Assembly (NCBI GenBank): GCA_029237775.1
Contig: JAQZBR010000004.1
Coordinates: 620,001-684,000 of the forward strand
Reading direction: 5' to 3'
DNA: 64,000 nt
DNA from: Bacteroidota bacterium
GTDB taxonomy: Bacteria > Bacteroidota > Bacteroidia > 2-12-FULL-35-15
The notes beneath the pieces are model-generated. The model was not told where the DNA came from, ran no database searches, and saw only the letters and a program-made list of their open reading frames with translations. Below are positions 1-64,000 of the stretch, piece by piece; position 1 is the stretch's first letter, and each line of letters begins with the position of its first letter. Made by a program: the position numbers and the translations under genes.

Positions 1-54
1 GTTCAGAGTATAACCAAATGCAAGTGCAATAATAAGGAGTGCTGACTTTTTCAT
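1..54 (-). CDS. Exported protein, N-terminal fragment (cut by left window edge)
   Basis: An ATG at 54-52 on the minus strand opens a frame that stays open to the window edge. Its 18 visible residues, MKKSALLIIALAFGYTLN, have the charged start and hydrophobic core of a Sec signal peptide. It lies 35 bp downstream of the haem c lipoprotein gene on the same strand, so the two are probably cotranscribed. The mature protein is outside the window and its function cannot be read here. Confidence 0.6.
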   Translation of the reverse strand, partial: MKKSALLIIALAFGYTLN

Positions 55-89
55 GATGTAGGAATTTATTACTCTGTTAAAATGTGGTC

Positions 90-449
90 TTAATTATTCG
101 GAGCGCCTTGTTTTATCCAGCAATCAAAAAGTTTTCTTTCTGCGTCACTCAATGTAGGTGATCCGGCCTCGGGCATATCCTTAACGACCACAACCCTGTT
201 GTGAAGTGAGCCGTTGTCAGCCTTTTGTTTCAGTCCAGCATAGTCGGTAAATTCACCATTTCCCGAACCGCCCGGTGAGTGGCATCCAACACAAAAATTT
301 GTAACAAGGGGAGCGATCTGACTTGCATAGGAAACCGCTGAATCGCAGTCGCCTGCGGTATTTTTTGCCGGTTCCGGAACTTCACCTTTCTTATAGGTAC
401 AAGCTGCATAAAAAATCAAAGAAGGGATCAGTAAAAGAAGTCTTTTCAT
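90..449 (-). CDS. Small c-type cytochrome lipoprotein
   Basis: This 119-residue protein starts with a lipoprotein signal peptide (lipobox around YAAC, lipidated Cys17). It has one haem c attachment site, CVGCH (Cys53, Cys56, His57), and Met92 in a KDMPEAG segment is a candidate distal haem ligand. It should sit on the periplasmic face of a membrane and carry electrons. The C-terminal segment (SDAERKLFDCWIKQGAP) resembles short cytochrome-like domains of Bacteroidota, where ...W...GAP close the fold. A TATATTTG box lies just upstream at 465-472. The electron donor and acceptor cannot be deduced, and the downstream partner gene is cut off by the window edge. Confidence 0.8.
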   Translation of the reverse strand: MKRLLLLIPSLIFYAACTYKKGEVPEPAKNTAGDCDSAVSYASQIAPLVTNFCVGCHSPGGSGNGEFTDYAGLKQKADNGSLHNRVVVVKDMPEAGSPTLSDAERKLFDCWIKQGAPNN

Positions 450-464
450 TGATATTCGTTTTTA

Positions 465-472
465 CAAATATA
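465..472 (-). promoter_or_regulatory. -7 promoter box for the cytochrome gene
   Basis: TATATTTG on the minus strand matches the Bacteroidota TAnnTTTG element and lies 15 bp upstream of the ATG at 449. No clear -33 TTG was found. Confidence 0.5.
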
Positions 473-512
473 AACTTAAATAGGACTGTTTGAACGTAAA
501 GCGTAATAGCTG

Positions 513-953
513 TTACTTATTGTAATCTGGTTGGCTAACAATTTCCCCCTGTTCATTCCAGAAGGTCCATTTACCGCTTTCAGCATCCTCATTATAAAAA
601 CCTTCGTATCTCTTTTTTCCATTCTCAAACCAGGTTGTTGTTTTCCCGTTTTTCTTTCCATCTTTAAAAGTGGTTTCACTCCATGGCAAACCATTATCAT
701 AGAAACTTTTCCAGACACCGTCACGTTTACCTTCCTTCATTATTCCGCGTATCTTAGTAACTCCATTCTTATAATGCTGAATGTATTCTCCATCGCTGAT
801 CACTGAGTCCTTTTTAGCCGGAGCCTCAAACATCTTAGTAGTGTTGATGGTATCGTGCTGCACATTAGATTCAGTATTCGGAGTCTGACTGTTGTTTTGC
901 TTACACGAGAAAAACAGAACAGATAAAAAAAAGAACAAAGGAAATTTTTTCAT
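513..953 (-). CDS. MORN-repeat lipoprotein (YwqK antitoxin-like family)
   Basis: The 146-residue product has a lipoprotein signal peptide (lipobox LFFSC). About three imperfect MORN-like repeats follow, of the form YxNGxxKxxGxxKxGKxxGxWxxF/W (for example YKNGVTKIRG, FYDNGLPWSE, WFENGKKRYEG). Such proteins are usually annotated as YwqK-family antitoxin components, but many Bacteroidota copies are stand-alone envelope lipoproteins and no toxin gene is visible here. I chose the ATG at 953. A TTG two codons upstream is possible but unlikely. Only 11 bp separate it from the polyprenyl synthase stop codon, so it is probably the last gene of that operon. Confidence 0.7.
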   Translation of the reverse strand: MKKFPLFFFLSVLFFSCKQNNSQTPNTESNVQHDTINTTKMFEAPAKKDSVISDGEYIQHYKNGVTKIRGIMKEGKRDGVWKSFYDNGLPWSETTFKDGKKNGKTTTWFENGKKRYEGFYNEDAESGKWTFWNEQGEIVSQPDYNK

Positions 954-964
954 ATGCAAATAAT

Positions 965-1936
965 CTAGTTTTTTCTTTCAGTTGTATATTTAACAAGCTC
1001 TGCAAGGGAAGTTTTAGAGGGTGAATCATTGAAACCGGAAAGCAAAGACAATGCCTTATCCTTGTACTCGAGCATTCTGCTTTCCGCATATTGAATCCCT
1101 CCGCTTTTAATAACGAAGTCAATCACTTCAGCAACCTTCTTAGGATCATTGTTATTGTTTTTAACGATATTGATTATTTTTCGTTTCTGTAAATAGCTCG
1201 ACTGATTTAAGGCATAGATCAATGGCAGCGTCATTTTCTTCTCTTTGATATCAATGCCTGTCGGCTTCCCGATATTACTTCCGTCACCATAATCAAATAG
1301 GTCATCCTTGATTTGAAATGCAATGCCCACGGCCTCACCAAACGACTTCATCTTTTCAATCATGGATACATCTGTTGTTACAGAAGCGGCACCACATGCA
1401 CAGCATGAAGCGATCAGCGAAGCAGTTTTTTTGCGAATGATCTCATAATATATTGCTTCATCGATATCCAGCTTGCGCGCCTTTTCTATCTGAAGTAATT
1501 CACCTTCACTCATCTCACGAACTGCAGTAGAAACTAAACCGAGCAAATGAAAATCCTTATTATCCACTGAAAGCAAAAGACCTTTAGAAAGCAGAAAGTC
1601 ACCAACAAGCACCGCGATCTTATTTTTCCATAAAGCGTTAACAGAGAAAAAACCTCTTCGCTCATTGCTGTCATCAACTACATCATCATGAACAAGTGTG
1701 GCCGTATGAAGCAGCTCGATTAATGAAGCTGCACGGTAAGTTGAATCATTCATCTCTCCGCATACCTTGGCAGAAAGAAAAACAAACATCGGTCGTAGCT
1801 GTTTTCCTTTTCGTTTTACAATATATCTTGTGATCTTGTCCAGCAGAGGCACACTGCTTTTCATGGAAGATTTGAATTTAACTTCAAACTCTTCCATTTC
1901 CTTTGCAATAGGTGCTTTAATCTGGTCGACTGTCAT
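965..1936 (-). CDS. ispB: All-trans polyprenyl diphosphate synthase
   Basis: This is a 323-residue trans-prenyltransferase. It adds isopentenyl diphosphate units to an allylic primer to build the long chain used for menaquinone. Family motifs are present and in order: GKQLRP (44-49), the first aspartate-rich motif DDVVD (84-88) followed by ERRG, and the second motif DDLFD (211-215) in QIKDDLFDYGD. The aspartates bind the Mg-diphosphate. The length is normal. It lies 3 bp downstream of an exported protein in the rlmN operon. The chain length cannot be read from sequence, so ispB is used in the broad sense. Substrates come from the MEP pathway, two enzymes of which (IspD, Dxs) are also encoded in this window. 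Confidence 0.93.
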   Translation of the reverse strand: MTVDQIKAPIAKEMEEFEVKFKSSMKSSVPLLDKITRYIVKRKGKQLRPMFVFLSAKVCGEMNDSTYRAASLIELLHTATLVHDDVVDDSNERRGFFSVNALWKNKIAVLVGDFLLSKGLLLSVDNKDFHLLGLVSTAVREMSEGELLQIEKARKLDIDEAIYYEIIRKKTASLIASCCACGAASVTTDVSMIEKMKSFGEAVGIAFQIKDDLFDYGDGSNIGKPTGIDIKEKKMTLPLIYALNQSSYLQKRKIINIVKNNNNDPKKVAEVIDFVIKSGGIQYAESRMLEYKDKALSLLSGFNDSPSKTSLAELVKYTTERKN

Positions 1937-1939
1937 AAC

Positions 1940-3526
1940 TTATTTGAATTGTATTTTCCCAAGCTTATAACGATGCTCAGTTGAAGAAAAGATAATTGCT
2001 GTTTCAGAACCCGCTTTGTGATAAAATACTCCCGGATAATAGGAAGCAACATTCTGCTTATTATCAAAAAGAACGCTTCGGGTTGCGTTTCCATTTGAAT
2101 CAAGCTTTACCATTCTGGCTGTGGATTCTTCGAGACTCTTCACCTCTCTGATAGGAACTTTCCCATTTACATTATCAGGGTGATCATTGAATATGAAGTA
2201 CAGGTCGTCTTTAAAGCTGAACACGCCATAACCTATCATAGGGATCGAACCCGAAGAACCGTGTTGGGATGTTTTTATCAGACGTTCCCAGGCCACTGCT
2301 CCATCATTGTTTATTTTCACTGCATAAATATCATTCGCGGAAGCGTTTGCAGAATTGTATGCGTCTGCGGCTCCAACACCGGGAGCGCTCCCTCCGCTTT
2401 GACTCGCAGCCGAATAATAGTATTGCTGACCGGAGATCACAACCGATCCATCTTCCGCAACTGTGTGATGGTTAAGATCGAAGCAGTAAATACCTTTATT
2501 ATTTTCAGTGAGATCAGAATTTTCAAACAAGCTTAAAAATTCAGGTGTAAACGGATGCATCGTGCTCGCAACGATTCGAGCGTTCTTTGTGTCGATGAGG
2601 ATGTAAAATACTCCTTCTATTGAAAAGTCTTTCTTATTCCGTCCGTCACTGTGTGTTTTAGATTCCTTTTCACTGTAAGTTCCGGTAACAACCAGCTTAT
2701 CGGAGTCATTAATCCCGAAAACTATATTTAAATATTTGTCATCATGATCCAAAGGGAGTTGCTTGGGCGCATCTGGTCCCGAATGACACAGATAGACATT
2801 ATAAAAATTTTCCGGCTGATTTTTTAATTCATTTTTAGTCCCGCTTTTTTTAAACCAACCCAATAAGTAAACGTCACCGTTAGATGAAACAAGGGTCTTG
2901 GAAATACCGCAGTCCTTAACTTTAAATCGTTGTCTATTTTTATTTAAAGAAATCTCTTTCCTCCACGACTTTTTAAAATCTGAGTTGTAAGAAGTGATGT
3001 ATGAAACTGTTGAATCTTCTGCCAATTTTATGTTTTCTGTTATTATCAGTTCGTCCTCATCAGGAGATAAAGCGTATGAAAAAGAACCCGGATCAGATTT
3101 TCCCATTGGCGCTTCTATATTTCCAATCTCAAGTTCTTTTTTATCCACGTCACCGTCCAGTGAAATCTTCTTGGCATAGAAAATATTTCTTCCTGCTTTT
3201 CTATCGTAGAAACTCCTGAAAGAGATCAGGTGATCTTTGAATAAACTAACCCCCGAAAAGCCTCGCGGAAGGACATCGAACTCCGGATACAATTCAATCT
3301 TTTTAATCAGCTTCAGAGTGCTTTTGTCAAATATCTCAATGTAGCGATGATCACCACCTCTTTGAGGGTGGATAAAGAAGTAAATATATTTATCATTGCT
3401 CAGCACCTTTCTTGGATGAGCACTTTTAGCATCATCCTGAAAGTCGGACCATGTGACAGACACTTGTGCCAAGAGTGGAACAGTCCAGTAAAAAACTAAA
3501 AGCATAATAACTAAACACTTCTTCAT
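1940..3526 (-). CDS. Exported protein of unknown function, propeller-like
   Basis: I do not recognise the family. The 528-residue product begins with a clear signal peptide (MKKCLVIMLLVFYWTVPLLA, cleavage near AQ). The rest is beta-rich, with recurrent segments such as DKYIYFFIHPQ, GDVYLLGWFKK, GSVVISGQQYYY and DLYFIFNDHP, spaced like blades of a beta-propeller. A Gly/Ser/Ala-rich stretch at about 380-400 (SGGSAPGVGAAD) interrupts them. There is no sorting domain, TonB plug or catalytic motif. The start codon overlaps the rlmN stop (ATGA), implying translational coupling, and the polyprenyl synthase gene follows after 3 bp. Propeller is an inference from the repeat pattern only. Confidence 0.7.
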   Translation of the reverse strand: MKKCLVIMLLVFYWTVPLLAQVSVTWSDFQDDAKSAHPRKVLSNDKYIYFFIHPQRGGDHRYIEIFDKSTLKLIKKIELYPEFDVLPRGFSGVSLFKDHLISFRSFYDRKAGRNIFYAKKISLDGDVDKKELEIGNIEAPMGKSDPGSFSYALSPDEDELIITENIKLAEDSTVSYITSYNSDFKKSWRKEISLNKNRQRFKVKDCGISKTLVSSNGDVYLLGWFKKSGTKNELKNQPENFYNVYLCHSGPDAPKQLPLDHDDKYLNIVFGINDSDKLVVTGTYSEKESKTHSDGRNKKDFSIEGVFYILIDTKNARIVASTMHPFTPEFLSLFENSDLTENNKGIYCFDLNHHTVAEDGSVVISGQQYYYSAASQSGGSAPGVGAADAYNSANASANDIYAVKINNDGAVAWERLIKTSQHGSSGSIPMIGYGVFSFKDDLYFIFNDHPDNVNGKVPIREVKSLEESTARMVKLDSNGNATRSVLFDNKQNVASYYPGVFYHKAGSETAIIFSSTEHRYKLGKIQFK

Positions 3527-4596
3527 TTATTCTTCATCTTACGTTTCACAAAACCTTCTTTGTTCTTATTCGCAAGCTGACCACAGGCCGCATCAATATC
3601 CTTACCTCTGCTTCTTCTCACGTTCACAATAATATTTTTGCTTTCGAGGAACTTCGCGAAAGCATCCAATCGCTCGGGAGTTGTTTGCTGAAACTCACCT
3701 TCATCAATAGGATTGTATTCGATGATATTTACTTTACATGGAATGTGCTTACAGAACCTTGCAAGGTCGCGGGCATCATCCAGACTGTCATTAAAATCCT
3801 TAAACGCAATGTATTCATAGGTTACACGTGTACCTGTCTTCTCATAAAAATATTTAAGGGCCTCAGCTAATGCTTCGAGGCTGTTGCTCTCATTAATAGG
3901 CATAATGTGATTTCTCTTTTCGTCATTCGCTGCATGAAGAGATAAAGCAAGATTGAACTTAACGCCATCGTCCGCAAGCTTCATGATCATCTTCGCGACA
4001 CCCGCTGTGCTTAAAGTTATGCGTTGTGGCGACATGTTCAATCCCTCCGGAGAAGTGATCTTATGAATGGACTCCATTACGTTCTTATAATTCAGAAGCG
4101 GCTCGCCCATTCCCATGTAAACAATGTTCGTAAGAGGAACCTTATATTTTTCTTCTGCCTGATTCTTGATCAGTACGACCTGATCATAAATTTCATCAGC
4201 ATTTAAATTCCGTAATCTCTCCAGCTTCCCTGTTGCACAAAACTTACACGTAAGACTGCATCCAACCTGCGAAGAAATGCAAGCCGTCATACGGGTGTTG
4301 CTTGGAATCAAAACACCTTCTACAATATTACTGTCGTATAAACGGAATGCATTTTTGATCGTACGGTCCTTGCTGATCTGCATATCATCAACTTTCACCG
4401 CATTTATCACGAAATGCTTGTCGAGCAGCTCACGTGTTGCCTTCGAAAGGTTGGTCATTTCATCAAAGGTCTGAGCTGATTTTTTCCAAAGCCATTCATA
4501 TACCTGCTTTGCACGAAATGCCTGATCACCATTTTCAACGAAAACAGCTTTCAGTTCGTCAAGGGATAATGCACGTATATCTTTCTTTGGATTCAT
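3523..4596 (-). CDS. rlmN: 23S rRNA (adenine2503-C2) methyltransferase RlmN
   Basis: RlmN is a radical-SAM enzyme that methylates C2 of A2503 in 23S rRNA and of A37 in some tRNAs. The cluster motif C-x3-C-x2-C is present as CSLTCKFC (Cys113, 117, 120). It is followed by the SAM-binding GMGEPLLN segment, and the C-terminal Cys of DAACGQL fits the methyl-accepting cysteine. From the ATG at 4596 the product is 357 residues, the usual size. A longer frame to 4659 exists, but its 21 extra residues are unlike the family and would run through the TAAATTTG box at 4603-4610. First gene of a four-gene minus-strand operon and divergent from the amidohydrolase. Confidence 0.95.
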   Translation of the reverse strand: MNPKKDIRALSLDELKAVFVENGDQAFRAKQVYEWLWKKSAQTFDEMTNLSKATRELLDKHFVINAVKVDDMQISKDRTIKNAFRLYDSNIVEGVLIPSNTRMTACISSQVGCSLTCKFCATGKLERLRNLNADEIYDQVVLIKNQAEEKYKVPLTNIVYMGMGEPLLNYKNVMESIHKITSPEGLNMSPQRITLSTAGVAKMIMKLADDGVKFNLALSLHAANDEKRNHIMPINESNSLEALAEALKYFYEKTGTRVTYEYIAFKDFNDSLDDARDLARFCKHIPCKVNIIEYNPIDEGEFQQTTPERLDAFAKFLESKNIIVNVRRSRGKDIDAACGQLANKNKEGFVKRKMKNK

Positions 4597-4602
4597 GAAT
4601 GG

Positions 4603-4610
4603 CAAATTTA
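4603..4610 (-). promoter_or_regulatory. -7 promoter box for rlmN
   Basis: TAAATTTG on the minus strand ends 6 nt before the rlmN ATG at 4596. If used, the transcript would be leaderless or nearly so. No clear -33 TTG at the expected distance. Confidence 0.4.
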
Positions 4611-4694
4611 CGAATAATTCAGGCTTGTTTAGCCGTATCAAACCACAAAGACAAGCCAATACATTCAGGGGATAATTCGTAGTTTTACGACAGA

Positions 4695-5885
4695 ATGAAA
4701 TCTATGCGTCATTTAACTGCTGATTATATTTTCACTGCGTCCTCTGAGCCAATTAAAAATGGCGTTATCACAGTCGATTCAACCGGTACCATTGTGGATG
4801 TTCAACCACAAGGCGAAAGCATAAACGCGGAGTATTTTAAGGGAATCATTTGCCCGGGCTTCATAAATACGCATTGTCACCTGGAGCTTTCTCATTTTAA
4901 AGGCGAAATCAGTGAGAAAGCAGGAATGATGGGATTTATAAAAGAACTCTTGTCAAAACGCCCTCATTTCAGTTCCGAAAAAATACAGCAAGGAATTGAA
5001 GATGCTGAATCAGAGATGAAAAAGAACGGTATTGTTGCTGTAGGTGACATTTCGAATGACAATAGCAGCTTCTTGCAAAAATCGAAAGAAAATTTAAAAT
5101 ACCATACCTTCCTTGAATGCTTTGATCTGGATGCTTCCAGAGCTGATGCCGAATTTTTTAAAGCTCAGAGTTTAAAACATGAGCTTACGAATTTATGTTC
5201 AAAAGGCAGTGAAGTAAGAAGCTCTATCGTTCCGCACGCACCATATACTGTTTCAGAAAAATTATTCTCGCTGATAAAGTCAGAAGCGCTCAGAAACAAT
5301 TCAATCCTTAGCATCCATAATCAGGAGAGCGCAGCAGAAAACGAATTCTTCGAGTCGCACACGGGGCTTATGTTCGAAGCATTTTCGAGAATGGGCGTAA
5401 ATATGAACGACTTTCCGAAAAGCGAAATGAACTCATTAAGAACCATCTTTGCACGATTACCATTGTCGCAGAAGATCTTGTTTGTGCATAACACGTTTAC
5501 GAGTGCGAATGACATTGAATGGGCAAATTCCGCCATCTCAGATCTATACTGGTGCACCTGCCCGAATGCCAATCTATACATTGAAAATAGGCTTCCCGAC
5601 TATAATATCTTTTTAAAAGACAATGTTAAAGTAACTGTGGGAACCGACAGTCTTGCATCTAATTGGAGCCTATCAATATTGGATGAACTGAAAACTATCA
5701 CCAGACATTTTCCTCATATTCCTTTGGAAACCCTCATCGTTTGGGCGACAAAAAACGGTGCGGAATTTTTAGGATTTAAGGAACTGGGTACGATTGAAAA
5801 GGGTAAAAAACCGGGATTGAATTTACTGAAAAACCTTGACGGACTCAAAATAACGCCTGGTACTATTGTGGAGCGGATTATTTAA
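4695..5885 (+). CDS. Amidohydrolase-superfamily metal-dependent hydrolase/deaminase
   Basis: The 396-residue product is an amidohydrolase-superfamily enzyme. A small N-terminal beta-sandwich leads into the barrel at [13 protein letters not shown], where HCH supplies the first two metal ligands. Later metal-site segments are [14 protein letters not shown] and VHNTFT, and [13 protein letters not shown] contains the catalytic Asp. Family members deaminate or hydrolyse aminated heterocycles. Some related proteins act as aminodeoxyfutalosine deaminase in menaquinone synthesis, but no other futalosine-pathway gene is visible, so the substrate is left open. It is a single gene, divergent from rlmN. 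Its 3' end overlaps the convergent ispD gene by 8 bp, so terminators between them must lie inside coding sequence. Confidence 0.85.
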
Positions 5886-6558
5886 TTTCAGATTGAAGCT
5901 TCATGAATGCTTCTGCAATAACAAGATCCTGTGAAGTGGTGATCTTGATGTTTTCCCTGTTACCTTCAACCAGATTTATCTTTTCACCAAATGATTCCAA
6001 TACCGTTGCATCATCAGTAAATGAAGGCTTGTATTCTTTCAGGAAGGCTTTCTTTAACAAATCAGAATGAAAGCATTGAGGAGTTTGAATGATCTGATAG
6101 CTGCTCCGGTCCACAGCTGTATTTTCTTTTCCTTTAACAACACGGAGAGAATCGCTTACCTGAATTGCTGGACAAGCATTACCCAGCTGTTCAGCTGTTT
6201 CATACGTACGCAGGATTGTTTCTTTGCTTACCAAGGGCCTCGCTGCATCATGAATCCCGACAACACAAGCATCCGGAACCAATTCAAGTCCGTTCTTTAC
6301 GGAATGGTAACGTGTCTTTCCACCTTCTGCTATTTGATGAGTGATTGTAAAATTGTGCTTATCACAGAGCTTTTGCCAATCATCTTTTAACTCATTTGCA
6401 AGAGCAATGATGATCTTTATCTCCGGGAAAACTGAATAGAGCTTTTCCACAGTATGCATCAACACAGGCTTTCCATTGAGCTCAATAAATTGCTTCGGAA
6501 CAGCATTGTTCATGCGTGTACCCTGGCCACCGGCAACTATGATAATGTATCTTGTCAA
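5878..6558 (-). CDS. ispD: 2-C-methyl-D-erythritol 4-phosphate cytidylyltransferase IspD
   Basis: IspD transfers CMP from CTP to MEP in the non-mevalonate isoprenoid pathway. The nucleotide-binding signature [19 protein letters not shown] is at residues 6-24, and the [10 protein letters not shown] and TDDATVLE segments match the family. Its 226 residues are typical. The start codon appears to be TTG at 6558: no ATG or GTG lies between it and the in-frame stop upstream, and the next Met (residue 16) is inside the CTP-binding loop. It overlaps the convergent amidohydrolase by 8 bp at the 3' end. It complements dxs, encoded on the same strand about 50 kb away. Confidence 0.94.
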
Positions 6559-6610
6559 AAAAAAGAAGTTAAATGTTATACGTTAAAAAGTTAAATGTCC
6601 AGAGAAAAAA

Positions 6611-6666
6611 AAGGTTAATAGAATTCGCATAGCACGAATAACTATTAACCTTTAACTATTAACCTT
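6611..6666. repeat. Inverted and direct repeat downstream of queA
   Basis: AAGGTTAATAG (6611-6621) is inverted as CTATTAACCTT at 6642-6652, and the same 11-mer recurs directly at 6656-6666, so the unit CTATTAACCTTTAA is nearly tandem. The last copy includes the queA stop codon. An 11 bp hairpin with a 20 nt loop could form in the queA transcript, but it is not followed by a strong U-run. Possible terminator or a decayed intergenic repeat. Confidence 0.5.
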
Positions 6667-7714
6667 ATAGAATCAACATTGCATCTCCATAAGAATAGAA
6701 ATGATATTTTTCTTTGATAGCTTCCTTATATGCTTTCATGATCAGCTCATAACCACCGAATGCGCAAACCATCATCAATAAAGTTGATTCAGGTGTATGG
6801 AAGTTTGTGATCATACAATTTGCAACGCTGAAATCGTAAGGAGGAAAGATGAATTTGTTTGTCCAGCCGTTATAAGGCTTAACATAACCGTCCGTTGAAA
6901 CAGAAGTCTCGATTGCACGCATTGTCGTTGTTCCAACAGCACATACTTTCTTTTTATTCTCTCTCGCTTTGTTAACAACAGCACATTCTTTCTCAGTGAT
7001 CAACACCTGCTCAGAATCCATCTTGTGCTTTGTAAGATCTTCCACCTCAACTGTGCGGAAAGTTCCCAAACCAACGTGCAATGTGACATTCGCAAAGTTC
7101 ACTCCTTTTAATTCAAGTCGTTTCAGCAACTCACGGCTGAAGTGTAATCCAGCAGTTGGCGCGGCAACAGCACCTTCATTCTTAGCATAAACTGTCTGGT
7201 AACGATCTTTATCATCATCAGTTGGTTTACGCTTAATGTATTTAGGAAGTGGTGTTTCACCCATATCCTGCAGTGTCTGGCGGAACTCCTCGTATGATCC
7301 GTCAAACAAGAAACGAAGCGTACGTCCACGAGATGTAGTGTTATCAATAACTTCAGCTACCAGAGTATCATCATCACCAAAATATAATTTATTACCAATA
7401 CGGATCTTACGAGCAGGATCAACCAACACATCCCAAAGGCGGCTTTCAGCATTTAATTCGCGCAGAAGGAACACTTCGATCTTAGCTCCGGTCTTTTCTT
7501 TATTCCCATACATACGGGCAGGAAACACCTTGGTGTCATTCAGGATCATACAATCGCCTTCGCCAAAATAAGTCAGAATGTCTTTGAATTTTTTGTGCTC
7601 GATCTTTCCGGTTTTACGGTGAACAACCATTAATTTAGCGTCCTCACGATTCTTAGCCGGAGTTTCTGCCATTAATTCTTTTGGGAGGTTGAATTTAAAC
7701 TGTGATAACTTCAT
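6665..7714 (-). CDS. queA: tRNA preQ1(34) S-adenosylmethionine ribosyltransferase-isomerase QueA
   Basis: QueA moves and isomerises the ribosyl group of SAM onto preQ1 in tRNA, giving epoxyqueuosine at wobble position 34. The 349-residue product has the normal length. Family segments include [42 protein letters not shown] and [16 protein letters not shown]. The ATG at 7714 follows a good promoter at 7813-7843. It lies 141 bp beyond the truB stop, and the promoter in that gap suggests it is expressed at least partly on its own despite the shared strand. The ftsX/DUF3098/uppP/truB/queA order is common in Bacteroidota. Confidence 0.96.
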
Positions 7715-7812
7715 ATTTTGTTTTTAATATAAGAAGTTATGGAATTCGGAAGGAGAGGATCTCGATTCGCCTTTCATAAATCTTACGGGATTAATGATTA
7801 TTAATAAGGGCG

Positions 7813-7843
7813 CAAAGGTACTATCTAAATCAGGCGATGTCAA
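7813..7843 (-). promoter_or_regulatory. Promoter of queA (TTG-N20-TACCTTTG)
   Basis: On the minus strand TTG at 7843-7841, 20 nt, then TACCTTTG at 7820-7813 matches the Bacteroidota -33/-7 consensus at normal spacing. Transcription would start near 7806 and leave a leader of about 90 nt before queA. This is the cleanest promoter match in the window. Confidence 0.7.
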
Positions 7844-7855
7844 TAAAAATCACAC

Positions 7856-8626
7856 TTATTTTTCTTCCTTCACGCTTCTTTCAAATTCTTCAATGCTCAT
7901 AGCATCTTCAAGGCGGTATTCACCAATTCTGGTACGGCATAGAGCTGTTAGATGCGCTCCGCTTTTCAAAGCCTCACCGAAATCCCTTGCGATCGAGCGG
8001 ATATAAGTCCCTTTACTGCACACGATCCTGAAATCAACTTCAGGCATTGCAATCCGTGTGATTTCAAACTCAGAGATGTTTATTTCCTTGGAAGGCATCT
8101 CCGCTGTTTTACCTGATCTGGCAATTTTATAAGCTCTTCTTCCATCAATACGGATTGCCGAATAAATTGGCGGAGTCTGCTGAATGGTTCCAAAAAATTC
8201 TAAAACTGTTTGATAGATGAGCTCATCGTTGATGTGATCAGTCGGATAACGAACATCGATCTCCTTTTCAAGATCATAGCTTGGCGTGGTAGCACCAATA
8301 TAAAAAGTACCGGTATACTCTTTTTCCTGCGCCTGATATTTTTCAATGTTCTTTGTTTCCCTACCGGTGCAAACTATAAGCAAGCCGCTCGCTAAAGGAT
8401 CAAGGGTTCCGGCATGGCCGATCTTTAATTTCGTATTTCTTTCCTGAAGAAGATTATGCTGCTCCTGTTTACTCAGCGTGGGATCTATAACATCAGGCGC
8501 CCTGCCTTCTTTAGCCTTACGCTCCAGGCTCTTCAAAACGTATTTCATCTTGTTGACTACCTGAAAGGATGTCCAGGTTAAAGGCTTATTGATGAGGATG
8601 ACTTCTCCCGCACGATAATTTTTCAT
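7856..8626 (-). CDS. truB: tRNA pseudouridine(55) synthase TruB
   Basis: TruB makes pseudouridine 55 in the T-loop of most tRNAs. The catalytic aspartate is Asp76 in GHAGTLDPLASG. YTGTFYIGATTPSYDLE, AYKIARSG and the C-terminal CSKGTYIRSIARDFG also fit the family. Compared with the E. coli enzyme there is a lysine-rich insertion at about residues 35-66 (ERKAKEGRAPDVIDPTLSKQ), which I believe is common in Bacteroidota. At 256 residues it lacks a full C-terminal PUA extension. The ATG at 8626 is 5 bp from the uppP stop codon, so the two are cotranscribed. Confidence 0.96.
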   Translation of the reverse strand: MKNYRAGEVILINKPLTWTSFQVVNKMKYVLKSLERKAKEGRAPDVIDPTLSKQEQHNLLQERNTKLKIGHAGTLDPLASGLLIVCTGRETKNIEKYQAQEKEYTGTFYIGATTPSYDLEKEIDVRYPTDHINDELIYQTVLEFFGTIQQTPPIYSAIRIDGRRAYKIARSGKTAEMPSKEINISEFEITRIAMPEVDFRIVCSKGTYIRSIARDFGEALKSGAHLTALCRTRIGEYRLEDAMSIEEFERSVKEEK

Positions 8627-8631
8627 TGTGA

Positions 8632-9423
8632 TTATGCAGTGAGTTCTAATCCTGTATATACCGCATAAACAAGGAATAGTACACCGAGAATGATCCGGTA
8701 ATATCCGAAATGTTTGAAGCCATATTTATTAAGAAAAGCGATGAAGCCTTTTACAGCGATGATCGCGACAAGAAATGCTACGAGTGCCCCGATCAAAAGA
8801 ATGGTCAAATCATCAGAATGAATATTATCCTTTTCTTTTAGAAGATCATATCCTGAAGCCGCGAACATTGTAGGAATAGCAAGCAAGAAAGAAAACTCCG
8901 CTGCCTGTTTCCTATCGAAGCCCGCAAACACTCCACCGAAAATGGTTGCGGCTGCGCGCGACACGCCCGGGATCATTGACACGCATTGTATAAGCCCGAT
9001 TTTGATCGCTGATGAGTAACTAAGATCCTCCACTTCTTTATATTCTGAGATTTTATCCTTACTCCACTTATCAAGAAGGATGAGGATTACACCTCCGACA
9101 ATTAAGGAAATGCTCACCGTATAAGGATTGAACAAATAATGCTTGATGAATTTATATGCGAGCAAACCGATAATACCCGTAGGAAGAAATGCAACAAAAA
9201 GCTTAAGATAAATATTGATCCCGACAAAAAACCGTTTAATGTACAGCAGAAGGACGGCCATGATCGCACCAAGCTGAATAACGATCTCGAATGTTTTTGC
9301 AAATTCAGGGTCCTTCACATCCATTAACGATTGCGCTAGGATCATGTGGCCGGTGGAAGAAACAGGAAGAAATTCTGTGATCCCTTCAATGATGGCAATA
9401 ATGATAGCCTGGATATAATTCAT
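8632..9423 (-). CDS. uppP: Undecaprenyl-diphosphatase UppP (BacA)
   Basis: UppP dephosphorylates undecaprenyl diphosphate to the monophosphate carrier used for peptidoglycan and surface polysaccharides. It is an integral membrane enzyme with about eight helices. The catalytic motif EGITEFLPVSSTGH (Glu13, Glu17, His26) and the second motif MIPGVSRAAATI are intact. Length 263. It works on the product of UppS, encoded at 37.6 kb. Overproduction of this family is known to give bacitracin tolerance. The ATG at 9423 is 82 bp downstream of the DUF3098 gene, and truB follows after 5 bp. Confidence 0.96.
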   Translation of the reverse strand: MNYIQAIIIAIIEGITEFLPVSSTGHMILAQSLMDVKDPEFAKTFEIVIQLGAIMAVLLLYIKRFFVGINIYLKLFVAFLPTGIIGLLAYKFIKHYLFNPYTVSISLIVGGVILILLDKWSKDKISEYKEVEDLSYSSAIKIGLIQCVSMIPGVSRAAATIFGGVFAGFDRKQAAEFSFLLAIPTMFAASGYDLLKEKDNIHSDDLTILLIGALVAFLVAIIAVKGFIAFLNKYGFKHFGYYRIILGVLFLVYAVYTGLELTA

Positions 9424-9505
9424 GTGCGGATGTACCGATTAAATAATGTAATGATGAATTTGAAGTAGATTTAATCCGCTCATTTTCACATCAGAAAATC
9501 AGAAA

Positions 9506-9748
9506 TTATTCTTTCGGTCTTTTCATAATACCGAAAAGAACAATTACAAAGCCTGCCAGTATAACTATCGGAGAGAGTGTGATTCTTCTGAAACTAAAAA
9601 TTTCTTCCGCGTTAAATTTGGTCGGATCGTCAGAGCCTCCGCCAACCATTAATAAATACCCGATAACAACAACCACAACACCGATGATAAGAATGCGGTA
9701 ATTATCTCTTCCAAATGCAAAACCGGGCTTTTTAACGTCTTTACTCAT
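9506..9748 (-). CDS. DUF3098 small membrane protein
   Basis: An 80-residue protein with two transmembrane helices (about 18-38 and 57-74) separated by a loop ending FNAEEIFSFRRITLSP. This architecture and its position between ftsX and uppP identify it as DUF3098, a Bacteroidota family of unknown function. Its conserved neighbourhood suggests an envelope or division-linked role, which is an inference. A TACATTTG box lies 20 bp upstream of the ATG. Confidence 0.85.
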   Translation of the reverse strand: MSKDVKKPGFAFGRDNYRILIIGVVVVVIGYLLMVGGGSDDPTKFNAEEIFSFRRITLSPIVILAGFVIVLFGIMKRPKE

Positions 9749-9768
9749 TGCTTGAATTTTTAGTAGGG

Positions 9769-9776
9769 CAAATGTA
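9769..9776 (-). promoter_or_regulatory. -7 promoter box for DUF3098/uppP/truB
   Basis: TACATTTG on the minus strand, 20 nt upstream of the ATG at 9748. The -33 region is poor (no TTG at 18-22 nt). Confidence 0.5.
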
Positions 9777-9987
9777 ATTAAATTTTCAGGAAAACGGAGT
9801 GTTAAAAAAAGTGAATGGCACGTTACGAATTACGAATAAAAGCGAATAACGAATCTGAGCGGATGCGAAACTCAGTAGTCATTCAGTATTATTACCAGAT
9901 TTAAAAACACTTAAATTTTGGATAGAAGTACGAACTTCCGGTTAACCGTCTACGAACTACCAACAACCTCCTACCTTCTATTCTAAA
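9777..9987. other. Intergenic region with degenerate ACGAAT words
   Basis: This 211 bp stretch between the ftsX stop and the DUF3098 promoter has no convincing reading frame. It holds repeated short words (ACGAATTACGAATAA, GCGAATAACGAAT at 9825-9855) and a pyrimidine-rich tail near 9960-9985. It looks like decayed low-complexity intergenic sequence. Confidence 0.4.
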
Positions 9988-10857
9988 CTAAAAGTGCAAC
10001 TCATCCGATTTCAAATTCAGATATTTCCGTACAGCCATGGATGTACTGATTCCGGAAATGACCACTCCGAGCAGAATAACAATTCCGAATAATGTTGCGA
10101 GCATATTCTGATTCTGAAGCTCTGCAAGTTCCGGTAATTGTTTCTGGGCAAAGTACAATACAGCCATCAGCATCAGGATCGCTATGATCGCTCCATAAAC
10201 CCCATGCTTAATTCCATTTAATACAAAAGGCCTTCGGATAAAGCCTTGCGTTGCACCAACAAGCTGCATTGTTTTTATAATAAAGCGTTTGCTGTAAATG
10301 GAAAGGCGGATAGTGTTGTTGATGAGCGCAAGTGCAATGATCATCAGCAACGTACTGAATCCAAGAATGACAAGGCCAATCTTCTGTACATTCTCATTGA
10401 TCATACTTACAAGGGATTTCTGATAGATAACCTCCTTGACCAGCTTCGTATCGAGCATATCCTTTTCGATCCAGTTCAAACTATCCGAATTGGCATACTC
10501 TGCTTTTAAATGAACGTTGATGGACGATAACAGAGGATTGAAACCAAGAAAGTCAATGAAATCTTCACCCAGGTCCTTTTGCAACCTTGCAGCTGCCTCT
10601 TCTTTTGTGATAAATTCCGTTGACTTTACATAAGCTGAAGCGTCCAGTGTTTTCTGGAGCTTAGCCACATCCACGTCCTTTACGTTATCGTTAAGAATAA
10701 CCTGGAAACCAATGTTTTCTTTAACATTATTGGAAAGCTGCCGGGTATTAAGAATGATGATTCCTAATAACCCGAGCATGAATAACACTAATGACAGGCT
10801 GACTATCGTAGTGACAGATGCACCTGTTAATCTGCGTTTTGAATATTTATCGGACAC
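9988..10857 (-). CDS. ftsX: Cell division protein FtsX
   Basis: FtsX is the permease half of the FtsE-FtsX ABC-type complex, which couples the division ring to periplasmic cell-wall hydrolases. The 289-residue product has the expected layout: a cytoplasmic N-terminus, a first helix at about 18-38, a large periplasmic domain (about 40-165) and three C-terminal helices. The segment MQLVGATQGFIRRPFVLNG fits the conserved cytoplasmic coupling loop. The start appears to be GTG at 10857; no ATG is well placed. The ATPase gene ftsE is not in the window. Confidence 0.93.
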   Translation of the reverse strand: MSDKYSKRRLTGASVTTIVSLSLVLFMLGLLGIIILNTRQLSNNVKENIGFQVILNDNVKDVDVAKLQKTLDASAYVKSTEFITKEEAAARLQKDLGEDFIDFLGFNPLLSSINVHLKAEYANSDSLNWIEKDMLDTKLVKEVIYQKSLVSMINENVQKIGLVILGFSTLLMIIALALINNTIRLSIYSKRFIIKTMQLVGATQGFIRRPFVLNGIKHGVYGAIIAILMLMAVLYFAQKQLPELAELQNQNMLATLFGIVILLGVVISGISTSMAVRKYLNLKSDELHF

Positions 10858-10951
10858 GATGTTGAATTTTCTGCCACTAAAATAGCCTATAAAGAAGCGC
10901 CCCTTTTTTTCAAATCAAATTGAAATAAACAATCTGACGTTGATAACCTTG

Positions 10952-11443
10952 CTATTTTTTCTTGCTGATTTCTTTTGATGGCTTTTCTTCCGCTTTGGTG
11001 TTACCTTTACTCTTGTCTTTTCCTTTATCCTTTTTCTTCTTGCTGTTTGATTTAAGGGATTTTTTCATTTCATGAAATTCCGCTGAACCCGGCTTGATTC
11101 CCATCTCTTTGGCAATCGCTCCCCAGCCTTTATCTTTATTTGCTTTATATGCTTCTACTACGGTTGGAAAGGGTTTATTCAATGTGGAAGACATTTGTGC
11201 AGCCATAAAAACATCTCCTGGAGGTATTTCCTTTACCGCTTGTTCAACCTCACCTCTTCCAATATTAAAATTGGTTGCAACGGTATTGTTAAAGGCAGCA
11301 ATGTCTTTTTTTGCTTTTGCATCTATTTCTTTCAATACCCCATCCATTTCCGTATCTCCGGTGGTAGGTTTAAAAACTAAAGTTTGGGCGCAGATGGATG
11401 CTCCGGTGAAACAAACTAATAATAAGAGTGATAATTTTTTCAT
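10952..11443 (-). CDS. Small exported protein with a Lys-rich tail
   Basis: A 163-residue protein with a signal peptide (MKKLSLLLLVCFTGASICAQ). The mature part is mostly helical. A central segment (FPTVVEAYKANKDKGWGAIA followed by KEMGIKPGS) resembles a motif I have seen in uncharacterised exported proteins of Bacteroidota. The last 35 residues are a low-complexity run of Lys, Ser, Gly and Glu. The basic tail might bind nucleic acid or anionic polymer, but that is a guess. It is a single gene, divergent from leuS, with a TATATTTG box at 11469-11476. Confidence 0.7.
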   Translation of the reverse strand: MKKLSLLLLVCFTGASICAQTLVFKPTTGDTEMDGVLKEIDAKAKKDIAAFNNTVATNFNIGRGEVEQAVKEIPPGDVFMAAQMSSTLNKPFPTVVEAYKANKDKGWGAIAKEMGIKPGSAEFHEMKKSLKSNSKKKKDKGKDKSKGNTKAEEKPSKEISKKK

Positions 11444-11468
11444 GATCTTTTTAAATTGATGATTTTTT

Positions 11469-11476
11469 CAAATATA
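11469..11476 (-). promoter_or_regulatory. -7 promoter box for the Lys-rich exported protein
   Basis: TATATTTG on the minus strand, 25 nt upstream of the ATG at 11443. Confidence 0.45.
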
Positions 11477-11615
11477 CTGTTTCTGCCTTAATCAGCTGAT
11501 TCCTCCGATAAATTAGTTCTCATCCATTGCGCAATTTTGTATATTCGCATTCCTGAAAAAATCAGGGAAAATATTAGAAAGTACTTATTGATTTGACTAA
11601 AATATTTATAAGCAA

Positions 11616-14315
11616 ATGGAATACAATTTCAGGGAAGTAGAAAAGAACTGGCAGGCATATTGGGCAAAAAATAAAACCTTCAAAGTAGAAAACAGCTCCG
11701 TGAAGCCAAAATATTATGTTTTGGATATGTTCCCTTATCCGAGCGGGGCCGGCTTGCACGTTGGGCATCCCCTGGGATACATCGCATCCGATATTTTTGC
11801 ACGCTACAAACGATTAAAAGGATTCAATGTTCTGCATCCGATGGGTTACGATTCGTTCGGACTCCCTGCAGAGCAGTACGCAATTCAAACGGGTCAGCAT
11901 CCCGAGATCACTACAAAAACAAACATTGCTCGTTACCGTGAGCAACTAGATAAAATAGGCTTCTCCTTTGATTGGGACCGTGAAGTCCGCACTTCTGATC
12001 CAGCGTACTACAAGTGGACACAGTGGATCTTCATTAAGTTATTTAACTCCTGGTACAATCCGGAAACGAATAAAGCTGAGAATATCGAGACATTGATTCC
12101 CAAATTAAACGGGTTTGATAAACTTTCTGAAAAAGAGCAATCCGATCTTTTACTTGAGCATCGGTTGGCTTATCTGAGCGACACCATGGTTAACTGGTGT
12201 CCGCAGTTAGGAACCGTCCTGGCAAATGAAGAAGTGAAAGATGGTGTTTCCGAGAGAGGCGGATATCCGGTTGAACGAAAGCTCATGAAACAATGGAGTT
12301 TACGCATTACTGCTTATGCGGATAGACTATTGAATGATCTTGAAGGGATCGATTGGACCGAATCCATTAAGGAAGCTCAGAGAAACTGGATCGGGAAAAG
12401 TGAGGGAACAAGTTTAAAGTTTCAGGTTTCAGGCTCTGATGACATAATAGAAGTCTTTACTACCCGTCCTGATACAATTTTTGGAGTTTCTTTTGTGACG
12501 CTGGCCCCTGAACATGAGCTTGTATCAAAAATAACAACACCTCAGCAGAAAACTGCAGTTGAAGAATACACCACATTCGCGAAGAACAGAAGCGAACGTG
12601 AGCGCATGGCGGATGTAAAAAAGATCACCGGTGTGTTTACCGGAGGATACGTGATTCATCCTTTCACAGGCAAACAAATTCCGATCTGGATCGGTGATTA
12701 CGTTTTAGCAGGTTATGGTACTGGAGCTGTTATGGCTGTTCCCGGGCATGATTCACGTGATTACGCTTTTGCGAAACATTTCGACCTGCCGATCATTGAA
12801 GTTGTTGCGGGTGGCGATCTTTCTAAAGAATCCTATGATGCAAAAGAAGGCAAGCTGATCAACTCCGATTTCTTGAATGGTTTAGAGGTGAAGGCTGCCG
12901 TAAAAAAAGCTATCTCAGTTATTGAAGAAAAAGGCCTGGGAAAAGGTAAAACCAACTTCCGTTTACGCGATGCGATCTTCGGACGTCAGCGTTATTGGGG
13001 AGAGCCAATTCCCGTATATTATGAAAATGGAATTCCTAAAGTTCTTTCTGAAACTGAATTGCCTTTGGTGTTGCCGGAAGTAGACAAATATCTTCCGACT
13101 GAAACAGGAGAGCCACCGTTAGCAAGGGCAAAGGATTGGAAATACAAAGGAGTGTTCGAATATGAATATTCCACCATGCCGGGATGGGCCGGTTCTTCAT
13201 GGTACTTCCTGCGTTATATGGATGCTCATAATGATCAGCGCTTTGCTTCAAAAGATGCTGTGAATTACTGGCAGAATGTGGACCTTTATATCGGTGGTGC
13301 CGAACATTCAACCGGGCATCTTTTATATGTTCGTTTCTGGACAAAATTCCTTTATGATTTAGGATTGATCCCTCTGACCGAGCCGGCAAAAAAACTGATC
13401 AATCAGGGAATGATCCAGGGGGTGAGTTCCTTTGTTTATAGAATCGGACAATCAAATAAGTTCGTTTCTCATGGTTTAAAAAATAATCATGAGACCACTC
13501 CGCTCCATGTTGATGTGAATATTGTAAACAACAATATTCTTGATGTGGAAAAATTTAAAGAATGGCGCGAAGAATATAAAAATGCAGAATTTATTCTTGA
13601 AGATGGAAAATACATCTGCGGAAGCGAAGTGGAGAAGATGTCGAAATCCAAATGGAATGTTGTTTCCCCAGATCTAATGGTAGAGCAATACGGAGCTGAT
13701 GCATTGCGTCTTTACGAAATGTTCCTCGGACCTTTGGAATTATCAAAGCCATGGAACACGAACGGAATTTCGGGTGTGTCCAACTTTATGCGTAAGCTCT
13801 GGAGATTATATCATAATGGTGACGCTATAAATATTTCTGATGAAAAAGCGACTAAAGCCGAGTTGAAGGCGCTTCACAAAACCATCAAAAAGATCACTTA
13901 TGATATTGAGAATTTCTCTTTTAATACTTCGGTAAGTAATTTCATGATCTGTGTGAATGAATTAACCGAGCTTAAATGCAATAAAAAGGATATTCTTGAA
14001 CCCCTTGCAATTATTATAGCTCCATACGCTCCTCACATAGCAGAAGAGCTGTGGAACAAGCTGGGAAATAAAGAAAGTATCACTTACGCAACTTTCCCTG
14101 AAGTTAACGAAGAATATCTGGTGGAAAGCGCATTCAATTATCCTGTATCATTTAATGGAAAAACACGTTTTTTTCAGGAGTATGATCTTTCCTTATCAAA
14201 AGAAGATATTGAGAAAGAAGTACTGAATCATGAGCAAACCCAAAAGTTCCTGGAAGGAAAAACACCTAAAAAAGTGATAGTCGTTCATAATAAGATTGTG
14301 AACATCGTGCTTTAG
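11616..14315 (+). CDS. leuS: Leucyl-tRNA synthetase
   Basis: A class I aminoacyl-tRNA synthetase that charges tRNA-Leu in the cytoplasm. The HIGH-type motif is in [14 protein letters not shown] and the KMSKS loop in EKMSKSKWN (about residue 675). The editing (CP1) domain lies between about 240 and 420 and contains [12 protein letters not shown] and the [15 protein letters not shown] segment with its conserved Asp. At 899 residues it is within the bacterial range. The C-terminal domain ends [14 protein letters not shown]. It has its own terminator at 14340-14372. No T-box or leader peptide was recognised in the 172 bp divergent region before it. Confidence 0.97.
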
Positions 14316-14339
14316 CTATATTTTTTCCCCTTTCAACGA

Positions 14340-14372
14340 AAAGTCTTTTAGTAAAATAAAAGGCTTTTTTTT
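14340..14372 (+). terminator. Terminator after leuS
   Basis: AAAGTCTTTT (14340-14349) pairs with AAAAGGCTTT (14358-14367) across an 8 nt loop, giving a 10 bp stem with one G-U, followed by a U-run to 14372. Confidence 0.75.
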
Positions 14373-14476
14373 GCGTTATTAATTAACCAAAGAAAGTCTG
14401 AAACATTTGTCAGTAGCAATTAGTATAAGTTTTGGCACGTATTTGGATTATCTACTATAACAAACAATTAAATAAA

Positions 14477-15307
14477 ATGAAAAGAATTCTTATATCAGGT
14501 ACAATATTAACGGCAGCAGCTCTTGCCTGTCTTTCGTTTCGTTCTGAACCGCAGCTTCCTGAAATATCTGTCCCTGAAGGCCAGGTAAAGGAACTTCCAA
14601 TGATGAACAATGATGCATTTAAACGCGGTGAACAGCTGTCTTTCAGAGTGCATTACGGGATCATGGACGCGGGAACAGCAACATTAACCGTTACGGATGA
14701 AGAAAAAAATCTTGGCGGACGCAAAACCTTCCATATTGTTGGTTTAGGTCAATCAAAAGGAACATTCGACTGGTTCTTCAAAGTAAGAGACCGCTATGAA
14801 ACGTACATTGATGAAAAAGCTCTTGTTCCCTGGTTATTCGTTCGCAGAATCAGCGAAGGTGGTTATAAGTGCGAACAGGATTATATCTTTAATCACTTTA
14901 GTGAAAAAGTGAATGTTGGTGATGGGAAGGTATTCCCGATCGAACCGAATATGCAGGATATGCTTTCCGCATTTTACCAGGCAAGAAATCTTGATTTGTC
15001 AAATGCGAAACCGGGACAGTTATTTTCACTAAAATGTTTTGTGGATAATGAAATCTGGCCTCTTCAGATCAAATTCATCGGAAGAGAAACAGTAGAAACA
15101 GATGCAGGAACATTTAAATGTTTAAAGTTCCGTCCGATCGTTCAAAAAGGACGTGTATTTAAGAAAGAGGAAGATCTGAATGTTTGGATCTCTGATGACA
15201 AGAATCACATCCCTGTAAAAGGTCAAGCTGATATCCTGGTAGGTTCAATTAAGATGGAGTTACAAAGTTTCTCCGGATTAGCGAATCCGGTATCAAAAGT
15301 TAATTAA
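14477..15307 (+). CDS. DUF3108 domain exported protein
   Basis: A 276-residue exported protein of the DUF3108 family. A signal peptide (MKRILISGTILTAAALACLS) precedes a beta-rich domain containing FKRGEQLSFRVHYGIMDAGT, TFDWFFKVRDRYETYID and the C-terminal VWISDDKNHIPVKGQADILV. The YGIMDAG and TYID segments are typical of DUF3108, a lipid-binding-like periplasmic beta-barrel fold of unknown role. The ATG at 14477 is preferred over one at 14432 because the signal peptide begins there. It is a single gene with its own terminator, convergent with the next gene. Confidence 0.85.
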   Translation: MKRILISGTILTAAALACLSFRSEPQLPEISVPEGQVKELPMMNNDAFKRGEQLSFRVHYGIMDAGTATLTVTDEEKNLGGRKTFHIVGLGQSKGTFDWFFKVRDRYETYIDEKALVPWLFVRRISEGGYKCEQDYIFNHFSEKVNVGDGKVFPIEPNMQDMLSAFYQARNLDLSNAKPGQLFSLKCFVDNEIWPLQIKFIGRETVETDAGTFKCLKFRPIVQKGRVFKKEEDLNVWISDDKNHIPVKGQADILVGSIKMELQSFSGLANPVSKVN

Positions 15308-15323
15308 CAGATTAAAATAAATG

Positions 15324-15357
15324 AAAAGTCCTCCCGAATTTCGGGAGGGCTTTTTTT
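15324..15357 (+). terminator. Bidirectional terminator after the DUF3108 gene
   Basis: GTCCTCCCGAA and TTCGGGAGGGC form a GC-rich hairpin at 15328-15350, followed by seven T's. The A-rich left flank gives a weaker U-run on the other strand, so it can also serve the convergent membrane-protein gene. Confidence 0.85.
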
Positions 15358-15370
15358 ATGGTTAATTGAT

Positions 15371-15844
15371 TTATTCTAATCCGTGCCGTGTATTGATCCT
15401 TCCTTCTGATTTAAAATATTGCATCGCTGAAAAAGTAATGATTGCACCGGAAGCCATGCCTTCCATAAAAATAGAAACGAAAATTATCATTCCGTCAATT
15501 GAACCGGTATATGGAACACGGTGACTGATGTCATTCATTAAGGCAGAATCAAAATAAGACAGGTAAATACTCATAAAAAGAGCAAAAGAAGTTACAGTGA
15601 CAGCTGTGATTATCATTCCCTGAGCGAGGCCTTTAAGATAAAATTCCTGTTCGTGAAGCTTATGTTTAAGGTTATTGATACCATAACAAATTCCGGCAGC
15701 AATAAATACAAAATTAAAGAAGCGAAGCTCAACGACCTGTGCCAGGTTCAGGGCTTTCATGATAAAGAAATAGGCAATTAAGGTTAAAGTGATAAGAAGG
15801 CCGGTTGCAAACCCCGTTCTTTCCAATGAGATATATTTTTTCAT
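15371..15844 (-). CDS. Four-helix membrane protein (DUF4199-like)
   Basis: A 157-residue integral membrane protein with four predicted helices (about 11-30, 42-56, 73-98 and 116-142). The arrangement, with a short charged loop after helix 2 (NNLKHKLHEQEFYLKG) and a long extracytoplasmic loop before helix 4, resembles DUF4199, a Bacteroidota family of unknown function. The assignment rests on overall shape and is tentative. Single gene, convergent with the DUF3108 gene and 48 bp downstream of the DAHP synthase stop. Confidence 0.6.
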   Translation of the reverse strand: MKKYISLERTGFATGLLITLTLIAYFFIMKALNLAQVVELRFFNFVFIAAGICYGINNLKHKLHEQEFYLKGLAQGMIITAVTVTSFALFMSIYLSYFDSALMNDISHRVPYTGSIDGMIIFVSIFMEGMASGAIITFSAMQYFKSEGRINTRHGLE

Positions 15845-15892
15845 GGTAATTGTTATTGATTACCAAAAAATCGTAAAACTTTATGCCAATAA

Positions 15893-16990
15893 CTACTTCT
15901 TTTTGAAGTTCATAACTTCTGTCTGCCTCCTGATCGATTCATCATGAATAAGCTGGTAAAGGCCTTTAATGAAATCTTCGGGTAAACCAAGAACATTCCC
16001 GGTATTTAGGCTTTCTTCGAAAAGTTTTTTCCAATGAGCTACCTGAAGAATCGTGACATTGTTGTCACGTTTATATTCACCTATCTGGGAAGATATGGTC
16101 ATTCTTTTTGACAAAAGCTCCAGCAGGTCGTTGTCAAGCTTCTGAATGATGCAACGAAGCTCCTCGAGCTTGTTTTTAAATTCAATATTATCGATTGTTG
16201 AAGAACGAATGTTAAGATCATCAAGAATCTCTTTCAGCTGAATGGGTTTCACCTGTTGTTTGGCATCGCTGAGAGCTACTGAGGGATCAATATGTGTTTC
16301 AATCATTAGTCCGTCCATATCAAGATCCATTGCTTTTTGGGCAATATATGGTATCAGGTCGGGATTACCGCTTATGTGCGAAGGATCGCAGATAACAGGT
16401 AACTGAGGACAAGCAGTTTTCAATTCAATTGCGAGTTCCCATTTTGGAGAATTTCGGAATGGCCCATTATCAAATGAATGAAAACCGCGATGTATAGCAG
16501 CTAGTTTTTTGATTCCAGCATTATTAACCCTTTCCAAAGCCCCTGCCCACAATTGCGAATCGGGGTTTATGGGATTTTTCACGAAAACCGGAATATCCAC
16601 TCCTTTTAAAGAATCTGCAATTTCCTGTACGGAGAAGGGGTTTACGGTGGTTCTCGCTCCGATCCATAAAATATCAATTCCTGCTTTCAGACATTTTTCC
16701 ACATGTTCAGCGTTTGCAACTTCAGTGGCAGTCAGCAGACCCGTTTTCTCCCTCACCGCTCTCATCCATTCAAGTCCGACATCACCAATGCCTTCAAACG
16801 TATTTGGCCTTGTCCGTGGTTTCCAGATCCCGGCCCTGAAAATTGCATTCGGATAAAACCTTGCAATTTGTCCTGCAGTCGAAAGCATCTGAAATTCATT
16901 TTCAGCGCTGCATGGGCCTGCTATTAAAAGAGGTTTCTGAAACTGCGGAAGCCAGTCGGCTAAAGGGACTATGTCAAGATCTAAATTCAC
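15893..16990 (-). CDS. Bifunctional DAHP synthase / chorismate mutase
   Basis: A 365-residue fusion of two shikimate-pathway enzymes. Residues 1 to about 262 are a type I-beta DAHP synthase, joining PEP and erythrose 4-phosphate (LIAGPCSAEN, RAGIWKPRTRPNTFEG, WIGARTTVNPF, CDPSHISG and IETHIDP motifs). Residues about 270-360 are an AroQ-type chorismate mutase (LDNDLLELLSKRM..IGEYKRDN). The fusion is common in Bacteroidota and in related systems lets prephenate or chorismate feedback act on the first step. The start appears to be GTG at 16990. A strong hairpin separates it from the deoxyhypusine-synthase-like gene upstream, so it is probably transcribed separately. Confidence 0.93.
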   Translation of the reverse strand: MNLDLDIVPLADWLPQFQKPLLIAGPCSAENEFQMLSTAGQIARFYPNAIFRAGIWKPRTRPNTFEGIGDVGLEWMRAVREKTGLLTATEVANAEHVEKCLKAGIDILWIGARTTVNPFSVQEIADSLKGVDIPVFVKNPINPDSQLWAGALERVNNAGIKKLAAIHRGFHSFDNGPFRNSPKWELAIELKTACPQLPVICDPSHISGNPDLIPYIAQKAMDLDMDGLMIETHIDPSVALSDAKQQVKPIQLKEILDDLNIRSSTIDNIEFKNKLEELRCIIQKLDNDLLELLSKRMTISSQIGEYKRDNNVTILQVAHWKKLFEESLNTGNVLGLPEDFIKGLYQLIHDESIRRQTEVMNFKKK

Positions 16991-17001
16991 GGAGTAATAA
17001 C

Positions 17002-17036
17002 AAAAAAACTCCTCTGCTTGTTTTTAAGCAGAGGAG
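17002..17036 (-). terminator. Terminator after the deoxyhypusine-synthase-like gene
   Basis: CTCCTCTGCTT (17009-17019) and AAGCAGAGGAG (17026-17036) form a perfect 11 bp stem with a 6 nt loop. On the minus strand it is followed by a U-run (complement of 17002-17008). A flanking T-run on the plus side is weaker. Confidence 0.85.
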
Positions 17037-17057
17037 CTTTTAATTTAAAATTTCAGA

Positions 17058-18032
17058 TTACCAACCAAGTATGTAGGCGAAGATAAGTGGTGCCACAATA
17101 GTCGCATCACTCTCAACAATAAATTTAGGAGTGTGTATATCCAGCTTTCCCCATGTGATTTTCTCATTAGGAACCGCTCCTGAATAAGAACCGTAGCTGG
17201 TCGTTGAATCGGAGATCTGGCAGAAATAGCTCCAGAAAGGAATGTCCTGCATTTCCATATCCTGATATAACATCGGAACCACGCAGATAGGAAAATCTCC
17301 TGCGATACCTCCACCGATCTGGAAAAAGCCTACACCTTTTCCACCGGAATTTTTAGGGTACCAATCAGCAAGCCAAGCCATGTATTCGATTCCGGACTTC
17401 ATTGTTAAAGCCTTGATCTCTCCTTTGATCACGTAGGAAGCAAAGATATTTCCCATAGTAGAATCTTCCCAGCCCGGAACAACCATAGGGAGATTACGCT
17501 CTGCAGCGGCAAGCATCCAGCTGTCCTTCGGATCGATCTCATAATACTGCTGTAGTTCACCGCTCATTAAGATCTTGTACATGAATTCATGAGGGAAAAA
17601 ACGTTCTCCGTTTGTATCAGCATCCTTCCAGATCTTGTAAATATGCTTTTGCAATCTGCGGAAGGCTTCTTCTTCGGGGATACAGGTATCAGTAACGCGG
17701 TTATAATGATTTTCCAAAAGATCCCATTCTTCCTGAGGAGAAAGATCGCGGTAATTTGGAACGCGTTTATAATGACTGTGGGCAACCAGATTCATGATAT
17801 CCTCTTCAAGATTTGCCCCTGTACAGGAAATAATATCGATCTTTCCGGCACGGATCATTTCCGCCAATGACTTTCCAAGCTCAGCAGTACTCATAGCACC
17901 GGCAAGCGTTACCATCATTTTACCACCTTCGGTGAGATGTAACTCATATCCTTTTGCAGCATCAACTAAAGCCGCAGCATTGAAATGTTTATAATGTTTT
18001 TCGATAAAATTTGAAACAGGTCCTTTATTCAT
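17058..18032 (-). CDS. Deoxyhypusine synthase-like protein (polyamine metabolism)
   Basis: A 324-residue member of the deoxyhypusine synthase superfamily. In eukaryotes and archaea this enzyme transfers the aminobutyl group of spermidine to eIF5A. Bacteria lack eIF5A, and bacterial relatives instead make polyamines such as homospermidine, or are uncharacterised. The lysine that forms the imine intermediate lies in ITWGKLDI (about residue 293), matching the WGK motif of the family. NAD-site segments TGANLEED, GFFQIGGGIAGDFP and STTSYGSYSGAVPNEK are also intact. A TACTTTTG box lies 22 bp upstream. The neighbours give no further hint of the product. Confidence 0.88.
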   Translation of the reverse strand: MNKGPVSNFIEKHYKHFNAAALVDAAKGYELHLTEGGKMMVTLAGAMSTAELGKSLAEMIRAGKIDIISCTGANLEEDIMNLVAHSHYKRVPNYRDLSPQEEWDLLENHYNRVTDTCIPEEEAFRRLQKHIYKIWKDADTNGERFFPHEFMYKILMSGELQQYYEIDPKDSWMLAAAERNLPMVVPGWEDSTMGNIFASYVIKGEIKALTMKSGIEYMAWLADWYPKNSGGKGVGFFQIGGGIAGDFPICVVPMLYQDMEMQDIPFWSYFCQISDSTTSYGSYSGAVPNEKITWGKLDIHTPKFIVESDATIVAPLIFAYILGW

Positions 18033-18054
18033 ATCTACATATTTTTATGGAATG

Positions 18055-18062
18055 CAAAAGTA
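18055..18062 (-). promoter_or_regulatory. -7 promoter box for the deoxyhypusine-synthase-like gene
   Basis: TACTTTTG on the minus strand, 22 nt upstream of the ATG at 18032. Confidence 0.45.
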
Positions 18063-18223
18063 CATTATCTTAGGAAGTATTTGAAAAAAATTTTGCTCTT
18101 CTGAGCTTGCATTCCTTCCCTGTTTTAATACCCTTAATTTCATTCATCTTCGGATTTGTTTTATTGGTCTAATTCTTCACATGATTTTGATATTGACATA
18201 AACTTATCTTCATTTTTTTACTA
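18063..18223. other. AT-rich divergent intergenic region
   Basis: About 160 bp between the two divergent promoters with no convincing frame or strong hairpin. It is T-rich near 18150-18225. Confidence 0.4.
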
Positions 18224-18231
18224 TATTTTTG
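18224..18231 (+). promoter_or_regulatory. -7 promoter box just before RNA element copy 1
   Basis: TATTTTTG ends 7 nt before the outer stem of the leader element begins at 18239, placing the element at the very 5' end of the transcript. A TTG at 18193 is 28 nt away, too far for the usual spacing. Confidence 0.45.
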
Positions 18232-18238
18232 TATTAGA

Positions 18239-18291
18239 AAGTGATCATCCTACAAGAGGCCGTGTTTCCTAAGGCTATTCCGAAACCACTT
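18239..18291 (+). ncRNA. Candidate structured leader RNA, copy 1
   Basis: Outer stem AAGTG (18239-18243) with CACTT (18287-18291). Inside are TCATCCTACA, a small hairpin GGCC/GGCT (18258-18261 with 18273-18276, loop 11 nt) and the conserved ATTCCGAAACC. It lies 53 nt upstream of the ATG at 18345. The 3' arm can pair instead with AGTG at 18299-18302, and a second CACTT occurs at 18308-18312, so alternative folds exist. The same layout occurs at 20712 and 25045, upstream of two other surface-protein genes. No protein role is plausible here. Confidence 0.6.
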
Positions 18292-18344
18292 AAATTTTAG
18301 TGTTTGCCACTTGGCCTTTTGCTGAGCATATTTGGATTTGAACA

Positions 18345-20624
18345 ATGAGAAAAATACTTGATCGCGCTTTTCTGTTTTTATTATTGCTGAACATTTCAAC
18401 GTCTGTAGTAGCGCAGACCCCTGCTAACTGCCTTGAAATTGAAAGCATTCTTGTTGATGCCTGCGGAAATCCTGAGGGCGAGAATGAGATGGTCAGGTTT
18501 AAAACAGGATCTTCTCCCATCAATATTTCAAATCTGAGTGTGAGCTGGCCTAACAATGCTTTTCTTGGGATAGCATCAGTAAGTGCAACAACAAATAACA
18601 TTGTGAATGCGCTAAACGCATCCGTCACCAGTTGTGGGTATTTGCTTCAACCGACAGGTGGCGTGATTCCGGCCGGCAAAATGGTTTTACTTATAACTTC
18701 AACCAACGTTATTACATCGGCAAATTCATTTGCAAATCTTTCAGATACGATGTATGTGATCTTTCAAAATGCTGGTAACACTGCGGGTCATTTCGCTAAT
18801 TACAGCACTCCTTCTGGGTTACGAACGCTTTCCATTTCAACATTATCACCTTCCTGCTCGGATGTTGTAAGCTATGATAAGGCTATGTTGGTGAACCAGT
18901 CGGGGGGGCAAGGCGGCAGCTCTGCCCTTAATGATGGCGCAACGGTTGAATTCAGCTGGGCCGGTACTGCCTCGTACGTGAATCATGCGTGTCAGGCACC
19001 TATACAGGCAAATACCGTAAGTGCCGGGCCTAACACCTCAGCATGCGCAGGAGTTACCGTACCTTTGAATGGTACAGCTGCAGGAAACTATACTTCTGTG
19101 ATCTGGCAGGGAGGACAAGGCACTTTCTCAAATCCGACATCTCTTTCAACAAATTATACAATAAGCGGTTCCGAATCGGGTGCAGTTGCACTTTCTCTTG
19201 GAGTTATCGGCAATTGCAACGATACAATTTTCAGCACGGTTGTCATTGTTATAAATAGTGCGCCATCTGTCTCTATTTCTGCGAGCGGCCCCACAACAAT
19301 CTGTAATGGTGGCACAGTTACATTAACCGCATCGGGTTCCGGAAATTATTCATGGAGTACAGGTGCATCGACCAGCAGTATTACCGTTTCCAGCGCTGGA
19401 ACCTACTCAGTATCTTCGGGCAATTCCTGTGGCACTCAAACTGCAACTCAAACGGTAACAGTCACCTCAGCGCCTTCTGTGGTTATTCATTCCGCAAGCA
19501 CTTCATTTTGCCAGGGCGGCAACTTATTGCTTTATGCAACCGGGACGGGGAATTATTCCTGGAGCGGAGGCTCTAACAATGATTCCATTTTTATAACGAA
19601 TGGCGGAACCTATTCAATCACCTCAACGATAAGCTGCGGAACGGCAAGCGATAACATCACCATTACACAGCTACCTTTGCCGGTTGCATCCATCAGCTCT
19701 TCTGCCGGCAATTTCATTTGCTCAGGAAGCTCCACCACATTGACTGCAAATGGAGGATTAACGTACCTCTGGTCACCATCCGGATCAACATCTTCTTCAA
19801 TTACAGTTTCCACAGCAGGAACCTACAGTGTCACCGCAAGCAACTCCTGTGGTAATAATACGACCATATTCACTTTAAACTCTTCCTCAATACCTGTTGC
19901 TAATATTACACCTTCAGGCAGCACAACAATTTGTGCCGGAGAAAACCTTGTTCTTAATGCATCGGGAGGAAATAGTTATATCTGGTCGAACGGACAAGCC
20001 GGAAATTCTATAAATGCAACAATCGAAGGGAATTACTGGGTAGCTGCATTTAATTCATGTGGAAACGACACTGCTTTTATGTTTGTTGATGTCGATTCTG
20101 TTACCGCTTTTTACTCTGCGAGTACTACCAGCGGACATTACCCATTAACTGTAAACTTTACAAATCTTAGCTCAACCTCTGCCACGGGATTTCAGTGGGA
20201 GTATGGAGACGGAAACACATCGAATACCACTGAGGGCTCGAATGTATACGAGTTGCCCGGAATATATACCGCAACATTAACAGCTACAAATACTCTTGGT
20301 TGTATTGATCGGTATGAAATAGTTATCGTTGTGACAGGAGATGCATCTAACCTGGCTATGCCAAACATATTTAGTCCTAACAGAGATGGGATAAATGACA
20401 ATTTCTCAGCAATAGGGAGTGGAATTGAAAAATTCGACTGTAAAATTTATAATCGTTGGGGGATTCTGGTGGCTGAACTGAACACATTTGAAAGTAAATG
20501 GGATGGCCGGACAACCTCGGGGAGTGTGGCGAGCGATGGAACGTATTTTTATATTGCAACTGCCAGCGGCTCAGATGATAAAAAGTATGAATTAAAAGGA
20601 TTTGTGGAGCTTATAGGTAAGTAA
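18345..20624 (+). CDS. Large surface protein with Ig-like/PKD domains and T9SS type B sorting domain
   Basis: A 759-residue exported protein with a signal peptide ending in VVAQ. Residues about 25-220 form an N-terminal domain with two Cys pairs that resembles lamin-tail-like beta-sandwiches. Four to five Ig-like repeats of about 75-80 residues follow (each with TICxGxxxxLxAsGxxxYxWS and GTYxVxxxNSCG), then a PKD domain (WEYGDGNTSNTTEG), and last a gliding-motility-associated C-terminal domain (NIFSPNRDGINDNF, IYNRWG, WDGRTTSG, DGTYFYI). That last domain is the type B T9SS signal, so the protein should cross the outer membrane and be attached or released. It is probably adhesive; no catalytic domain is seen. 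It follows RNA element copy 1. Confidence 0.88.
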   Translation: MRKILDRAFLFLLLLNISTSVVAQTPANCLEIESILVDACGNPEGENEMVRFKTGSSPINISNLSVSWPNNAFLGIASVSATTNNIVNALNASVTSCGYLLQPTGGVIPAGKMVLLITSTNVITSANSFANLSDTMYVIFQNAGNTAGHFANYSTPSGLRTLSISTLSPSCSDVVSYDKAMLVNQSGGQGGSSALNDGATVEFSWAGTASYVNHACQAPIQANTVSAGPNTSACAGVTVPLNGTAAGNYTSVIWQGGQGTFSNPTSLSTNYTISGSESGAVALSLGVIGNCNDTIFSTVVIVINSAPSVSISASGPTTICNGGTVTLTASGSGNYSWSTGASTSSITVSSAGTYSVSSGNSCGTQTATQTVTVTSAPSVVIHSASTSFCQGGNLLLYATGTGNYSWSGGSNNDSIFITNGGTYSITSTISCGTASDNITITQLPLPVASISSSAGNFICSGSSTTLTANGGLTYLWSPSGSTSSSITVSTAGTYSVTASNSCGNNTTIFTLNSSSIPVANITPSGSTTICAGENLVLNASGGNSYIWSNGQAGNSINATIEGNYWVAAFNSCGNDTAFMFVDVDSVTAFYSASTTSGHYPLTVNFTNLSSTSATGFQWEYGDGNTSNTTEGSNVYELPGIYTATLTATNTLGCIDRYEIVIVVTGDASNLAMPNIFSPNRDGINDNFSAIGSGIEKFDCKIYNRWGILVAELNTFESKWDGRTTSGSVASDGTYFYIATASGSDDKKYELKGFVELIGK

Positions 20625-20680
20625 CAAAAATGTTGATAGTTTTTTAACAATTATATAAAACGTGGGAATGGGTTTAAATA

Positions 20681-20688
20681 TATATTTG
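20681..20688 (+). promoter_or_regulatory. -7 promoter box before RNA element copy 2
   Basis: TATATTTG. Transcription would start near 20694, about 18 nt before the outer stem of the leader element. No good -33 TTG. Confidence 0.5.
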
Positions 20689-20711
20689 CTCAACGAACAT
20701 TCTGTTTGTTA

Positions 20712-20760
20712 AAGTGAACACCCTACAGGAGAGCTAATTCTGCTTGATCCGAAACCACTT
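20712..20760 (+). ncRNA. Candidate structured leader RNA, copy 2
   Basis: Outer stem AAGTG (20712-20716) with CACTT (20756-20760). Inside are AACACCCTACA, a hairpin GAGC/GCTT (20731-20734 with 20742-20745, loop 7 nt) and GATCCGAAACC. It lies 34 nt upstream of the ATG at 20795. The conserved CGAA (20750-20753) could alternatively pair with TTCG at 20777-20780 or at 20789-20792, the latter just before the start codon. Shares its conserved blocks with copies 1 and 3. Confidence 0.62.
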
Positions 20761-20794
20761 AGAGATTTTATAGTAATTCGAAGTTGAATTCGTG

Positions 20795-23700
20795 ATGCAT
20801 AAATTTAGTTTAGTCATAAAACGTGTTAATATATCTGTTTTAATCATTTTCTCGATTTTAACAGGCCTAAATGGTGTTGCTCAAACTTCGCTTTATTCCG
20901 AGAATTTCGGAACAACCACGACCTTACCATCCGGGTGGGTAAGCAGTAGTACTTCTGCCGGGTGGGCGAACAGCACTGCCTCAGCATCAACAGGCTATAC
21001 CGGAGCATCAGGTGGGGGAAATGCTTTATTTAACGGTACGGGTACAAACGGTGTCAGCCATACACTTACTTATTCTAATTCCCTTTCCACCGTTGGCTAC
21101 ACAGGGATAACAGTTTTATGGGGTGGAAGAGGAACATCAACTTTTTCTCAAACAGTAACATTTCAGTGGAGTTCAGATGGAACCTCATGGAATAATGTTG
21201 CATATACAAATGTAACTTATAATGCCACCTGGGCTCTAGTGAATGGCGGCACAAGGATTTCTTTACCTGTGGGAGCGGAAGGACTTAGCAACCTAAGATT
21301 TAGATTTACATCCACATCTGCCAATAATGGCAATTTTAGAATAGATGATTTTTCAGTCCAAGGAACAAGCAGTACTGTTGCAACTATAACCGTTTCTCCC
21401 ACCACCCTGTCCGGATTCACATATGTTGTAGGAAACGGCCCATCCGCAGAACAATCATTCACCTGCAGTGGAACAACACTTAGTTCTAACATTTCCATTT
21501 CGGCTCCGGCTGATTATGAAATCTCTCTAACAAGCGGATCAGGCTTTGGAAATTCACTGAGCTTAACGCCCGTTTCAGGAACAGTTTCTGCAACAACCGT
21601 TTATGTAAGATTAATTTCCGGCTTATCTGTTAACACCTACAACAGCGAAGTGATCACTGCAAGCAGCACCGGAGCCACCTCTAAAAATGTGACTTGCAGC
21701 GGTTCCGTAACTGCATCGGCTGCATCTGATATCATAAACGCAAACGGTGAAGCTGCAACAATTTCCTCTATTATTAACACTGCAGGCCCTCTTACTTCCT
21801 CGCAGGGAACACAAGTTTGGCAATTCACAATTCGGGATGGCGGTGCTTCAAACGATGCTGATAACTTATCGTCTATCGTTACTGCATTAACTTTTGCTCA
21901 GGGGACCGGAAACTCTGTTGGCACCTGGAATACAGCAATCCAGTCTGTTGACCTTTTTGATGGCACCACTAACGTTGGAACAGCCACAGTCACCTCAACA
22001 CAGGTTCAGTTCACAGGACTTAATATCGTTGTTGCTGATAATACTTCGAAAACAATTTCGGTAAGACTTACACTTAAATGTGGTATTGGCAGCGGAAACA
22101 CTGACGGTGAAGATTTTGTATTTTCTCTGTCTAATGCGAATTCCACTTTTTCTTCCACCGGTTCCGGAAAAACATCCTTCACTGCCATTGCTACTGCTAA
22201 CGGACAAAATATTATTTCAGTTGTTGCAACTCAGTTAACTTTTACACAACAACCAACTTCCTCAGGAATGAATGCGATTATGTCGCCCGCTGTTGTTGTT
22301 AAAGCGACTGACGCCTGCGGCAACGCAGATGCAGGATTTTCATCTTCAGTAACAATTACATCTACAGGAACAATGGTAGGATCTCCGATAACTGCAACAG
22401 CCACTTCAGGATCGGCAACATTCAGCACCATCACTCACAGTGCTGCTGGAAACGGATTTACCTTAACTGCAACTTCCGGAGGACTCAGTGTAACCAGTAA
22501 CACTTTTGACATTTACACAACCACTGTGTTAGGCGGAGGAGACCTGGCTATTGTCGGGATCTGTGTAAATATAGATGGCTGTAATGGAACCTCTGGCGGA
22601 TCGGATGAGATCAGCTTCGTGACTTTTGAAGACATTGCTCCCGGAACTGCTATTGATATCACTGACAATGGTTACGAAAGAGTTGGTTGCGGCTCTAACA
22701 ACTGGGGAAATGGTGAAGGTGTGATCAGGTTGACAAGAACAACGTCAGTAATTACAAAAGGTACCATCATCACGTTTCGCGTTGTTAACAGTACCTATTT
22801 CTCATCGGTAAGTCCGGATGCGAACTGGACGATTTCTTACCCGGTAGGAAATAGCTTTAATTTAAACAGTAATGATGAACAGGTTTACATGATGCAGGGA
22901 GGAACCTGGTCTGCAGGAACTGCCGGCTCAAGTAATGCAACCTATACTGGCGGAACTTATATGTTTGCTATCAACACTTATACTGCCTGGACCTGTAATA
23001 ATAACACTACAGATCGCGGTGCTTTACCGGATGCGCTTAAATGTTTCAGCATTATGCCAAGCACGGGAACTGTAAATGTTAAATACACCGGGGATGTTAC
23101 GCCTGCAAGCCAAAAAGACTGGATAGACCGATTAAATAGTGTTGGTAACTGGTCGGCATCAACCACATGCACTGCTTACAACACTTTAACTCCAAATTAT
23201 TCGGGAGGGTATTCCTTTTCAATTCTTAATAGTGGCTTTAACAGCGGGTATTGGACGGGCGCGTCAAATACCGACTGGTACGATTGCAATAACTGGCAAA
23301 ACTTTAAAGTACCGGATTCACTTGCAAATGTGACCATTGACAATGTCACGAATGATCCTGTTATCGGAGCATCACCGGCTCTGTTTCCTAATGGGGCTAT
23401 CTGTAATGACCTCCTGATAACCAGCACTGCAGGTCCGGGTGTTCTTACGATGAACAATGCTCTTACACACTTTTCAGTAAAAGGAAATATAACCAATAAT
23501 GGTATCATCACTTCATCTAACGGCTTAACAGACCTTCGCTCTTCAAATGCACAAACCATTTCAGGAACAGGAACAACGACTTTTTATAATCTTAGAATCA
23601 ACAATACAAATACAGCTTCGGTAAATCTTTTACAGGACGTGACAGCAGCTAATTCGTTAATCTTTACGAATGGAAAGATCAGTACCGGTAGCAATAAATT

Positions 23701-24826
23701 TATAATCACCAATACTACAGCTCCTGCAATCAGCGGATATAGCTCATCGAGATTTATCAATGGAACATTGCGTCAATATATTGCAAGCAACACTTCAACC
23801 TATATTTTTCCAGTTGCTGATGGCATGCTGAGCACCAATTACAAAAGAGCGGATGTGATCAATAATAATTTAACAGGAGTCACGTACATTGACGGATCCG
23901 TGACAACAGTTACGGAAACAGCTCCTGAAGATGACGGAACATTTGCAGGCGCAGGACAAACACAATCTGGTTCAGCCCTTGGCTACATCATGGAAAATGC
24001 GCAATGGGAGCTGGTACCGGATGCAGATCCTTCAGGGAATGATTATGGGGTGAGGCTTTACACAGCAAATACAGGCTTATCAGCCAGTGAGGACGATCAG
24101 TTTTTTGCAGTCAAACGACCAAGCAACTCCACAAGCTATGCTGATTGGGTGAGCCTGGATGCGTCCACCACTGTTCCAGTCGCAGGTGCTGCAGGCAGAG
24201 TTTACAACTCCGGACTTGGCTATGCGGAGAGACTAGGATACACATCATTCAGCAAACATGGAATTGCTACAACAGTCAGCCCCCTGCCTATCGAACTACT
24301 CGATTTTAATGCAAAGTATAACAACGGTGTTGTAAATGTTTTTTGGACCACAGTTTCAGAAACCAACAACGACTACTTTACAATTCTGAGAAGTGAAAAT
24401 GGCATCGAATTTCATGATATAGGAACAGTTGATGGTGCCGGCAACAGTACATCTGTGCTTAACTACAGTTCGGACGACAAAAAACCATTAAGGGGAACAA
24501 GCTATTACCAATTAAAACAAACTGATTTTGACGGCAAGATCTCTTATTCGCGAATCGTCCCGGTCTCGTTTGGTGGTGGGGTGTTCGAAGAAATGATTTA
24601 CCCGAACCCTACAGCTGATCATATCAATATTCTTTTGAGCGCAGAAAATGATCAACGATTTAATTTTGAAGTGGTCGATCTGCGAGGTATAACTGTGATC
24701 TCAAGAGCTGATTCATATAAAGGTGAAGAATTTTCTTTGTCGCTTAAAACACTTGCTGCAGGAACTTATATATTAAAAACTACTTCAGGAGACAGAACGA
24801 TCCAGAAACTTATTATTAAGCAATAA
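20795..24826 (+). CDS. Very large T9SS cargo protein, multidomain surface protein
   Basis: A 1343-residue exported protein with an N-terminal signal region ending in GVAQ. Residues about 30-195 look like a jelly-roll domain (ENFGTTTTLPSGW ... FRIDDFSVQG). A domain with SPTTLSGFTYVVGNGPSAEQ then follows (about 200-300), then several beta-sandwich segments (KTISVRLTLKCGIGSGN, and VVVKATDACGNADAGF, an invasin-like Ig fold). A Cys-containing segment with ISFVTFEDIAPGTAIDITDN comes near 600. The last 80 residues are a type A T9SS sorting domain (MIYPNPTADHINILL ... AGTYILKT). No enzyme motif was seen. The ATG at 20795 is preferred over the adjacent GTG at 20792. Confidence 0.85.
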   Translation: MHKFSLVIKRVNISVLIIFSILTGLNGVAQTSLYSENFGTTTTLPSGWVSSSTSAGWANSTASASTGYTGASGGGNALFNGTGTNGVSHTLTYSNSLSTVGYTGITVLWGGRGTSTFSQTVTFQWSSDGTSWNNVAYTNVTYNATWALVNGGTRISLPVGAEGLSNLRFRFTSTSANNGNFRIDDFSVQGTSSTVATITVSPTTLSGFTYVVGNGPSAEQSFTCSGTTLSSNISISAPADYEISLTSGSGFGNSLSLTPVSGTVSATTVYVRLISGLSVNTYNSEVITASSTGATSKNVTCSGSVTASAASDIINANGEAATISSIINTAGPLTSSQGTQVWQFTIRDGGASNDADNLSSIVTALTFAQGTGNSVGTWNTAIQSVDLFDGTTNVGTATVTSTQVQFTGLNIVVADNTSKTISVRLTLKCGIGSGNTDGEDFVFSLSNANSTFSSTGSGKTSFTAIATANGQNIISVVATQLTFTQQPTSSGMNAIMSPAVVVKATDACGNADAGFSSSVTITSTGTMVGSPITATATSGSATFSTITHSAAGNGFTLTATSGGLSVTSNTFDIYTTTVLGGGDLAIVGICVNIDGCNGTSGGSDEISFVTFEDIAPGTAIDITDNGYERVGCGSNNWGNGEGVIRLTRTTSVITKGTIITFRVVNSTYFSSVSPDANWTISYPVGNSFNLNSNDEQVYMMQGGTWSAGTAGSSNATYTGGTYMFAINTYTAWTCNNNTTDRGALPDALKCFSIMPSTGTVNVKYTGDVTPASQKDWIDRLNSVGNWSASTTCTAYNTLTPNYSGGYSFSILNSGFNSGYWTGASNTDWYDCNNWQNFKVPDSLANVTIDNVTNDPVIGASPALFPNGAICNDLLITSTAGPGVLTMNNALTHFSVKGNITNNGIITSSNGLTDLRSSNAQTISGTGTTTFYNLRINNTNTASVNLLQDVTAANSLIFTNGKISTGSNKFIITNTTAPAISGYSSSRFINGTLRQYIASNTSTYIFPVADGMLSTNYKRADVINNNLTGVTYIDGSVTTVTETAPEDDGTFAGAGQTQSGSALGYIMENAQWELVPDADPSGNDYGVRLYTANTGLSASEDDQFFAVKRPSNSTSYADWVSLDASTTVPVAGAAGRVYNSGLGYAERLGYTSFSKHGIATTVSPLPIELLDFNAKYNNGVVNVFWTTVSETNNDYFTILRSENGIEFHDIGTVDGAGNSTSVLNYSSDDKKPLRGTSYYQLKQTDFDGKISYSRIVPVSFGGGVFEEMIYPNPTADHINILLSAENDQRFNFEVVDLRGITVISRADSYKGEEFSLSLKTLAAGTYILKTTSGDRTIQKLIIKQ

Positions 24827-24915
24827 ATCAATGAAATACCTTCTTACAAAACTTTCCGGAGGAGAATAAACATACACGCGATTACCTTCAGGATCACCCT
24901 GCTACTTTCATTGAT
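24827..24915. repeat. Long inverted repeat after the 1343-residue gene
   Basis: ATCAATGAAA (24827-24836) directly follows the stop codon and is inverted as TTTCATTGAT at 24906-24915, then followed by a T-rich stretch. The 69 nt between the arms have no open frame of note. It could be an unusual terminator with a long loop. Confidence 0.45.
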
Positions 24916-25023
24916 ATTTTTCCTTTTGCTTGTCTTTTTCAGGGCATAGATAAAATTAGGGTTATCCTTTCATTATCTGTTCATTACTAATGAAAAACCT
25001 GCAAAACGTATCAAAAATTTTGG

Positions 25024-25031
25024 TACATTTG
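25024..25031 (+). promoter_or_regulatory. -7 promoter box before RNA element copy 3
   Basis: TACATTTG. Transcription would start near 25037, about 8 nt before the outer stem of the leader element. Confidence 0.5.
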
Positions 25032-25044
25032 CACAGTTAATTCA

Positions 25045-25101
25045 GGAGGTGAACACCCTACACGAATCCTTCATTCAGAAGGCAATTCCGAAACCGCCTC
25101 C
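25045..25101 (+). ncRNA. Candidate structured leader RNA, copy 3
   Basis: Outer stem GGAGGTG (25045-25051) with CGCCTCC (25095-25101), 7 bp with one U-G. Inside are AACACCCTACA, a hairpin CCTT/AAGG (25068-25071 with 25079-25082, loop 7 nt) and AATTCCGAAACC. Relative to copies 1 and 2 the stem has changed on both sides, keeping base pairs. CCGAA (25088-25092) could alternatively pair with TTCGG at 25103-25107, breaking the conserved block. It lies 34 nt upstream of the ATG at 25136. Confidence 0.65.
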
Positions 25102-25135
25102 GTTCGGCTTTAAACCATATTTTAAACTTACTTAC

Positions 25136-26032
25136 ATGAAAAAACTTTTACTATCTGTTTTATCACTTGCGTCTGTTTTAACTGCCAGCGCGCAGTGTAA
25201 TGAATTATTTATTTCCGAGTACGTGGAAGGTACCGGTAATGACAAAGCGATTGAGATCTACAATCCAACAGCGAACCCTATAAATTTATCTGCTTATAAG
25301 CTTGTCCGTTATTCTAATGGTTCGTCAACAGCTTCTGACCAGTTGCAACTTTCAGGTACTATCGCTGCTCATGATGTTTTTGTTATTGTTAACGGACAAA
25401 CATCCGGTTCGTCCACTTCTCCTGCTGTTTCTCCTGCATTGCAACAAATGGCTGATCAGTTGGATGGTGCTTATCCTGCTCCAACTTATATGAATGGTAA
25501 CGATGCACTTACTTTAGAAAAAAACGGAACTATTGTAGACATCTTCGGAAAGATTGGTGAAGACCCGGGTGTAGCTTGGACTGACGTATTTCCTTATACA
25601 TCAGGAAGTGGTACATGGATCACGAAAGACCACACTTTAAGAAGAAAAGTATCTGTGAATCAGGGTGTAACCAGTAACCCGACTGCATTTGATGTTATGT
25701 CTCAGTGGGACTCGTTGCCTAACGCTACGTGGGCAGGATTAGGAACCCATTCGAGCGTATGCTTTGTTGGAATTGATGAGATCGACAATACTGTTGCAAT
25801 TTCAGTTTTCCCTAATCCATCAAACGGAGATTATTTTACAGTAAGCTCGACTGAAGTAATCGTTTCTGTTCAGGTTGTTAATGTTGTTGGTCAGGTTGTA
25901 GTATCGAAAGAATTGAAAAATTCAGATAAAAATGTAAAGATCGAAACTACGGAACTTTCAAAAGGACTTTATATTGTGAAAGCGGGTTTTGGCAATCAAA
26001 AACAGACCACTACTAAATTAATCATCAAATAG
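25136..26032 (+). CDS. Lamin-tail domain T9SS cargo protein
   Basis: A 298-residue exported protein. The signal peptide (MKKLLLSVLSLASVLTASAQ) is followed by a lamin-tail-type beta-sandwich (CNELFISEYVEGTGNDKAIE, then IYNPTANPINLSAYKL, to about residue 200) and a C-terminal type A T9SS sorting domain (FPNPSNGDYFTVSS ... LSKGLYIVKAG). Bacterial lamin-tail domains occur in secreted nucleases and phosphatases and probably bind ligands at the cell surface. There is no catalytic domain here. The start is set at the ATG at 25136. A frame open from 25049 would read through RNA element copy 3 and add residues with no signal-peptide character. Confidence 0.87.
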   Translation: MKKLLLSVLSLASVLTASAQCNELFISEYVEGTGNDKAIEIYNPTANPINLSAYKLVRYSNGSSTASDQLQLSGTIAAHDVFVIVNGQTSGSSTSPAVSPALQQMADQLDGAYPAPTYMNGNDALTLEKNGTIVDIFGKIGEDPGVAWTDVFPYTSGSGTWITKDHTLRRKVSVNQGVTSNPTAFDVMSQWDSLPNATWAGLGTHSSVCFVGIDEIDNTVAISVFPNPSNGDYFTVSSTEVIVSVQVVNVVGQVVVSKELKNSDKNVKIETTELSKGLYIVKAGFGNQKQTTTKLIIK

Positions 26033-26051
26033 TAAATTAGAATTCTAAATT

Positions 26052-26090
26052 AAAAAACGCTGATAGAGCTTTCCAATCAGCGTTTTTTTT
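26052..26090 (+). terminator. Terminator after the lamin-tail gene
   Basis: AAAAAACGCTGAT and ATCAGCGTTTTTT form a stem with an 11 nt loop, followed by a T-run. It separates the lamin-tail gene from the TonB receptor gene. Confidence 0.85.
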
Positions 26091-26111
26091 ATCTGTAACA
26101 ACCTGATAATC

Positions 26112-28964
26112 GTGAAAAATATTCTGTTTTCTTTATTTGTGTTATTTGTTAGCACCTCGATGTTCTCACAAAACGGTGAAGTTAAAGGTACCGTTAAGGA
26201 TGCTGCATCTGGCGAAACGATCATAGGCGCGACAGTTCTGATTGCTGAAGGTAAAGGCGTGGTTACTGATATTGATGGAAATTACAGCTTAAAACTTGAT
26301 CCCGGAGCCTACACTCTCACGGTTTCATTTGTAGGTTATGAAAGTGTGCAGCAAAAAATCAAAATAGAAAACAAATCTGTTAATTATAATTTCTCCCTCA
26401 AACTTAAAACCCTAAACGAAGTTGAGATCGTTGCCGATGTAGCTAAAACAAGAGAAACTCCTGTAGCCTTTTCAACTATCTCTTCTAAGCAATTAAAGGA
26501 AGAGCTTCACTCAAGAGATCTGGCGATGATCGCTAACACAACTCCCGGAGCATATGCTACTGAAACAGGTGGTGGAAGCGGAGATGCGCGTGTTACGATT
26601 CGTGGTTTCGACCAGCGTAATGTGGCTGTATTGGTGGATGGAGTTCCGGTAAACGACATGGAGAACGGCCAGGTATACTGGAGCAACTGGGATGGTTTAG
26701 GAGATGTGACAAGAAACGTACAGATCCAGCGAGGGCTTGGGGCTTCAAAGCTGGCAATTGCATCCGTTGGAGGTACAATGAACATTATCACCAAAGGCAT
26801 CGATTCGAAAAGAGAGATCAGTATCAAACAGGAAGTGATGAGCGACCTGATGTATAAAACAGGTCTGTCATTTAATACCGGACAGTTAAAAGGCGGATGG
26901 GGTGTTACAGGTGCATTCACTAAAAAAAATGGTGTTGGCTTTGCGGACTATACATGGACCGATGCTTATTCATACTTCCTGAAAGTTCAGAAAAGAATGG
27001 GAAAACACCTGTTAAGTCTCAGCGCTTCAGGAGCTCCTCAAAAACATGGACAAAGAACTGAACGCTTACCGATAGTGGTGTATAGTCAGGATCTTGCCTC
27101 CTCTGTAGGAATAAATGCCGATAGCATGGTTGCAGCAACCCAGTATACGTACTCTGGTAGCGGGGACAGGGGGATACGATATAATCCGCATGGAGGAACT
27201 TTAAACGGGAAAGATTTTAATGAGAGAGTTAATTATTTTCATAAACCACAAATTAATCTCTCCTATTTCTGGAATATCAATCAAAAATTATTCTGGTCAA
27301 CTGTTGCTTATGCATCATTTGGTAAAGGTGGTGGAACAAGACTACAAAACTCCCCTGGTTTTAATGACCGTGACCAGGAAACAGGCCAGATCAAATTCCA
27401 GAAGATCTTTGATGAGAATGCTAAGAAGTTTGATAACTTGTATAGCACTACCGAACACAAATCAACGAACATCATCCGAAGCTCAGTAAACAACCACGAA
27501 TGGTATGGTTTGTTAAGCACATTAAATTATAAAATCGATTCAAATTTTACAGCGGTGATTGGTATAGACGGTCGATACTATAAAGGTATTCACTATACTG
27601 AAGTTTATGACCTGTTAGGTGGTGATTATTATTTGAATTCTTCAGATGCAAATCAACCTACCGGAGCGGGAAATCTCAATTCATACATCAAACGTAAGGG
27701 AGATAAGATCTTCACGAACAATGAAGGTTATGTTAACTGGGGTGGTGCTTTCGGTCAATTAGAATATAAGAAAAAGAAGTGGAGCACTTTCGTGACTGCA
27801 AGCGTTTCAGAAACAGGTTATCAGCGGAAGGATTTCTACCAGAAACGAGACATCATTCTTGACGGGGAAACTTATTATAGAGCTGTGGGTTATGGAGATG
27901 TATTCTTTTACAATGGAGCAGATCATATAATTGCATTAAAAAATTCGATCATAAGTTATTCAGGAGACACTACATTTGTTGACAATCCCGGTAGTGATCC
28001 AAAGCGGTACATATTAAATGCAAAGGCATATAACAATGAATCTGCTGAAGCAAGGACTTCCCTTACAAAGAAAAAATGGTATCTGGGCTACACAACCAAA
28101 GCAGGAGCAAACTATAATATCAACTCGCATCATAATGTATTCGTTAATATCGGATACCTTCAAATGGCTCCGAAATTTAATCTTGTATTTACCAGCACGA
28201 ATCAGGAGAACACCAGAGCAACATTGCAAAAAATAATTGCGGTTGAAGGTGGTTATGGTGTTAAATACAGCAAATTTGCGTCAAATATTAACCTGTATTA
28301 TACTAACTGGAAAAACAAGCCTCTGTCCGATTTTCCTACAATCCGTATCTCAGGGGATGACTATTACTACAATACCTCCGGCCTGGATGCCATCCATAAG
28401 GGAATTGAGTTAGATTTTATCTATAAACTTCTTAAGAACCTTGATGTTGAAGGTTTAGTTTCTTTGGGCGACTGGACAACCAATACAGCGGATGATGTCA
28501 TTCTTTATGATATGAATACTGATCTTCCGGAAGACACCATTAAATTCAGCGCAAAAGGAATACATGTTGGGGATGCTGCACAGATCCAGCTAGGTGGAAG
28601 TGTCCGATACGAGATCATTAAAAATCTTTATTTAAAAGCACGTTATACTTATTTCACGAAGAACTATTCAAATTTCAATTTGCTTGACCTGGCTGTAGAA
28701 TACAAAACAAATGGTACAATAAAACAAGATAATCGCGACAGGGAATCCTGGAAAATGCCTGCGTATGGACTGCTCGATATAAATGCCGGCTATGATTTCA
28801 AACTCTGGAAACTGAATTTTACAATTTCAGCAGGAGTCATGAACGTACTTAATACTACATACATATCCGATGCTCAGAACGGGATCAACTTTAATGCGAC
28901 TACTGCTGTAGTTCATATCGGTCCGGGTACACGCTTTAATACAGCTTTACGAATCGCTTTTTAA
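26112..28964 (+). CDS. TonB-dependent outer membrane receptor
   Basis: A 950-residue outer membrane receptor. A signal peptide (start GTG at 26112) leads to a carboxypeptidase-regulatory-like domain (GEVKGTVKDAASGETIIGAT ... YTLTVSFVGYE, about 22-100). A plug domain follows (about 110-230, with ARVTIRGFDQRNVAVLVDGV and GGTMNIITKG) and then a 22-strand-type barrel ending in RFNTALRIAF. The plug would be pulled by TonB-ExbBD to import a large substrate. There is no SusD partner. Instead the next gene, 19 bp downstream, encodes a secreted endonuclease, so import of nuclease products (nucleotides or oligonucleotides) is a reasonable inference. A terminator upstream shows the pair is a separate unit. 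Confidence 0.9.
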   Translation: MKNILFSLFVLFVSTSMFSQNGEVKGTVKDAASGETIIGATVLIAEGKGVVTDIDGNYSLKLDPGAYTLTVSFVGYESVQQKIKIENKSVNYNFSLKLKTLNEVEIVADVAKTRETPVAFSTISSKQLKEELHSRDLAMIANTTPGAYATETGGGSGDARVTIRGFDQRNVAVLVDGVPVNDMENGQVYWSNWDGLGDVTRNVQIQRGLGASKLAIASVGGTMNIITKGIDSKREISIKQEVMSDLMYKTGLSFNTGQLKGGWGVTGAFTKKNGVGFADYTWTDAYSYFLKVQKRMGKHLLSLSASGAPQKHGQRTERLPIVVYSQDLASSVGINADSMVAATQYTYSGSGDRGIRYNPHGGTLNGKDFNERVNYFHKPQINLSYFWNINQKLFWSTVAYASFGKGGGTRLQNSPGFNDRDQETGQIKFQKIFDENAKKFDNLYSTTEHKSTNIIRSSVNNHEWYGLLSTLNYKIDSNFTAVIGIDGRYYKGIHYTEVYDLLGGDYYLNSSDANQPTGAGNLNSYIKRKGDKIFTNNEGYVNWGGAFGQLEYKKKKWSTFVTASVSETGYQRKDFYQKRDIILDGETYYRAVGYGDVFFYNGADHIIALKNSIISYSGDTTFVDNPGSDPKRYILNAKAYNNESAEARTSLTKKKWYLGYTTKAGANYNINSHHNVFVNIGYLQMAPKFNLVFTSTNQENTRATLQKIIAVEGGYGVKYSKFASNINLYYTNWKNKPLSDFPTIRISGDDYYYNTSGLDAIHKGIELDFIYKLLKNLDVEGLVSLGDWTTNTADDVILYDMNTDLPEDTIKFSAKGIHVGDAAQIQLGGSVRYEIIKNLYLKARYTYFTKNYSNFNLLDLAVEYKTNGTIKQDNRDRESWKMPAYGLLDINAGYDFKLWKLNFTISAGVMNVLNTTYISDAQNGINFNATTAVVHIGPGTRFNTALRIAF

Positions 28965-28983
28965 TAATTATAACACTATTGAC

Positions 28984-31194
28984 ATGAAAAAATTACTCCT
29001 ATCTTCTTTTGCAAGTGCATGCATCGCTTTATCCGGTTTTGCACAGGCAGTACTACCAACCGCGTGGAGCTTTGCAACCACAAGCTTTCCTACCGGCTGG
29101 ACAACAACAGGTACAGCATATTACACAGGATCGGGCTTTAACGCCCCTGCCTTAAAGTTTGACAATACAGGTGATCTTTTAACAATTAGCTTTGCAAGCG
29201 CACCTGGAAATGTGTCTTATTACATTGCCGGAAACAGCTTCTCGGGAGGAACTTTTCTCGTGGAAGAATCCGTAAATGGAACAAGCTGGACGACCTTACA
29301 TTCATTCACAGCGCCACCGGCCGGAACGTACACACAATATACTGATGTTCCAAATACAGCTTCACGTTACATTCGCTTTAACTATTCTGTTAAAGTGAGC
29401 GGTAACATCGGACTTGACGAAGTAAGCATTGCAGCCGCGGCTGCCAGCCCTGCTCAGGAAATCAACATCAAGCAAGGGTCATCAACAATTATAAGCGGAG
29501 GAACATCAGTGGTAAATTCACCGGTAAGCACCACTTCTCCAATTACCTTTACAATTGAAAATCTGGGTACTGTAAATACCCTGAATATTTCTTCTGCAAA
29601 CATTACAGGTGCAAATGCTGCAGATTTTTCTGTAGGATCTTCTCCATCAGCTATCACCTCTGCTTCAACAGGAAGTCTGATCATTAACTTCACTCCATCA
29701 GCTGCCGGTACAAGAATGGCAACTCTCTCCATTGCGAGCGATGACGCTGACGAAAACCCTTATATTATTTACCTTTATGGTATTGGTGGCTCGTTTGCTT
29801 CTGAACCTTCAAATCCACCATCTAACCTGACTTTCAGCAATCTTAAAACATACAGAGTGACCGGCAGTTTTGCCGCAGCGTCTCCTGCTCCGGAAGGGTA
29901 TATCGTACTTAGGAAAACCGGAAGCCCGGTGACTGATATTCCTGCTGATGGAACTGTTTACAAAAGAGGCGATCTTATTGGAAGCTCACAGGTTGTCTAC
30001 AGCGGCAACATAATGTCATTCGCACCAAATAATATTGTTGCAGGGACTACCTATCATTTTGCGGTATTCGCCTATAACGGTCCCGGCAGCTACAGAAATT
30101 ACCTGAGCTCATCTCCTCTTGCAGGATTCGTCACGACCCCGTCAACTATGCAGCCCGCTACATATTACAACAGCGTTTCAACTTCCGCATCATCTTTTGT
30201 TACAGATCTTCATAACAAGATCAACCCGCATATTCAGCAGTTTTACAGCAATTATGGGATAAAGATGGTTACTCCATTTATTGCACGCGACACAGTGAAT
30301 GACCAGCGTGTGATCAACTGCGTTTACAGCGGACAAAAACAGATTTACTCTGACCCGTTTGACTTCACCGCAAACGGATTCAGTCGCGAACATACTTATT
30401 GCCACAACTGGATGCCGACAAATCCTGCTGACGGAAGACCGGAATACGATGATTATCATCATCTCTTTCCTACCAACCAGGATGATGTTAACGCCATCCG
30501 CAGCAATTATCCATTGGGTGAAGTGGTTGGAACGCCTACTTATACTTATCTGGGCTGTAAATTTGGTTTGAACGCGCAGGGAAAAACCGTTTTTGAACCA
30601 CGTGACTCCCACAAAGGTGATGCTGCAAGAGCATTGTTTTATATGGCAACCTGTTATGATGGCGTGGGTGGCCAGGACTGGTCTCTGCCTGATTATATCA
30701 GCACAAGTATTCCATACGGACAGGATCAAAATGTATTGAAGAAATGGCATTACCAGGATCCTCCTGATAATTACGAGATCGCCAGAAACGACTTTGTTGA
30801 TTCTTTACAGAATAACCGTAATCCATTTATCGATAGCGTTCAGTTCGCTTGTTATATTGATTTTTGGACCATGAATAAAATAACAGCACCAATGATTCCG
30901 TGCAACAGCTCGGTAATAGGAATCAATGAGCAATCAAACAGTACGGATATGATGACGCTCGCTCCTAACCCTAACAGCGGTTCTTTCACTCTGACTTTTG
31001 TAACTGAAAAAGCACAGACGCTTAACATCACTTTAATAGATTTACTTGGTAGAATGGTTTACTCTAAAGAAACAAAAGTTAATCGTGGATACAATCCCCT
31101 TGAAATGAATGTTACATCTTTAAGCAAAGGTATTTATACATTTATACTGAGCACCGAATCAGGCAGAACAACGGAGAAGCTGGTGATTGAATAA
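28984..31194 (+). CDS. Secreted endonuclease I-family nuclease with T9SS sorting domain
   Basis: A 736-residue exported protein. After the signal peptide come a jelly-roll domain (about 25-155), an Ig-like choice-of-anchor D-type domain (about 160-270, DFSVGSSPSAITSASTGSL) and a fibronectin-like segment (about 280-385). An endonuclease I domain (about 390-640) follows, with REHTYCHNW, DDYHHLFPTNQDDVNAIRSN and a GDAARALFYMATCYD helix. His and Asn residues in these motifs form the His-metal site of the family. A type A T9SS sorting domain ends the protein (LAPNPNSGSFTLTF ... LSKGIYTFILS). It probably degrades extracellular DNA or RNA. Cotranscribed with the TonB receptor 19 bp upstream. Confidence 0.9.
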   Translation: MKKLLLSSFASACIALSGFAQAVLPTAWSFATTSFPTGWTTTGTAYYTGSGFNAPALKFDNTGDLLTISFASAPGNVSYYIAGNSFSGGTFLVEESVNGTSWTTLHSFTAPPAGTYTQYTDVPNTASRYIRFNYSVKVSGNIGLDEVSIAAAAASPAQEINIKQGSSTIISGGTSVVNSPVSTTSPITFTIENLGTVNTLNISSANITGANAADFSVGSSPSAITSASTGSLIINFTPSAAGTRMATLSIASDDADENPYIIYLYGIGGSFASEPSNPPSNLTFSNLKTYRVTGSFAAASPAPEGYIVLRKTGSPVTDIPADGTVYKRGDLIGSSQVVYSGNIMSFAPNNIVAGTTYHFAVFAYNGPGSYRNYLSSSPLAGFVTTPSTMQPATYYNSVSTSASSFVTDLHNKINPHIQQFYSNYGIKMVTPFIARDTVNDQRVINCVYSGQKQIYSDPFDFTANGFSREHTYCHNWMPTNPADGRPEYDDYHHLFPTNQDDVNAIRSNYPLGEVVGTPTYTYLGCKFGLNAQGKTVFEPRDSHKGDAARALFYMATCYDGVGGQDWSLPDYISTSIPYGQDQNVLKKWHYQDPPDNYEIARNDFVDSLQNNRNPFIDSVQFACYIDFWTMNKITAPMIPCNSSVIGINEQSNSTDMMTLAPNPNSGSFTLTFVTEKAQTLNITLIDLLGRMVYSKETKVNRGYNPLEMNVTSLSKGIYTFILSTESGRTTEKLVIE

Positions 31195-31213
31195 TTTATA
31201 TTGTTATTATGAT

Positions 31214-31250
31214 AAACAAAACGTCCCGCCAATTGCGGGACGTTTTGTTT
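31214..31250 (+). terminator. Bidirectional terminator between convergent genes
   Basis: A perfect 16 bp stem (31214-31229 with 31235-31250, core ACGTCCCGC) with a 5 nt loop CAATT. AT-rich outer bases give U-runs on both strands, serving the nuclease gene (plus) and the DUF3857-like gene (minus). Confidence 0.9.
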
Positions 31251-31265
31251 TATATCAGGTTAAAT

Positions 31266-33404
31266 TTATTTTAGCTTGACAGTTGCATTATTTATCTGGT
31301 TGAGCTCATTAATGAATGCCAACAGTAAATTTCCTTCTTCTTTTGGAAGCAGCTCCTGTTTCACTTTAACTGTTACTGACAAAAGATAATTGCTCTCATC
31401 CTGTTTGACCATCCCCGAACTTATTTCAAAATATTTATTGTTTAGTGAATGTGTAAAGTCAGCAAGATTTTCAATCTCTACGGGCTTAGCGAACTTTAAC
31501 AAATAATTATACGCATCTGAATATCGAAAATCTGTATAATAATCGAAGTTAGGATCACCATTGATCATCTCCGGCTTGTATGTGAATGCAAACCAGTCCT
31601 TCAGAGAAATTGCCTTTGAATTATTCATTGGAATATCTTCTGTACATGCAAAGGAATTCTTAAACGGAAATACATTTGATTTGTAGACAAGCTTATTTGT
31701 AATACGGACCGCGCCCGGTTTATCAATACAGCGTTTAAAGTATGTTGGACTGATAGTTGAGTCAATAGACTCCTTCAAATAAAAAGGCCTCAGGATAGTG
31801 GAGAACTGCCCGTTGAGATTTTCTTTAATGCTTAAATGCATAATTGAAGAATCCGGGTTGATAGTTATCACACCATTCTCTGTTCTCACATTCTCATTTT
31901 CTGTGCTCGCAGGTGTTTTTATGAAATTGATCACCTTGGCTACACTGAGAAAATCTGTTGCCTTGGTGTAACTGCTGATCTCAAATATGTGATAATTAGC
32001 CGCTCTCAACGCAGCGTTCACGCCCTGCATATAAAAAGGCAGCTCGTCTGCGTTGAATTTCAATCCATCATTGCGCTGCCGGATCAGACGGCTGCTCTTC
32101 CCATTTGGAACTCCTAATATCAAATACTCATAGCGGTATTCAGTCCGGCTGTCAAATTTTAACTCCCCTAAACGCTTATCCTGAACTGTAACAAAATAAG
32201 TCGGCTTCTTTAACTCATTGAGTATCTCCCAGTATAACTCAAAAACGAACTCTTCAATTAACTTGCCTTTGGTCAGCCACTCCCCCGAAGAAACACTGTA
32301 CTGCGCATTCTGACCATATTTCATTGACTCTGCTGAAATAAATTTCAAAGCATTCAGCGAATCACAAAGTGCGGTGTAAAACATCTCGGGAGGATTCGCC
32401 TGCTGGACCTTTGAAATAAATTTTCGCACTCCTGCATGTTGCTTATCATATACTGCTTCTTTATAACCCAGGGAATCATTTTTTGGAGCAAAGATCCATT
32501 CAAAATTAGGCCCCCTGTCCGCATGAAGGAGGGTTTCAAATGCCATCCCCGAAGTATAATAGCTTACAAAGTCAAAGTCGACAAAAATATGCGGTAGCTG
32601 CTTTCCGCAACGAGTGTTAAGCGGATAATTAATTGAAGGAAGGTCTTCAAATTTGTAAGTGTACGTCCAGGTCTTTTTAGATTTTACCGGATCGTAAACT
32701 GATGTCTTTTTTATGAGACTGTCAGGACAATTCGGAGAGCTGATGATATCATACTTTTCAAACTGCGGAAGGGGATGGTATTTCACTTCCATGCTTATAT
32801 TCTGTTTGGATATCTCATCACTGAAGTAAAACAGATTGTATCCGTATTTGCCCTGAAACTGGGCCTTATAAGTATATTCCAGAATGTCACCAACCTCGAG
32901 GCCATTGTTTAAAAAATGATAGACATAGTCTTCCATCCGCAAACCTTCATTATCTATCCAGTAAAATTTATCTGTCCGTAATTCTGCAGGTATTTCTATA
33001 ACTTTTCCATCCCGCTTTAACACCCTGGCTTTATAATATAATATTTTGTATTTGTAAATAAAAGGAACCTCACTGCCCACGCCTCTGCCCTGCTGAATAA
33101 AATATTTGTCAACAGCGATGTCGAACGATTCGGGAAGGGTCACAACCGCAGCTTTCTTGATACCGGCAGGCTTATTAATTTTCACAAGGCAGGTTTTTGT
33201 TAAAGTTTGAGACATCAGATCCGTAAAATCAAATTGAATTTTCTCATCCAGTACTATAGCATCTTCTTTGCTGAAAGACGTGGATGCATTCGACACGTCA
33301 GGCTTATTCTCAGCCCATGCATATACGTACTTTTGAAAATCGAAAGTTTGGGAAAAAGAAGTCATGCACGCGAGCAGCATGGACAAAGAATAAAAATATT
33401 TCAT
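31266..33404 (-). CDS. Large exported protein, DUF3857-like
   Basis: A 712-residue exported protein with a signal peptide (MKYFYSLSMLLACMTSFSQ). The N-terminal half (about 60-330) has alternating strands with KARVLKRDGKVIEIPAELR, VGDILEYTYKAQF and IKKAAVVTLPESF. This resembles DUF3857, usually followed by a transglutaminase-like domain. I do not see a convincing Cys-His-Asp triad in the C-terminal half, so enzymatic activity is doubtful. The start is placed at the ATG at 33404: an in-frame ATG at 33425 would lie inside the TATCTTTG promoter box at 33423-33430. Role unknown. Confidence 0.65.
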   Translation of the reverse strand: MKYFYSLSMLLACMTSFSQTFDFQKYVYAWAENKPDVSNASTSFSKEDAIVLDEKIQFDFTDLMSQTLTKTCLVKINKPAGIKKAAVVTLPESFDIAVDKYFIQQGRGVGSEVPFIYKYKILYYKARVLKRDGKVIEIPAELRTDKFYWIDNEGLRMEDYVYHFLNNGLEVGDILEYTYKAQFQGKYGYNLFYFSDEISKQNISMEVKYHPLPQFEKYDIISSPNCPDSLIKKTSVYDPVKSKKTWTYTYKFEDLPSINYPLNTRCGKQLPHIFVDFDFVSYYTSGMAFETLLHADRGPNFEWIFAPKNDSLGYKEAVYDKQHAGVRKFISKVQQANPPEMFYTALCDSLNALKFISAESMKYGQNAQYSVSSGEWLTKGKLIEEFVFELYWEILNELKKPTYFVTVQDKRLGELKFDSRTEYRYEYLILGVPNGKSSRLIRQRNDGLKFNADELPFYMQGVNAALRAANYHIFEISSYTKATDFLSVAKVINFIKTPASTENENVRTENGVITINPDSSIMHLSIKENLNGQFSTILRPFYLKESIDSTISPTYFKRCIDKPGAVRITNKLVYKSNVFPFKNSFACTEDIPMNNSKAISLKDWFAFTYKPEMINGDPNFDYYTDFRYSDAYNYLLKFAKPVEIENLADFTHSLNNKYFEISSGMVKQDESNYLLSVTVKVKQELLPKEEGNLLLAFINELNQINNATVKLK

Positions 33405-33422
33405 GGGATGTGTTTCTGCCCG

Positions 33423-33430
33423 CAAAGATA
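33423..33430 (-). promoter_or_regulatory. -7 promoter box that fixes the start of the DUF3857-like gene
   Basis: TATCTTTG on the minus strand, 18 nt upstream of the ATG at 33404. It overlaps the first codons of the longer frame, arguing against the upstream start. Confidence 0.5.
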
Positions 33431-33449
33431 ATAAAAATGGGCTGTGTGG

Positions 33450-34214
33450 TTATTTCAGAAAATTTATAACCGCCTCATAAAATTCTTTCGGTTTTTCTGC
33501 ATGCACCCAGTGTCCCGCACCCGCAACAGTTTCCAACATGCACCGCGGAAACAATTCCTGAATATGGTTTATATCACTATCAAGAATGTAATTTGATTTT
33601 TCACCCCGTATAAAGAGAGTCTGAACATCCACACTATCACTTTCACTAATATTTGATCCGACATTCTCCATTTTTTCCGAGATAACTTTCAGATTAAAAC
33701 GCCAGTCGAGAAGTCCTTCCTCTTTCCAATAAATGTTTTTCAGAAGAAATTGTTTTGTTCCAAAATCATCAATGTACTGTGAAAGTATATCCTCTGCCTC
33801 TCTGCGGGTTTTCACAATTGAAAAATCAACGGCATCCAATCCTTCGAGAACCGACTGATGATGCGGGGAATAATACTTAGGGCCTATATCAACGACCACC
33901 AGCTTTTCCACAACGTCAGGATGCTGTAAAGTGTATTGCATGACTGTTTTTCCTCCCATGGAATGTCCGACAAGAACTACATCTTTTAAGTTATTATCTG
34001 TGATTAACTCATGCAAGTCGTCACTCATCACCTGATAATTCCATTTATCACTGTGTGGCGACAATCCGTGATTCCGCTGATCCGCAACAAACACCTCATA
34101 GCCATTCTCACCAAATTGTTTAGCGAGTGAATTCCAGTTATCGCTTTGTCCGAACAAACCATGCAAAATGATCATCGGCTGGCCGGAACCATATTTTCTA
34201 TAATGTAATTTCAT
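33450..34214 (-). CDS. Alpha/beta hydrolase (YbfF-like esterase)
   Basis: A 254-residue cytoplasmic alpha/beta-hydrolase fold enzyme. It has an oxyanion-hole HGLFGQSDNW (18-27), the nucleophile elbow GHSMGG (Ser85) and a C-terminal GAGHWVHAEKP with the catalytic His. The acid residue is probably in the VDVQTLFIRGEKSNYI region. The pattern fits acyl-CoA/ester hydrolases of the YbfF type, but substrate specificity cannot be read. It is 30 bp downstream of pdxJ on the same strand and probably cotranscribed. No lid insertion beyond the usual helical cap is seen. Confidence 0.88.
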   Translation of the reverse strand: MKLHYRKYGSGQPMIILHGLFGQSDNWNSLAKQFGENGYEVFVADQRNHGLSPHSDKWNYQVMSDDLHELITDNNLKDVVLVGHSMGGKTVMQYTLQHPDVVEKLVVVDIGPKYYSPHHQSVLEGLDAVDFSIVKTRREAEDILSQYIDDFGTKQFLLKNIYWKEEGLLDWRFNLKVISEKMENVGSNISESDSVDVQTLFIRGEKSNYILDSDINHIQELFPRCMLETVAGAGHWVHAEKPKEFYEAVINFLK

Positions 34215-34244
34215 GATGCAGACACTCCCGCTCGTTTTAAGGGG

Positions 34245-34973
34245 TTATAATGACGTTTTTAATTGCCTTAAATACAACTGTATCGTATTCTCCAAACCGT
34301 AATATAAAGCATCAGATATGAGTGCGTGTCCGATCGAAACTTCAAGCAAGCCCGGAATATTTTTCGCAAAATAGTTAAGGTTTTCAAGGCTCAGGTCGTG
34401 GCCTGCATTTATTCCTATTCCTAATTCATTGGCTTTTTTTGCAGCGCTTATAAAAGGTTGAATTGCTTTTTCTTTATCTGAATTAAAATGCCTTGCGTAA
34501 GATTCGGTGTAGAGTTCTATTCTGTCGGTTCCGGTTTCTTTCGCCCCTTCGATCATCTTAATATCCGCGTCTACAAAGATCGAAGTACGAATTCCGGCTT
34601 TTTTAAAGTAAGAAATCATTTCAATCAGATACGCTTTGTTTTCGATCGTGTCCCAGCCATGATCAGAAGTAAGCTGACCGGTAACATCCGGCACCAGCGT
34701 TACCTGTGCGGGTTTGATCTCCATTACAAGATCTACGAATTTCTGTTCTTTAGGATTTCCTTCTATGTTAAACTCTGTAGTAAGCAACGGTTTCAGATCA
34801 TGCACGTCTTTATAGCGGATGTGCCTTTCATCAGGACGCGGATGTACGGTTATCCCCTGCGCCCCGAAGCGTTCACAATCCATCGCTACTTTTAGCAGGT
34901 CAGGCGTGTTTGCACCGCGTGAATTACGAATTGTGGCGATTTTATTGATATTTACACTTAACTTTGCTTCCAT
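34245..34973 (-). CDS. pdxJ: Pyridoxine 5'-phosphate synthase PdxJ
   Basis: PdxJ condenses 1-deoxy-D-xylulose 5-phosphate with 3-amino-2-oxopropyl phosphate to make pyridoxine 5'-phosphate, the last ring-forming step of DXP-dependent vitamin B6 synthesis. The 242-residue product is a TIM barrel with the family segments [61 protein letters not shown] and [13 protein letters not shown]. Dxs, encoded at 55.5 kb, makes its DXP substrate. It is divergent from the CBS-domain gene and followed by the alpha/beta hydrolase gene. Confidence 0.96.
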
Positions 34974-35008
34974 TGGCTTATATATAAAGTGTAAAGCTAA
35001 AAAATTAG

Positions 35009-35016
35009 TAAATTTG
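35009..35016 (+). promoter_or_regulatory. -7 promoter box upstream of the CBS gene
   Basis: TAAATTTG on the plus strand, about 70 nt upstream of the ATG at 35087. No matching -33 TTG. Confidence 0.4.
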
Positions 35017-35086
35017 TGTAATAAGTTTCTGATTTATTTGTTGAAGATAAGGTTAGAAAGAGTGAAATAATAATCAGCTTAAAATT

Positions 35087-35749
35087 ATGTTAGCAAACGA
35101 CCTGATCACTGACGAGATACCTCCCCTAAAAACTACTGATACCGGATTAATGGCTATCAACTGGATGGACGAGTTTAAAGTATCACATCTTCCGATCGTA
35201 AATAATAATGAATACCTTGGACTGATATCAGATACTGATATCCTCGATCTGAATATTACAGATGATGAGCTTGGCAAATGCAAAATCTCTCTGATCCGCC
35301 CTTTTGTTAAAGACAGTCAGCATATTTATGAAGTGATTAAAATGGTTTCAGCAATGAAGCTAACTGTTTTGCCGGTGCTTAATGAACAAAATCATTACAT
35401 TGGCCTTATTCCATCAACACATCTGATCCAGCAGTTTTCTATGCTGGCTGCTACCAACGAGCCTGGCGGCATCATCGTTCTTGAAATGAATGTTCATGAT
35501 TATTCAATGACTCAAATATCACAGATCATTGAAGGGAATGACGCAAAAATTTTGAGTTCCTATCTGAGAAATCTTCCCGATTCAACTCAGATCGAAGTAA
35601 CGCTGAAATTAAATAAAGAAGATCTTTCTGCTATCTTACAAACACTTTACCGATATAACTATAATGTTAAAGCTTCATTTCATCAGAGCGAATTCCTGGA
35701 TGATATGAAGAACCGCTTCGATTCATTCATGAATTACATTAACATCTGA
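35087..35749 (+). CDS. CBS-domain protein
   Basis: A 220-residue cytoplasmic protein. Residues 1 to about 125 form a tandem CBS pair (FKVSHLPIVNNNEYLGLISDTDIL and MKLTVLPVLNEQNHYIGLIPS), which usually binds adenine nucleotides. Residues about 130-220 are a small alpha/beta region resembling an ACT-like fold (GGIIVLEMNVHDYSMTQISQ). CBS pairs often regulate partner enzymes or channels. Here the gene lies 47 bp upstream of nadK, as in other Bacteroidota, so sensing of nucleotide state is plausible but not shown by sequence. Confidence 0.85.
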   Translation: MLANDLITDEIPPLKTTDTGLMAINWMDEFKVSHLPIVNNNEYLGLISDTDILDLNITDDELGKCKISLIRPFVKDSQHIYEVIKMVSAMKLTVLPVLNEQNHYIGLIPSTHLIQQFSMLAATNEPGGIIVLEMNVHDYSMTQISQIIEGNDAKILSSYLRNLPDSTQIEVTLKLNKEDLSAILQTLYRYNYNVKASFHQSEFLDDMKNRFDSFMNYINI

Positions 35750-35796
35750 TCTGAAGATTTGATCAGCATTTTTCACTCAAATAAAGAGTCAGGATC

Positions 35797-36675
35797 ATGA
35801 AAGTTGCAATTTACGGTCGTTCAACCAGCGATAATCTCTCTGAACATATTCAGTTATTATTTCAAAAGCTGTCAGAGCATAATGCGGAAATCCTGGTGCA
35901 TCAGTCCTTTTTCGATTTTTTGTCCAAAAGCCTCAAGATCCCTTCCAGCATAAAGACCTTCAGTTCTCACAATGAGATCAGGAAAAATGCTGATTTTATG
36001 CTTAGCGTTGGCGGAGATGGCACTTTTCTGGAAACCATAACTTTGGTAAGGGATTCAGGAATTCCTATTCTTGGAATCAATACAGGCCGCCTGGGTTTTC
36101 TTGCTAATGTTGCGAAAACAGAGATTGCGCCAGCGATAGACGCCCTGGCTGAAAAAAAATTTAGCATCGAAAAAAGGGCATTGCTTAGTGTTACAAAACC
36201 CGAGAATCTTTTTGGTGATGTTCATTACGGCTTGAATGAGATCACTGTAATGAAAAAAGATTCATCTGCGATGGTCACAATCGATACCTACATCAACGGT
36301 GATTATCTTAACTCCTATTTTGCAGACGGACTCATCGTTTCCACCCCTACCGGCTCCACGGCATATTCTTTAAGTTGTGGCGGTCCTCTCGTAATGCCCG
36401 GATCGCAGAATTTTATCATCACTCCGATCGCACCTCATAATCTAAACGTTAGACCATTAGTTATTTCCGATAACAACGAGATCACGTTAATTGTTAAAGG
36501 CAGAAGCCCCAGCTACCTTGTATCCCTTGATTCCAGAAGCGAAACCATTCAAGATTCTACTGAGATCACGTTAAAAAAAGCAGACTTTTCCATTAACCTC
36601 ATAAAACTGGAAAATCAGAACTTTTTTAACACGATCAGGAACAAACTTTTATGGGGTTTAGACAGGAGGAATTAA
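35797..36675 (+). CDS. nadK: NAD kinase
   Basis: NAD kinase phosphorylates NAD to NADP. The GGDGT motif is at residues 72-76, followed by GINTGRLGFLA, the substrate-site GLNEITVMKKD and the TPTGSTAYSLSCGGP motif with its conserved Gly-rich turn. The 292-residue length is typical of bacterial enzymes. It follows the CBS-domain gene after 47 bp and precedes the DUF6089-like gene, which has its own promoter box at 36711. Cytoplasmic, expected to be essential. Confidence 0.96.
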   Translation: MKVAIYGRSTSDNLSEHIQLLFQKLSEHNAEILVHQSFFDFLSKSLKIPSSIKTFSSHNEIRKNADFMLSVGGDGTFLETITLVRDSGIPILGINTGRLGFLANVAKTEIAPAIDALAEKKFSIEKRALLSVTKPENLFGDVHYGLNEITVMKKDSSAMVTIDTYINGDYLNSYFADGLIVSTPTGSTAYSLSCGGPLVMPGSQNFIITPIAPHNLNVRPLVISDNNEITLIVKGRSPSYLVSLDSRSETIQDSTEITLKKADFSINLIKLENQNFFNTIRNKLLWGLDRRN

Positions 36676-36710
36676 CGAATATTAACATCGCCCAATAAGC
36701 AAAATTCCAT

Positions 36711-36718
36711 TATATTTG
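36711..36718 (+). promoter_or_regulatory. -7 promoter box for the uppS-bamA-skp operon
   Basis: TATATTTG on the plus strand. Transcription would start near 36724. The leader can form a hairpin from TTTTGG (36724-36729) with CCAAAA (36757-36762), which would put the TTG at 36748 in its loop. Confidence 0.5.
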
Positions 36719-36747
36719 CTTGCTTTTGGCGAAAAAATTTTTAGATT

Positions 36748-37611
36748 TTGTCTAGCCCAAAAAACCATTTGAATAAATACATTATCATATCATTATTCTG
36801 CCTGATTTTATCCATCAATGGCCTCGCACAACGTCCAAAAGACAAAAGTGCCGAAATTGGCGTGTTTTTGGGTGGATCATATTACATCGGTGATATAAAT
36901 CCACTTGTTCATTTCGGCCCTATGACCAAGCCTGCCGCTGGTGCCGTTTTCCGCTATAATATTAATCCCCGCTTTGCTTTAAGGGCGAATGCTTTTTTTG
37001 GAAACGTGGCTGCAGATGATGCACTCTCGCCTTCCCTTGGTCAACAGCAGCGGAATCTTAATTTCAAATCAAAGATCACTGAGTTTTCTGTCCAGGCAGA
37101 ATTTAACTTTCTTGATTATCAGATCGGAAACGAAAGAAAAAAATTCAGCCCGTACATTTTTGCCGGAGTGGGTGCTTTTATGTTCAACCCTGTAGCGATT
37201 TACAACAATTACAGCTACACCTTACAGCCTCTAGGAACGGAGGGGCAAGGTCTTCCGGGTGGCCCGAAAAAAAAATACAAACTCACACAAATGTCGATAC
37301 CTTTTGGTGTTGGTGTAAAAACCAATCTTGCTAAACGAATCGGCTTATCAATAGAGTGGGGAATGCGTAAAACATTTACGGATTACCTTGATGATGTAAG
37401 CGGTGAATATTTCAGCAAGGTTGAATTGGCCGAATCACGCGGAGCTGTTGCTGCAGCCGCCTCAGATCCAAGCAAAGGCCTGGATCCAAAATATAACAAC
37501 ATCGGAAGACAACGCGGTAATCCAACAACAAAAGACTGGTATTCCTTTGCAGGTTTTGTACTTACACTTAAACTTAAAGAAAAACGGGAAACATGCCCCG
37601 GGGTCAATTAA
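36748..37611 (+). CDS. DUF6089-like outer membrane beta-barrel protein, TTG start
   Basis: A 280-287-residue exported protein. The signal peptide (around [20 protein letters not shown]) leads to a beta-barrel ([68 protein letters not shown]). This matches the DUF6089 family of small Bacteroidota barrels, usually encoded just upstream of uppS and bamA. There is no ATG or GTG at a sensible place, so translation starts at TTG: either 36748 (287 residues) or 36769 (280 residues, directly at the signal peptide). I cannot decide between them. It is followed directly by uppS. Confidence 0.8.
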
Positions 37612-37615
37612 CCAT

Positions 37616-38359
37616 ATGAGTTTAAAAGAAAAAATTAATCCTGCCAAGCTTCCACAACACATTGCGATCATCATGGACGGCAATGGAAGGTGGGCAAAAC
37701 AACAAGGGGAGCAAAGAATTTTTGGCCATGAAAATGGTGTTAAATCTGTTCGCGAATCTGTTGAAGCAGCAGCTGAGCTTGGAGTCAAATACCTCACACT
37801 TTACGCATTTTCAACAGAGAACTGGAATCGTCCTAAGGAAGAAGTGATGGCTCTTATGCAGCTTCTTGTCCACACGATCAGCGCAGAAACCGCCACGCTG
37901 AATAAAAACAATATCCGCCTGCAGGCAATCGGTGACCTGAAAAGCCTTCCATCGGATTGTTACAATGAACTGCAGGAAGCAATTGATAAAACAAAAACAA
38001 ACACACGCACGACACTTGTACTCGCCCTGAGTTACAGTTCGCGCTGGGAAATTATAAATGCGATGAAAGAAATCGCAGAAAAAATACAGAACAACACACT
38101 TTCCCCCTCAGAAATAACAGAACAAACAATCAACGCACATTTATGCACAGCTGAAATTCCTGAACCAGAACTGATGATCCGCACCAGCGGAGAGCATCGC
38201 ATCAGTAATTTTCTTTTATGGCAGCTGGCTTATGCCGAGCTCTACTTTACAGATAAATTATGGCCGGATTTCAGAAAAGAAGACCTATACGAAGCTATAC
38301 TTGACTATCAGAACCGGGAACGCAGATTCGGGAAAACAAGTGAGCAATTAATTTCATAA
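37616..38359 (+). CDS. uppS: Undecaprenyl diphosphate synthase UppS
   Basis: UppS adds eight isopentenyl units in cis to farnesyl diphosphate, giving the C55 carrier for cell-wall and surface-glycan export. The 247-residue product has the catalytic Asp21 in [10 protein letters not shown], followed by [18 protein letters not shown] and the C-terminal [15 protein letters not shown]-type motif with its Arg and Ser. The ATG at 37616 is 4 bp after the DUF6089 stop. A longer frame from 37403 only overlaps the preceding gene and is rejected. bamA follows after 5 bp. Confidence 0.95.
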
Positions 38360-38364
38360 CAACA

Positions 38365-41097
38365 ATGTACAAAAAATTAGTTTTTTTATTTATTGCGCTT
38401 GCCTTTTCATTTACAACATCAGCCCAGGAAGTCATCCAGTTAGGAGGAATGGACTCTTCAGCCATCGATTTTTCCAACCCACAGGAATATGAGATCGGAT
38501 CGGTTACCGTTACCGGTGCCGTACACCTTGACGAAAAAGTAATCATACTCCTAACCGGTTTAAATACCGGAGATAAAATAATGGTGCCGGGCGATAAATT
38601 CTCAACAGCAATTGAAAATCTTTGGAAACAAGGCCTCTTTGAAGACATTCAGATCAAGGCAAGTAAAATCCAGGGTAAAACCATCTTTTTAAATATTGTT
38701 GTGCAGGAACGTCCTCGGCTTTCAAAATTCGCTTTGCGCGGAATGACAAAAAGTGAAGCAGATGATCTTCGTGAAAAGATAAGCCTTAACAGAGGTAAAG
38801 TTGTGACAGATGCACTCATTGCTTCAACAGAATATACAGTAAGAAGATTCTTTATCGATAAAGCATACCTGGATACCAAGGTTACCATCAAAAAGGAAAA
38901 GGAAGAGAAAGAAGATGGTATCGTATTGACGATCACGGTGGACAAAGGCCATAAGATCAAAATAAAGAACATTAACTTCATCGGAAACAAACAACTTGGA
39001 ACATTCAAGTTGCGCAGAACCTTTAAGGAGACCAAACGCAAACGTTGGTGGAACCCTTTCAACAATGGTAAATTTGATGAGGACAATTACGAGAAGGACA
39101 AGAAAGCCTTCATTGCAAAATATAACAGCAAAGGATTACGCGATGCAACAATTGTAAGAGATACAATGTACCGCAACAATGACAAACAGCGTTTACAGTT
39201 TGGAAAATATCTTGGTGCCGGATACAGAAGGATCGTTCACGGAACGCCAATGATCGCGCAGGATTATCACAGAGTGATCAAAGGAAAGCATTCCAAATAC
39301 AAATTATGGAAAAGCATTAAAACGTTTAAATCTGTAAGGGATACCACTTTTTACAAACGCTTTATCACCATAGACATGTATGTGAATGAAGGTAACAAAT
39401 ACTACTTCAGAAACATTAACTGGGTTGGAAATGCGAAGTATTCATCTAAAGACCTGAGCAATGTGTTAAACATTAAAAAGGGAGATGTTTACGATCAGGA
39501 AAATTTAGATACAAAACTTTACAGCAATCCCAACGGGAGTGATGTGAGCTCGCTTTATATGGATGATGGTTATCTTTTCTTTAGCGTCACTCCGGTTGAA
39601 ACAATGGTTACCGGTGATTCGATCGATCTTGAAATGAGGATCTTTGAAGGAAAGCAAGCTACGATCAACAAGGTTACTATTGTTGGAAATACAAAGACAA
39701 ACGACCGTGTTGTAATGCGTGAGATCAGAACACGCCCCGGACAGCTTTTTCGCAGGTCAGATGTTATCAGAACGCAGCGCGATCTTGCGCAGCTCGGTTA
39801 TTTTGATCCTGAAAAAATGAATGTTATCCCCACACCGAATCCCGCAAATGGTACGGTTGATATCGAATATACGGTTGAGGAAAAACCTTCAGACCAGATC
39901 GAGCTTTCCGGTGGATATGGTGGCGGACGAATTGTCGGAACACTTGGAGTATCCTTCAATAACTTCTCAGGAAGGAATTTCTTTAAGAAAGACTCATGGC
40001 GCCCCTTACCTTCCGGAGATGGCCAGCGTTTAAGCATCCGTGCTCAATCTAACGGATTATATTTTCAATCATATAATATTTCATTCACTGAACCATGGCT
40101 TGGCGGTAAAAAACCAAATTCCTTAAGTGTAACAGCATACTACTCCATCCAAACTAACGGACAGAAAAAACGAATCACTTCGGATGGAGAAAAGATCCTT
40201 AACCCTAATCGTCAATCACTGGATATATTTGGTGCTTCTGTCGGATTAGGAAAGAGATTAAAATGGCCAGATGATTATTTCACGCTTTATCAGGAGCTCG
40301 ATTACCAATATTATACTTTGAATAATTTCGGATCCATCTTCTCATTCAGCAATGGCTTTGCAAATAACATCTATTACAAAGCTTCCGTTCAGAGAAATTC
40401 ATTACAGGGTAATCCTATCTTCCCGTCAGGCGGATCCCAGATCGCACTCACAGGACAGTGGACTCCTCCATATTCTTCATTTAACGGAGTGGATTATTCG
40501 AGCCCTACACTTACGGACCAGCAACGATATAAATTTGTAGAATATCAGAAATATAAATTCACAACAACATTTTATACTAACCTCACGAACAAGAAGCCTG
40601 TTGAAGGAAAAGAGGCACGCAATTTGATTTTGAAGACCTCAGCAGGATTTGGCTTTCTTACATCTTACAACCAAAAAGTGGGTATTTCGCCTTTCGAACG
40701 TTTCTACCTTGGTGGTAGCGGACTTACAGGTTACGCACTTGACGGAAGAGAGATCATCGCACTCCGCGGTTACGATGATCAATCATTATCTGAAAGAACA
40801 GGTTCATCATACATTACTAAATATTCACTTGAGTTAAGGTTTCCGGTTACAACTAATCCACAGGCTACTATTTTTATACTTGGATTTACTGAAGGCGGTA
40901 ACTCCTGGAGAAAAGCTAAAGAATTCAATCCATTCAATGTTTACCGTTCTGCAGGAGTCGGTGTGAGGGTGTTCCTTCCTATGTTTGGCTTGCTTGGATT
41001 TGATTACGGCTGGAGACTGGATGATGTACCTTCAAATCCGGGAATGCAGAAAGGCCAGTTCCACTTTACAATCGGAGCTGCAATCGGGGAATTATAA
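38365..41097 (+). CDS. bamA: Outer membrane protein assembly factor BamA
   Basis: BamA is the essential insertase that folds beta-barrel proteins into the outer membrane. The 910-residue product has a signal peptide (AFSFTTSAQ) and an array of POTRA-type domains (about 45-460, with KKDSWR-like and FLGN-like repeats such as INKVTIVGNTKTNDRVVMREIRTRPGQLF). A 16-strand barrel completes it, with the conserved GGSGLTGY-type motif at GGSGLTGYALDGREIIALRGY. It is longer than E. coli BamA (about 810), as is usual in Bacteroidota, whose extra length lies in a Lys-rich segment at about 195-330. Cotranscribed with uppS and the two skp-like genes. Confidence 0.95.
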   Translation: MYKKLVFLFIALAFSFTTSAQEVIQLGGMDSSAIDFSNPQEYEIGSVTVTGAVHLDEKVIILLTGLNTGDKIMVPGDKFSTAIENLWKQGLFEDIQIKASKIQGKTIFLNIVVQERPRLSKFALRGMTKSEADDLREKISLNRGKVVTDALIASTEYTVRRFFIDKAYLDTKVTIKKEKEEKEDGIVLTITVDKGHKIKIKNINFIGNKQLGTFKLRRTFKETKRKRWWNPFNNGKFDEDNYEKDKKAFIAKYNSKGLRDATIVRDTMYRNNDKQRLQFGKYLGAGYRRIVHGTPMIAQDYHRVIKGKHSKYKLWKSIKTFKSVRDTTFYKRFITIDMYVNEGNKYYFRNINWVGNAKYSSKDLSNVLNIKKGDVYDQENLDTKLYSNPNGSDVSSLYMDDGYLFFSVTPVETMVTGDSIDLEMRIFEGKQATINKVTIVGNTKTNDRVVMREIRTRPGQLFRRSDVIRTQRDLAQLGYFDPEKMNVIPTPNPANGTVDIEYTVEEKPSDQIELSGGYGGGRIVGTLGVSFNNFSGRNFFKKDSWRPLPSGDGQRLSIRAQSNGLYFQSYNISFTEPWLGGKKPNSLSVTAYYSIQTNGQKKRITSDGEKILNPNRQSLDIFGASVGLGKRLKWPDDYFTLYQELDYQYYTLNNFGSIFSFSNGFANNIYYKASVQRNSLQGNPIFPSGGSQIALTGQWTPPYSSFNGVDYSSPTLTDQQRYKFVEYQKYKFTTTFYTNLTNKKPVEGKEARNLILKTSAGFGFLTSYNQKVGISPFERFYLGGSGLTGYALDGREIIALRGYDDQSLSERTGSSYITKYSLELRFPVTTNPQATIFILGFTEGGNSWRKAKEFNPFNVYRSAGVGVRVFLPMFGLLGFDYGWRLDDVPSNPGMQKGQFHFTIGAAIGEL

Positions 41098-41148
41098 AAT
41101 TTATTAAATTCGCTCCTTCGTTGGGCGATAAACTTAAAAAAGAGAATC

Positions 41149-41703
41149 ATGAAAAAGATCATTTTAACTTTAGGATTAGCCATCGGAAGTTGTTTTTTAG
41201 CTTCAGCACAAAAATTCGCTTACGTTGACACTGAATATATTTTAGGACAGATCCCTGAATATAAAGCGGCTCAGGCAGAGCTCGATAAAGTATCCGTACA
41301 GTGGCAAAAAGAGATCGAGGCGAAATATGCTGAGATCGATAAGATGTATAAGGCATACGAAGCAGAGCAGATTCTTCTGACTGAAGACATGAAGAAAAAA
41401 AGAGAAGGTGATATCATCTCTAAGGAAAAAGAAGCAAAAGATCTTCAGAAGCAGAGATTTGGTGTTGACGGAGAATTATTCAAAAAGCGCCAGGAGCTTG
41501 TAAAACCGATCCAGGATAAGGTTTTTAATGCAGTAAAAAGCGTTGCCGAAAAAGGTGGATACTCTGTGATATTCGACAAAGCGGGCGATCTCACAATGCT
41601 GTATGCAAATTCCAAGAATGATAAGAGCGATGATGTTCTTGAAACACTTGGATACAAAGGCGGAAGCGGAACCAAAACCGGAACAGGAACACAAAAAAAA
41701 TAA
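41149..41703 (+). CDS. OmpH/Skp-family periplasmic chaperone, first copy
   Basis: A 184-residue exported protein with a signal peptide (GSCFLASAQ) and the Skp-type layout: a short beta head (FAYVDTEYILGQIPEYKAAQ), a long charged coiled-coil arm (about 45-115) and a C-terminal strand (YSVIFDKAGDLTMLYAN) that returns to the head. Such trimeric chaperones hold unfolded outer membrane proteins on the way to BamA. It follows bamA by 51 bp and is followed by a related copy 42 bp later. The C-terminal GSGTKTGTGTQKK tail is low-complexity. Confidence 0.88.
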   Translation: MKKIILTLGLAIGSCFLASAQKFAYVDTEYILGQIPEYKAAQAELDKVSVQWQKEIEAKYAEIDKMYKAYEAEQILLTEDMKKKREGDIISKEKEAKDLQKQRFGVDGELFKKRQELVKPIQDKVFNAVKSVAEKGGYSVIFDKAGDLTMLYANSKNDKSDDVLETLGYKGGSGTKTGTGTQKK

Positions 41704-41745
41704 TCATAATCCAATAATAAAACACAAAACCCAAAAACAAATACC

Positions 41746-42303
41746 ATGAAGAATATCTTGAAGCTGTCAGTTATCGTTGCTCTTGTTGTTGCAAGTTCTT
41801 TCACAGCTAATGCACAAAAAATCGCGCATATCAACCTTGATTCATTGATCAGCGTTATGCCTGAAACAAAAACTGCTACACAGTCGGTACAGGATTATGC
41901 AAAACAATTGGAAACACAGGTTACTGCAATGCAAACTGAGCTTCAGACTAAATACGATGATTATCAGTCAAAGCAAAATGATATGCCTGCATTGGTAAAA
42001 GCATCTAAGGAAAAAGAGCTGAATGACCTTAACCAGCGTATCCAGGATTTCCAGCAGCAGGCACAACAGGATTATCAGAAAAAAAGCGCTGAATTATCTA
42101 AACCTGTTTATGAAAAAGCTAAAAAAGCGATCGATCAGGTAGCGAAAGATAATGGTTACAAATATGTACTGGATACAAGCACAGGGATCGTAATCTATAA
42201 CGAGCCGGGTGATGACATCTTCATGCTTGCGGTTAAAAAACTTGGAATTACACTTCCTGCGGCAGGAACGACATCTCCTTCAGCAAACACTCCAAAGAAG
42301 TAA
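41746..42303 (+). CDS. OmpH/Skp-family periplasmic chaperone, second copy
   Basis: A 185-residue paralogue of the preceding gene, with a signal peptide (SSFTANAQ) and the same fold (IAHINLDSLISVMPETKTAT, a Gln-rich coiled coil at about 45-120 and YKYVLDTSTGIVIYNEPGDD near the end). It is more Gln-rich in its coiled coil than the first copy. Two neighbouring copies after bamA are common in Bacteroidota. It ends the operon: a strong terminator with a GAAA loop follows at 42323-42351. Confidence 0.88.
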   Translation: MKNILKLSVIVALVVASSFTANAQKIAHINLDSLISVMPETKTATQSVQDYAKQLETQVTAMQTELQTKYDDYQSKQNDMPALVKASKEKELNDLNQRIQDFQQQAQQDYQKKSAELSKPVYEKAKKAIDQVAKDNGYKYVLDTSTGIVIYNEPGDDIFMLAVKKLGITLPAAGTTSPSANTPKK

Positions 42304-42322
42304 TTTTTTGGTAAAACATATG

Positions 42323-42351
42323 AGCCTTTCGCGAAAGCGGAAGGCTTTTTT
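42323..42351 (+). terminator. Terminator after the skp genes
   Basis: AGCCTTTCGC (42323-42332) pairs with GCGGAAGGCT (42337-42346) across a GAAA tetraloop (10 bp, one U-G), then T6. It ends 7 nt before the murI -7 box, so the two units are packed back to back. Confidence 0.88.
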
Positions 42352-42357
42352 ATTTCT

Positions 42358-42365
42358 TATCTTTG
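42358..42365 (+). promoter_or_regulatory. -7 promoter box for murI
   Basis: TATCTTTG ends 8 nt before the ATG at 42374. The transcript would be leaderless or have a leader of only a few nucleotides. Confidence 0.55.
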
Positions 42366-42373
42366 AAATGCAG

Positions 42374-43198
42374 ATGAGCACAAAAAGTCCTATTGGCGTA
42401 TTTGATTCAGGTTATGGTGGCCTTACAGTTCTTAAAGAAATTGTTAAAGCGCTTCCCTCCTACGATTACATTTACCTTGGTGACAATGCACGCGCACCAT
42501 ACGGAACACGCTCCTTCGATACTGTATACGAATATACACTTCAATGTGTGAAGCATCTCTTTGACATGGGCTGTCCGCTTGTGATCCTCGCCTGTAATAC
42601 CGCTTCTGCGAAAGCTTTAAGAAATATTCAGCAGAAAGACCTCCCGGTAATAGGGCCCGACAAAAGAGTTTTAGGTGTTATCAGGCCAACCACAGAGATT
42701 GTTGGCAAATACAGCAAGTCGGGGCATGTTGGAGTTCTAGGAACGAACGGAACAGTGAGCTCAGAATCTTATCCGATCGAAATAAAAAAGTTTTATCCGG
42801 ACATGATCGTCCAGCAGGAAGCTTGCCCCATGTGGGTTCCAATAGTTGAGAATCATGAGTTTGAAAGTGATGGCGCTGATTACTACATCAGAAAAAATAT
42901 TGATAACCTTCTCGCAAAAGATAATAAGATCGATGCTATCATACTTGGATGCACCCATTATCCTTTGCTTATCCACAAGATCCGGGAACACCTGCCTGAC
43001 AATATCACTTTACTTTCCCAGGGAGAAATTGTCGCAAACAGTCTCACTGATTACCTTCAACGTCATTCAGAAATACAAAACAAGTTAAGCAAAGGAAACA
43101 GCGTTGAATTTTTCACCACAGATTCACCCGAAAATTTCGATAAGGCCGGCAGTTTATTCTTTGGTAAAGAAGTCAGGTCGAAACATCTCGGATTATAA
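42374..43198 (+). CDS. murI: Glutamate racemase
   Basis: MurI makes D-glutamate for peptidoglycan. The two catalytic cysteines are Cys74 in LACNTASA and Cys193 in GCTHYPLL. The N-terminal VFDSGYGGLTVL and GDNARAPYG motifs are intact. At 274 residues from the ATG at 42374 it is of normal size. That ATG is supported by the promoter box at 42358-42365. An ATG two codons upstream (42368) and a longer frame from 42209 are less likely. The acetyltransferase gene follows after 9 bp and is probably cotranscribed. Confidence 0.95.
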   Translation: MSTKSPIGVFDSGYGGLTVLKEIVKALPSYDYIYLGDNARAPYGTRSFDTVYEYTLQCVKHLFDMGCPLVILACNTASAKALRNIQQKDLPVIGPDKRVLGVIRPTTEIVGKYSKSGHVGVLGTNGTVSSESYPIEIKKFYPDMIVQQEACPMWVPIVENHEFESDGADYYIRKNIDNLLAKDNKIDAIILGCTHYPLLIHKIREHLPDNITLLSQGEIVANSLTDYLQRHSEIQNKLSKGNSVEFFTTDSPENFDKAGSLFFGKEVRSKHLGL

Positions 43199-43207
43199 TA
43201 GTATTAC

Positions 43208-43660
43208 ATGTCAATCATAATTAAACAACTTTCTTCTGAAGACATTGATGAATTCGTTCAGCTGATCTGCGTGTTCGAGGATGTTTTTGCAATGAAAGAT
43301 TTCAAAATGCCTGACGTTGCCTATTTGCAGCAACTATTGAAGAAGGAGGATTTCTTTGTGTTTGTCGCAGTGTCGGGTGAAGAAGTAGTTGGCGGACTCA
43401 CTTCGTATGTTATGCATCAATATTATTCAGCTTCTCCATTGGTATATATATTCGACCTGGCAGTAGAGGTTGACTTTCAACGAAAAGGAATAGGCAAGTT
43501 ACTAATTGAAGCCAACAACAATTACTCTAAATCAATAAACGCAGATGCAGTCATGGTGCAGGCGGACATTGCAGATGAACATGCTATAGAATTTTACAGA
43601 TCAACCGGAGCTACCGGACAGAAAGTGATTCACTTTGACTACATCTTTGCAAATAAATAA
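43208..43660 (+). CDS. GNAT acetyltransferase of the AAC(3)-I type
   Basis: A 150-residue GCN5-type N-acetyltransferase. Its pattern closely resembles AAC(3)-I aminoglycoside acetyltransferases: an F/L-F-x-D-x-F segment near the start (CVFEDVFAM), EVVGGLTSYVM, the acetyl-CoA-binding VYIFDLAVEVDFQRKGIGKL, MVQADIADEHAIEFY and a C-terminal HFDY. Clinical AAC(3)-I enzymes modify gentamicin and related drugs. Whether this one does is unknown, and no cassette or mobile element surrounds it. It sits 9 bp after murI as an ordinary chromosomal gene, so it may be an ancestral or housekeeping member. Confidence 0.82.
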   Translation: MSIIIKQLSSEDIDEFVQLICVFEDVFAMKDFKMPDVAYLQQLLKKEDFFVFVAVSGEEVVGGLTSYVMHQYYSASPLVYIFDLAVEVDFQRKGIGKLLIEANNNYSKSINADAVMVQADIADEHAIEFYRSTGATGQKVIHFDYIFANK

Positions 43661-43662
43661 AA

Positions 43663-43687
43663 AACGCTCCGCCACTTGCGGAACGTT
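43663..43687 (+). terminator. Hairpin between the acetyltransferase and carbonic-anhydrase-like genes
   Basis: AACGCTCCGC and GCGGAACGTT pair with one mismatch across a 5 nt loop. U-runs on both sides are short. Probably a shared terminator for convergent genes. Confidence 0.65.
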
Positions 43688-43710
43688 CTTATATCAAGCA
43701 ATAAAATCTT

Positions 43711-44232
43711 CTACTTCTCTTCCTTAAACCACCCACTATACATTAAGTAATTGTTTGCAATTCTATTGATCTCACCATTAATTAATTCCTGATTAATATC
43801 TTTCACCTTTTTAGCAGGAACACCGGCATAGATCACTCCTGATTCGACTTTCGTATTTTCAAGAACGACTGCACCAGCGGCTATGATCGTATTACTGCCT
43901 ATTTCACAATTATCCATAACAATTGCTCCCATTCCTATGAGCACGTTGTCATCGATCTTACATCCGTGCACTAAAGCATTATGTCCAATCGAAACATTAT
44001 TCCCGATCACCACTTTTGTCTTTTCGTACGTGCAGTGAATCACCGCCCCATCCTGAACATTGACCTTATTTCCCATTCTGATCGAATTCACATCTCCGCG
44101 AACAACCGCATTGAACCAGATGCTACATTGATCACCCATGATAACATCACCAACAATAGTTGAGTTATCCGCGAGATAACAATCAGTTCCGAATTGCGGG
44201 TGGATTCCTTTAACTGGTTTTATTAGTGCCAT
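43711..44232 (-). CDS. Gamma-carbonic-anhydrase-like hexapeptide protein
   Basis: A 173-residue left-handed beta-helix protein of the gamma-carbonic anhydrase/PaaY/YrdA group. Repeated hexapeptides (IVGDVI, VIGNNV, IGHNAL, VLIGMG, IIAAGA) fill residues about 20-150. His66, His84 and His89 are placed as the zinc-binding histidines of the family. The acidic loop and Glu62/Glu84 pair of the archaeal Cam enzyme are not clearly present, and many such proteins have no demonstrated activity, so the enzymatic role is uncertain. Cytoplasmic. Confidence 0.85.
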   Translation of the reverse strand: MALIKPVKGIHPQFGTDCYLADNSTIVGDVIMGDQCSIWFNAVVRGDVNSIRMGNKVNVQDGAVIHCTYEKTKVVIGNNVSIGHNALVHGCKIDDNVLIGMGAIVMDNCEIGSNTIIAAGAVVLENTKVESGVIYAGVPAKKVKDINQELINGEINRIANNYLMYSGWFKEEK

Positions 44233-44448
44233 TTTTGAGGAGGTTATTTGGTTAATAGTTAAAAAGTTATTTAAGCTGTGTGAAAGTAAAGATAATTACT
44301 GAAACTTATTTTGCATCCAGAACTGTTACTTATTACTCTTGGATGCAGCTTATACATCAGAGGTTTTCTCTACAAATCCTTTTAAAAGATTAGCAGGTTT
44401 TACAAACGCAGCCTAAATAACAATTAACTATTTACCTATTCAACTAAT
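44233..44448. other. Intergenic region with inverted repeat
   Basis: TGCATCCA (44312-44319) is inverted at 44340-44347 (TGGATGCA), and another near-palindrome AATCCTTTTAAAAGATT lies near 44375-44391. TTAACTATTAACC-like words also occur. No frame. Probably the 3' region of the HMA gene on the minus strand. Confidence 0.4.
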
Positions 44449-44805
44449 TTACTTCTTCATATCAGTACACACCTTCCCCTTTTTACAGCACTCATCCAAC
44501 TTTTTATAACCTTTAGGATCTGCAGGCACATCATCCGCATCATAACCGATCTTTGACACAGCTTTCCGGATCTGTTCAGGAGTGATCTTCTTTGGATTAT
44601 ATGTAACCGTGAGGACTTTCGATTCGACATCAAGCACCGACTTCTTTATCCCTTTTTCGAATGCGAGATTCTTTTCTATTGTTTCTTTACACATATCGCA
44701 TGTAGCAGAAGTTTTAACTTTCAATTCTGCGGTTGTTGCATCTTGTGCATTTGTTTTTGTTGAGATCAGCATTAGTGCGATCATGAGTGTTGTTAGTGTT
44801 TTCAT
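44449..44805 (-). CDS. Periplasmic HMA-domain metal-binding protein
   Basis: A 118-residue exported protein with a signal peptide (LMLISTKTNA) and one heavy-metal-associated domain. Its metal site is CDMC (Cys36, Cys39), with the fold running through ITPEQIRKAVSKIGYDADD. The C-terminal tail adds a cysteine cluster (ECCKKGKVC). HMA domains carry Cu(I) or, in some cases, Hg(II). It lies 45 bp downstream of the TonB receptor gene on the same strand and forms a three-gene unit with it and the HYC_CC_PP-like gene. It is likely to receive or deliver metal for that receptor. Confidence 0.9.
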   Translation of the reverse strand: MKTLTTLMIALMLISTKTNAQDATTAELKVKTSATCDMCKETIEKNLAFEKGIKKSVLDVESKVLTVTYNPKKITPEQIRKAVSKIGYDADDVPADPKGYKKLDECCKKGKVCTDMKK

Positions 44806-44850
44806 AGTTTTTGTTTTTATTTGTGTATATACCCGGACTGAAGTCAGAGG

Positions 44851-47067
44851 TTATTTTATTGATAATCGTAATCCTGCATAAATAATTCTTCCATCGATTG
44901 GCGCATATACCATTGATGCATCGAAATTTGGGCCAAAAGGATCCTGTGAAGCAATCACAGGATTTTTCTGTGTATAATTCAGCATATTCTCACAACCCAG
45001 ATATACTTCAAATTTCCGGAACTTCTTTGTGATCTGTGCCTGAAGTAAAAAGTAATCCGGTGAACGTGTCGGCAGCTGATAAACTCCGGGACTTAAAACT
45101 GTGCTTGGTATGCGTGACGGAGCAAACCAGTTTGTTGTGAAATCAAATTTCCAGATATCCATGTATGTAGCATAAGCAAGATTCAACATAATGCGGTGCT
45201 TGGGAACATAGGGCTTGTCGAGCAACTCATAATTGTACGTGGTTTTTACATCATACCACTTGTAAGCAAGTTTAACAGCGAACTCATCCAAAGGCTCAAA
45301 TCCGACATCCAATTGTACACTGTTAGAATATGAGCTTCCCTTAAGATTATAAAACACCACCTTATTTACATTTTGATCAAGATCAACTACAACCTGGTTA
45401 ATGAAGTCGGTCCGGAATATATCAACATTTACAAATGCTTCCTTATTGAATAAGTTGAATTGCTGATTGAAGCTGAAACCAAAGTTCCATGCGATCTCCG
45501 GCAGTAGCTTCTCCCTGAAAGTGATCACTCTTGAGCTGGCAAATACCGATTGATTTTCTACGAATACATTTGAAGTCCGAAACCCCCTGCCACCGGATAA
45601 TCTAAATGTCGTCTTCTTAACCGGGCTTAATCTTAAATGCAAACGCGGAGTAAACTGCAATCCAAATAAATTGTGATAATCTTCACGTACACCCGCAACC
45701 ATTGAAAAATTCTCTGCGTGTGTGTAGGTATACTCTGCAAAAACACCCGGTACACTTTCTGTCCGCGCGAATGTTGTATCCATGAACTTTTCATTAAAGT
45801 CGTCCAGCAGATAACTTGCTCCGAGTTTGTATTTATGGTCAGTAGTGCCAATTATATTCGCATAGATCACATTGGCATAAAAGCTTTTCTCCTCCCCTGA
45901 ATATTTTCTCAAACCAAAATACATGTCCTGCTGCTGCCATTTCCCTGAGGTCTGGATGCCCACACTTTTATATGGTGTTGAAGGAAACATGAAACCGGTT
46001 TTTGAAAAGTACTCTGCCTGCCTGGTATTAATTCCAATACCATACGCTTTTTTAGTCCCCTGATCAGCATTATAATTAAATGCTGTTTGACCGCCCTGGC
46101 GAGTTTCATACAGAGCTTTTACACCAAATTGTGCTTCGAAATTTTTACGGTTGGCATAATCCCATCTGTTAAAAGCATTATACTGCTGCGTTAATGGCAT
46201 GTCGAGAAAGCCATCATTATTCATATCCTGCTTAACCGCATTTGTACTTGCATGTGTGAATAGCATGCTGCTCCATTTATCAGTGATCTTAGGCGTCAGA
46301 TGCAGATTTACTTCTGCCCTACCCTTATGATTACCATAAACATTCAGAAACAATCTTTTCTTTTGTTCCTGTGGCTTAAGAAATTCCAGATTGATCTGTC
46401 CCGAGATGCTTTCATAACCGTTCACTACTGAACCAGTTCCTTTGGTCACCATGATGTTCTCGATCCATGTTCCGGGAATATAATTCAATCCGTAGGCAGC
46501 GGATAACCCTCTTAATGATGGCATGTTCTCCGACAGAATTTGAGTATAGATTCCATCCAAACCAAGCATCTGAATTTTCTTTGCACCGGATACCGCATCT
46601 GTAAACGCCACATCAACCGAAGCGTTTGTACTGAAGCTTTCAGAAATATTACAGCAGGCTGCTTTTAATAATTCCTTTTCTCCCAGTGTTTCTGTATTGA
46701 TTGGCTTAATGGTCGAATACGATGTCGGATTTTGTCTGGCTTCAATCTTCACCTCTTTTAAAGTAACCGACTTCTTTAAAGTGATACGCAGGTCCATCCG
46801 GTCATTCTCTCTTATTAAAACTGTGTCTGAGACATAACCGATCATACTAATGATGATGCGCGCAGGAAGGGTATCGGAGTTTGGGATCGTAAAATCTCCG
46901 TTAGAATCAGTCGCAGAACCTTGCATATTGTGTTGCCAATAGACATTGGCACCCGGCAGAGTTTCTGTGGTGCCCGAAGTAGTGCTCCCAAGAACCTTCC
47001 CCATTATATGCTGAGCTAAAACAGGGTTTGCTGAGAGAAATACAAAAAATAAAATTATACGATACAT
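44851..47067 (-). CDS. TonB-dependent receptor in a metal-handling cluster
   Basis: A 738-residue outer membrane receptor. A signal peptide (MYRIILFFVFLSANPVLAQ) leads to a carboxypeptidase-regulatory-like domain, a plug (about 115-235, with a CC pair in KAACCNISESFSTNASVDVA and KIQMLGLDGIYTQILSENMP) and a barrel ending in GRIIYAGLRLSIK. I placed the start at the ATG at 47067, where the signal peptide begins; a frame from 47112 adds an untypical extension. The neighbours, a Cys-rich periplasmic protein and an HMA-domain protein, argue for copper or another soft metal as substrate. This is a known Bacteroidota arrangement, but the metal is not identified by sequence. Confidence 0.88.
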   Translation of the reverse strand: MYRIILFFVFLSANPVLAQHIMGKVLGSTTSGTTETLPGANVYWQHNMQGSATDSNGDFTIPNSDTLPARIIISMIGYVSDTVLIRENDRMDLRITLKKSVTLKEVKIEARQNPTSYSTIKPINTETLGEKELLKAACCNISESFSTNASVDVAFTDAVSGAKKIQMLGLDGIYTQILSENMPSLRGLSAAYGLNYIPGTWIENIMVTKGTGSVVNGYESISGQINLEFLKPQEQKKRLFLNVYGNHKGRAEVNLHLTPKITDKWSSMLFTHASTNAVKQDMNNDGFLDMPLTQQYNAFNRWDYANRKNFEAQFGVKALYETRQGGQTAFNYNADQGTKKAYGIGINTRQAEYFSKTGFMFPSTPYKSVGIQTSGKWQQQDMYFGLRKYSGEEKSFYANVIYANIIGTTDHKYKLGASYLLDDFNEKFMDTTFARTESVPGVFAEYTYTHAENFSMVAGVREDYHNLFGLQFTPRLHLRLSPVKKTTFRLSGGRGFRTSNVFVENQSVFASSRVITFREKLLPEIAWNFGFSFNQQFNLFNKEAFVNVDIFRTDFINQVVVDLDQNVNKVVFYNLKGSSYSNSVQLDVGFEPLDEFAVKLAYKWYDVKTTYNYELLDKPYVPKHRIMLNLAYATYMDIWKFDFTTNWFAPSRIPSTVLSPGVYQLPTRSPDYFLLQAQITKKFRKFEVYLGCENMLNYTQKNPVIASQDPFGPNFDASMVYAPIDGRIIYAGLRLSIK

Positions 47068-47165
47068 CTGATCTTGGTTTTCGTGTAAAGTGCATGAATG
47101 AATAATATTCACGTGATTACGTAATACAAATTATACATGACGGAAAATCCCGTCTACGCAAGAAA

Positions 47166-47570
47166 TCAGATAAGGAGGGTAGAAATGAAATTAAGAAGTA
47201 ACCTTCCATACATTGGAGGTGGAAGATCTGAATAAGAAATTATTAATTTCTGTTGAGAAGAATAGTTACCGGTAAAATTGTAGCGAGAAGCTTCAGCGAA
47301 AAATAGTAGTGAAACCGATGCATTGACTTCCTGTTTTTGAGAGTTCTGGAAATCACCCAGGTCAAATGATGTGTTGGTTATATCGCAGCAATTTGATTTA
47401 ACAACCGGAATATCAGAATCGCCTTCAGGACAGCAATCCTTCATTTTAGTAAGCGACAATTTAACCTTGCCACTTTTGAGACATACCATTCTGTTAGCTG
47501 TGAATCCAAGGCTGGAAACCAGGAAAGTCAGAGCTAAAATTAATGATGATATATTCTTAACTGTTTTCAT
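47166..47570 (-). CDS. HYC_CC_PP-family exported protein
   Basis: A 134-residue exported protein with a signal peptide (SLILALTFLVSSLGFTAN), two CC pairs (KMKDCCPEG and KSNCCDITNTSFDLGDF) and the C-terminal SDLPPPMYGR. The order His/Cys, CC and PP is the signature of the HYC_CC_PP family, which is found beside TonB receptors and HMA proteins in Bacteroidota and is probably involved in metal handling. The ATG at 47570 is preferred because the TATCTTTG box at 47580-47587 lies just upstream, and the longer frame from 47582 would start inside that box. Confidence 0.85.
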   Translation of the reverse strand: MKTVKNISSLILALTFLVSSLGFTANRMVCLKSGKVKLSLTKMKDCCPEGDSDIPVVKSNCCDITNTSFDLGDFQNSQKQEVNASVSLLFFAEASRYNFTGNYSSQQKLIISYSDLPPPMYGRLLLNFISTLLI

Positions 47571-47579
47571 TTTACAATG

Positions 47580-47587
47580 CAAAGATA
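47580..47587 (-). promoter_or_regulatory. -7 promoter box of the metal-handling trio
   Basis: TATCTTTG on the minus strand, 9 nt upstream of the ATG at 47570. A very short leader is implied. Confidence 0.5.
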
Positions 47588-47632
47588 CTACAGTTTTTCC
47601 CTATACGACTCTAAATATTGTTAAAAACATCC

Positions 47633-49450
47633 TTATTCCCATGAAAGATCGAGTACACGGGGCATTGACTTAAACTCAATAAATTCTATTTTAAGATCGT
47701 CCACATAACAATTGATATCTGAGTTATTAAAATAATAAAACTCCACCTGGGCACTGGGATCCTTTTCAACCGCCTGAGAAAACTTAGGCATGTACATCTC
47801 AAATACATGAAATTCCCACTCGCCAAAGTTTTGAGTGTAACCATCAAGTTTAAAAGGATTAAATCCAATACTCTTGCCCTCACGAACAAAGCTTATAGCA
47901 AAATAAGAATCACTTCCTTTGGCAGGGACTAAGAACCATCCGCATGCACGGACCAGAACATTCTTCCCATAAGGCACTGTGGAAAGAGGTGTTCTTATTC
48001 CTGTACTGAAATTATTATTCTTATTGACTTTACTGGAATATCTGCCTGAGTGTGACTTCTCATCTGATCGAACCGCAGGATTTAACCAGGAAGAATCCGG
48101 TCTCTCCATATCGTTGAACCATCCTACATTTCGCAAAATATTTTCTTTGCTTTCGTCAACCGGAAACCTATAGAACTTCCCGCTGTAACCTTTATCCAGC
48201 CGTATAAAAACATCCCAGTAACCTTGTTTATCGGTCTTAAAATCAGGATCCAGGATGCCTCTTATTGCCTGATAGGTTTGAAAAAGGTTCAAGAACATAA
48301 AAAAGATAACTATAGCTATTACAGAAATCCTTATTCGTTTATATCTGTCCAGTAAAATTGCAAGCAGCAGAAAAAATACAGGATAATGTTCAATGAAGAC
48401 TCTTGGACCATAGCTGTAACCATAATTCCAGCACCACCAGGATGAAATTATGTAAATGTTAAATGATAAGTAAAGGATAACTCCGGTGAACAGATATTTA
48501 TCCCTTTTATAAAGCGGGATCAATCCTACAAGCGCGAGAAAACAAACAGGAGTGTAAACGAAGAAACCTTTTGAATAACTGAACAAAACATTTATGATTT
48601 CAGGATGGAGAAAATCAAAACCTTCTTTTGAGTACGACCATATAAAATAGTCACCTGAGTACAGCTTGTAAATTCCAAGCTGACAAACCAGTGGTATTAA
48701 CGCGAGAAGAATTCCAACCACAATCGCTTTTTTCTCTTTTAAGATATTCTTAAATACAATAATAAAAGTTGAAAAGTCTTTTGCAAGAAAAGGAGCCAGC
48801 AACAGAATGACCAGATCGGTGGGCCTGACAAAAAACAAAATTGAAGATGTTGCAATTACAGCTACAATGCCTGAGGAACTGAAACGTTCATATAGGTTTT
48901 TGACATGATAAAGCAGAAAACTCACAAGCATAAAAGCCGCAATGTGGGCCCATCCGGGAGCATTAACAGTGTAAAAATAAGCGACAGTCGCAAATGTAAG
49001 TGTAATCAACCCAAAGCAAATGACCCAATCCTTCTCTATATAAAATTTGAGAAATTTCGAAAAAAAGTAAAGCCCTAAGATCAGGTAGAAGATGGTTCCA
49101 ATTGAAACCGATATTGGAAATAGAACAGAATATCCGTCTAAAGGTTCATCCAGTAAATAACTTCCAACATAGGCAGCGCCAAAAAAAGGAGAATACATAA
49201 CTGCGGTTCCGACAAAATACTTAATCACAGCCGGATTCTCCTCCGGATCATCAAACTCCTGCTCTATCAATACCATTGGAAGATACCGGTAATAATTAGC
49301 CGCATCAGTATGGATCGCATATTTCCATTGGCCTTCTTTCCAACGGAAATTATATGCACAGATCAGCAAGGTTAAACTGATGAATATCAATGTTAACGAT
49401 ACAGGGGATTTCGGGATCTTTATTAAACGATGGCCTGCGCTTTCTGACAT
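47633..49450 (-). CDS. Polytopic membrane protein, glycosyltransferase-like (GT-C type)
   Basis: A 605-residue integral membrane protein. About 11 to 12 transmembrane helices occupy residues 15-430, followed by a soluble extracytoplasmic domain (about 450-605). The early loop DAANYYRYLPMVL, with an acidic residue soon after the first helix, resembles the DxD/E loop of GT-C lipid-linked sugar transferases such as ArnT. The C-terminal domain (TGIRTPLSTVPYGKNVLVRA ... VEFYYFNNSDINCYVDDLKI) looks like a carbohydrate-binding beta-sandwich. The assignment is structural inference. Substrates are unknown, though a polyprenyl-phosphate sugar would link it to UppP/UppS. Confidence 0.65.
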   Translation of the reverse strand: MSESAGHRLIKIPKSPVSLTLIFISLTLLICAYNFRWKEGQWKYAIHTDAANYYRYLPMVLIEQEFDDPEENPAVIKYFVGTAVMYSPFFGAAYVGSYLLDEPLDGYSVLFPISVSIGTIFYLILGLYFFSKFLKFYIEKDWVICFGLITLTFATVAYFYTVNAPGWAHIAAFMLVSFLLYHVKNLYERFSSSGIVAVIATSSILFFVRPTDLVILLLAPFLAKDFSTFIIVFKNILKEKKAIVVGILLALIPLVCQLGIYKLYSGDYFIWSYSKEGFDFLHPEIINVLFSYSKGFFVYTPVCFLALVGLIPLYKRDKYLFTGVILYLSFNIYIISSWWCWNYGYSYGPRVFIEHYPVFFLLLAILLDRYKRIRISVIAIVIFFMFLNLFQTYQAIRGILDPDFKTDKQGYWDVFIRLDKGYSGKFYRFPVDESKENILRNVGWFNDMERPDSSWLNPAVRSDEKSHSGRYSSKVNKNNNFSTGIRTPLSTVPYGKNVLVRACGWFLVPAKGSDSYFAISFVREGKSIGFNPFKLDGYTQNFGEWEFHVFEMYMPKFSQAVEKDPSAQVEFYYFNNSDINCYVDDLKIEFIEFKSMPRVLDLSWE

Positions 49451-49584
49451 ATCTTTTAAACCAGGATAAATCTAATTATTTTTTGCATGCCGACATCACA
49501 GGATTGCGCGCTGATCATTGTTACTTATATCCAAACCGAAGTAAAATGAATAAAAATTTTACCTTTACGGACAAATTAAAAACA

Positions 49585-50742
49585 ATGGCAGATACTAAAA
49601 AACTGGGCTTTGGGACAAAAGCCATACATGCAGGACAAGAGCCTGATCCTACTACAGGAGCGATCATGACTCCTATATTTCAAACATCAACATATACACA
49701 GGCAAGCCCTGGCAGCCACAAAGGATACGCATACGCACGCGGTAAAAACCCGACACGTACTGCGCTGGAAAAATGTCTTGCAGAACTGGAAGGCGCCAAA
49801 TATGGCTTGTGCTTTTCAAGCGGCATGGGCGCGACTGATGCAGTAATGAAACTATTACGTCCCGGAGATGAAGTAATAACCGGTGATGACCTTTACGGTG
49901 GCTCATTCAGAATGTTCACCAAAGTTTTCGCAAATTTCGGGATCAAATATCATTTCATTGACATGAAGGATGCGAACAACATCAAAAAATATGTGAATGA
50001 AAAAACAAAGATGATCTGGGTGGAAACTCCTACTAATCCAACGATGCAGATCATTGATATGGATGCCTGCGCGAAGATCGCCAAAGAGCACAAGCTTATA
50101 CTTGCTGTGGATAACACCTTCGCATCTCCATATTTGCAGAATCCTTTAAAACATGGCGCTGATATCGTAATGCACTCGGTTACGAAATATCTTGGCGGAC
50201 ACAGTGATGTGATCATGGGAGCTTTATGCCTTAGCAATGAAGAGCTTTACACGCAGCTGGCATTTATCCATAACAGTTGTGGAGCGACACCGGGGCCTAT
50301 GGACAGCTTTCTTGTCCTCCGCGGTTTAAAAACACTGCATATCCGTATGGAACGTCACTGTTTCAATGGAAGAAAAGTTGCCGAGTTTCTGAAAACACAT
50401 CCTAAAATAGATAAGCTTTACTGGCCCGGGTTCCCTGACAGTCCGAACCATGATATCGCGAAAAGACAAATGCGCGATTTCGGGGGTATGATCTCTTTCT
50501 CCATTAAAGGAGGAAGCCAGGAAGAAGCATTCAGGATAGCGTCAAAAGTCAAAGTTTTCTCTTTGGCTGAATCGCTTGGTGGCGTGGAATCACTGATCAA
50601 TCATCCGGCAAGCATGACTCATGCTTCTATTCCGAAAGAAGACCGCGATAAAGCGGGAGTGGTCGAATCGCTGCTTCGTTTAAGTGTAGGTATTGAGGAT
50701 ATTGATGATCTGATTGAGGATCTGAAACAAGCCTTATCATAA
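49585..50742 (+). CDS. PLP-dependent trans-sulfuration enzyme (cystathionine gamma-synthase/lyase family)
   Basis: A 385-residue fold-type I PLP enzyme of the Cys/Met metabolism family. The lysine that binds PLP is in HSVTKYLGGHSD. SSGMGATDAVMKLL, WVETPTNPTMQIIDM and VDNTFASPYLQNPL complete the cofactor site. Specificity between cystathionine synthase, cystathionine lyase and related lyases cannot be fixed without alignment. Translation probably starts at the ATG at 49585, where the family's usual N-terminus (KKLGFGTKAIHAGQEPDP) begins. Frames from 49390 and 49546 only add unlikely N-terminal residues. It is transcribed away from the GT-C-like gene and has its own downstream terminator. Confidence 0.9.
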   Translation: MADTKKLGFGTKAIHAGQEPDPTTGAIMTPIFQTSTYTQASPGSHKGYAYARGKNPTRTALEKCLAELEGAKYGLCFSSGMGATDAVMKLLRPGDEVITGDDLYGGSFRMFTKVFANFGIKYHFIDMKDANNIKKYVNEKTKMIWVETPTNPTMQIIDMDACAKIAKEHKLILAVDNTFASPYLQNPLKHGADIVMHSVTKYLGGHSDVIMGALCLSNEELYTQLAFIHNSCGATPGPMDSFLVLRGLKTLHIRMERHCFNGRKVAEFLKTHPKIDKLYWPGFPDSPNHDIAKRQMRDFGGMISFSIKGGSQEEAFRIASKVKVFSLAESLGGVESLINHPASMTHASIPKEDRDKAGVVESLLRLSVGIEDIDDLIEDLKQALS

Positions 50743-50887
50743 TCAATTGGTGAAGGAGAGAAATGGAGAATTTGAGAAGAAGTTGGAGGATTTTAAAATT
50801 GAAGAATTTTTAGAATCAAAGGAAAATGGAAGGCGAAGTGGAGAATGAATTTGAAATGTGACATCTGAAATTGAAATGATTTTAAAG
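50743..50887. other. Purine-rich low-complexity intergenic region
   Basis: About 145 bp of degenerate words such as GGAGAAATGGAGAATTTGAG and TTGAAGAATTTT. No convincing frame. The same type of word occurs at 53838-53860. Confidence 0.4.
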
Positions 50888-50918
50888 AAAGCAAGAGCCT
50901 AAAAGTTCTTGCTTTTTT
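50888..50918 (+). terminator. Terminator after the trans-sulfuration gene
   Basis: AAAGCAAGAGC (50888-50898) pairs with GTTCTTGCTTT (50905-50915), with one G-U, across a 6 nt loop, then T-rich sequence. Confidence 0.8.
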
Positions 50919-50962
50919 CGTTTGTTTTCGTTATTTTTATAATCCTTTAAAAAAACAGATAA

Positions 50963-51706
50963 TTGAATTATTACTATATAACCGGCACCAGCCGCGGAAT
51001 TGGAAAAGCTTTCGCAGATCATCTTCTTAAGAACCCGGCAAATTATGTGATCGGACTCTCAAGGCAGAAAACAATTGAGCATTCCAACTATACACATGTA
51101 TTTGTAGATCTTACGGATGCGGCAGCAATCAGCAGCGTCAAGTTCGATCTGCATGCTAACGCTCAAAAGATCTACCTTATAAACAATGCAGGTGCCTTGG
51201 GCTTTATTAAGCCGGTTGGCAAGCTCGATGCTGATACAATCATTAAAAATTACACATTGAATCTTATTGCACCTTCTGTTCTTACTAATGCTTTTATAGC
51301 GTGTTATGAAACGACAGACTGCGAAAAGGTTATTTTAAATATCAGTTCAGGTGCAGGCAAAAGCCCTATCGATGGTTGGGCCGTATATTGTTCATCCAAA
51401 GCAGGGTTGGATATGTTCAGCAGGGTTGTAGATGCCGAACAGAAAATCCGTTCAGAAAATCCTTTGGAAAGCATCCACCGTGGTTTCAGAATATTTTCCA
51501 TTGCACCGGGAATAGTGAACACAGAAATGCAGGTAGGAATCCGCTCGGCAGAAAGAAAAGATTTCAGCCGGGTAGAAGATTTTATTTCTTATCAGGTGAA
51601 CAATGAACTTTCTGAGCCGGCAGTTGTTTCAGAAAAATACATAAAGCTTATGGAGAACCTCGGCAGCATTAAAGATGTGCTCTCCTCTATTAAGGATTAC
51701 GACTAA
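50963..51706 (+). CDS. Short-chain dehydrogenase/reductase, TTG start
   Basis: A 247-residue SDR enzyme. The Rossmann dinucleotide motif is GTSRGIG (residues 8-14), NNAGALG follows, and the catalytic Tyr-x3-Lys is in YCSSKAG with a preceding SSGAGK Ser. The start is TTG at 50963 (Leu codon read as Met): there is no ATG or GTG upstream in frame, and the nucleotide-binding strand YYYITGTSRG starts almost at once. Substrate unknown; the sequence resembles sepiapterin-reductase-like SDRs. It is 38 bp upstream of the metalloprotease gene, but cotranscription is uncertain. Confidence 0.82.
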   Translation: MNYYYITGTSRGIGKAFADHLLKNPANYVIGLSRQKTIEHSNYTHVFVDLTDAAAISSVKFDLHANAQKIYLINNAGALGFIKPVGKLDADTIIKNYTLNLIAPSVLTNAFIACYETTDCEKVILNISSGAGKSPIDGWAVYCSSKAGLDMFSRVVDAEQKIRSENPLESIHRGFRIFSIAPGIVNTEMQVGIRSAERKDFSRVEDFISYQVNNELSEPAVVSEKYIKLMENLGSIKDVLSSIKDYD

Positions 51707-51743
51707 TACTCTCTCTAAATAAATTTAATTATAAATGCTACAA

Positions 51744-53831
51744 ATGAAAAAAATCTCTCTTTATCTCGGGCTTGCGCTCTTAGCTTTATCCGGCAGCGCG
51801 CTTTCGCAGGAAACAAATTATTGCCATACCGATGAAATGGTGAGGCGCTCGCTTAGCAACAATCCGGGTTTGTTAAACGACTATCTTGCCGAACAGGCTC
51901 GTTTAGCTGCAGAGGACATTGAAGCGGCAAAAACGGGTTATAACACCGGCAGGGCACAGCTCCCGGTTTACATTATTCCGGTTGTATTTCACGTACTTCA
52001 CCAGAATGGTGTTGAGAATATTTCGGACGCTCAGATTCTTGATCAGATCCGGATCCTTAATGAAGATTACCGTAAGCAAAATGCAGACATCTCAGCGGTT
52101 GTTTCTTCGTTTACCGCGATCGCAGCCGATTCAGAGATTGAATTCAGGCTTGCTAAAAAAGATCCGACTGGAAATTGCACCAATGGAATTGACCGAATTT
52201 TCACACCGCTAACAAATGCCGCAGATGACGATTCGAAGCTGAATCCGTGGCCGAGAAGTAAATATTTGAACATCTGGTCTGTAAAGACGATCGGGTCTGC
52301 AGGTGTTGCCGGATATGCCTATTTACCCGGAACTGCTCCTTCAGCAAATGAGGATGGGATCATTATTCTCTCTTCTTACATTGGAAGCATCGGAAGCGGC
52401 AGTGTTAACACTTCGCGCGCACTTACACATGAAATCGGGCATTTCCTCAATCTTCCTCATACCTGGGGAAATACAAACAATCCCGGAGTGGCTTGCGGAA
52501 ATGATAACGTATCAGATACTCCCGTAACCAAAGGTCATACAAGCTGCCAACTCACAGATGCAACCTGTACTGCAGGCGTTGTGGAAAACGTTCAGAACTT
52601 TATGGAATATTCCTATTGCTCAAAAATGTACACGACCGGACAAAAAACCAGAATGAGAAATGCACTAACAAGCTCTATCGGACAACGCAGCAGCTTATGG
52701 ACAACCACAAACCTTGCTGCTACTGGCGTTAGCTCACCGGCAGTTTTGTGTACTGCAGATTTTCAATCGAGTAACGCAACTAATACAGTTTGCGCTGGAA
52801 GTTCACTTACATTCACTGATATTTCATGGAATGGTAATCCAACTTCCTGGAGCTGGACGTTCCCCGGTGGAACGCCTTCTACATCTACGGATTCTGTACC
52901 TGTGATTCAATACAATACGCCCGGTGTTTATAATGTTTCTCTAACAGTGAGCGATGCATCCGGTTCGGTAAGCACCACAAAAGTTGGTTATGTTACCGTG
53001 AATTCAAACGTTGCAACTTACAGCAATCCATTTTATACTGAAAGTTTCGAGGGTTCAGCAATTCCGAACTCGGAATACATTGTGCGCAATCAATCTCCTG
53101 GTGGCAATACATGGGTGCAGACAAGCACTGCGGCTGCGACAGGAACTAAAAGTGTCATGATTTCCAATCTGAGCAGCGCTGCTACATACGTTGATGAACT
53201 TATCGGACCGTCAGTTAACATGACAGCAATATCCGGATCTAACCCTACATTAACTTTCAAAACTGCTTATGCACAGCGCACTTCAACTGATGCCGATAAG
53301 CTGCAGTTTTATGTGTCAACCAATTGTGGTAACACCTGGATCCTCAGAAAAAGTCTGACAGGGGCAACCCTCACTTCAGGCGGTGTTGTTACAGGAACGT
53401 TTACCCCTAACTCCACTCAATGGTTAACACATACAGTGAATCTTGCCGGGTATGTTTCACAACCTAATTTATATTTCATGTTCCGCTTCACGAGTGACGG
53501 AGGAAACAATATTTATCTCGATGATATCAATATAAGCGGAACCTCGGCCACAGGTGTCGAGGACATTGCCTCTTCAACTGAATTCAATATTTATCCTAAC
53601 CCGATCGATGAAAGCACTGTTGTAGCATTTACATTGGCAAACAAAGAAAAAATGGATGTTTCAGTAGTAGATATGCTTGGCAGAGAAGTAAGCAAAGTTT
53701 TTAGCGGTGAGCTTAACGAAGGTGAACATCAATTCGCTGTGGGTGAGCAATCGAAACTTATTTCAGGGATGTATTTCGTGAGAGTTGTCGTTGACGGAAA
53801 ATCGTTCACGAAGAAGATGATGGTCAAGTAA
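51744..53831 (+). CDS. Secreted M43-type zinc metalloprotease with PKD and T9SS domains
   Basis: A 695-residue exported protein. The signal peptide (MKKISLYLGLALLALSGSALS) is followed by a pappalysin-type (M43B) catalytic domain (about 60-310) with HEIGHFLNLPH (from about residue 229) and a later NFMEYSYCSKMYT Met-turn region. In place of the usual Gly in HExxHxxGxxH there is Asn, although both His pairs and the Glu are kept. A PKD domain (SWSWTFPGGTPSTSTDSV) and a jelly-roll domain follow. It ends in a type A T9SS sorting domain (IYPNPIDESTVVAF ... GMYFVRVV). The ATG at 51744 is preferred over one at 51735. Likely an extracellular protease. Confidence 0.9.
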   Translation: MKKISLYLGLALLALSGSALSQETNYCHTDEMVRRSLSNNPGLLNDYLAEQARLAAEDIEAAKTGYNTGRAQLPVYIIPVVFHVLHQNGVENISDAQILDQIRILNEDYRKQNADISAVVSSFTAIAADSEIEFRLAKKDPTGNCTNGIDRIFTPLTNAADDDSKLNPWPRSKYLNIWSVKTIGSAGVAGYAYLPGTAPSANEDGIIILSSYIGSIGSGSVNTSRALTHEIGHFLNLPHTWGNTNNPGVACGNDNVSDTPVTKGHTSCQLTDATCTAGVVENVQNFMEYSYCSKMYTTGQKTRMRNALTSSIGQRSSLWTTTNLAATGVSSPAVLCTADFQSSNATNTVCAGSSLTFTDISWNGNPTSWSWTFPGGTPSTSTDSVPVIQYNTPGVYNVSLTVSDASGSVSTTKVGYVTVNSNVATYSNPFYTESFEGSAIPNSEYIVRNQSPGGNTWVQTSTAAATGTKSVMISNLSSAATYVDELIGPSVNMTAISGSNPTLTFKTAYAQRTSTDADKLQFYVSTNCGNTWILRKSLTGATLTSGGVVTGTFTPNSTQWLTHTVNLAGYVSQPNLYFMFRFTSDGGNNIYLDDINISGTSATGVEDIASSTEFNIYPNPIDESTVVAFTLANKEKMDVSVVDMLGREVSKVFSGELNEGEHQFAVGEQSKLISGMYFVRVVVDGKSFTKKMMVK

Positions 53832-53878
53832 AATAATAGTTGGAGAATTGGAGAAGGTGAGTTGTAGAATTGTTAGAT

Positions 53879-53920
53879 AAAAAGCGAAAGCCTTTCCAGT
53901 CGGAAAGGCTTTCGCTTTTT
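53879..53920 (+). terminator. Strong terminator after the metalloprotease gene
   Basis: A 19 bp perfect stem (53879-53897 with 53902-53920, core GCGAAAGCCTTTCC) with an AGTC loop, followed by T-rich sequence. Could also work for the convergent gene on the minus strand. Confidence 0.92.
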
Positions 53921-53987
53921 ATTATTTGTATGCGTTCATGATAACGGAACAAATTTAGCTGTACAAACTGATCAATTGCCTATTGCT

Positions 53988-54434
53988 CTAATCCTTCTTA
54001 AATCCGACCATAACCGATACACAACCGCTGGGTGGGACTGTGCTTGCGGAGTTTGACTTAGGGACTTCAACCTGTACCACGAACTGTTCTGTATTCTTAA
54101 CCTTAAAATCCCAGAAATCAGGATCATTGTTTTGTTTACTATCGAAAACCACCTTCTTTGCCTTATCATACACCTTAAAAGAAACTTCACCTAAGATAGG
54201 CTCAGAGCAAACGAGAATTCTATAAGCCTGTCCTGCATAAAAGGTCAGATTCATTTCAGAGCTTTGTCCTGCCATCAAGGTAGATGAATTCATTTGCCCG
54301 TTATGCGTAAAAGGCAAAATCTTAGGCATGCATTTCTTTTTAATAAAAGTATTGCATTGAGCCATTGTGCTCAGACAAGGCAAAGTAATAAGCAAACTGC
54401 CCACAAGGGCCCTGGAGAGAGTAGAATGTTTCAT
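53988..54434 (-). CDS. Small exported protein of unknown function
   Basis: A 148-residue protein with a signal peptide (SLLITLPCLSTMAQ). Conserved-looking features are Cys27 and Cys36 near the mature N-terminus, CSEP at about 90 and a C-terminal Cys in PPSGCVSVMVGF. The body is beta-rich, with one charged segment (YDKAKKVVFDSKQ) and a hydrophobic, Ser-rich part. I do not recognise the family. It lies 18 bp downstream of the lipoprotein gene and is probably cotranscribed. Confidence 0.6.
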   Translation of the reverse strand: MKHSTLSRALVGSLLITLPCLSTMAQCNTFIKKKCMPKILPFTHNGQMNSSTLMAGQSSEMNLTFYAGQAYRILVCSEPILGEVSFKVYDKAKKVVFDSKQNNDPDFWDFKVKNTEQFVVQVEVPKSNSASTVPPSGCVSVMVGFKKD

Positions 54435-54452
54435 TAAAAGCGGATTAGACGC

Positions 54453-55349
54453 TTATTGAATGATCTTGTTTCTTATTTGAGCAGACTTGTCAGAGATCGC
54501 TTTTAATTGTTCAGGAGTGATCTTAAAATCGCTTTTGTTCTCGATGGTTGTAACACCTGCTTGCTGGTCGGTCGATGCCTTGGTTTCTGAAGGCTTTACC
54601 TGGATGCCATCATAGATAGTTTTAAGTTCCTGAAGCTGGGTTAACACATTGTTTACACCATCGTTAGAAGTTTTATAGCTGTCAAGTAATGCAACAAGAT
54701 TATCAAGAGATAATTTCTGCTCACCTATGCGTGTTGCTATATCTTCATTTTTTGTGGCGTTTGCTATTTGAGTTGCAATGTAAAGGCCTTCGATCCATCC
54801 ACCGGCTATAATAAGAGCTGACACGCCTGGCTGGCCGTTCTCTTTCAAATATGTATCTGCATTCCAGTATGAATCGGAAATAATGGTCAACAACGAATCA
54901 CGGTTCTCAAGGTTTGCCTCAATACGTGCGGTTGTGGCCTCATCAAATGCTCCGCTGATTCCAAGGCTGGTAGCCAGCTTATTGGTGCAACGGAGGTATA
55001 ACATTGACTCCTGTGTCTGATCAAAAATACTTGTAAAACTAAGATCAGTACCATACACGCCAAGGTTAAGAGCGCGTGAAGCAGCTGTAGAATATTTTGA
55101 AAGATTCTCGATTGGGTTCAGGTAGCTCGCATTATACTTTGCTCCTGCACCTTTTAAAAGAGAAGTCGTTTCAATCGGTGAAGGGATCGAATAAAAAACA
55201 TTTTGAGCCTTGGTATCTTTTTCCACGCTAACATTAGAAGTATCTGAGCTTCCGATGTTATTATCATTGTCTGCCGAAGAACCGCAAGCTGAAAAAGCTG
55301 CTGCAATTGCAATCGTTAAAGAAACTCGGATGGTGGTGTGAATGTTCAT
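54453..55349 (-). CDS. Helical lipoprotein of unknown function
   Basis: A 298-residue lipoprotein with a lipobox at AFSAC (Cys22). A Ser/Asp/Asn-rich linker (about 24-48) leads to a mainly helical mature domain with regular heptad-like segments (NLGVYGTDLSFTSIFDQTQE, DSLLTIISDSYWNADTYLKE, NLVALLDSYKTSNDGVNNVL). It ends with a coiled-coil-like EQLKAISDKSAQIRNKI. I do not recognise a family. A TATATTTG box is 20 nt upstream. Transcribed with the next small exported gene, and separated from dxs by that gene's terminator and this promoter. Confidence 0.65.
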   Translation of the reverse strand: MNIHTTIRVSLTIAIAAAFSACGSSADNDNNIGSSDTSNVSVEKDTKAQNVFYSIPSPIETTSLLKGAGAKYNASYLNPIENLSKYSTAASRALNLGVYGTDLSFTSIFDQTQESMLYLRCTNKLATSLGISGAFDEATTARIEANLENRDSLLTIISDSYWNADTYLKENGQPGVSALIIAGGWIEGLYIATQIANATKNEDIATRIGEQKLSLDNLVALLDSYKTSNDGVNNVLTQLQELKTIYDGIQVKPSETKASTDQQAGVTTIENKSDFKITPEQLKAISDKSAQIRNKIIQ

Positions 55350-55369
55350 GGCTTATCTTTTAATTAATT

Positions 55370-55377
55370 CAAATATA
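55370..55377 (-). promoter_or_regulatory. -7 promoter box for the lipoprotein gene
   Basis: TATATTTG on the minus strand, 20 nt upstream of the ATG at 55349. Confidence 0.5.
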
Positions 55378-55418
55378 AACTAAATTTATTTTACAAATTA
55401 AACGGGACGTGAAAAGCT

Positions 55419-55450
55419 AAAAAAAGGCCGGAATGTTCTGCTTCCGACCT
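55419..55450 (-). terminator. Terminator after dxs
   Basis: On the minus strand AGGTCGGAA pairs with TTCCGGCCT (one U-G) across an 8 nt loop, followed by a U-run. It lies 26 bp beyond the dxs stop codon. Confidence 0.85.
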
Positions 55451-55475
55451 CAAATATATTAAAAACTGCTGATGT

Positions 55476-57407
55476 TTAACCAGCCATTGTATTCTTTTTC
55501 ACGCCTACCATACCCGAAGCCTCACGCACGATACTGTCAGTGTCAAAGCCACATTCGATGTGCAATTGAAGCTGTTCGCCATGCTCAATATATTTATCAG
55601 GGATACCGAGACGCTTTACCTGAGCGGCATAATTATTATCCGCCATGAATTCAAGAACAGCACTTCCCATTCCGCCCATGATACAGCCATCCTCAACAGT
55701 GATCACTTTGGTGTGTTTAGCAAACACTTCATGTAAGAGATTTTCATCGATAGGTTTCACAAACCTCATATCGTAGTGTGCCGCTTTAATTCCTTTGGCT
55801 TCGAGAGCTTTGCAGGCTTCAACAGCATAATTACCAATGTGCCCGATCGTGAGGATTGCAATGTCATCTCCGTTTTGTATCCTTCTCCCTGTTCCAATAG
55901 TCAGCTTCTGAAAAGGTTTTTTCCAGTCGGTCATAACCCCGTTTCCTCTTGGATAACGGATCGAGAACGGAACAGCATTCTCAGGAAGCTGCGCAGTGTA
56001 CATCAGATTGCGAAGTTCTTCTTCATTCATAGGCGCAGAAACAACCATGTTCGGAATGCAACGGAAATAAGCGAGATCGTATGCACCGTGGTGTGTAGGT
56101 CCATCCGCACCGGCTAATCCACCACGATCAAGACAAAACACTACATGCAAATTTTGCAACGCCACATCATGCACCACCTGATCGTAAGCGCGCTGCATAA
56201 AAGAAGAGTAAATATTACAAAAAGGGATAAGCCCTTGTGTTGCCAGTCCGGCAGAGAATGTAACGGCATGCTGTTCTGCGATACCAACATCAAAAGCTCT
56301 GTCGGGCATAGCTTTCATCATTATATTCAAAGAACAACCGGAAGGCATAGCGGGTGTAATACCCATGATCTTTGCGTTCTTTTCGGCAAGCTCAACTATT
56401 GTATAACCGAATACATCCTGATATTTAGGAGGCTGCGGCACTTTCGGGACGATCTTGATGATCTCCCCTGTATCTTTATTAAAAAGGCCGGGAGCATGCC
56501 ACACCGTTTGATTTCCTTCTTCAGAAAACTTATATCCTTTTCCTTTTTGAGTGAGGCAATGTAAAATCTTTGGTCCCGGAATATCCTTCAGATCCTGAAG
56601 CACCTTTGTTAACCGTTCAACGTCATGGCCATCAACAGGTCCGAAATAACGGAACTTAAGGGATTCGAACATATTGCTTTGTTTAAGCAAAGATGTTTTA
56701 ACCCCATTTTCAATCTTTGAAGCGATCTCCTGTGCGTTCGGACCGAATTTACTGATCTTTCCAAGGAGATTCCAGATCTCATCCTTCACTTTATTGTAAG
56801 TATGCGAAGTGGTGATATCTGTTAAGTATTCTTTTAAAGCACCAACATTCGGATCGATGCTCATGCAATTATCATTTAATACAACAAGCAGATTGGAATT
56901 GCTGATCCCTGCATGATTCAATGCTTCAAAGGCCATCCCCGCAGTCATTGCTCCATCACCGATCACAGCAATGTGCTGACGTTCCTTTTCACCTTTATAT
57001 GCGGAAGCAACCGCCATTCCAAGGGCTGCCCCAATCGAAGTGGATGAATGTCCCACGCCAAAAGTGTCGTATTCGCTTTCTGAGCGCTTCGGAAAGCCAC
57101 TGATTCCTTTGTAGATACGGTTGGTATCAAAGCTATGCCTCCGGCCTGTAAGGATCTTGTGTCCATAGGCCTGATGTCCTACATCCCAAACCAATTGATC
57201 ATAAGGAGTATTGAAAACATAGTGCAAGGCTACGGTTAACTCGACAACACCCAGACTGGCACCGAAGTGACCACCTTTCTGGGAAACGACATCAATTATA
57301 AACTGTCTTAATTCAGCGCTTATCTGAGGAAGCTCTTCAGATTTGAATTTTCTGAGATCTGCAGGATATATGATCTGATCGAGTAGGTTGCCGGCTTTAA
57401 ATTCCAT
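55476..57407 (-). CDS. dxs: 1-deoxy-D-xylulose-5-phosphate synthase Dxs
   Basis: Dxs joins pyruvate and glyceraldehyde 3-phosphate into DXP, the first step of the MEP pathway and also a precursor for PdxJ and thiamine. The TPP site is present: GHQAYGHKILTGR, the GDGAMTAGMAFEALN motif with downstream NDNCMSID, and the C-terminal transketolase region with EQHAVTFSAGLA and DRGGLAGADGPTHHGAYDL. The ATG at 57407 is preferred; a TTG one codon upstream gives only one extra residue. Length 643. It has a promoter at 57436-57464 and its own terminator, so it is probably monocistronic. Confidence 0.96.
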   Translation of the reverse strand: MEFKAGNLLDQIIYPADLRKFKSEELPQISAELRQFIIDVVSQKGGHFGASLGVVELTVALHYVFNTPYDQLVWDVGHQAYGHKILTGRRHSFDTNRIYKGISGFPKRSESEYDTFGVGHSSTSIGAALGMAVASAYKGEKERQHIAVIGDGAMTAGMAFEALNHAGISNSNLLVVLNDNCMSIDPNVGALKEYLTDITTSHTYNKVKDEIWNLLGKISKFGPNAQEIASKIENGVKTSLLKQSNMFESLKFRYFGPVDGHDVERLTKVLQDLKDIPGPKILHCLTQKGKGYKFSEEGNQTVWHAPGLFNKDTGEIIKIVPKVPQPPKYQDVFGYTIVELAEKNAKIMGITPAMPSGCSLNIMMKAMPDRAFDVGIAEQHAVTFSAGLATQGLIPFCNIYSSFMQRAYDQVVHDVALQNLHVVFCLDRGGLAGADGPTHHGAYDLAYFRCIPNMVVSAPMNEEELRNLMYTAQLPENAVPFSIRYPRGNGVMTDWKKPFQKLTIGTGRRIQNGDDIAILTIGHIGNYAVEACKALEAKGIKAAHYDMRFVKPIDENLLHEVFAKHTKVITVEDGCIMGGMGSAVLEFMADNNYAAQVKRLGIPDKYIEHGEQLQLHIECGFDTDSIVREASGMVGVKKNTMAG

Positions 57408-57435
57408 CAATTATTGGGTAGCGATTTTAGCATAA

Positions 57436-57464
57436 CAAAGATAATATAATTATTTAATTCCCAA
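57436..57464 (-). promoter_or_regulatory. Promoter of dxs (TTG-N18-TATCTTTG)
   Basis: On the minus strand TTG at 57464-57462, 18 nt, TATCTTTG at 57443-57436. Good match to the Bacteroidota -33/-7 consensus. Confidence 0.65.
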
Positions 57465-57657
57465 TGGAGACAGGCAGGTAACGAAAGGAGTAAAGTTTTG
57501 TTTTGGAAGAGAATGGCTTTTGTGTTTTTTTAACTTTTAGGATGAGTTCAGTCGATATAATTCCCAATTTCGCAAACTCAGCGACCCTTCAATTCCCTCC
57601 TGTTTTCCTCTGCAATTCACTCCTTACCAATATTAAAAAAAATATCATATTTGTAGT

Positions 57658-58788
57658 GTGATAAAAAGATCTGCCTTTCTTTTGTTCCTCTTCTGTTTCT
57701 CGTCACGGATTTTTGCCGGTGCAGATACTGACACTAACTATGTCCAAACTTTCAAAAACATATTTGCACTCAAGCTTTTTCTGATTGATAACGGATTTAC
57801 TTATTCGATCACGCCTCAGAACAATTCACTGTTTAGCCCAGGCCAGCTTAAAAACGCAAAGGTTACGTACAATCCGTACATCCCTGCAACGGCAGGCGTT
57901 TCATTAAACATCAAAGGTATCGGTGCTTCATACGTGTTTAAATTCACTAACGACTATCTGGACACCACAGGACAGGCAAAATCAGCTTTCAAGCAATTCC
58001 AGATGAATATCTATGGAACCAAATTCGGATTTGAAGGATACTATCAGGATTATCAGCGATTCTATTATAAATATAAAGGGGATGACTCACTTTCGAAAAA
58101 CCTGAAAAATTATAATTCAGATATCCGCGCTTATCAATTCGGAGCAAATGCGATCCTGATTTTTAACGGTAAAAAGTTTTCTTATAATGCAGCTTTTAAC
58201 CAGACAGTATTGCAGAAAAAAAGTGCTGGCTCATGGATGCTGACCTTTTCTTTAAAATTCAATGAGCTCAAGGCGCGTGATCTGATACCGGATGATGTGA
58301 AGGTTTTTTACGGCCCTTATACCAACCTGCAACGTAACCGTAATTATGCGTTTCTGTTGCAAACGGGTTATGCATTTAATCTCACCAAACATCATTTCTA
58401 TTTCTCAGGAGCTCTGCTTGGCGGTGTCGGCATACAAAACCAGACCTATTTATTTCCCGACAGAAAAAATTATAAGATCGCTTTCCCCCTTACCGGCAGG
58501 GCTAAAACAAGTCTTGGATATAACGGGAGAATTGTCTTTACTGGAGTTTTCGCTAATGCAGATGTGATCCAGTCATCGATCAAATCCATTAAAACCCAGC
58601 AAATGGTATCATCGTATGGAGTCTATTTAGGATTTAGAGCTGTGCAGTTGACAAAATCAAAAGGCCAGGTAAAAGCAGAACTCAGAAGACAGAAAGAGGC
58701 AGAAGCGGCTGCCAAGAAAAAAGCTGCCGCAGATAAAAAAGCTGCTGCCAAAGCAGCGAAGGAAGCAAAAAGAAAAAAGAAGAAATAA
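57658..58788 (+). CDS. DUF4421 exported protein, GTG start
   Basis: A 376-residue exported protein of the DUF4421 family. A short signal peptide (SAFLLFLFCFSSRIFAG) is followed by a beta-rich domain with FKNIFALKLFLIDNGFTYSI, NPYIPATAGVSLNIKGIGAS and YGTKFGFEGYYQDYQRFYYK. The protein ends in a low-complexity tail of Ala and Lys (last 40 residues, KKKAAADKKAAAKAAKEAKR). DUF4421 proteins are predicted envelope barrels of unknown role. The GTG at 57658 follows a CATATTTG box (57646-57653) by 4 nt, which would give a leaderless transcript. A small membrane protein gene follows after 7 bp. Confidence 0.82.
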   Translation: MIKRSAFLLFLFCFSSRIFAGADTDTNYVQTFKNIFALKLFLIDNGFTYSITPQNNSLFSPGQLKNAKVTYNPYIPATAGVSLNIKGIGASYVFKFTNDYLDTTGQAKSAFKQFQMNIYGTKFGFEGYYQDYQRFYYKYKGDDSLSKNLKNYNSDIRAYQFGANAILIFNGKKFSYNAAFNQTVLQKKSAGSWMLTFSLKFNELKARDLIPDDVKVFYGPYTNLQRNRNYAFLLQTGYAFNLTKHHFYFSGALLGGVGIQNQTYLFPDRKNYKIAFPLTGRAKTSLGYNGRIVFTGVFANADVIQSSIKSIKTQQMVSSYGVYLGFRAVQLTKSKGQVKAELRRQKEAEAAAKKKAAADKKAAAKAAKEAKRKKKK

Positions 58789-58795
58789 AAATTAA

Positions 58796-59125
58796 ATGCT
58801 GCACAAATTTAATTCACTTTGGAAAAATCTGCTTCTGGATATTTTAGGCCTTATCATTCTAACGGCCATAATCATATTCAATATTTTAAATAATCTTCAC
58901 ACTCCGAATTTCACTCTGATTTTCGGCTTTATGGGATTCCTTTTCTTGCACGGATTATTTCTTTTAGCACTTTTTATCCGAAATATTATCGATAAGAAAT
59001 ATTTAAAAGCATTTGGATTTATTTTGATCTCTGTACTTCTAAATATTGCCTTATGGTCCTGCTACTGGATCGTATTTGTATTCCTGATCGGAGTTGATTC
59101 CCCGGACGCGCATATGAATCTATAG
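58796..59125 (+). CDS. Small three-helix membrane protein
   Basis: A 109-residue protein with three predicted transmembrane segments (about 13-31, 38-62 and 70-99). It has two short Lys-rich loops (IRNIIDKKYLKAFG) and ends DSPDAHMNL. No family recognised. It starts 7 bp after the DUF4421 gene on the same strand and is probably cotranscribed. It overlaps the convergent small membrane protein gene by 6 bp at the 3' end. Confidence 0.6.
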   Translation: MLHKFNSLWKNLLLDILGLIILTAIIIFNILNNLHTPNFTLIFGFMGFLFLHGLFLLALFIRNIIDKKYLKAFGFILISVLLNIALWSCYWIVFVFLIGVDSPDAHMNL

Positions 59126-59326
59126 TTCGCTGTCACCGTTTTCCTTTTCATCCTCTGAAACATCGGGCAAAAAGAAAAGAATGAAGGTAGCGATCACAGG
59201 GAGCAAAACGCCAATCAGAAACCATGTTTTAGGATTACGTCCAAGTCGCTTCGCAAGCCTCGAAGTGATTATCGGAAGGCTTAAAAAGAACATGATTCCC
59301 AGACTTATAAATAATGCGGCACCCAT
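59120..59326 (-). CDS. Small two-helix membrane protein
   Basis: A 68-residue protein with two transmembrane helices (about 3-22 and 35-52) and an acidic C-terminus (DVSEDEKENGDSEL). The hydrophobic helix-loop-helix with SRLAKRLGRNPKTW between is typical of short uncharacterised envelope proteins. It lies downstream of the RND pump terminator on the same strand and overlaps the convergent gene at its 3' end. Unknown function, moderately supported by the membrane pattern. Confidence 0.5.
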   Translation of the reverse strand: MGAALFISLGIMFFLSLPIITSRLAKRLGRNPKTWFLIGVLLPVIATFILFFLPDVSEDEKENGDSEL

Positions 59327-59406
59327 TTACTATTTAAAATAGCTACGAATAAGATTCCTCCGCTACTCCCGTATCTGTCGGAGGATGACAATACACAAAA
59401 TCAAAT

Positions 59407-59433
59407 AAAAAGAGCTTCGGTGAAGAAGCCCTT
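59407..59433 (-). terminator. Terminator after the RND pump gene
   Basis: On the minus strand AGGGCTTC pairs with GAAGCTCT (one G-U) across a 6 nt loop, followed by a U-run. It lies just beyond the stop codon of the RND gene. Confidence 0.8.
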
Positions 59434-59437
59434 TTTT

Positions 59438-62400
59438 TTAACGGTCTAAATTTCCGTATTCAAGCTTTATTCCTTTCAGGCGCATGAACAACCTTGTGAA
59501 CAATATGAAGAACGGTATGTACATCAGGGCATGAGACAAACCGAAATGATCAAGAATCACTTCTGATTTACGCTTCAACCGCTCTGATACAAGATACATC
59601 ACAGGAACAAGTAAAAGAGTAAGGAATGTCGCGAATGCCAAACCGAAGATCATTGTCCATGATAAAGGCCCCCAGAAAACGACATTATCACCACCGAAAT
59701 AAAGCTGAGGATTTCCACTTGCAAATAAGGTTTCAAAATCTATATTCAAACCTACAGCTAATGGAATAAGCCCGAGTATCGCTGCAGTCGCTGTTAAGAT
59801 AACCGGAGTCATACGTGTGCGACCTGCCTCTACTGTCGCATCCCAAAGGCTCATGCCCTCATGTCTTGCCATTTCAGCGAACTCGATTAACAGGATACCA
59901 TTTCTTACCACAACCCCACCAAGAGCGATGATACCAACACCTGTCATTACTATACTCATATCCATTTTGAAAATGGCTGTCCCGATCAGTACACCGATGA
60001 TACTGAAGAAGATCTCAGAAAGAATGATAATAGGCTTACCTACCGCATTGAACTGAAGCACCAGAATAAATAACATCATTGCAATGGACATCATCAATGC
60101 GTTTCCTAAAAATGCGCCCGTTTCAGCCTGTTCTTCGGCCTGACCGGTCATTACCACTTCCACTTTTCCAAGAGGAGCATAACCCGCCATCGCAGAACGT
60201 ACATTTGCGGCAACTTCATTTTCATTGAACCCTGTTACAACATTTGATGATAAAGTGATCACACGCTTTTGCATTTTCCGTTTGATACCGCCATACGTAT
60301 TGCTGTATTCAACATTTGCGAAAGCTGATAAAGGAACGCTACGGAGAATTCCTCCCATGTTCATATCGCGGAATGTGATCTTTAAGTTTCGTAATGCCTC
60401 AATGTTGTTTCGCTGGTCATATTTGTAACGCAACTGAATAGGATACTGATCATTTTCATCACGGAACTTGCTTACTTCCCAGCCAAACACTGCGGTTCTG
60501 ATCTCAGCTGCGATGGTTCTTGTACTCACGCCCTCACGGTTCGCTCTTTCACGGTCAATCGTGAAAACAATTTCCGGTTTGATGGTTTCAAAATCAGATT
60601 TCAGATTTTCAACACCTTCAATATGCTGCTGATCTAAATATCGTTTTAAGCGGATCGAATTATTTACGAGCTCGTCAAAATTATCTCCTCTTACTTCAAT
60701 ATTGATCGGCTTTGATACCGGAGGCCCCGCCTGTTCTTTGGAAACACTGATCTCTGCTCCCGGAATATTCCAGTTTAAATGCTGCAGCTTCTCAAGTATC
60801 TCACCGGTAGATTTTCCTTCGCGATCTTTAAAATCAACAAATGAAATAGCGATCTTTCCACGGTTTGGATAATCACTTTGATCCTGATCCGCAGGATCTG
60901 TTGTTCCTTTAGTAACATTGGTTATCACCGATTTCACGATGTGATTTGAATCACCAAGTACACTATTTACTTTTTGCTCTGCAACAAGCATCACCTGATT
61001 TGTTTTTTCAGGGTCAGTGCCAACCGGCAGCTTCACATATACATAAACGAAGTTAGGATCTCCCTGAGGGAAGAATACAACTTTAGGGCTTCTTGCCATG
61101 AAGAATACCAATGAAAGAATGAACAAAACCACAATTCCGATAAGAGATAATGCAGGACGCTTTAAAAACTTAAGTAAAAGATTAGTATACTTTCGTTGAA
61201 TAGCAGGCCATAGCTTCGTCTGAAATTTTTCAAAAATCTTATACAAATAAAACTTATTCAGCAATGAAAATGCAAGGATGAATAATACCACATTCGCCAT
61301 TCCATGCGAGCCTGAAGCATGCAGCAAAACCGCGATCAATCCCATCACAACAACCATCCCGGTTGTTTTCCCCGTCCAGTGAGGCCTTCCGAGATGCTGC
61401 TCATGAGGTTTCATAAAGTCAACAGCAAAAACCGGATTAATAATATAAGCGACAAGCAGTGATGCAAGTAATGATATAATTAAGGTGATCGGAAGATAGA
61501 ACATGAACTTACCAATGATCCCGCCCCAGAATAATAATGGAACGAATGGAGCCAAAGTGGTTAATGTTCCGCTTAATACCGGCATGAACACTTCTCCTAC
61601 AGCCATTTTTGCGGCTACCTTGATATCACGTTTTCCATTTTCAAACAAACGGTGCGTATTTTCAATTACAACAATAGCATCATCCACAACGATTCCAAGA
61701 GCAAGCAGGAATGCGAATAATACGATCATGTTCATTGTATAACTGAAATCAAATATCCCACCTATGATCGGCATAAAGATGAAGGCAATGAACATAGACA
61801 GAGGTACAGAAGCCGCTACGAACAATGCATTCGTTACGCCCATAAAGAACATAAGAATAAATGTCACCAGAAGGAAACCAATAATGATCGTGTTGATCAG
61901 ATCATGTAATGTGCTTCTCGTTTTTTCCGACTGATCCCCTGTAATGGTCACTTTCATTTCCTTTGGAAAATCTTCTTTCACCATTTTATCTTTCAGCTCC
62001 ATGATCTTATCAGAAGCTTCGATCAGGTTTTCTCCGCTGCGTTTGATGACCTGCAAAGTGATCACGTTCTTTCCTTCAAGACGCGCATAGCTTTCCTGCT
62101 CCTTAGTTGCATCTACGACATCGGCAATATCTTTCAGATATGCTCTCGCTCCCGATCCGGAGGAGATCACAAGATTTCTGATCTCTTCAACATTAACGAA
62201 TTCACCTTTAACAGTCAGGTTACGCTTCATCCCATCCATTGGAACTAAACCACCCGACATGTTTAAATTTTCCTCTGAAACGGCCCTGAAAATATCATAG
62301 GAAGAGAAATTTCCTGCCTGCATTTTATACATATCGACATTGATCTGAATCTCTCTTTCAAGATCCCCAACCATCTGAACTCTCGAGATCTCTTTCATCC

Positions 62401-62911
62401 CCTCGATCTGATCTTTCATGTCTTCGGCATACTTCTTCAACTTATTCAGATCCATCTTCCCTGCAAGGTTCACATACAGGATTGGCATTTCTGAAAAGTT
62501 AACCTCCATCACGTTTGGCTGGCGGGTAAGGTCTTTCGGAAGATCCGTAGCTGCTTTATCAACTGCGTCCTTAACCTTCTGCTTCACCTCTGGCACCTTC
62601 ATGTTCGTGTTAAACTCAACCATGATCACGGACACATCCTGAAGTGAAGTGGAGTTTAATTTCTTAACCCCTGCAATACCTTTTAATTGTTTTTCGATTG
62701 GCTTCGTAACAAGATTCTCAATATTTGCAGGTGAGTTCCCGGCATAAATTGTATTGATGTAAATAGTCGGAACGACAATCTCAGGGAAGCTTTCCTTAGG
62801 AATGCTGTTGTAACTCTTAATTCCCCAGACAGCAATGATGAAGGTCAGTACATAAATACTGATCTTATTATTGATCGCCCAGCTGGAAGGTTTAAATTCT
62901 TTAAAATCCAT
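59438..62911 (-). CDS. RND-family efflux transporter, inner membrane subunit
   Basis: A 1157-residue proton-driven efflux pump of the RND superfamily. Both halves are present. The proton-relay Asp pair is in ALGIVVDDAIVVIENTHR (about 409-410, helix 4). The porter domains and ESFPEIVVP and PQGDPNFVYVYVKLP motifs also fit. At 1157 residues it is about 100 longer than AcrB, mainly because of an extra stretch at about 500-585 that adds His-rich HEQHLGRPHW and two or more hydrophobic segments between the halves. Substrate is not readable. It follows the membrane fusion protein gene by 72 bp. The partner outer membrane channel (TolC type) is not in the window. Confidence 0.92.
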   Translation of the reverse strand: MDFKEFKPSSWAINNKISIYVLTFIIAVWGIKSYNSIPKESFPEIVVPTIYINTIYAGNSPANIENLVTKPIEKQLKGIAGVKKLNSTSLQDVSVIMVEFNTNMKVPEVKQKVKDAVDKAATDLPKDLTRQPNVMEVNFSEMPILYVNLAGKMDLNKLKKYAEDMKDQIEGMKEISRVQMVGDLEREIQINVDMYKMQAGNFSSYDIFRAVSEENLNMSGGLVPMDGMKRNLTVKGEFVNVEEIRNLVISSGSGARAYLKDIADVVDATKEQESYARLEGKNVITLQVIKRSGENLIEASDKIMELKDKMVKEDFPKEMKVTITGDQSEKTRSTLHDLINTIIIGFLLVTFILMFFMGVTNALFVAASVPLSMFIAFIFMPIIGGIFDFSYTMNMIVLFAFLLALGIVVDDAIVVIENTHRLFENGKRDIKVAAKMAVGEVFMPVLSGTLTTLAPFVPLLFWGGIIGKFMFYLPITLIISLLASLLVAYIINPVFAVDFMKPHEQHLGRPHWTGKTTGMVVVMGLIAVLLHASGSHGMANVVLFILAFSLLNKFYLYKIFEKFQTKLWPAIQRKYTNLLLKFLKRPALSLIGIVVLFILSLVFFMARSPKVVFFPQGDPNFVYVYVKLPVGTDPEKTNQVMLVAEQKVNSVLGDSNHIVKSVITNVTKGTTDPADQDQSDYPNRGKIAISFVDFKDREGKSTGEILEKLQHLNWNIPGAEISVSKEQAGPPVSKPINIEVRGDNFDELVNNSIRLKRYLDQQHIEGVENLKSDFETIKPEIVFTIDRERANREGVSTRTIAAEIRTAVFGWEVSKFRDENDQYPIQLRYKYDQRNNIEALRNLKITFRDMNMGGILRSVPLSAFANVEYSNTYGGIKRKMQKRVITLSSNVVTGFNENEVAANVRSAMAGYAPLGKVEVVMTGQAEEQAETGAFLGNALMMSIAMMLFILVLQFNAVGKPIIILSEIFFSIIGVLIGTAIFKMDMSIVMTGVGIIALGGVVVRNGILLIEFAEMARHEGMSLWDATVEAGRTRMTPVILTATAAILGLIPLAVGLNIDFETLFASGNPQLYFGGDNVVFWGPLSWTMIFGLAFATFLTLLLVPVMYLVSERLKRKSEVILDHFGLSHALMYIPFFILFTRLFMRLKGIKLEYGNLDR

Positions 62912-62924
62912 TTTTTTTATTTTT

Positions 62925-62950
62925 ACCGCTAAGGCGCAAAGGCGCAGAGC
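62925..62950. repeat. Short direct repeat between pump genes
   Basis: ACCGCTAAGGCGCAAAGGCGCAGAGC contains GGCGCAAA and GGCGCAGA in tandem. Similar CGCAAAG words are common as decayed repeats in Bacteroidota intergenic DNA. Function unknown. Confidence 0.4.
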
Positions 62951-62983
62951 TTCTAATTTCTATCTTAATTAACAGCTGAAGAA

Positions 62984-64000
62984 TTATTTATTATAAACGA
63001 TTGCATCCCCATCATTTATAAGGTCGTAACCAAGAGTTACGAGAACATCACCCTCTTTTACTCCGCTAAGAACTTCTGCCTGACCTTTATATTCCTTTCC
63101 CAGTGTTACAATCCTTTTTTTGGCGATGCCATTTTCAGCGACAAAAACAAAAGGCATGTTCGATTCATCTTTTTGCACAGTGCGTACAGGAACGGTGATT
63201 GCGGGCTTTTCAGACTCATAATCATTTATATTCAAACGCGCCACCATGTTTGGATGATATTCTTTTTTGTCATCAAGCAACACCTCAACCGTGAATGTGC
63301 GGCTTGCATTATTAATTGCACGTGAAACGAAATTCACTTTTGTGATCAGTGAATCTTTGGTATCAGGAAAATGAACAATTACCTGGCTTCCCTTTTTAAC
63401 TTTTGAAGCATAACTTTCAGCAACCTCTGCTTTTACTTTCAGATTGGAAAAATTGATCACGCGGATTGCAGGCATCCCCGGAGCCACAGCTTGTCCAAGC
63501 TTAACGTCAACCGCATCCACTGTTCCGCTGATCGGTGCGATGATTTTTGTCATGCGCAATTGTTCCTGCAGCGTAGCCATTTTTTTCTCCATACTCTCCT
63601 TATTTGTTTTTGCCTGAAGAAACTGGATCTCTGTTCCTATTTTCTGATCCCATAGATTCTTTTGTTTTTCATACACCTGATTCACCAGTGCTGTGTTTGT
63701 CTGCAAGTCCGAGATCTGCTGCGTGATAGTACGCGCATCTGTTTCAGCAAGGACTTGTCCGGCCGATACTTCATCCCCCACCTTTACATTTATTTTTGTG
63801 ATGGTTCCCGGCATCTCTGTGCTCAAGGAAATGTTCTCGTCTGCATCCACTCTTCCCTGCACATCAATAAAATTTTTGAAAGGGGCAGCCTTTAAAGTGG
63901 TAACAGACACCGAAACGCTCTTCGAAGTAGAATCGGTAGTACTAAGCTCTGCCTCCAGGGCTGCGATCTTCCCCTTTATTGCCGCTTCTTCCTTCTTTAA
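62984..64000 (-). CDS. RND membrane fusion protein (HlyD/AcrA type), N-terminus missing at right edge
   Basis: The periplasmic adaptor of the RND pump. The visible 338 residues include a lipoyl-like half (PGTITKINVKVGDEVSAGQVLAETD), a coiled-coil hairpin (about 70-140, QQISDLQTNTALVNQVYEKQ ...) and a beta-barrel region ending in SGVKEGDVLVTLGYDLINDG. The frame does not start at the GTG at 63910: 30 further codons (LKKEEAAIKGKIAALEAEL onward) stay open to the window edge, so the N-terminal membrane anchor lies beyond 64000. The RND pump gene follows after 72 bp, which defines the pair as an operon. Confidence 0.93.
   Translation of the reverse strand, partial: LKKEEAAIKGKIAALEAELSTTDSTSKSVSVSVTTLKAAPFKNFIDVQGRVDADENISLSTEMPGTITKINVKVGDEVSAGQVLAETDARTITQQISDLQTNTALVNQVYEKQKNLWDQKIGTEIQFLQAKTNKESMEKKMATLQEQLRMTKIIAPISGTVDAVDVKLGQAVAPGMPAIRVINFSNLKVKAEVAESYASKVKKGSQVIVHFPDTKDSLITKVNFVSRAINNASRTFTVEVLLDDKKEYHPNMVARLNINDYESEKPAITVPVRTVQKDESNMPFVFVAENGIAKKRIVTLGKEYKGQAEVLSGVKEGDVLVTLGYDLINDGDAIVYNK

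Follow-up and report, generated by a model that had tools for sequence, protein, structure and literature searches.

A leader element that occurs three times in the 64,000-nt stretch of Bacteroidota DNA analysed here (the window) represents a structured RNA family that is well supported and matches nothing in Rfam 15. We interpret it as a cis-acting structured leader RNA that is most likely a small riboswitch (rough probability 0.5), with ligand binding and switching as predictions. It probably acts as an RNA gene switch that has not been described before, and it precedes numerous genes for secreted surface proteins and DNA-degrading proteins in uncultured relatives. The element is a conserved structured RNA located in the 5' untranslated region, in cis to the gene, with the transcript start deduced from promoter boxes. 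A covariance model built from 56 relatives (R2) identified three strong matches in the window, the next-best score being 14.1 bits:

18235 to 18297, + strand: leader copy 1 (58.7 bits, E 2e-13), with the outer stem P1 at 18239-18243 / 18287-18291
20708 to 20766, + strand: leader copy 2 (56.1 bits, E 1e-12), with P1 at 20712-20716 / 20756-20760
25043 to 25105, + strand: leader copy 3 (66.2 bits, E 2e-15), the element noted originally

By direct reading, P1 and everything it encloses span 18239-18291 in copy 1 and 20712-20760 in copy 2, and 57 nt (25045-25101) in copy 3, whose parts are as follows:

25045 to 25051, + strand: 5' arm of P1, GGAGGTG (direct reading; covariation across homologues)
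25052 to 25060, + strand: 5' side of the internal loop, AACACCCTA, consensus AHYAYCCUA (column counts, 127 elements)
25061 to 25062, + strand: C25061, which pairs with G25090, and bulged A25062 (alignment pair counts)
25068 to 25082, + strand: variable inner hairpin P2, CCTTC 25068-25072 / GAAGG 25078-25082 (covariation)
25091 to 25094, + strand: 3' side of the internal loop, AAAC; A/U, A, A/G, C in the family (column counts, 127 elements)
25095 to 25101, + strand: 3' arm of P1, CGCCTCC (direct reading; covariation across homologues)

The original prediction held that the outer stem is an RNA structure maintained by compensatory change. Direct reading confirmed the arms on which this was based, AAGTG/CACTT in copies 1 and 2 and GGAGGTG/CGCCTCC in copy 3, along with one pair that reads A-U, A-U and G-C across copies 1, 2 and 3 and another that reads U-A, U-A and U-G. 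The outermost pair that had been counted is indeed G-C in copy 3 and A opposite A in copies 1 and 2, but it lies outside the general stem, pairing in only 68 of 127 elements. The assertion that this is direct evidence even from three copies was right about the structure and too strong about its basis, given that the copies contain one two-sided change and that only copy 3 folds better than its shuffles as a single sequence (z -2.25, compared to 0.94 for copy 1 and -0.20 for copy 2). Support for the RNA structure comes from the homologues, not from the three copies by themselves. A looser core pattern retrieved copies 1-3 plus one unrelated match from the whole own genome (backwards control: one match), and a repeat search of 20000-32000, which contains only copies 2 and 3, did not recover them as a repeat.

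The test that had been proposed for the outer stem, namely the collection of homologous leaders, was run with a tree-based null (a FastTree tree, with columns evolved independently at matched rates) on distinct rows only, loop columns with more than half gaps being excluded from the trees. A stem-free search pattern consisting of the loop letters only (CCTACANGA...CCGAAACC; set A1) yielded 28 elements in 15 of the 36 genomes of the own family (one genus, own included), compared to one match for the backwards control. In a MAFFT alignment of this set (26 distinct rows), the seven outer-stem pairs are formed in 87.9% of cells and two-sided changes occur at five of the seven; none of 500 shuffles and no slid register attained the covariation score of the whole structure. 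Taken as one helix, the six inner P1 pairs lie above every simulation, as none of 1000 null simulations attained the observed covariation, and their number of paired cells exceeded all but 2 of the 1000. The outer stem is thus supported as an RNA structure kept by compensatory change. Independent change of the two arms, the outcome that was to count against it, is absent from the six inner pairs and present in the outermost one.

A larger set of 127 elements comprises chosen, mostly top-scoring places, a subset of all matches found, and its pairing percentages lean towards structure because the search model contains P1, a bias from which set A1 is free. In the larger set the six inner P1 pairs (columns 4-9 with 114-119) form in 100, 118, 125, 127, 127 and 127 of the 127 elements. 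Tested singly, pairs 4-119 (E 0.007) and 6-117 (E 0.05) stand out, pairs 3-120 (E 0.9), 5-118 (E 1.1) and 8-115 (E 6.6) are without significance in these 127 elements, and pairs 7-116 and 9-114 are nearly invariant; as one helix P1 lies above every simulation in covariation here too. At pair 8-115 U-G fills 62 of the 127 cells and A.C never occurs, an asymmetry that assigns the RNA to the + strand. Above the loop, five P2 pairs and pair 19-109 each lie above all 150 null alignments; pairs 21-108, 22-107 and 23-105 have no significance singly (E 0.4 to 21), and helix 19-23 as a whole had its paired-cell count reached by 12 of 500 null simulations and its covariation by none of 500.

Model matches are 45-82 nt long across the 127 elements. 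The letters of the 5' loop, AHYAYCCUA, are retained almost throughout, with A10, A13, C15, C16, U17 and A18 each kept in 122-127 of 127, and the facing side reads A or U (94 A, 30 U), then A111 in 127 of 127, A or G (121 A) and C113 in 127 of 127, such that this highly conserved internal loop resembles a binding site as judged from its letters. It is closed by pair C19-G109, for which an alignment not fitted to the pair (n=56) gives 40 CG, 4 UG, 3 AU, 1 UA, 7 unpaired and 1 gap; in the larger set 96 of 127 are paired and 31 lack a standard pair, 10 of these with G opposite G. Position A20, where 126 of the 127 elements have A, looks bulged; a possible exception is a variant with AAG opposite CTT that occurs in 21 of the 127 elements. 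In this variant the pairing may be shifted to A19-U110 and A20-U109 with no bulge, and the variant could point to another state or specificity of the loop; column pair 19-110, which is outside the model, and 19-109 are both above all 150 null alignments. P2 is free in sequence and variable in length. A short form found in 7 of 26 LTD (lamin tail domain) leaders, in which P2 follows directly after the bulged A (CCUACA-hairpin-GAAACC), fits a putative core consisting of the loop, the C-G pair and the bulge, set on a free hairpin. Tandem copies 0-17 nt apart occur at seven places (L081, L086, L092, L180, L187, L189 and L198).

The family has a restricted distribution. Whenever a search covered more than 40 genomes, the filters were stricter and lost weak matches. 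With model R1, the element was detected in 30 of the 36 genomes that make up the own order (one genus, own included) and, under the stricter filters, in 27 of 395 genomes sampled across the class, confined to five families (the own and four others). Model R2 detected it in 59 of 87 genomes in the order of G284 (stricter filters) and in three of seven in the order of G050. The single match among 395 genomes drawn from the phylum (stricter filters) was the window's own genome, a result that doubles as a specificity control. All 31 loci returned by a strict-pattern scan of named genome records are titled as metagenome-assembled Bacteroidota, and neither of two patterns matched viral contigs. The element is also present in metagenome-assembled records titled Chryseobacterium gleum (L126), Sphingobacterium thalpophilum (L132) and Chitinophaga pinensis (L138), names that may be wrong.

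Each window copy is preceded by a sequence that conforms to TAnnTTTG, the -7 box of Flavobacterium, which lies at -12 to -5 in F. psychrophilum according to the part of PMC9723704 considered here:

18224 to 18231, + strand: -7 box TATTTTTG of copy 1, start placed near 18236 (direct reading; TAnnTTTG rule)
20681 to 20688, + strand: -7 box TATATTTG of copy 2, start placed near 20693 (direct reading; same rule)
25024 to 25031, + strand: -7 box TACATTTG of copy 3, start placed near 25036 (direct reading; same rule)

A TAnnTTTG box lies at most 70 nt upstream of 91 of the 127 elements, compared to a background further upstream of 0.57 per kb, and in 73 of those 91 it is 9-24 nt before the element, which places the putative transcript start within about 15 nt of P1 in 73 of 127. 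The genes downstream were assigned by a mechanical rule (an ATG start and a length of at least 70 aa); 124 of the 127 elements were assigned a gene and 123 an ORF, the upstream copy of three tandem pairs being left unassigned and L181 being excluded from the downstream-gene and spacing tallies as a duplicate of L110. The distance from the element end to the first such ORF is 8-40 nt in 75 of 123 elements, 41-180 nt in 33 and more than 180 nt in 12, the ORF being closer or overlapping in the other 3. No terminator-like site occurs between element and start codon for the three window copies (18297-18345, 20766-20795 and 25105-25136), which makes transcription attenuation unlikely in these three. 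CCGAA and UUCGG could form an alternative helix in 11 of 26 LTD leaders and in 7 of the 68 CCGAA-bearing elements overall; an anti-P1 helix is unsupported as a general expression platform, and no conserved platform was found.

The genes that follow the three copies were identified from the ORF list and a domain search:

18345 to 20624, + strand: gene after copy 1, 759 aa, with PKD and a CHU_C type IX secretion (T9SS) signal
20795 to 24826, + strand: gene after copy 2, 1343 aa from ATG, with a T9SS type A sorting domain
25136 to 26032, + strand: gene after copy 3, 298 aa, with an LTD and a T9SS type A sorting domain
26055 to 26090, + strand: terminator-like hairpin and T run between the LTD and TonB receptor genes (by a rule of our own; not listed by a separate terminator scan)
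26112 to 28964, + strand: TonB-dependent receptor (CarboxypepD_reg-like and Plug), with GTG at 26112 and the first ATG at 26160
28984 to 31194, + strand: endonuclease I with choice-of-anchor D and a T9SS sorting domain

Each of the three copies is thus followed by a gene with a T9SS signal. At least 150 Por_Secre_tail matches stand against three elements in the own genome, so most T9SS genes lack one. Among the first genes of family f41 (61 of 67 first ORFs used), Pfam reports Por_Secre_tail in 34, CHU_C in 12 and LTD in 8, classes that may overlap. DUF5689 appears in 8 and DUF5017 in 6 of 49 second- or third-position proteins from these loci (49 of 59 second ORFs used).

The arrangement after copy 3 recurs, and an LTD gene next to a TonB receptor gene is the most consistent target of the family. 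By phmmer, an LTD-like first ORF follows 25 of 124 elements (two of these being one tandem pair), a TonB receptor gene comes after the LTD gene in four families (f1, f16, f37 and f41), and in 17 of 23 LTD-receptor loci the product of the third gene is similar to the endonuclease I protein of the window. For the window, L103 and L106, Pfam confirms the nuclease domain itself; in five f41 loci the third gene is cut at the end of the fetched stretch, and the three of these scanned with Pfam show only anchor-like domains. At the nuclease position L116 has a PLD-like domain and L213 a below-cut-off S1/P1 match, the first gene of the latter not being LTD-like by phmmer. A search that started from the gene gave 38 LTD matches in 31 of 36 genomes, with the element directly upstream in 26 of the 30 LTD loci fetched; of the four without it, two are cut off by a contig edge at the gene start, one has 130 nt upstream with no match, and the remaining one is the lowest-scoring of the 30. 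A terminator-like hairpin lies between the LTD and receptor genes in 14 of 23 LTD loci by our own rule, with stem sequences that differ between genomes, and the LTD gene may be mostly a separate transcript, with read-through to receptor and nuclease. A TonB-receptor-like first ORF (phmmer), with further ORFs after it, follows the element in L110/L181, L215, L219, L228 and L233; the L110 protein has no Pfam match at E 0.001.

Other targets relate to nucleosides. In family f16 the element precedes deoC and aldehyde dehydrogenases in two genomes and a SprB gene adjoining pyrimidine nucleoside phosphorylase in one genome, and in family f37 it precedes two SprB genes adjoining a nucleoside transporter; the deoC operons and nucleoside-transporter loci hint at DNA scavenging. 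Apart from a long aldolase paralogue, 21 of 23 genomes have a DeoC-like locus of the f16 kind, which we infer to encode the true DeoC. The element is present at two of these 21 loci (G050 and G160); seven others scanned with the model contained none, and none of the remaining 12 coincides with an element place found in the genome searches. A DNA-catabolism theme for all targets is weakened by this count. The regulon is mixed, made up mostly of T9SS proteins of unassigned role, with cytosolic DNA-catabolism genes rare.

Taken alone, the P1 of most elements is predicted to be weak (median probability 0.02 without a partner, above 0.5 in 20% of the 127), which is how a helix dependent on a partner should behave. 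In the main rival reading, which we consider possible with some reservation, the partner is an RNA-binding protein that binds the loop and represses, activates or stabilises the mRNAs as one regulon. The same letters stand before functionally mixed, mostly exported-protein genes, for which a global regulator fits better than one metabolite, and the weak P1 and the shuffle-level folding of copies 1 and 2 would also fit a protein-bound RNA, although the two-sided internal loop with its closing bulge looks to us like an aptamer core. That the fold merely shields T9SS-cargo mRNAs from decay at their 5' ends, without sensing, is unlikely: it begins about 15 nt or less from the putative transcription start in 73 of 127 elements, as such a role would have it, but a stabiliser requires a stable stem, and here P1 is predicted weak and it is the loop letters that are conserved.

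Readings in which the RNA fold plays no part fare worse. The position just downstream of the -7 box would suit a palindromic DNA signal, such as a downstream promoter element or operator, yet this is highly improbable and largely refuted by the U-G combinations at 8-115 (62/127), where DNA symmetry needs A-T or C-G, and by a covarying P2 of free sequence and varying length. Hardly any weight is left for the idea that the element encodes a leader peptide or the N-terminus of the protein; a frame that includes the LTD gene is open from a GTG at 25049 to 26032, but element lengths fall in all frames (remainders 0/1/2 in 44/34/49 of 127), which refutes the idea for the family as a whole, and many downstream genes start after the element at a signal-peptide-like ATG.

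In the riboswitch reading that we prefer, a small molecule would bind the conserved internal loop, and binding, whether of a ligand or of a protein, would clamp the weak P1 upstream of the start codon and alter translation or transcript stability. Shine-Dalgarno sequences are absent from Bacteroidetes, and in F. johnsoniae initiation is tuned by the structure around the start codon (PMC6847099, considered in part). An effect on translation would be the likeliest output because of this absence of Shine-Dalgarno pairing and the sensitivity to start-codon structure. Since LTD, TonB receptor and nuclease targets recur, a signal of extracellular DNA or phosphate supply is the first ligand candidate. 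The more specific proposal, that the riboswitch class senses a DNA-breakdown product (a deoxynucleoside, deoxyribose phosphate or a related signal) and controls secreted DNA scavenging and T9SS surface proteins of uncultured Bacteroidota, is doubtful; if true, it would be, to our knowledge, the first riboswitch tied to eating extracellular DNA. The element offers a handle on the control of type IX secretion cargo and DNA degradation in these bacteria, and an RNA as short as copy 3 (57 nt) suits direct ligand testing.

Rfam 15 has no match at gathering score in the window, none that reaches gathering score on the element at E up to 10, and nothing on the elements in five other loci at E up to 1. 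Titles and abstract openings of open-licence PMC text revealed no description of the element. The 2'-deoxyguanosine riboswitches are built on a purine-type three-way junction. The element has no junction, and a theme of deoxynucleoside economy is common to both only if the DNA-scavenging reading is right. Bacteroidales-1, Bacteroides-1, Flavo-1 and Bacteroid-trp are Bacteroidetes structured RNAs with Rfam numbers (Weinberg et al., 2010; PMC2864571, considered in part) and share the phylum with the element, but a search around copy 3 at E up to 10 brings up none of the four. On the protein side, the LTD gene product matches an N-terminal part of the NCBIfam ExeM model (E 5e-30, 104 bits, cut-off 1300). 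Proteins with lamin tail and nuclease domains are found in DNA-degradation loci of other bacteria (PMC8289736, in the part considered); in the ExeM-type nuclease both are in one protein, whereas here the LTD, the receptor and the nuclease belong to three different proteins, and T9SS signals are present in the LTD protein and the nuclease.

The nearest look-alike that we met is domain 1 of the NAD+-I (nadA) riboswitch, a small single-axis aptamer with an ACANCC-containing 5' loop beside P1 and with tandem domains (PMC7297122, considered in part). The element is similar in size, has a single axis and an ACANCC-containing 5' loop beside P1 as well, and likewise occurs in tandem (at 7 places among the 127). 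In the nadA RNA, however, an 8-nt ACANCCCC bulge has nothing opposite and is accompanied by a 7-bp P1a and a GYG internal loop (PMC7297122), whereas the 9-nt loop AHYAYCCUA of the element faces AAAC, and the helix above it is free in length and sequence, with no 7-bp P1a and GYG loop. As far as the part of that description considered here allows, membership in NAD+-I is rejected on bulge and loop anatomy, two defining features in which the element differs from its closest resemblance among known systems.
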